NCBI GenBank assembly: GCA_021604825.1 | Contig: BQJS01000201.1 | Location: 1-8,603, forward strand | Direction: 5' to 3' | Source: Phycisphaerae bacterium | Lineage (GTDB): Bacteria; Planctomycetota; Phycisphaerae; UBA1845 | Length of the DNA stretch: 8,603 nucleotides | Shown here: positions 1 through 8,603 of the stretch, one piece after another | How positions within the stretch are numbered: the first letter of the stretch is position 1 | Layout of the letters: each line of letters begins with the position of its first letter | Notes under the pieces: generated by a model | What the model was told of the DNA's origin: nothing | What the model saw: the letters and a program-made list of their open reading frames with translations, nothing else | Database searches by the model: none | Translations under genes and position numbers: made by a program

Positions 1-783
1 TTCCAAGCCAGATACGATGGGGCAACAGACGGGATCGCCAGCATTCAACTGCGCCCGCTTGATACGTCGGGCGACCCATCGGGCGCCATCATCGAACAAA
101 CCCCGATGCCCGAAAACTCGCTGTCCTCCAATTATACGTGGCAGACCTTCAACTACAGCGTTGCGTCGGGCCTGACTCCGAGCATCGGGCTTGCCATCGT
201 GGTCGCCGTGCAACAAGACGACAACAGGGTCTGCAACATTCTCTATGACGATGACGGTGGGAACGGTTACGTCGAAACCGCCAATTCGGGTGCGAATTGG
301 CAAAGTTGGAGCATAGGCATACCCCATTACGTCTATGGCAAGGTCACTATTGATGTGGGAGGAACAAACTACATCGGTACAGAAACCGGAGAAGGCACAA
401 GCACCCGCGCCGACTTTGACGACGTGGACGACTACGACGGTTGGACGGCATCGCCTCCGGTTGAAAGAGACGGCACCGCGGTGGCGGGCTACGATGGCTG
501 GACGCGCAATGTGACGGTTGAATACATCAACCCCCTGGCGCCCGGCGGGGCAGCAGTCAACAGCGATGCTGGCGCGAAGCGCATCACCGTCACTGTGACC
601 GACCCACGCGGCGCAACGTCTTCGATCACCAGCGTAAGAACCAACGCGGGAACCTACGAACAAGAAGTGATGTCCACGCGCACGTATTGCAGTTGGGTCG
701 GACTGGACCTGCAAATCGGCGAGGCCAACGCGGCCTTGTCGCTGGGTGCGTCGCTGGCCAACGAACCGGTGATTTCGGATTGA
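1..783 (+). CDS. MshD-like minor pilin, C-terminal part (5' end outside window)
   Basis: The reading frame is open from base 1, so 260 residues of a longer protein are visible; the first ATG in frame (position 106) is internal and not a convincing start. Residues 138-148 read DFDDVDDYDGW, followed by a second YDGW and an RNVTVEY...KRITVTVTDPRG stretch. This combination is typical of MshD-like minor pilins, in which an acidic DDYDGW loop precedes a beta-rich region. The upstream part is beta-rich and Trp/Tyr-rich (NYTWQTFNYS, NWQSW) and may be a jelly-roll-like sensor region. The N-terminal prepilin signal and helix would lie off the left edge. The stop is 5 bases before the next + strand gene, so the two are probably co-transcribed as part of a type IV pilus or secretion pseudopilin cluster. 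Family assignment is by motif recognition; the exact role (tip or minor subunit) is inferred. Confidence 0.75.
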   Translation, partial: FQARYDGATDGIASIQLRPLDTSGDPSGAIIEQTPMPENSLSSNYTWQTFNYSVASGLTPSIGLAIVVAVQQDDNRVCNILYDDDGGNGYVETANSGANWQSWSIGIPHYVYGKVTIDVGGTNYIGTETGEGTSTRADFDDVDDYDGWTASPPVERDGTAVAGYDGWTRNVTVEYINPLAPGGAAVNSDAGAKRITVTVTDPRGATSSITSVRTNAGTYEQEVMSTRTYCSWVGLDLQIGEANAALSLGASLANEPVISD

Positions 784-788
784 GCGCG

Positions 789-2204
789 ATGCCAAACAAA
801 CATCCCAAGCCCTTAGACACCCGTCGGCGTGCGGCTGGTTACATGCTCGTCCTTGGCGCCGCCATGCTGATCACCGTGATCGGATACGCCTCTGTCATGA
901 CCGCGCGGTTCAACACTCGGATGGTGGCGGGCACCAATGATTGGGCGCGGGCGGGTGCGTTGGCCATTGGAGCTGCGGAATTGGCGCCTTTGGTGTTGGA
1001 GGAAAAACCGGACTGGCGAACCGACCTGACCAGCGGGATACCGGTCCGCTTCAAGATCGATGGACAAGCGGTCAATGTCATATTCGTCGATGAGGACGAC
1101 GGTGATTTCACAACGGGAACGTATGACCCCGTTCGCGCGTACGGCATGGCCACTGTGGGCGACGCCGTTCGTGTCCGCAGCGTGCTCCTGACACCCAATA
1201 CAAACGTGCCCATGACGTGTTTGGAAGTGGCGGCCCACAGCGCCAGTGGCTTTACGGGCCTCACGGCGACGCTGACTTCTAACCAGATCATCAGCACCGC
1301 AGCCAGTTTCACTGGGGCCTTGGTGACCATCAACGCCGACGTGGAATACGCAGGAACGCTCGCCGGCGTGACGGTCAATGGAACGCAAACCAAAACGACT
1401 GAACCGCGAACGATGCCTGATCCTGCGAGCGTGTTTGAATATTACATCAACCATGGCACAATCATCCCGCTGGACTCTCTTCCCATGTTCGATGGTGATC
1501 GTGCCATCGACGAAGCCGTCCTGACACCAATCTCAAATCCATATACGGGCGAACTGAACCCCGAAGGCATCTATGTGATCGATTGCGAGGGCGGTATCGT
1601 CACTGTGCGCAACTCGCGCATCGAAGGCACGATCGTTCTCCTCAATGCAGAGGCGAATGACATGGCGGACCATTGCAAGGTCGTCGGCCAAGTCACGTGG
1701 AAACCGGCCATCCCCAACTACCCTGCCGCACTGGTACAGGGCAATTTCGATTTCGCGTTTGATGGCGGCGTGATGATGAGCGAATCGGTTATCGGGGTGA
1801 ATCTGAATCCAGTCGGCACGCCGTATAACGGCGCCGAGGATGCGGCGCTGGACGATGAGTATCCGTCGCGCATCCAGGGAATCGTCTATGCGACTAGCGG
1901 AACAGGATTTCTTTCCAACACACCGTATCTCGAGGGTGTTTGGCTTTCTGGAGAAATGTTTGGTGCCATCGGCAATTCCAACGGAACGATCAACTTCAGC
2001 AAGCGCTACTACCAAGAGCCGCCACCAGGATTCGGCGCGGGGCCATACGAACCGGTGGTCGGCACGTGGCGTTGGGACGAAGCTCCTTGTGGTTCGAGAA
2101 ATTCGACGTGTACAGATGACTCCGAATGCTGCTCAGGCAATTGCGACGAAATCGCCAAGAAGTGCAGGAAGTTCGTTGAGGTCGTGGATCTCGGATTGAA
2201 ATAG
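789..2204 (+). CDS. PilX-like pilus-associated membrane protein with C-terminal knottin-like module
   Basis: 471 residues from the ATG at 789; the frame is open further upstream, but that part overlaps the previous gene and lacks a signal. After a basic start (TRRR, residues 11-14) comes a transmembrane helix at about 15-38 (GYMLVLGAAMLITVIGYASV), resembling the N-terminus of PilX-type proteins, which lack the classic prepilin Glu5. Next come an AR.GALAIGAAELA helix, a WR motif near residue 76 and a long Thr/Val/Ile-rich beta region with many NxT/NxS turns (about 140-400). Near the end, six cysteines (434, 441, 447, 448, 452, 459) are spaced C-6-C-5-CC-3-C-6-C, the pattern of inhibitor-cystine-knot mini-proteins, placed between TWRWDEAP and the final VEVVDLGLK. 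The protein most likely sits in the envelope with its beta region outside, working with the preceding minor pilin. Biochemical function is unknown. Confidence 0.8.
   Translation: MPNKHPKPLDTRRRAAGYMLVLGAAMLITVIGYASVMTARFNTRMVAGTNDWARAGALAIGAAELAPLVLEEKPDWRTDLTSGIPVRFKIDGQAVNVIFVDEDDGDFTTGTYDPVRAYGMATVGDAVRVRSVLLTPNTNVPMTCLEVAAHSASGFTGLTATLTSNQIISTAASFTGALVTINADVEYAGTLAGVTVNGTQTKTTEPRTMPDPASVFEYYINHGTIIPLDSLPMFDGDRAIDEAVLTPISNPYTGELNPEGIYVIDCEGGIVTVRNSRIEGTIVLLNAEANDMADHCKVVGQVTWKPAIPNYPAALVQGNFDFAFDGGVMMSESVIGVNLNPVGTPYNGAEDAALDDEYPSRIQGIVYATSGTGFLSNTPYLEGVWLSGEMFGAIGNSNGTINFSKRYYQEPPPGFGAGPYEPVVGTWRWDEAPCGSRNSTCTDDSECCSGNCDEIAKKCRKFVEVVDLGLK
2088..2165 (+). other. Cystine-knot (knottin-like) six-cysteine module inside the PilX-like protein
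   Basis: Codons for residues 434-459 encode CGSRNST, CTDDSE, CC, SGN, CDEIAKK and C in order. The spacing 6-5-0-3-6 matches the general inhibitor-cystine-knot/conotoxin-like framework (C-C-CC-C-C), and the DDSECCSGNC core resembles the xDxxCCxGxC core seen in many small disulphide-rich domains. The other cysteines of the protein (144, 266, 296) are isolated. Disulphide formation and fold are inferred. Confidence 0.6.
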
Positions 2205-2244
2205 CCGAGTTGCTTGCTGATACAGATTGACCGGCGTTTGGAGG

Positions 2245-4056
2245 TCAAGCTAAGGCGTTCGATTCCGTATCAGAGTGGGCCAACGGAATCAGACAAACGT
2301 CCTGTGTGCTGTGGCCAGTGAGTTGTGCGATGGATATCGTCTGGGCGGGATGCTTCGGTTGATTGGCATTCCAGACGACGATGCGGTCGCGGGCGTCGTT
2401 GATCGCGACGATCATATCGGATGCGCATTCCGCGCGGCGGATGGTTTGACCACCGGCTTCGTAGCGGCAAACGAACGAATCGCCCAATACCTGCGAATAG
2501 ACCGCAAGCGACGTGTCTGTGTAAAACAATCGGGCAACATCGCCATCGGTGATCGATGCGATTGACTCGACAGCGCGGCGACTTCCAGCGTGAATTCGAT
2601 GCGGCGATTCGCTGGCCAGACCAGCCCAGTGCAAAACATCGCCATCGACCGTACCCGCGAAGATGTCATCGCCCTCGACGGAAAGCGCCGTGATCGTATC
2701 GCCGGCGGCTGACAGCGACACATCGTTGGATTTCAAATCGTCTTCCGAGACGCTGAGAATCGAATCGTCAACGCTGCACCAGAATCGACCCGCTGCGAAC
2801 GTCGCGCAACGCACGGCTTTCGCTTGCGATGTCTTGTCTTCAAACAGCACGGTGACGTTGGAGTTCGGTGAATCGGCAGCGTCGCCACCTTGATGTCGTG
2901 GCCATGCAATCACGCCCAACTCCGAATGCGTCCCAACCACCCATTGATCGCTGACGGCCACCGCGTTGAAACCGCCTCGCGGAGCTTCCGCGCATCGGTA
3001 TACAAACGTATTTATGATCGCACCGCTTTCGATATCGAGTTCATAGATGCCGTTTGAAGCACCGATCCACAACGTCGCAGCCGACGACGAACTGGCAAAC
3101 TGTACTGAACGCATGCGGCCAGCCGCCCCACTCACGGGAATTCGCTTGGGCGGGTCGGCGAGTCGCTTCACATCAAACTGCAGAACCTCGTTGCCAGTCA
3201 GCGCGACAACATCAGCCGTTACGGGTTGCGTTGCACGCGATTCAAACAGGGCTTGATACAACTGCCCGCGCTGCGATTCGGAGAACGCCTTCATCAAATC
3301 GGACATTGCGGCGTGCGGTGATTCGTCGGCCAATTCTTTCAGCTTCGACAGCATCGTCTGAAGGTGGTCGAGCTTTTGATTTTGTGCCGTGCTGATCGCC
3401 TCCCGCAATTCACCCTGGGCGGTGTGCTCATGCAATCGGCGGGCGGCTTGTTCTTCTGCTGCTCTTGTGCGGGCGTGACCTTCCGATGTGAATCGGACTT
3501 CGCGGATCGAGTCGATCGTCAACCCGCTCGCAAAGCACACTTCGGCGACGGATTCCTTAACTGCGTCCAGAGCAGCCGATCCGCACTTTCCACCGACGAG
3601 TTCGCCAGAGTTCTGAGACGCAACGAACGCCAGCATTCCCTTCTCAATCGAAGGGCGCAGGCAAGACCGAACGGACTCAACGTCGGCGTCGGTTCGACTG
3701 GCAATCACCCGATCGCGAAATGAATCGAGATCGGCGCGTTCGGGAACCAACGTGACCTGCGCTTGGACGCTAACGTCGCACAAGTAGTTGTCACCCGCTG
3801 GCAACTTCTGCATCTCGAACGATAGATCAATCGGTTGACTGCGAAAGATCAACAGTTCGGAGAGGTCGCTGCCCTCAATCACTTGACCCGGGCGATGCAT
3901 GCGATGGACGTCATCGCGGCTGACCGATTTCGCCGCGAAACCGGCTGGCAGATCGAAGCTGCGTTTGAACACGCCGAATATAGCCTCAGCCGGAATGGAT
4001 ACAGCAACCGAACTTGGGTTCGACAACCATTTTTGAATGTCGATGGCGTTGCTCAT
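2245..4056 (-). CDS. SPFH/band-7-like domain protein with coiled coil and C-terminal beta-propeller
   Basis: 603 residues from the ATG at 4056; a GTG at 4116 would add 20 Cys/Lys-rich residues that fall in repeat sequence, so the ATG is preferred. Residues about 15-205 look like an SPFH (band 7/flotillin-like) domain: beta segments around SELLIFRSQPIDLSF, LCDVSVQAQVTLVPE, then FRDRVIAS, a helical stretch, and ASGLTIDSIREVRF followed by a charged Ala/Glu/Arg helix (HARTRAAEEQAARRLHE), the usual SPFH end. Residues about 205-275 are predicted coiled coil. From about 285 to 590 there are repeated short beta blades (LWIGASNGIYELDIESG, DDIFAGTVDGDVLHWAG, DRIVVWNANQP) like a WD40/quinoprotein-type propeller. 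No transmembrane helix is evident. SPFH proteins scaffold membrane microdomains and often neighbour PspA-type genes. It lies 161 bp downstream of the Vps4-like gene on the same strand, so membership in that system is likely but could be a separate transcript. The propeller's ligand is unknown. Confidence 0.75.
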   Translation of the reverse strand: MSNAIDIQKWLSNPSSVAVSIPAEAIFGVFKRSFDLPAGFAAKSVSRDDVHRMHRPGQVIEGSDLSELLIFRSQPIDLSFEMQKLPAGDNYLCDVSVQAQVTLVPERADLDSFRDRVIASRTDADVESVRSCLRPSIEKGMLAFVASQNSGELVGGKCGSAALDAVKESVAEVCFASGLTIDSIREVRFTSEGHARTRAAEEQAARRLHEHTAQGELREAISTAQNQKLDHLQTMLSKLKELADESPHAAMSDLMKAFSESQRGQLYQALFESRATQPVTADVVALTGNEVLQFDVKRLADPPKRIPVSGAAGRMRSVQFASSSSAATLWIGASNGIYELDIESGAIINTFVYRCAEAPRGGFNAVAVSDQWVVGTHSELGVIAWPRHQGGDAADSPNSNVTVLFEDKTSQAKAVRCATFAAGRFWCSVDDSILSVSEDDLKSNDVSLSAAGDTITALSVEGDDIFAGTVDGDVLHWAGLASESPHRIHAGSRRAVESIASITDGDVARLFYTDTSLAVYSQVLGDSFVCRYEAGGQTIRRAECASDMIVAINDARDRIVVWNANQPKHPAQTISIAQLTGHSTQDVCLIPLAHSDTESNALA

Positions 4057-4091
4057 GGCGTGTTTGGCTTTCGATCGAATGTTCTTAACTG

Positions 4092-4110
4092 CACTGCTCA
4101 CAAAGCAGTG
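4092..4110. repeat. Short inverted repeat (6-bp stem, 7-nt loop)
   Basis: CACTGC at 4092-4097 is the reverse complement of GCAGTG at 4105-4110, separated by TCACAAA. Its right arm is part of the first copy of the 12-bp direct repeat. There is no adjacent T-run on either strand, so a classical intrinsic terminator is not supported. Confidence 0.55.
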
Positions 4111-4138
4111 GCACACCAGTCACCGGGCAGTGGCACAC
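4105..4138. repeat. Two direct copies of GCAGTGGCACAC, 22-bp period
   Basis: Identical 12-mers lie at 4105-4116 and 4127-4138, so they sit about two helical turns apart. The second copy is embedded in CAGTG-GCA-CACTG (4128-4140), a 5-bp inverted repeat. They occupy the non-coding gap (4057-4217) between the Vps4-like and SPFH/propeller genes. The spacing would suit a dimeric regulator, or this could be a dispersed intergenic repeat. Nothing else is recognisable in this 161-bp gap apart from the -10-like hexamer at 4202-4207. Confidence 0.6.
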
Positions 4139-4201
4139 TGGGAATCCTAGTTACATCATCTCTTATTCGCCCGGTGTCGGCCTTTATTAATCTTCAATTT
4201 G

Positions 4202-4207
4202 ATTATA
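4202..4207 (-). promoter_or_regulatory. Candidate -10 hexamer upstream of the SPFH/propeller gene
   Basis: The - strand reads TATAAT here, a perfect -10 consensus in an AT-rich patch just after the stop of the Vps4-like gene. The hexamer 17 bp upstream is GACCGG, a poor -35, and there is no extended -10 TG. It would give a leader of about 140 nt containing the hairpin and repeats at 4092-4140. A promoter is possible but not proved. Confidence 0.3.
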
Positions 4208-4217
4208 GCGGGGCCAA

Positions 4218-5336
4218 TCAGCGGCCGGTCTGTTTGAACTTGTCGAACCGAATCAGGTCGCCGGGTTTGACCGAAGGCGTTTGTGATTCGATACGACTCA
4301 ACATGTCCAAGAGCGTAATCGACCGCTCGCTACCGCCCATCGCGTCCATGAACGCCACCTGGGCGGCTTGCATGCAGAGGTTGCGAATGTCCGCACCGCT
4401 GTACCCTTCCAGATGATCGCACAAAACGCCGAGATCCATGTCGTCGGCGACGGGCCGATCAGCCAGATAAATCTCCAGCAGCCGAAACCGCGCCGGCGCA
4501 TCAGGCAAACCAACGTAGACCAGCGTATCGAATCGCCCCGGCCGCAGCATGGCTTCATCAAGCATCCAAGGTTTGTTGGTGGCTCCAACAAACAATAGCG
4601 CTCGTTCGCCGTTGCGATCAAACCCTTCAAGTTCCTGCAAAATTTGCGGGACAACGCGGGCCATCACCGTCGAACCTTCGGACTTGCGGCGCGGCACCAG
4701 TGCTTCGATCTCGTCGATGAAAATCACCGATCGATCATGCTGCTTAGCCGTCTCGAAAAGTTTGCGAACGTTTTGCTCCGCTTCGCCCACCCATTTTGAA
4801 AGAATTTGCGCCGGGCTGATGACAAAAAACGTCGAGTTAATTTCGTGGGCGATGGCTTTGGCCATCATCGTCTTACCGGTGCCCGGCGGCCCGTACAGCA
4901 ACACGCCCCCACCGATGTTGATCCCATATTTCGCCGCCAACTCCGGGTGGCTAAACGGATAGATCATCTTCAAGCGGATTTCCTGCTTGATCTCTTCCAA
5001 CCCGGCGATGTCGTCGAAACCGATATCCGGTTTGTCTTCAACGATCCAGTCGGAGGCTTGTGCGCCGCCCTCTTCTTCTTCCTTGGCACGCTTGCGAAAA
5101 CGTCCGCCTTCCGGATCAGCTTCAAACCGTTTGCAGTCCTTGGCCAGATCGATCAGCTCTGCCGCCACTTCTTCACGTTGCCGGCGAAGTTCGGGTGTGT
5201 CGCTCGTCTCAGCCAGTTCGACCATGCAGTCTGCCGCCTCGGTCAAGAACGTACCAGCCGCAGCGTAGTCACCCTTCTTGTACGCGGTGACGCCCTTGCT
5301 CTTGAGCCTCTCAAATGTGGAGTAGGAAACGCCCAT
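4218..5336 (-). CDS. Vps4-like AAA ATPase with N-terminal MIT-like domain
   Basis: 372 residues, close to archaeal CdvC/Vps4 length. Residues 1-75 form a three-helix MIT-like region (GVTAYKKGDYAAAGTFLTEA, then two charged helices), followed by an acidic/basic linker (80-100). The AAA module starts at FDDIAGLEEIKQEI; Walker A is GPPGTGKT (149-156), pore loop 1 is KWVGEAE (181-187), Walker B is VIFIDEIEAL (204-213, D208/E209), sensor 1 is GATNKPW (251-257), arginine-finger segment LRPGRFD (264-270), and sensor-2 helix GYSGADIRNLC (311-321). The end, TLLDMLSRIESQTPSVKPGDL, resembles the Vps4 C-terminal region (DFL...RPSV...DLL). The eukaryotic Vps4 beta-domain insertion is absent. Known role of the family: ATP-driven threading and disassembly of ESCRT-III polymers, recruited through MIT binding to MIM tails. 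The gene starts 9 bp after the ESCRT-III-like gene with no clear Shine-Dalgarno, suggesting coupled translation. Oddity: PGRFD fingers are p97/FtsH-like rather than the Vps4 RRRFE form. Confidence 0.9.
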   Translation of the reverse strand: MGVSYSTFERLKSKGVTAYKKGDYAAAGTFLTEAADCMVELAETSDTPELRRQREEVAAELIDLAKDCKRFEADPEGGRFRKRAKEEEEGGAQASDWIVEDKPDIGFDDIAGLEEIKQEIRLKMIYPFSHPELAAKYGINIGGGVLLYGPPGTGKTMMAKAIAHEINSTFFVISPAQILSKWVGEAEQNVRKLFETAKQHDRSVIFIDEIEALVPRRKSEGSTVMARVVPQILQELEGFDRNGERALLFVGATNKPWMLDEAMLRPGRFDTLVYVGLPDAPARFRLLEIYLADRPVADDMDLGVLCDHLEGYSGADIRNLCMQAAQVAFMDAMGGSERSITLLDMLSRIESQTPSVKPGDLIRFDKFKQTGR

Positions 5337-5345
5337 GATGTGTCG

Positions 5346-5951
5346 TTACTTCTGCTTTTCGCTTTTGCCTTTGAGGGCGTCGATTTCCGCGCGAAGCCCA
5401 GCCAGTTTGCCCATTTCTTTTTGGTGTTCGGCTTCGCTTTCGGCTTCAATCATGCGATCGATTTCATCATCGCTGATGGTGTCGGCTGTCGACATTTCCG
5501 CATCTTGGGCGGCAACGTCTTCGATCGTGTCGAGGAACATGCCCATCCGCTCTTCCATCGTTTGCGACTGAACCATGGCCTTTTCCCAGTCGGCTTGCGT
5601 CTTGACCAGATCGGTTTCGCCGAAAAGTTTTCCGATTTCGCTGGCCATCATGCCCATTGCACCGGCGAAGTCGGCTGATGCTTCGGCTTGCTTCTTGATG
5701 ATCATCGCGTTTTTGACGCTGAGCAGTTGACGCTCCAACACCCGTTTCATCGCAGCCGTCTTCTTCAGCGTGTTGCGGATGAATTGGTACTGAGCGGTGT
5801 CGCCAATCTCCTTGGCGCGGCGGGCGTTCTTGACGAACTCGTCGGTGAACTTGCCCTGTTCGCGAATGGCTTTCTCGATGCGACGGATGCCCTGGCGAAT
5901 CTTGATATCGCGTTCTATACGCCGCTCTTCGTTTGATTTAAAAAGTGCCAC
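5346..5951 (-). CDS. ESCRT-III/Snf7-like protein with C-terminal MIM1-like motif
   Basis: 201 residues, the usual CHMP size. It starts at a GTG (5951) whose G is the last base of the pspC stop (TAGTG), a one-base overlap implying coupled translation; the next in-frame Met is near residue 68. The N-terminus MALFKSNEERR resembles the short amphipathic alpha-0 of CHMP proteins. Residues about 8-45 and 48-100 are long basic helices forming the alpha1/alpha2 hairpin (AKEIGDTAQYQFIRNTLKK, MKRVLERQLLSVKNAM). An AGAMGMMASEIGKLF stretch matches the AMxxMxxxMGxL region of CHMP2-like proteins, then acidic helices follow (EERMGMFLDTIEDV, DDEIDRMIEAES). The tail LRAEIDALK (186-194) fits the MIM1 core LxxRLxxLK except for Glu at the Arg position. 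Family role: membrane-bound filaments that bend and cut membrane. Target is unknown here. A PspA/Vipp1-type identity is the main alternative, but the MIM-like tail and adjacent Vps4 favour the classical branch. Confidence 0.8.
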   Translation of the reverse strand: MALFKSNEERRIERDIKIRQGIRRIEKAIREQGKFTDEFVKNARRAKEIGDTAQYQFIRNTLKKTAAMKRVLERQLLSVKNAMIIKKQAEASADFAGAMGMMASEIGKLFGETDLVKTQADWEKAMVQSQTMEERMGMFLDTIEDVAAQDAEMSTADTISDDEIDRMIEAESEAEHQKEMGKLAGLRAEIDALKGKSEKQK

Positions 5952-6151
5952 TAGTCGTACTCACGCTGAGGTATCAGAATCCACAAGAGAAAATAGACGA
6001 GCACGCCGGAGAATGCCGTGAAGATAGTAGCAAACACGTAGACGATGCGTACGAGCGTCGGGTCCCAATCGAAATACTCGGCGATCCCGCTACACACGCC
6101 GGCAACCTGCACGTCGTGGCGACTTCTTCGCATTGGATATGGTGATGACAT
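5951..6151 (-). CDS. pspC: PspC-domain membrane protein (minimal, 66 residues)
   Basis: MSSPYPMRRSRHDVQVAGVCSG begins the chain, followed by IAEYFDWDPTLVRIVYVF and a transmembrane helix ending in YFLLWILIPQREYD. The AGVCxGIAEYFxxDPTLVR motif followed by a hydrophobic helix ending in WxLIP is the signature of the PspC family. Only this single domain is present; E. coli PspC is nearly twice as long. The ATG at 6151 is chosen because AGGAG sits 8 nt upstream; a GTG at 6160 in the same frame is too close to the Shine-Dalgarno. In the phage-shock system PspC is an inner-membrane sensor that communicates with PspA, itself an ESCRT-III superfamily member. Here it lies between two ESCRT-III-like genes and overlaps the next by one base, so it plausibly recruits or senses for these filaments at the membrane. 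That link is inference from context. Confidence 0.92.
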   Translation of the reverse strand: MSSPYPMRRSRHDVQVAGVCSGIAEYFDWDPTLVRIVYVFATIFTAFSGVLVYFLLWILIPQREYD

Positions 6152-6159
6152 TTCTAGCA

Positions 6160-6170
6160 CTCCTCTCCTT
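6160..6170 (-). promoter_or_regulatory. Strong Shine-Dalgarno for pspC that fixes its start
   Basis: The - strand reads AAGGAGAGGAG, containing two overlapping AGGAG cores. The second is 8 nt from the ATG at 6151 and decides between that ATG and the GTG at 6160. It is the strongest ribosome-binding site in the window. The 60-bp gap it lies in (6152-6211) otherwise contains only a weak 5-bp inverted repeat. Confidence 0.75.
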
Positions 6171-6211
6171 AAATCAACGGCGTGCGAACTCTCAACGCCC
6201 CGCTTTGGCGA

Positions 6212-6820
6212 TTATTCGGACGCGGCATTTTGCTGCTCGCGTACGCGGCGATCGGCTTCGTCGAACGCCTCTGTCGAGTCTTCAATTGCCCCGCGATCCA
6301 TTTGGTCCCAGACATCAAGCACCGTTTGGCCCGCATCAGAAAGGGCAGCCGATCCCTCGTCCACATCGCGACCCATCTTCAGAACTTCGTCAAGTCGCTC
6401 CTGATACAACTCGCTCTTGACCGAGTCGTTCTCGATCATCTTGCCAAGTCGCAAAATGTCCTTCTCGCTGATGAGCCCTAATTGACTTCCCGCACTCGCA
6501 GCCCGGTCGGCGTTTTCGCGCATCATCCGCAAACGCGAGACAGTCATCATCTCTTTGCTGCGAATGTTCAGCTGCCGCGAGAGCATCAACTGCTCGCTGG
6601 TCTTGAGTTCAAACTCCTGGGCCATCATCCGGCGAACTTCGGGGACTTTTTCGTTCGCACCCTTTTCAAAAAGTTCCTGCTTTTGCCGGGCGAGCTTCAT
6701 GGTCTTGTTGACCAGTTGCGTGCGGTCCTTTTCCAGCAGAAGTTCCTGACGCCGCAACTCCGCGCGGGTCATCTTCGACAAGGGCTTCTTGCGTTTGACC
6801 AACCAATCCATCAGCGACAT
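6212..6820 (-). CDS. ESCRT-III-like coiled-coil protein, second subunit
   Basis: 202 residues, almost all helical, no transmembrane segment. The start MSLMDWLVKRKK is amphipathic and basic like CHMP alpha-0. Residues about 15-105 form a very basic pair of helices with a turn near FEKGANEKVPEVRR (51-64), matching the Snf7 alpha1/alpha2 hairpin. From 120 on the chain is acidic (about residues 127-190, with DEGSAALSDAG and AIEDSTEAFDEAD). The turn resembles that in the larger upstream protein (LLKQGRENKSAVVRRRL), indicating the two helical cores are related. No MIM1-like sequence is visible at the C-terminus (REQQNAASE), unlike the 201-residue paralogue. The gene starts 3 bp after the upstream stop and uses GGAGG at 6832-6836, inside the end of that gene, 11 nt from the ATG. 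Likely role: co-polymer or adaptor of ESCRT-III-like filaments. Homology by eye is weaker than for the 201-residue protein; a generic coiled-coil protein is the alternative. Confidence 0.68.
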   Translation of the reverse strand: MSLMDWLVKRKKPLSKMTRAELRRQELLLEKDRTQLVNKTMKLARQKQELFEKGANEKVPEVRRMMAQEFELKTSEQLMLSRQLNIRSKEMMTVSRLRMMRENADRAASAGSQLGLISEKDILRLGKMIENDSVKSELYQERLDEVLKMGRDVDEGSAALSDAGQTVLDVWDQMDRGAIEDSTEAFDEADRRVREQQNAASE

Positions 6821-6823
6821 GCG

Positions 6824-8275
6824 TTAACTGGCCTCCGGATCGGCAGGTTTACGTTCTTCGGTCTTGGGCGCTTCGGCTTCCTCGTCAAACATCGCGAACG
6901 ATGTGTCGGCGGCAGGCTTCGACGTTTGCTTTGGCGTTGAACTGGTCGAAGCCGATTCCGCCTTCAGGGGTTCGTCAAACTCGGCGAGAATGTCGGCTTC
7001 TTCGCTACCCACCAGCGCTTCACCCACGCCGGTTTCAAGACTCGACACCAAATCGGAGTCGGCTTTGAGCGTTTCGAGCATCTCTTCGGCACGGACAGCA
7101 TTCTCCGTCAACTCCTGCGTATCGGGCAGCGACGCTGCTTCTCCCTGCTGGATCAACGTGAGATTGTGGACATCGGTGCTGATGATGTTGATCTGCTGAT
7201 TGAGCATGTTCGCCGTCGTATTCTGACGGGCGATATCTTTGCGCAATTGCGCGATTTGCGCGACCAACCGCCGACGAACGACGGCAGACTTATTCTCTCG
7301 CCCCTGCTTGAGGAGATCAGATTCTTTCTCTTCGAGGCTGGCGATCTCTTCATACAAACGATTGCGCCGTTGAGCGAGCGCCGCTCGCCTTTCCGACAGC
7401 ATGTTGATCTTCGCGACCTCGTCCCCCTCTTTGGCGAACATATCTTTGATTCGGTCCACAAAACTCATAGATGTTCTCTCCGTGGCGACGACAGCCGCAC
7501 CGCGATACAACAGCCGGCCTTCCTTTGACTTGGACACCCGCAATTCCGGATCGCTCTTGGCGATTCTGTCTAGCGCCCGATTGACCACCTCAACCGGTAA
7601 GCCCACATCCTGGGCAATTCGATCCGACGCCAACCCTCCGGTCAACAAATCAGTCCCACGCCGCTCAACTTCCTGCCTGACACGATCCAATTTCTGATCG
7701 ATATCTTCCGGGTCAAACATCTCGCGGACGAACTTGGGCACGCTTTCGTCGGCGGTCACCTTCCAGCCACCACCGGAAAGCGGTTCGACCAACACGACAT
7801 CCATATTCGGATATTCGTGGCGGGCGCTTCGGGCCTCTTCGGTAAACCCGCTGGTTGCACACACACCGACGACGGCACGCACTTTTGGATCGGGTGCGAT
7901 CTGACGAATGTGTTCGGTCAGTTCGTTGAGCGACATCGGCTGCGATGGGCCGCCGTCCTCCAGCAGATCGTCGAATCGCGACACCACCGACGCGATCGCC
8001 GAACCCGTTTGCCGCTTCCAGAAAATGAATCGCTTTTCGTATCCGTTGATGCTGACCACGCGATTCTTCGGCATCTGCTTGAGCAGCGACCGGTCGTACA
8101 TGCGCTTCGACGCCATCTGCGCCCGCAGGGCGTCGTTGTCATCTTTCTCAACGGTCTGCCAAGTGCTGCCCCGCAGGTAACGGCTTTTCGCTTCCTCGAT
8201 GTTGGCAGTCACGCCGGCGAGAAACTGATTCTCAACCTTCAACGCATCCGCTGCCTCATCGGTTAGTTTGGCCAT
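6824..8275 (-). CDS. CHMP7-like fusion: alpha/beta N-terminal region, winged helix, ESCRT-III-like core
   Basis: 483 residues from the ATG at 8275, with GGGA about 9-12 nt upstream; an in-frame TTG at 8278 is less likely. Residues 1-68 are helical and charged. Residues about 70-180 look alpha/beta (VRAVVGVCATSGFTEEARSA, then MDVVLVEPLSGGGWKV). Residues about 205-258 fit a winged helix: LASDRIAQDVGLPVEVVNRALDRI as helix-turn-helix, then LRVSKSKEGRLLYRGA as the wing. At 270 a segment MSFVDRIKDMFAKE looks like the N-terminus of a free-standing ESCRT-III protein, followed by a long helical hairpin (290-378) with LLKQGRENKSAVVRRRL and QINIISTDVHNL, an acidic helix (385-435) and a disordered Ser/Thr/Pro/Glu tail. 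Winged helix plus Snf7 core is the architecture of CHMP7, an ESCRT-II/ESCRT-III hybrid that nucleates filaments. A nucleator or recruiter role is inferred. No catalytic motif was recognised. Confidence 0.7.
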   Translation of the reverse strand: MAKLTDEAADALKVENQFLAGVTANIEEAKSRYLRGSTWQTVEKDDNDALRAQMASKRMYDRSLLKQMPKNRVVSINGYEKRFIFWKRQTGSAIASVVSRFDDLLEDGGPSQPMSLNELTEHIRQIAPDPKVRAVVGVCATSGFTEEARSARHEYPNMDVVLVEPLSGGGWKVTADESVPKFVREMFDPEDIDQKLDRVRQEVERRGTDLLTGGLASDRIAQDVGLPVEVVNRALDRIAKSDPELRVSKSKEGRLLYRGAAVVATERTSMSFVDRIKDMFAKEGDEVAKINMLSERRAALAQRRNRLYEEIASLEEKESDLLKQGRENKSAVVRRRLVAQIAQLRKDIARQNTTANMLNQQINIISTDVHNLTLIQQGEAASLPDTQELTENAVRAEEMLETLKADSDLVSSLETGVGEALVGSEEADILAEFDEPLKAESASTSSTPKQTSKPAADTSFAMFDEEAEAPKTEERKPADPEAS

Positions 8276-8305
8276 CAACAGTTCCCGAATTCACCCAAGA
8301 TTCGA

Positions 8306-8335
8306 ATGCCTTTAAAGTCTATGCCTTTAAAGTCT
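8306..8335. repeat. Perfect 15-bp tandem duplication across a stop codon
   Basis: ATGCCTTTAAAGTCT occurs twice back to back (8306-8320 and 8321-8335). On the - strand each unit contains CTTTAA, and the stop of the zinc-ribbon gene (TAA, 8329-8327) lies in the right-hand copy; the left-hand copy is in the 51-bp spacer before the 483-residue gene. It is short enough to be a slippage product. Confidence 0.8.
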
Positions 8336-8590
8336 TTGCCCGCAACGCCCACAGTATACCGCACTTGGGCGATTCGCATATCCGCAGCGGCGGTTTGCAC
8401 ACTCTTTTCGCCCTCCACGCACGACCGCACTCTGCCCGTGGCCTGACGTGGGACGGTGCGACCCAATCCGCGGCCGCTTTTCGACATACGGCTGATGACT
8501 CCCAAAAACGAAGCCCAACAGCTTTCCCGGAAGCACGAACACAAACCGCACCATCGCGAGGAATATCGCAGCGACGCTGAACATCGCCAT
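8327..8590 (-). CDS. Small membrane protein with C-terminal zinc ribbon (5' end uncertain)
   Basis: 87 residues from the ATG at 8590, but the frame stays open through the last 13 bases of the window (preceding codons F, G, V, F), and no Shine-Dalgarno is visible, so the true start may lie outside. Residues 3-30 are strongly hydrophobic (AMFSVAAIFLAMVRFVFVLP, then LLGFVFG), suggesting one or two membrane segments or a re-entrant hairpin. A basic, probably disordered linker follows (31-62). The C-terminus has C64, C69, C80 and C83 in CANRRCGYANRPSAVYCGRCGQRL form, split here as CANRRCGYAN and YCGRCGQRL, the pattern of a small zinc-ribbon knuckle. The stop is 51 bp before the 483-residue gene on the same strand, so it probably belongs to the same operon. 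It may anchor or recruit partners at the membrane; the function is unknown. Confidence 0.7.
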   Translation of the reverse strand: MAMFSVAAIFLAMVRFVFVLPGKLLGFVFGSHQPYVEKRPRIGSHRPTSGHGQSAVVRGGRKECANRRCGYANRPSAVYCGRCGQRL

Positions 8591-8603
8591 GAATACGCCG
8601 AAC

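Follow-up and report, generated by a model that had tools for sequence, protein, structure and literature searches.

The question raised by this locus is whether a bacterium can carry an ESCRT-III/Vps4-type system, a kind of system with which archaea and eukaryotes reshape and sever membranes and which is said in published work to be absent from bacteria. The window (the whole stretch of DNA analysed, 8,603 nucleotides) contains a minus-strand gene cluster that is very probably a bacterial relative of ESCRT-III/Vps4, with subunits predicted to form filaments under the cell membrane and an ATPase predicted to dismantle them so as to bend, repair or cut that membrane. The cluster provides a concrete candidate for how FtsZ-less planctomycetes remodel or divide membranes, and makes the history of the machine, as ancient inheritance or transfer, testable. 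The features of the locus are as follows.

8327..8590, minus strand: candidate first gene, small protein with hydrophobic N-terminus and C-terminal zinc ribbon (Zn_Ribbon_1, E 3.4e-4, below cut-off)
6824..8275, minus strand: BIG, probable ESCRT-III-type protein (alternative starts TTG 8278 or ATG 8275)
6212..6820, minus strand: H2, probable ESCRT-III-type protein, on the basis of kinship to the C-terminal part of BIG
5951..6151, minus strand: PspC-domain membrane protein (PF04024, E 1.7e-24; ATG 6151, alternative GTG 6160)
5346..5951, minus strand: H1, 201 aa, GTG start, Snf7 (ESCRT-III) family
5370..5396, minus strand: MIM1-like C-terminal helix LRAEIDALK of H1 (residues 186-194)
4218..5336, minus strand: AAA1, 372 aa, Vps4-like AAA ATPase (PF00004, E 7.3e-41)
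5115..5336, minus strand: MIT-like N-terminal domain of AAA1, with a profile link to the AAA2 N-terminal domain
2245..4056, minus strand: SPFH/Band_7-type protein with C-terminal beta-propeller (ATG 4056; longer open reading frame from GTG 4116)

Gene layout and distribution

The original prediction had described a unit of five co-directional genes (BIG, H2, PspC, H1 and AAA1) at positions 4218 to 8275. All five are there, the PspC gene among them, with gaps of 3 bp, 60 bp, a 1-bp overlap and 9 bp as claimed, the gap before PspC being 60 bp with ATG 6151 and 51 bp with GTG 6160. The genes thus stood, but the limits of the unit did not, since the conserved unit reaches the SPFH/propeller gene at 2245-4056, which had been missed, and perhaps includes 8327-8590 on the upstream side, a counterpart of which was assigned in 11 of 80 loci. 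The SPFH/propeller gene occupies its downstream position in 43 of 56 loci; its family has Band_7 in 14 of 39 members (best E 3.6e-6) and its profile matches WD40 structures (best E 7.4e-19), and for the copy in the window Pfam gave no match.

Synteny was counted only in loci with more than 4.5 kb upstream (66 of 80) or more than 5 kb downstream (56 of 80), and AAA matches below 45 % identity or, in a second count, below 50 % were left out. The gene neighbourhood is conserved, with the order BIG-H2-H1-AAA kept in 37 of the 47 close loci having enough flank. Of 20 divergent loci with long flanks, 19 hold AAA1 or its paralogue AAA2 and 18 hold a BIG-like gene. Because the gene order recurs in relatives, and in reduced form in more distant ones, the five-gene arrangement is not due to chance. 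H2 was mostly not found in divergent genomes (detected in 1 of 7 genomes and 4 of 31 loci), in which BIG matches mainly over its N-terminal and winged-helix parts; the H2 and BIG genome scans covered 10 genomes. H1 was found in 56 of 392 sampled Planctomycetota genomes and in 82 of 298 genomes of the class. On the single-contig chromosomes G001 and G002 (genomes of loci L030 and L055), H1, H2, BIG and AAA are all present, and BIG-H2 is located away from H1-AAA.

Genes are inserted between H1 and AAA in many loci. Ten open reading frames near H1 (loci L096, L100, L107 and L109) produced two hits above a Pfam cut-off, both to Kdo/WaaP-type kinases. A viral origin received no support, with 0 of 65 pattern matches in viral contigs encoding a relative.

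The helical proteins and the ATPase

Alignments of H1, H2, BIG, AAA and SPFH comprised 62, 60, 59, 44 and 39 sequences, respectively (the window plus chosen locus sequences), drawn from 80, 73, 70, 55 and 47 usable locus sequences, and per-family counts were made without short rows (75 of 77 H2, 73 of 74 BIG and 57 of 58 AAA sequences kept). The layout of a basic core followed by an acidic tail, proposed for the three helical proteins, was present in 81/81 H1, 75/75 H2 and 73/73 BIG homologues measured, 2 short H2 and 1 short BIG sequences having been dropped beforehand.

The Snf7 family was matched in 25 of 37 diverse H1 members (E ≤ 1, wider set; best E 2.7e-6), the next Pfam family in 3, and in 21 of 62 H1 sequences at E ≤ 10 (80 close loci plus the window); for the window's own H1, Pfam gave nothing at E ≤ 10, and no match over any Pfam cut-off was obtained for the window's H1, H2 or BIG. 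Genome-wide scans for Snf7, MIT and PspA were made on 14 genomes chosen from 61 H1-positive ones. In 11 of these 14 the H1 gene gave the top Snf7 match of the whole genome (with E ≤ 0.005 in 9), and one genome passed the curated Snf7 cut-off, at the H1 gene (28.4 vs 27.3 bits). None of the 14 control genomes was over the cut-off, below which Sulfolobus acidocaldarius also stays; weak matches at E ≤ 10 occurred in 12 of the 14 controls, and the scan missed H1 in all three genomes that are of the same type as the window, G001, G002 and G003. Precomputed annotation assigns PF03357 to 16 of the 120 homologues listed for a divergent H1. The lead of Snf7 over other Pfam families for H1, together with the 11 of 14 genome scans, favours the ESCRT-III reading of the H1 family over generic coiled coils only. 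For H2, the 25 Pfam families displayed for 60 members do not include Snf7, and sequence-only profile searches of the PDB with H1, H2 and BIG found no ESCRT-III.

The AF2 model of H1 has helices at residues 7-49, 52-110, 116-153 and 161-200. The six best Foldseek matches of this model in the PDB are ESCRT-III chains, but all E-values are 0.064 or worse, and in VIA-align eight BAR- or bMERB-type rows outrank the first ESCRT-III row. In the predicted models, both H1 and BIG residues 272-434 form a long hairpin of helices 1 and 2 with more helices after it, an arrangement for which helical look-alikes score similarly. From the family profiles and the models, membership of the H1 family in Snf7/ESCRT-III is supported.

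The pattern LxxE[LI]xxL[KR] occurs in 76 of 81 H1 tails and E189 in all 81. The MIM1 consensus has Arg where the H1 tail helix has Glu, and the Arg form was found in 0 of 81 H1 tails. Lys or Arg occupies position 66 of AAA1 in 56 of 57 sequences, where yeast Vps4 carries E68, and it is possible that H1 E189 and AAA1 K/R66 represent a charge swap relative to the Vps4 contact.

BIG is modelled as an alpha/beta N-terminal domain, a winged helix (7502-7702) and an ESCRT-III-like hairpin region (6974-7462). The top five VIA rows for the hairpin include CHMP2A-CHMP3, CHMP1B, Snf7 and Shrub, no ESCRT-III chain is among the 50 Foldseek matches listed for BIG, and for residues 1-190, barely covered by the fold searches, no row fixes a fold. 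Snf7 matches were found in 10 of 59 members of the BIG family (best 0.011). H2 is related to the C-terminal part of BIG (hhalign probability 93.7, E 1.9e-7), a tie to the hairpin part that makes H2 a probable ESCRT-III-type protein through BIG only, and the model makes BIG itself a probable further one. A relation between H1 and H2 was sought twice and none was detectable; that between H1 and BIG is weak (probability 2.9).

The KWVGEAE pore-loop motif noticed in AAA1 is invariant across 44 aligned ATPases. The PSV..DL C-terminal segment is likewise present, but was dropped as a Vps4 landmark because the same tail region aligns with the similar tail of p97 D2. In a tree of 35 sequences and 241 columns (FtsH outgroup; one Vps4 reference, and a reference set without CdvC, katanin or PAN), AAA1, Vps4 and AAA2 stand apart from Cdc48 and FtsH (UFBoot 92), with AAA1 outside the Vps4+AAA2 pair (support 80); with moderate support and a small reference set, AAA1 thus does not group with FtsH/Cdc48. 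The CdvC equivalog model aligns over AAA1 residues 14-365 and scores 229.6 bits, far below its cut-off of 650, so AAA1 was filed as Vps4-like and not as a CdvC orthologue. The NCBIfam scores of CdvC, CDC48 and PAN nearly tie on AAA1, and this comparison failed as a classifier. PF09336 (Vps4_C) matches AAA1 with E 0.0059 and 17.0 bits, below the cut-off of 21.3. The MIT-like N-terminus proposed for AAA1 is indicated indirectly by a profile chain, in which the AAA1 and AAA2 N-terminal domains are related (hhalign probability 91, E 1.1e-6) and that of AAA2 matches the VPS4B MIT domain (E 3e-5), but not by a direct Pfam MIT match, found in 0 of 18 AAA1 sequences (matches there being TPR and DUF1771) and 1 of 12 AAA2 sequences (E 0.17). 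The whole-genome scan with PF04212 (MIT) was discarded, as TPR-like noise dominates it. The assignment of AAA1 as a Vps4-like ATPase is supported by these comparisons, the call of a MIT-like N-terminal domain being indirect.

Proposed working and rival explanations

In the proposed working, BIG would start assembly via its winged helix and the short helix ahead of the hairpin, H1 and H2 would lengthen the filament through their basic hairpins, and the acidic tails of H1 and H2 may hold free subunits closed. The ATPase, as a hexamer, would hold the terminal LxxELxxLK helix of H1 by its MIT-like domain and draw the subunit through the KWVGEAE-bearing pore, and PspC and the SPFH/propeller protein may mark the membrane patch. 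We infer membrane remodelling as the function of the cluster, and as its first job would bet on remodelling or repair of the cytoplasmic membrane, with division as the rival.

A tentative alternative is an envelope-stress system giving Psp-like membrane protection, in which an unusual ESCRT-III set would replace PspA, with PspC and SPFH proteins as membrane partners. PspC does lie inside the operon, most close loci have a gene for an SPFH-type protein after that of the ATPase, PspA_IM30 was over cut-off in only 4 of the 14 genomes carrying the system, and passages of PMC11237479 describe PspA in association with band-7 proteins and with AAA+ partners. However, PspC was detected upstream of H1 in only 36 of the 66 close loci with more than 4.5 kb upstream and in 0 of 31 divergent loci, and H1 is not a PspA, because no PF04012 (PspA_IM30) match fell on the H1 locus in 14 genomes. 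In mechanism this alternative overlaps the preferred explanation.

A Cdv-like division machine, in which the ESCRT-III/Vps4 proteins would narrow or sever the neck of dividing FtsZ-less bacteria as CdvB/CdvC do in Sulfolobus, appears unlikely. It would fit the occurrence of FtsZ in 0 of 55 divergent H1-positive genomes and 1 of 36 H1-positive genomes of close loci, and passages of PMC6952346, which have Phycisphaerae dividing in a binary-fission-like manner without FtsZ and ask what drives it. FtsZ is, however, equally missing from H1-negative genomes (any match in 2 of 60 sampled from 336, none over cut-off), for which reason its absence was dropped as a mark of the system; since H1 moreover occurs in just 82 of 298 class genomes, it is not a general FtsZ replacement. 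The more specific proposal of a complete scission machine in FtsZ-less planctomycetes, with a charge-swapped MIT-MIM contact (H1 Glu/ATPase Lys) and cutting the division neck in some Phycisphaerae, is likewise improbable; if true, the ESCRT-III/Vps4 pair would not be confined to archaea and eukaryotes. The budding role once suggested found no support, as many named relatives are Phycisphaerae, whose division a passage of PMC6952346 calls similar to binary fission.

A Cdc48-like unfolding or quality-control AAA with unrelated coiled-coil adaptors that merely resemble ESCRT-III is very unlikely, for although a Cdc48 D2 domain matches the AAA core with a score of about 200 bits, the CDC48, PAN and CdvC models nearly tie and spurious matches come easily with coiled coils, the Snf7 matches are specific for the H1 family, AAA2 matches the VPS4 MIT domain and the tree places AAA1 with Vps4, apart from Cdc48.

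Comparison with known systems

The cluster has several close counterparts among known systems. Like archaeal Cdv/ESCRT-III with Vps4 (CdvB, CdvC), it has a Snf7-family protein beside a Vps4-type AAA with a MIT-like domain, several ESCRT-III-type genes, and a winged helix on an ESCRT-III-type protein, as CdvB also carries; it differs in its bacterial host, the position of the BIG winged helix before the hairpin, and its PspC and SPFH/propeller partners. Eukaryotic CHMP7 has ESCRT-II-like tandem winged helices ahead of its ESCRT-III-type region, and BIG shares a winged helix in that place but adds an N-terminal alpha/beta domain.

The archaeal Meth_adaptin ESCRT loci, in passages of PMC10936438, likewise pair an SPFH protein with a Vps4-type ATPase within a single locus, whereas the SPFH-type protein of the present cluster has a beta-propeller at its C-terminus, PspC is present and the host is bacterial. 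The helical hairpin of PspA/Vipp1 belongs to the same superfamily as ESCRT-III, as stated in parts of PMC7615534 and PMC11237479, and a PspC partner is also shared; unlike PspA/Vipp1, H1 matches Snf7 and not PspA_IM30, and several subunits are accompanied by a Vps4-like ATPase.

Passages of PMC11237479 report VPS4-like AAA proteins in bacteria, Snf7 homologues in some, and Snf7- and PspA-clade proteins with AAA+ partners. In the bacterial VPS4-like transfers described there, an unrelated TPR/6TM gene has taken the place of snf7, whereas here a Snf7-family protein adjoins the Vps4-like AAA, with two more probable ESCRT-III-type proteins. The repeated occurrence across Planctomycetota of a Snf7/Vps4-like set with several subunits, complete on the G001 and G002 chromosomes, contradicts the published absence from bacteria.

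Layout of the operon and gene order in close relatives

The operon in the window is transcribed from the minus strand in the order zinc-ribbon ORF (a possible first gene), BIG (alpha/beta N-terminal domain, winged helix and ESCRT-III-like hairpin), H2 (a probable ESCRT-III-type protein related to the C-terminal part of BIG), PspC, H1 (Snf7-family, 201 aa), AAA1 (Vps4-like AAA ATPase) and a last protein of SPFH/Band_7 type with a C-terminal beta-propeller.

Features of the operon
8327-8590, minus: small zinc-ribbon ORF
6824-8275, minus: BIG, 483 aa counted from ATG
6212-6820, minus: H2
5951-6151, minus: PspC (Pfam PspC, E 1.7e-24)
5346-5951, minus: H1
4218-5336, minus: AAA1, AAA ATPase (Pfam AAA, E 7.3e-41)
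2245-4056 or 4116, minus: last protein, 603-623 aa

The original prediction of a bacterial ESCRT operon gave five genes with gaps of 3, 60, -1 and 9 bp, and these were borne out as 3, 60 or 51, -1 and 9 bp. Pfam returned nothing above cut-off for the window copies of H1, H2, BIG and the last protein. A short word, GTGCCACTGC, is present twice on the minus strand at window 4104-4140, between the ATPase and SPFH/propeller genes. Two plus-strand ORFs, 687-2204 and 1-783, are convergent with the operon; the second has a short cysteine-rich stretch at its end and, close to the beginning, a hydrophobic segment of pilin/PilX type. No Pfam family reaches its cut-off there.

Searches of 5.8 billion proteins yielded 1433 homologues of H1 and 1111 of H2 at E<=0.001. 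Among the 120 matches listed for each, the proteins were unnamed or "hypothetical", and the stated hosts were Phycisphaerae, Phycisphaerales, Planctomycetes, Planctomycetota or just "bacterium". One H1 homologue, P0335, is named Candidatus Sumerlaeota, outside Planctomycetota. Close H1 loci were collected in one GTDB genome scan (82 places, 80 loci retained), and 78 of the 80 titles name Planctomycetota or a subgroup thereof; the exceptions are L019, labelled bacterium only, and L004, labelled Alphaproteobacteria and probably a mislabelled bin. In loci with more than 4.5 kb upstream of H1 (n=66), BIG was in place in 63, H2 in 63 and PspC in 36; with more than 5 kb downstream (n=56), the AAA gene was in place in 46 and the last gene in 43. 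The neighbourhood, whose conservation the original prediction had left for checking, is kept as BIG-H2-H1-AAA in 37 of the 47 loci with both flanks, 36 of these 37 also retaining the last gene. Many loci hold additional genes between H1 and AAA; same-strand ORFs of about 477-545 aa lie there in L014, L032, L034, L035, L042, L043 and L061.

On the chromosome-sized contigs of L030 and L055, H1 lacks BIG and H2 directly upstream, and whole-genome searches placed these two genes next to each other at another position, about 0.7 Mb off in G001 (genome of L030) and about 8 kb off in G002 (genome of L055); BIG and H2 are likewise apart from H1 and the ATPase in L053. The set, present on chromosome-sized contigs, is thus bacterial and not a binning artefact.

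Family assignment of H1 and the ATPase

H1 is assigned to the Snf7 family. In single-sequence Pfam scans, Snf7 was hit by 21 of 62 H1 sequences at E<=10, the best at 0.0011, and every other family by fewer; in a more diverse set Snf7 matched 25 of 37 at E<=1 (best 2.7e-6) and the next family 3. When 14 whole genomes were scanned with the Snf7 model, the H1 gene was the genome's best match in 11, with E<=0.005 in 9, and the match in G175 passed the curated cut-off, with 28.4 bits over positions 2-158 of 171, as the only one to do so; in three genomes of the same type as the window (G001, G002 and G003) the scan did not detect H1. Of 14 control genomes, 12 gave matches at E<=10, Sulfolobus acidocaldarius among them, and 0 gave one above cut-off. 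A precomputed PF03357 annotation is carried by 16 of the 120 matches listed for a divergent H1. The window's own H1 is below Snf7 detection in the Pfam scan, and its membership therefore rests on family descent (32-43% identity to 25 divergent set members). The PspA model never matched H1 in 14 genomes with the system, and PspA exceeded its own cut-off in only 4 of the 14.

Against NCBIfam, AAA1 gave a near tie of PAN (234.5 bits), CDC48 (232.0) and CdvC (229.6), all far under their cut-offs, and of these only the CdvC model aligned over nearly the full length (14-365). A tree of 35 AAA sequences over 241 columns, built under LG+G4 with 1000 ultrafast bootstraps and with FtsH as the outgroup, separated AAA1, its paralogue AAA2 and yeast Vps4 from Cdc48 D1, D2 and FtsH with support 92 on few references, and the grouping with FtsH/p97 that would have counted against the original prediction was not recovered. 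Vps4 joined AAA2 with support 80 and AAA1 stood by itself with 100, in a tree whose reference set is small and whose Vps4 and AAA2 branches are long.

The N-terminal domain of AAA1, originally described as MIT-like, was not matched directly by Pfam MIT (0/18 sequences; AAA2 1/12, E 0.17), and what links it to MIT is a chain of profiles: the AAA1 profile aligns with the AAA2 one at probability 91 and E 1.1e-6, and the AAA2 profile matches the VPS4B/SKD1 MIT domain over 6-75 of 80 positions (E 3e-5). This is the top natural protein for the AAA2 profile and three designed TPR proteins score above it, and the putative domain is therefore termed MIT-like.

LxxELxxLK is the pattern of the final conserved helix in H1, where L186, E189 and K194 are each invariant in 81/81 sequences. 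Of the 81 tails, 76 carry the spaced pattern, and shuffles average 0.4, a comparison that kinship among the sequences keeps from being a probability. The spacing is that of the MIM1 motif, which carries Arg at the position of the H1 Glu. In the MIT-like domain of AAA1, the alignment counterpart of yeast Vps4 E68 is K or R in 56 of 57 sequences; a predicted salt bridge with the charges swapped, H1 Glu to AAA1 K or R, would account for both residues. Divergent H1 tails, compared by eye, do not keep the LxxELxxLK motif.

Breadth of the system and divergent loci

The H1 profile matched 56 of 392 genomes sampled from the phylum, a broader profile giving the same number, and H1 was found in 82 of 298 genomes of the class. 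The divergent set comprises 31 loci (L082-L112), many short, of which 20 were fetched with long flanks. AAA1 occurs in 15 of the 31; AAA2 (about 412 aa, with a MIT-like domain) lies upstream of H1 in 22, e.g. L086, L100, L103 and L107, alone at some loci and accompanying AAA1 at others. The 20 long-flank loci contained AAA1 or AAA2 in 19, a BIG-like gene in 18, the last gene in 7, H2 in 1 and PspC in 0. The BIG profile covers chiefly the N-terminal and winged-helix parts in divergent genomes (5-257 of 483 in G050), and H2 was detected in one of seven (G175). The constant core therefore consists of H1 together with an AAA and a BIG-like protein that has a winged helix, whereas H2, PspC and the SPFH protein are recognisable mainly among close relatives. 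Two loci have a gene for a Kdo/WaaP-type kinase inserted between AAA2 and H1, at L096:8184-8933 (E 1.2e-28) and L100:8083-8919 (E 5.8e-26). A second, partial H1-like stretch (profile 127-198), at G424:C23:83892-84119, lies close to the full copy.

Partner proteins, precedents and probable function

In Psp systems PspC is a known partner. Of 39 members of the family to which the last gene belongs, 14 match Band_7/SPFH (best E 3.6e-6), and the family also matches WD40 propeller structures. BIG residues 1-190 (window 7706-8275) form a conserved alpha/beta domain with G170 and W171 invariant. Some archaeal ESCRT loci contain SPFH proteins according to PMC10936438, and band-7 proteins accompany PspA according to PMC11237479.

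Passages of PMC10936438 and PMC7615534 state that ESCRT-III/Vps4-type systems are absent from bacteria. The nearest account is that of PMC11237479, which reports that some bacteria have Snf7 homologues, that bacteria have received VPS4-like ATPases by transfer, an unrelated gene there taking the place of snf7, and that proteins of the Snf7 or PspA clade adjoin other AAA+ ATPases. Searches of the open-access PMC literature, which leaves out subscription papers and most preprints, brought up no account of an ESCRT-III/Vps4 operon in planctomycetes. The type of machinery is already known; in contrast to those absence statements and to the bacterial systems as PMC11237479 presents them, what is therefore new here is the pairing of Snf7-family H1 with a Vps4-like AAA, accompanied by two further probable ESCRT-III-type proteins and by a winged helix, PspC and SPFH.

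Judged from its parts, the system is probably a machine that uses ATP to remodel the cytoplasmic membrane. A role in division is attractive, as Phycisphaerae are said, in a passage of PMC6952346, to divide in a binary-fission-like manner without FtsZ. However, FtsZ is scarce both with the system (0/55 and 1/36 genomes) and without it (2/60 match, both below cut-off), and the system is found in a minority of the class; because the FtsZ pattern does not separate the genomes and carriage is so limited, repair or envelope remodelling is the safer bet. The sole FtsZ match among 91 H1-positive genomes tested, on contig C302 of G418 (genome of L056), is possibly contamination.
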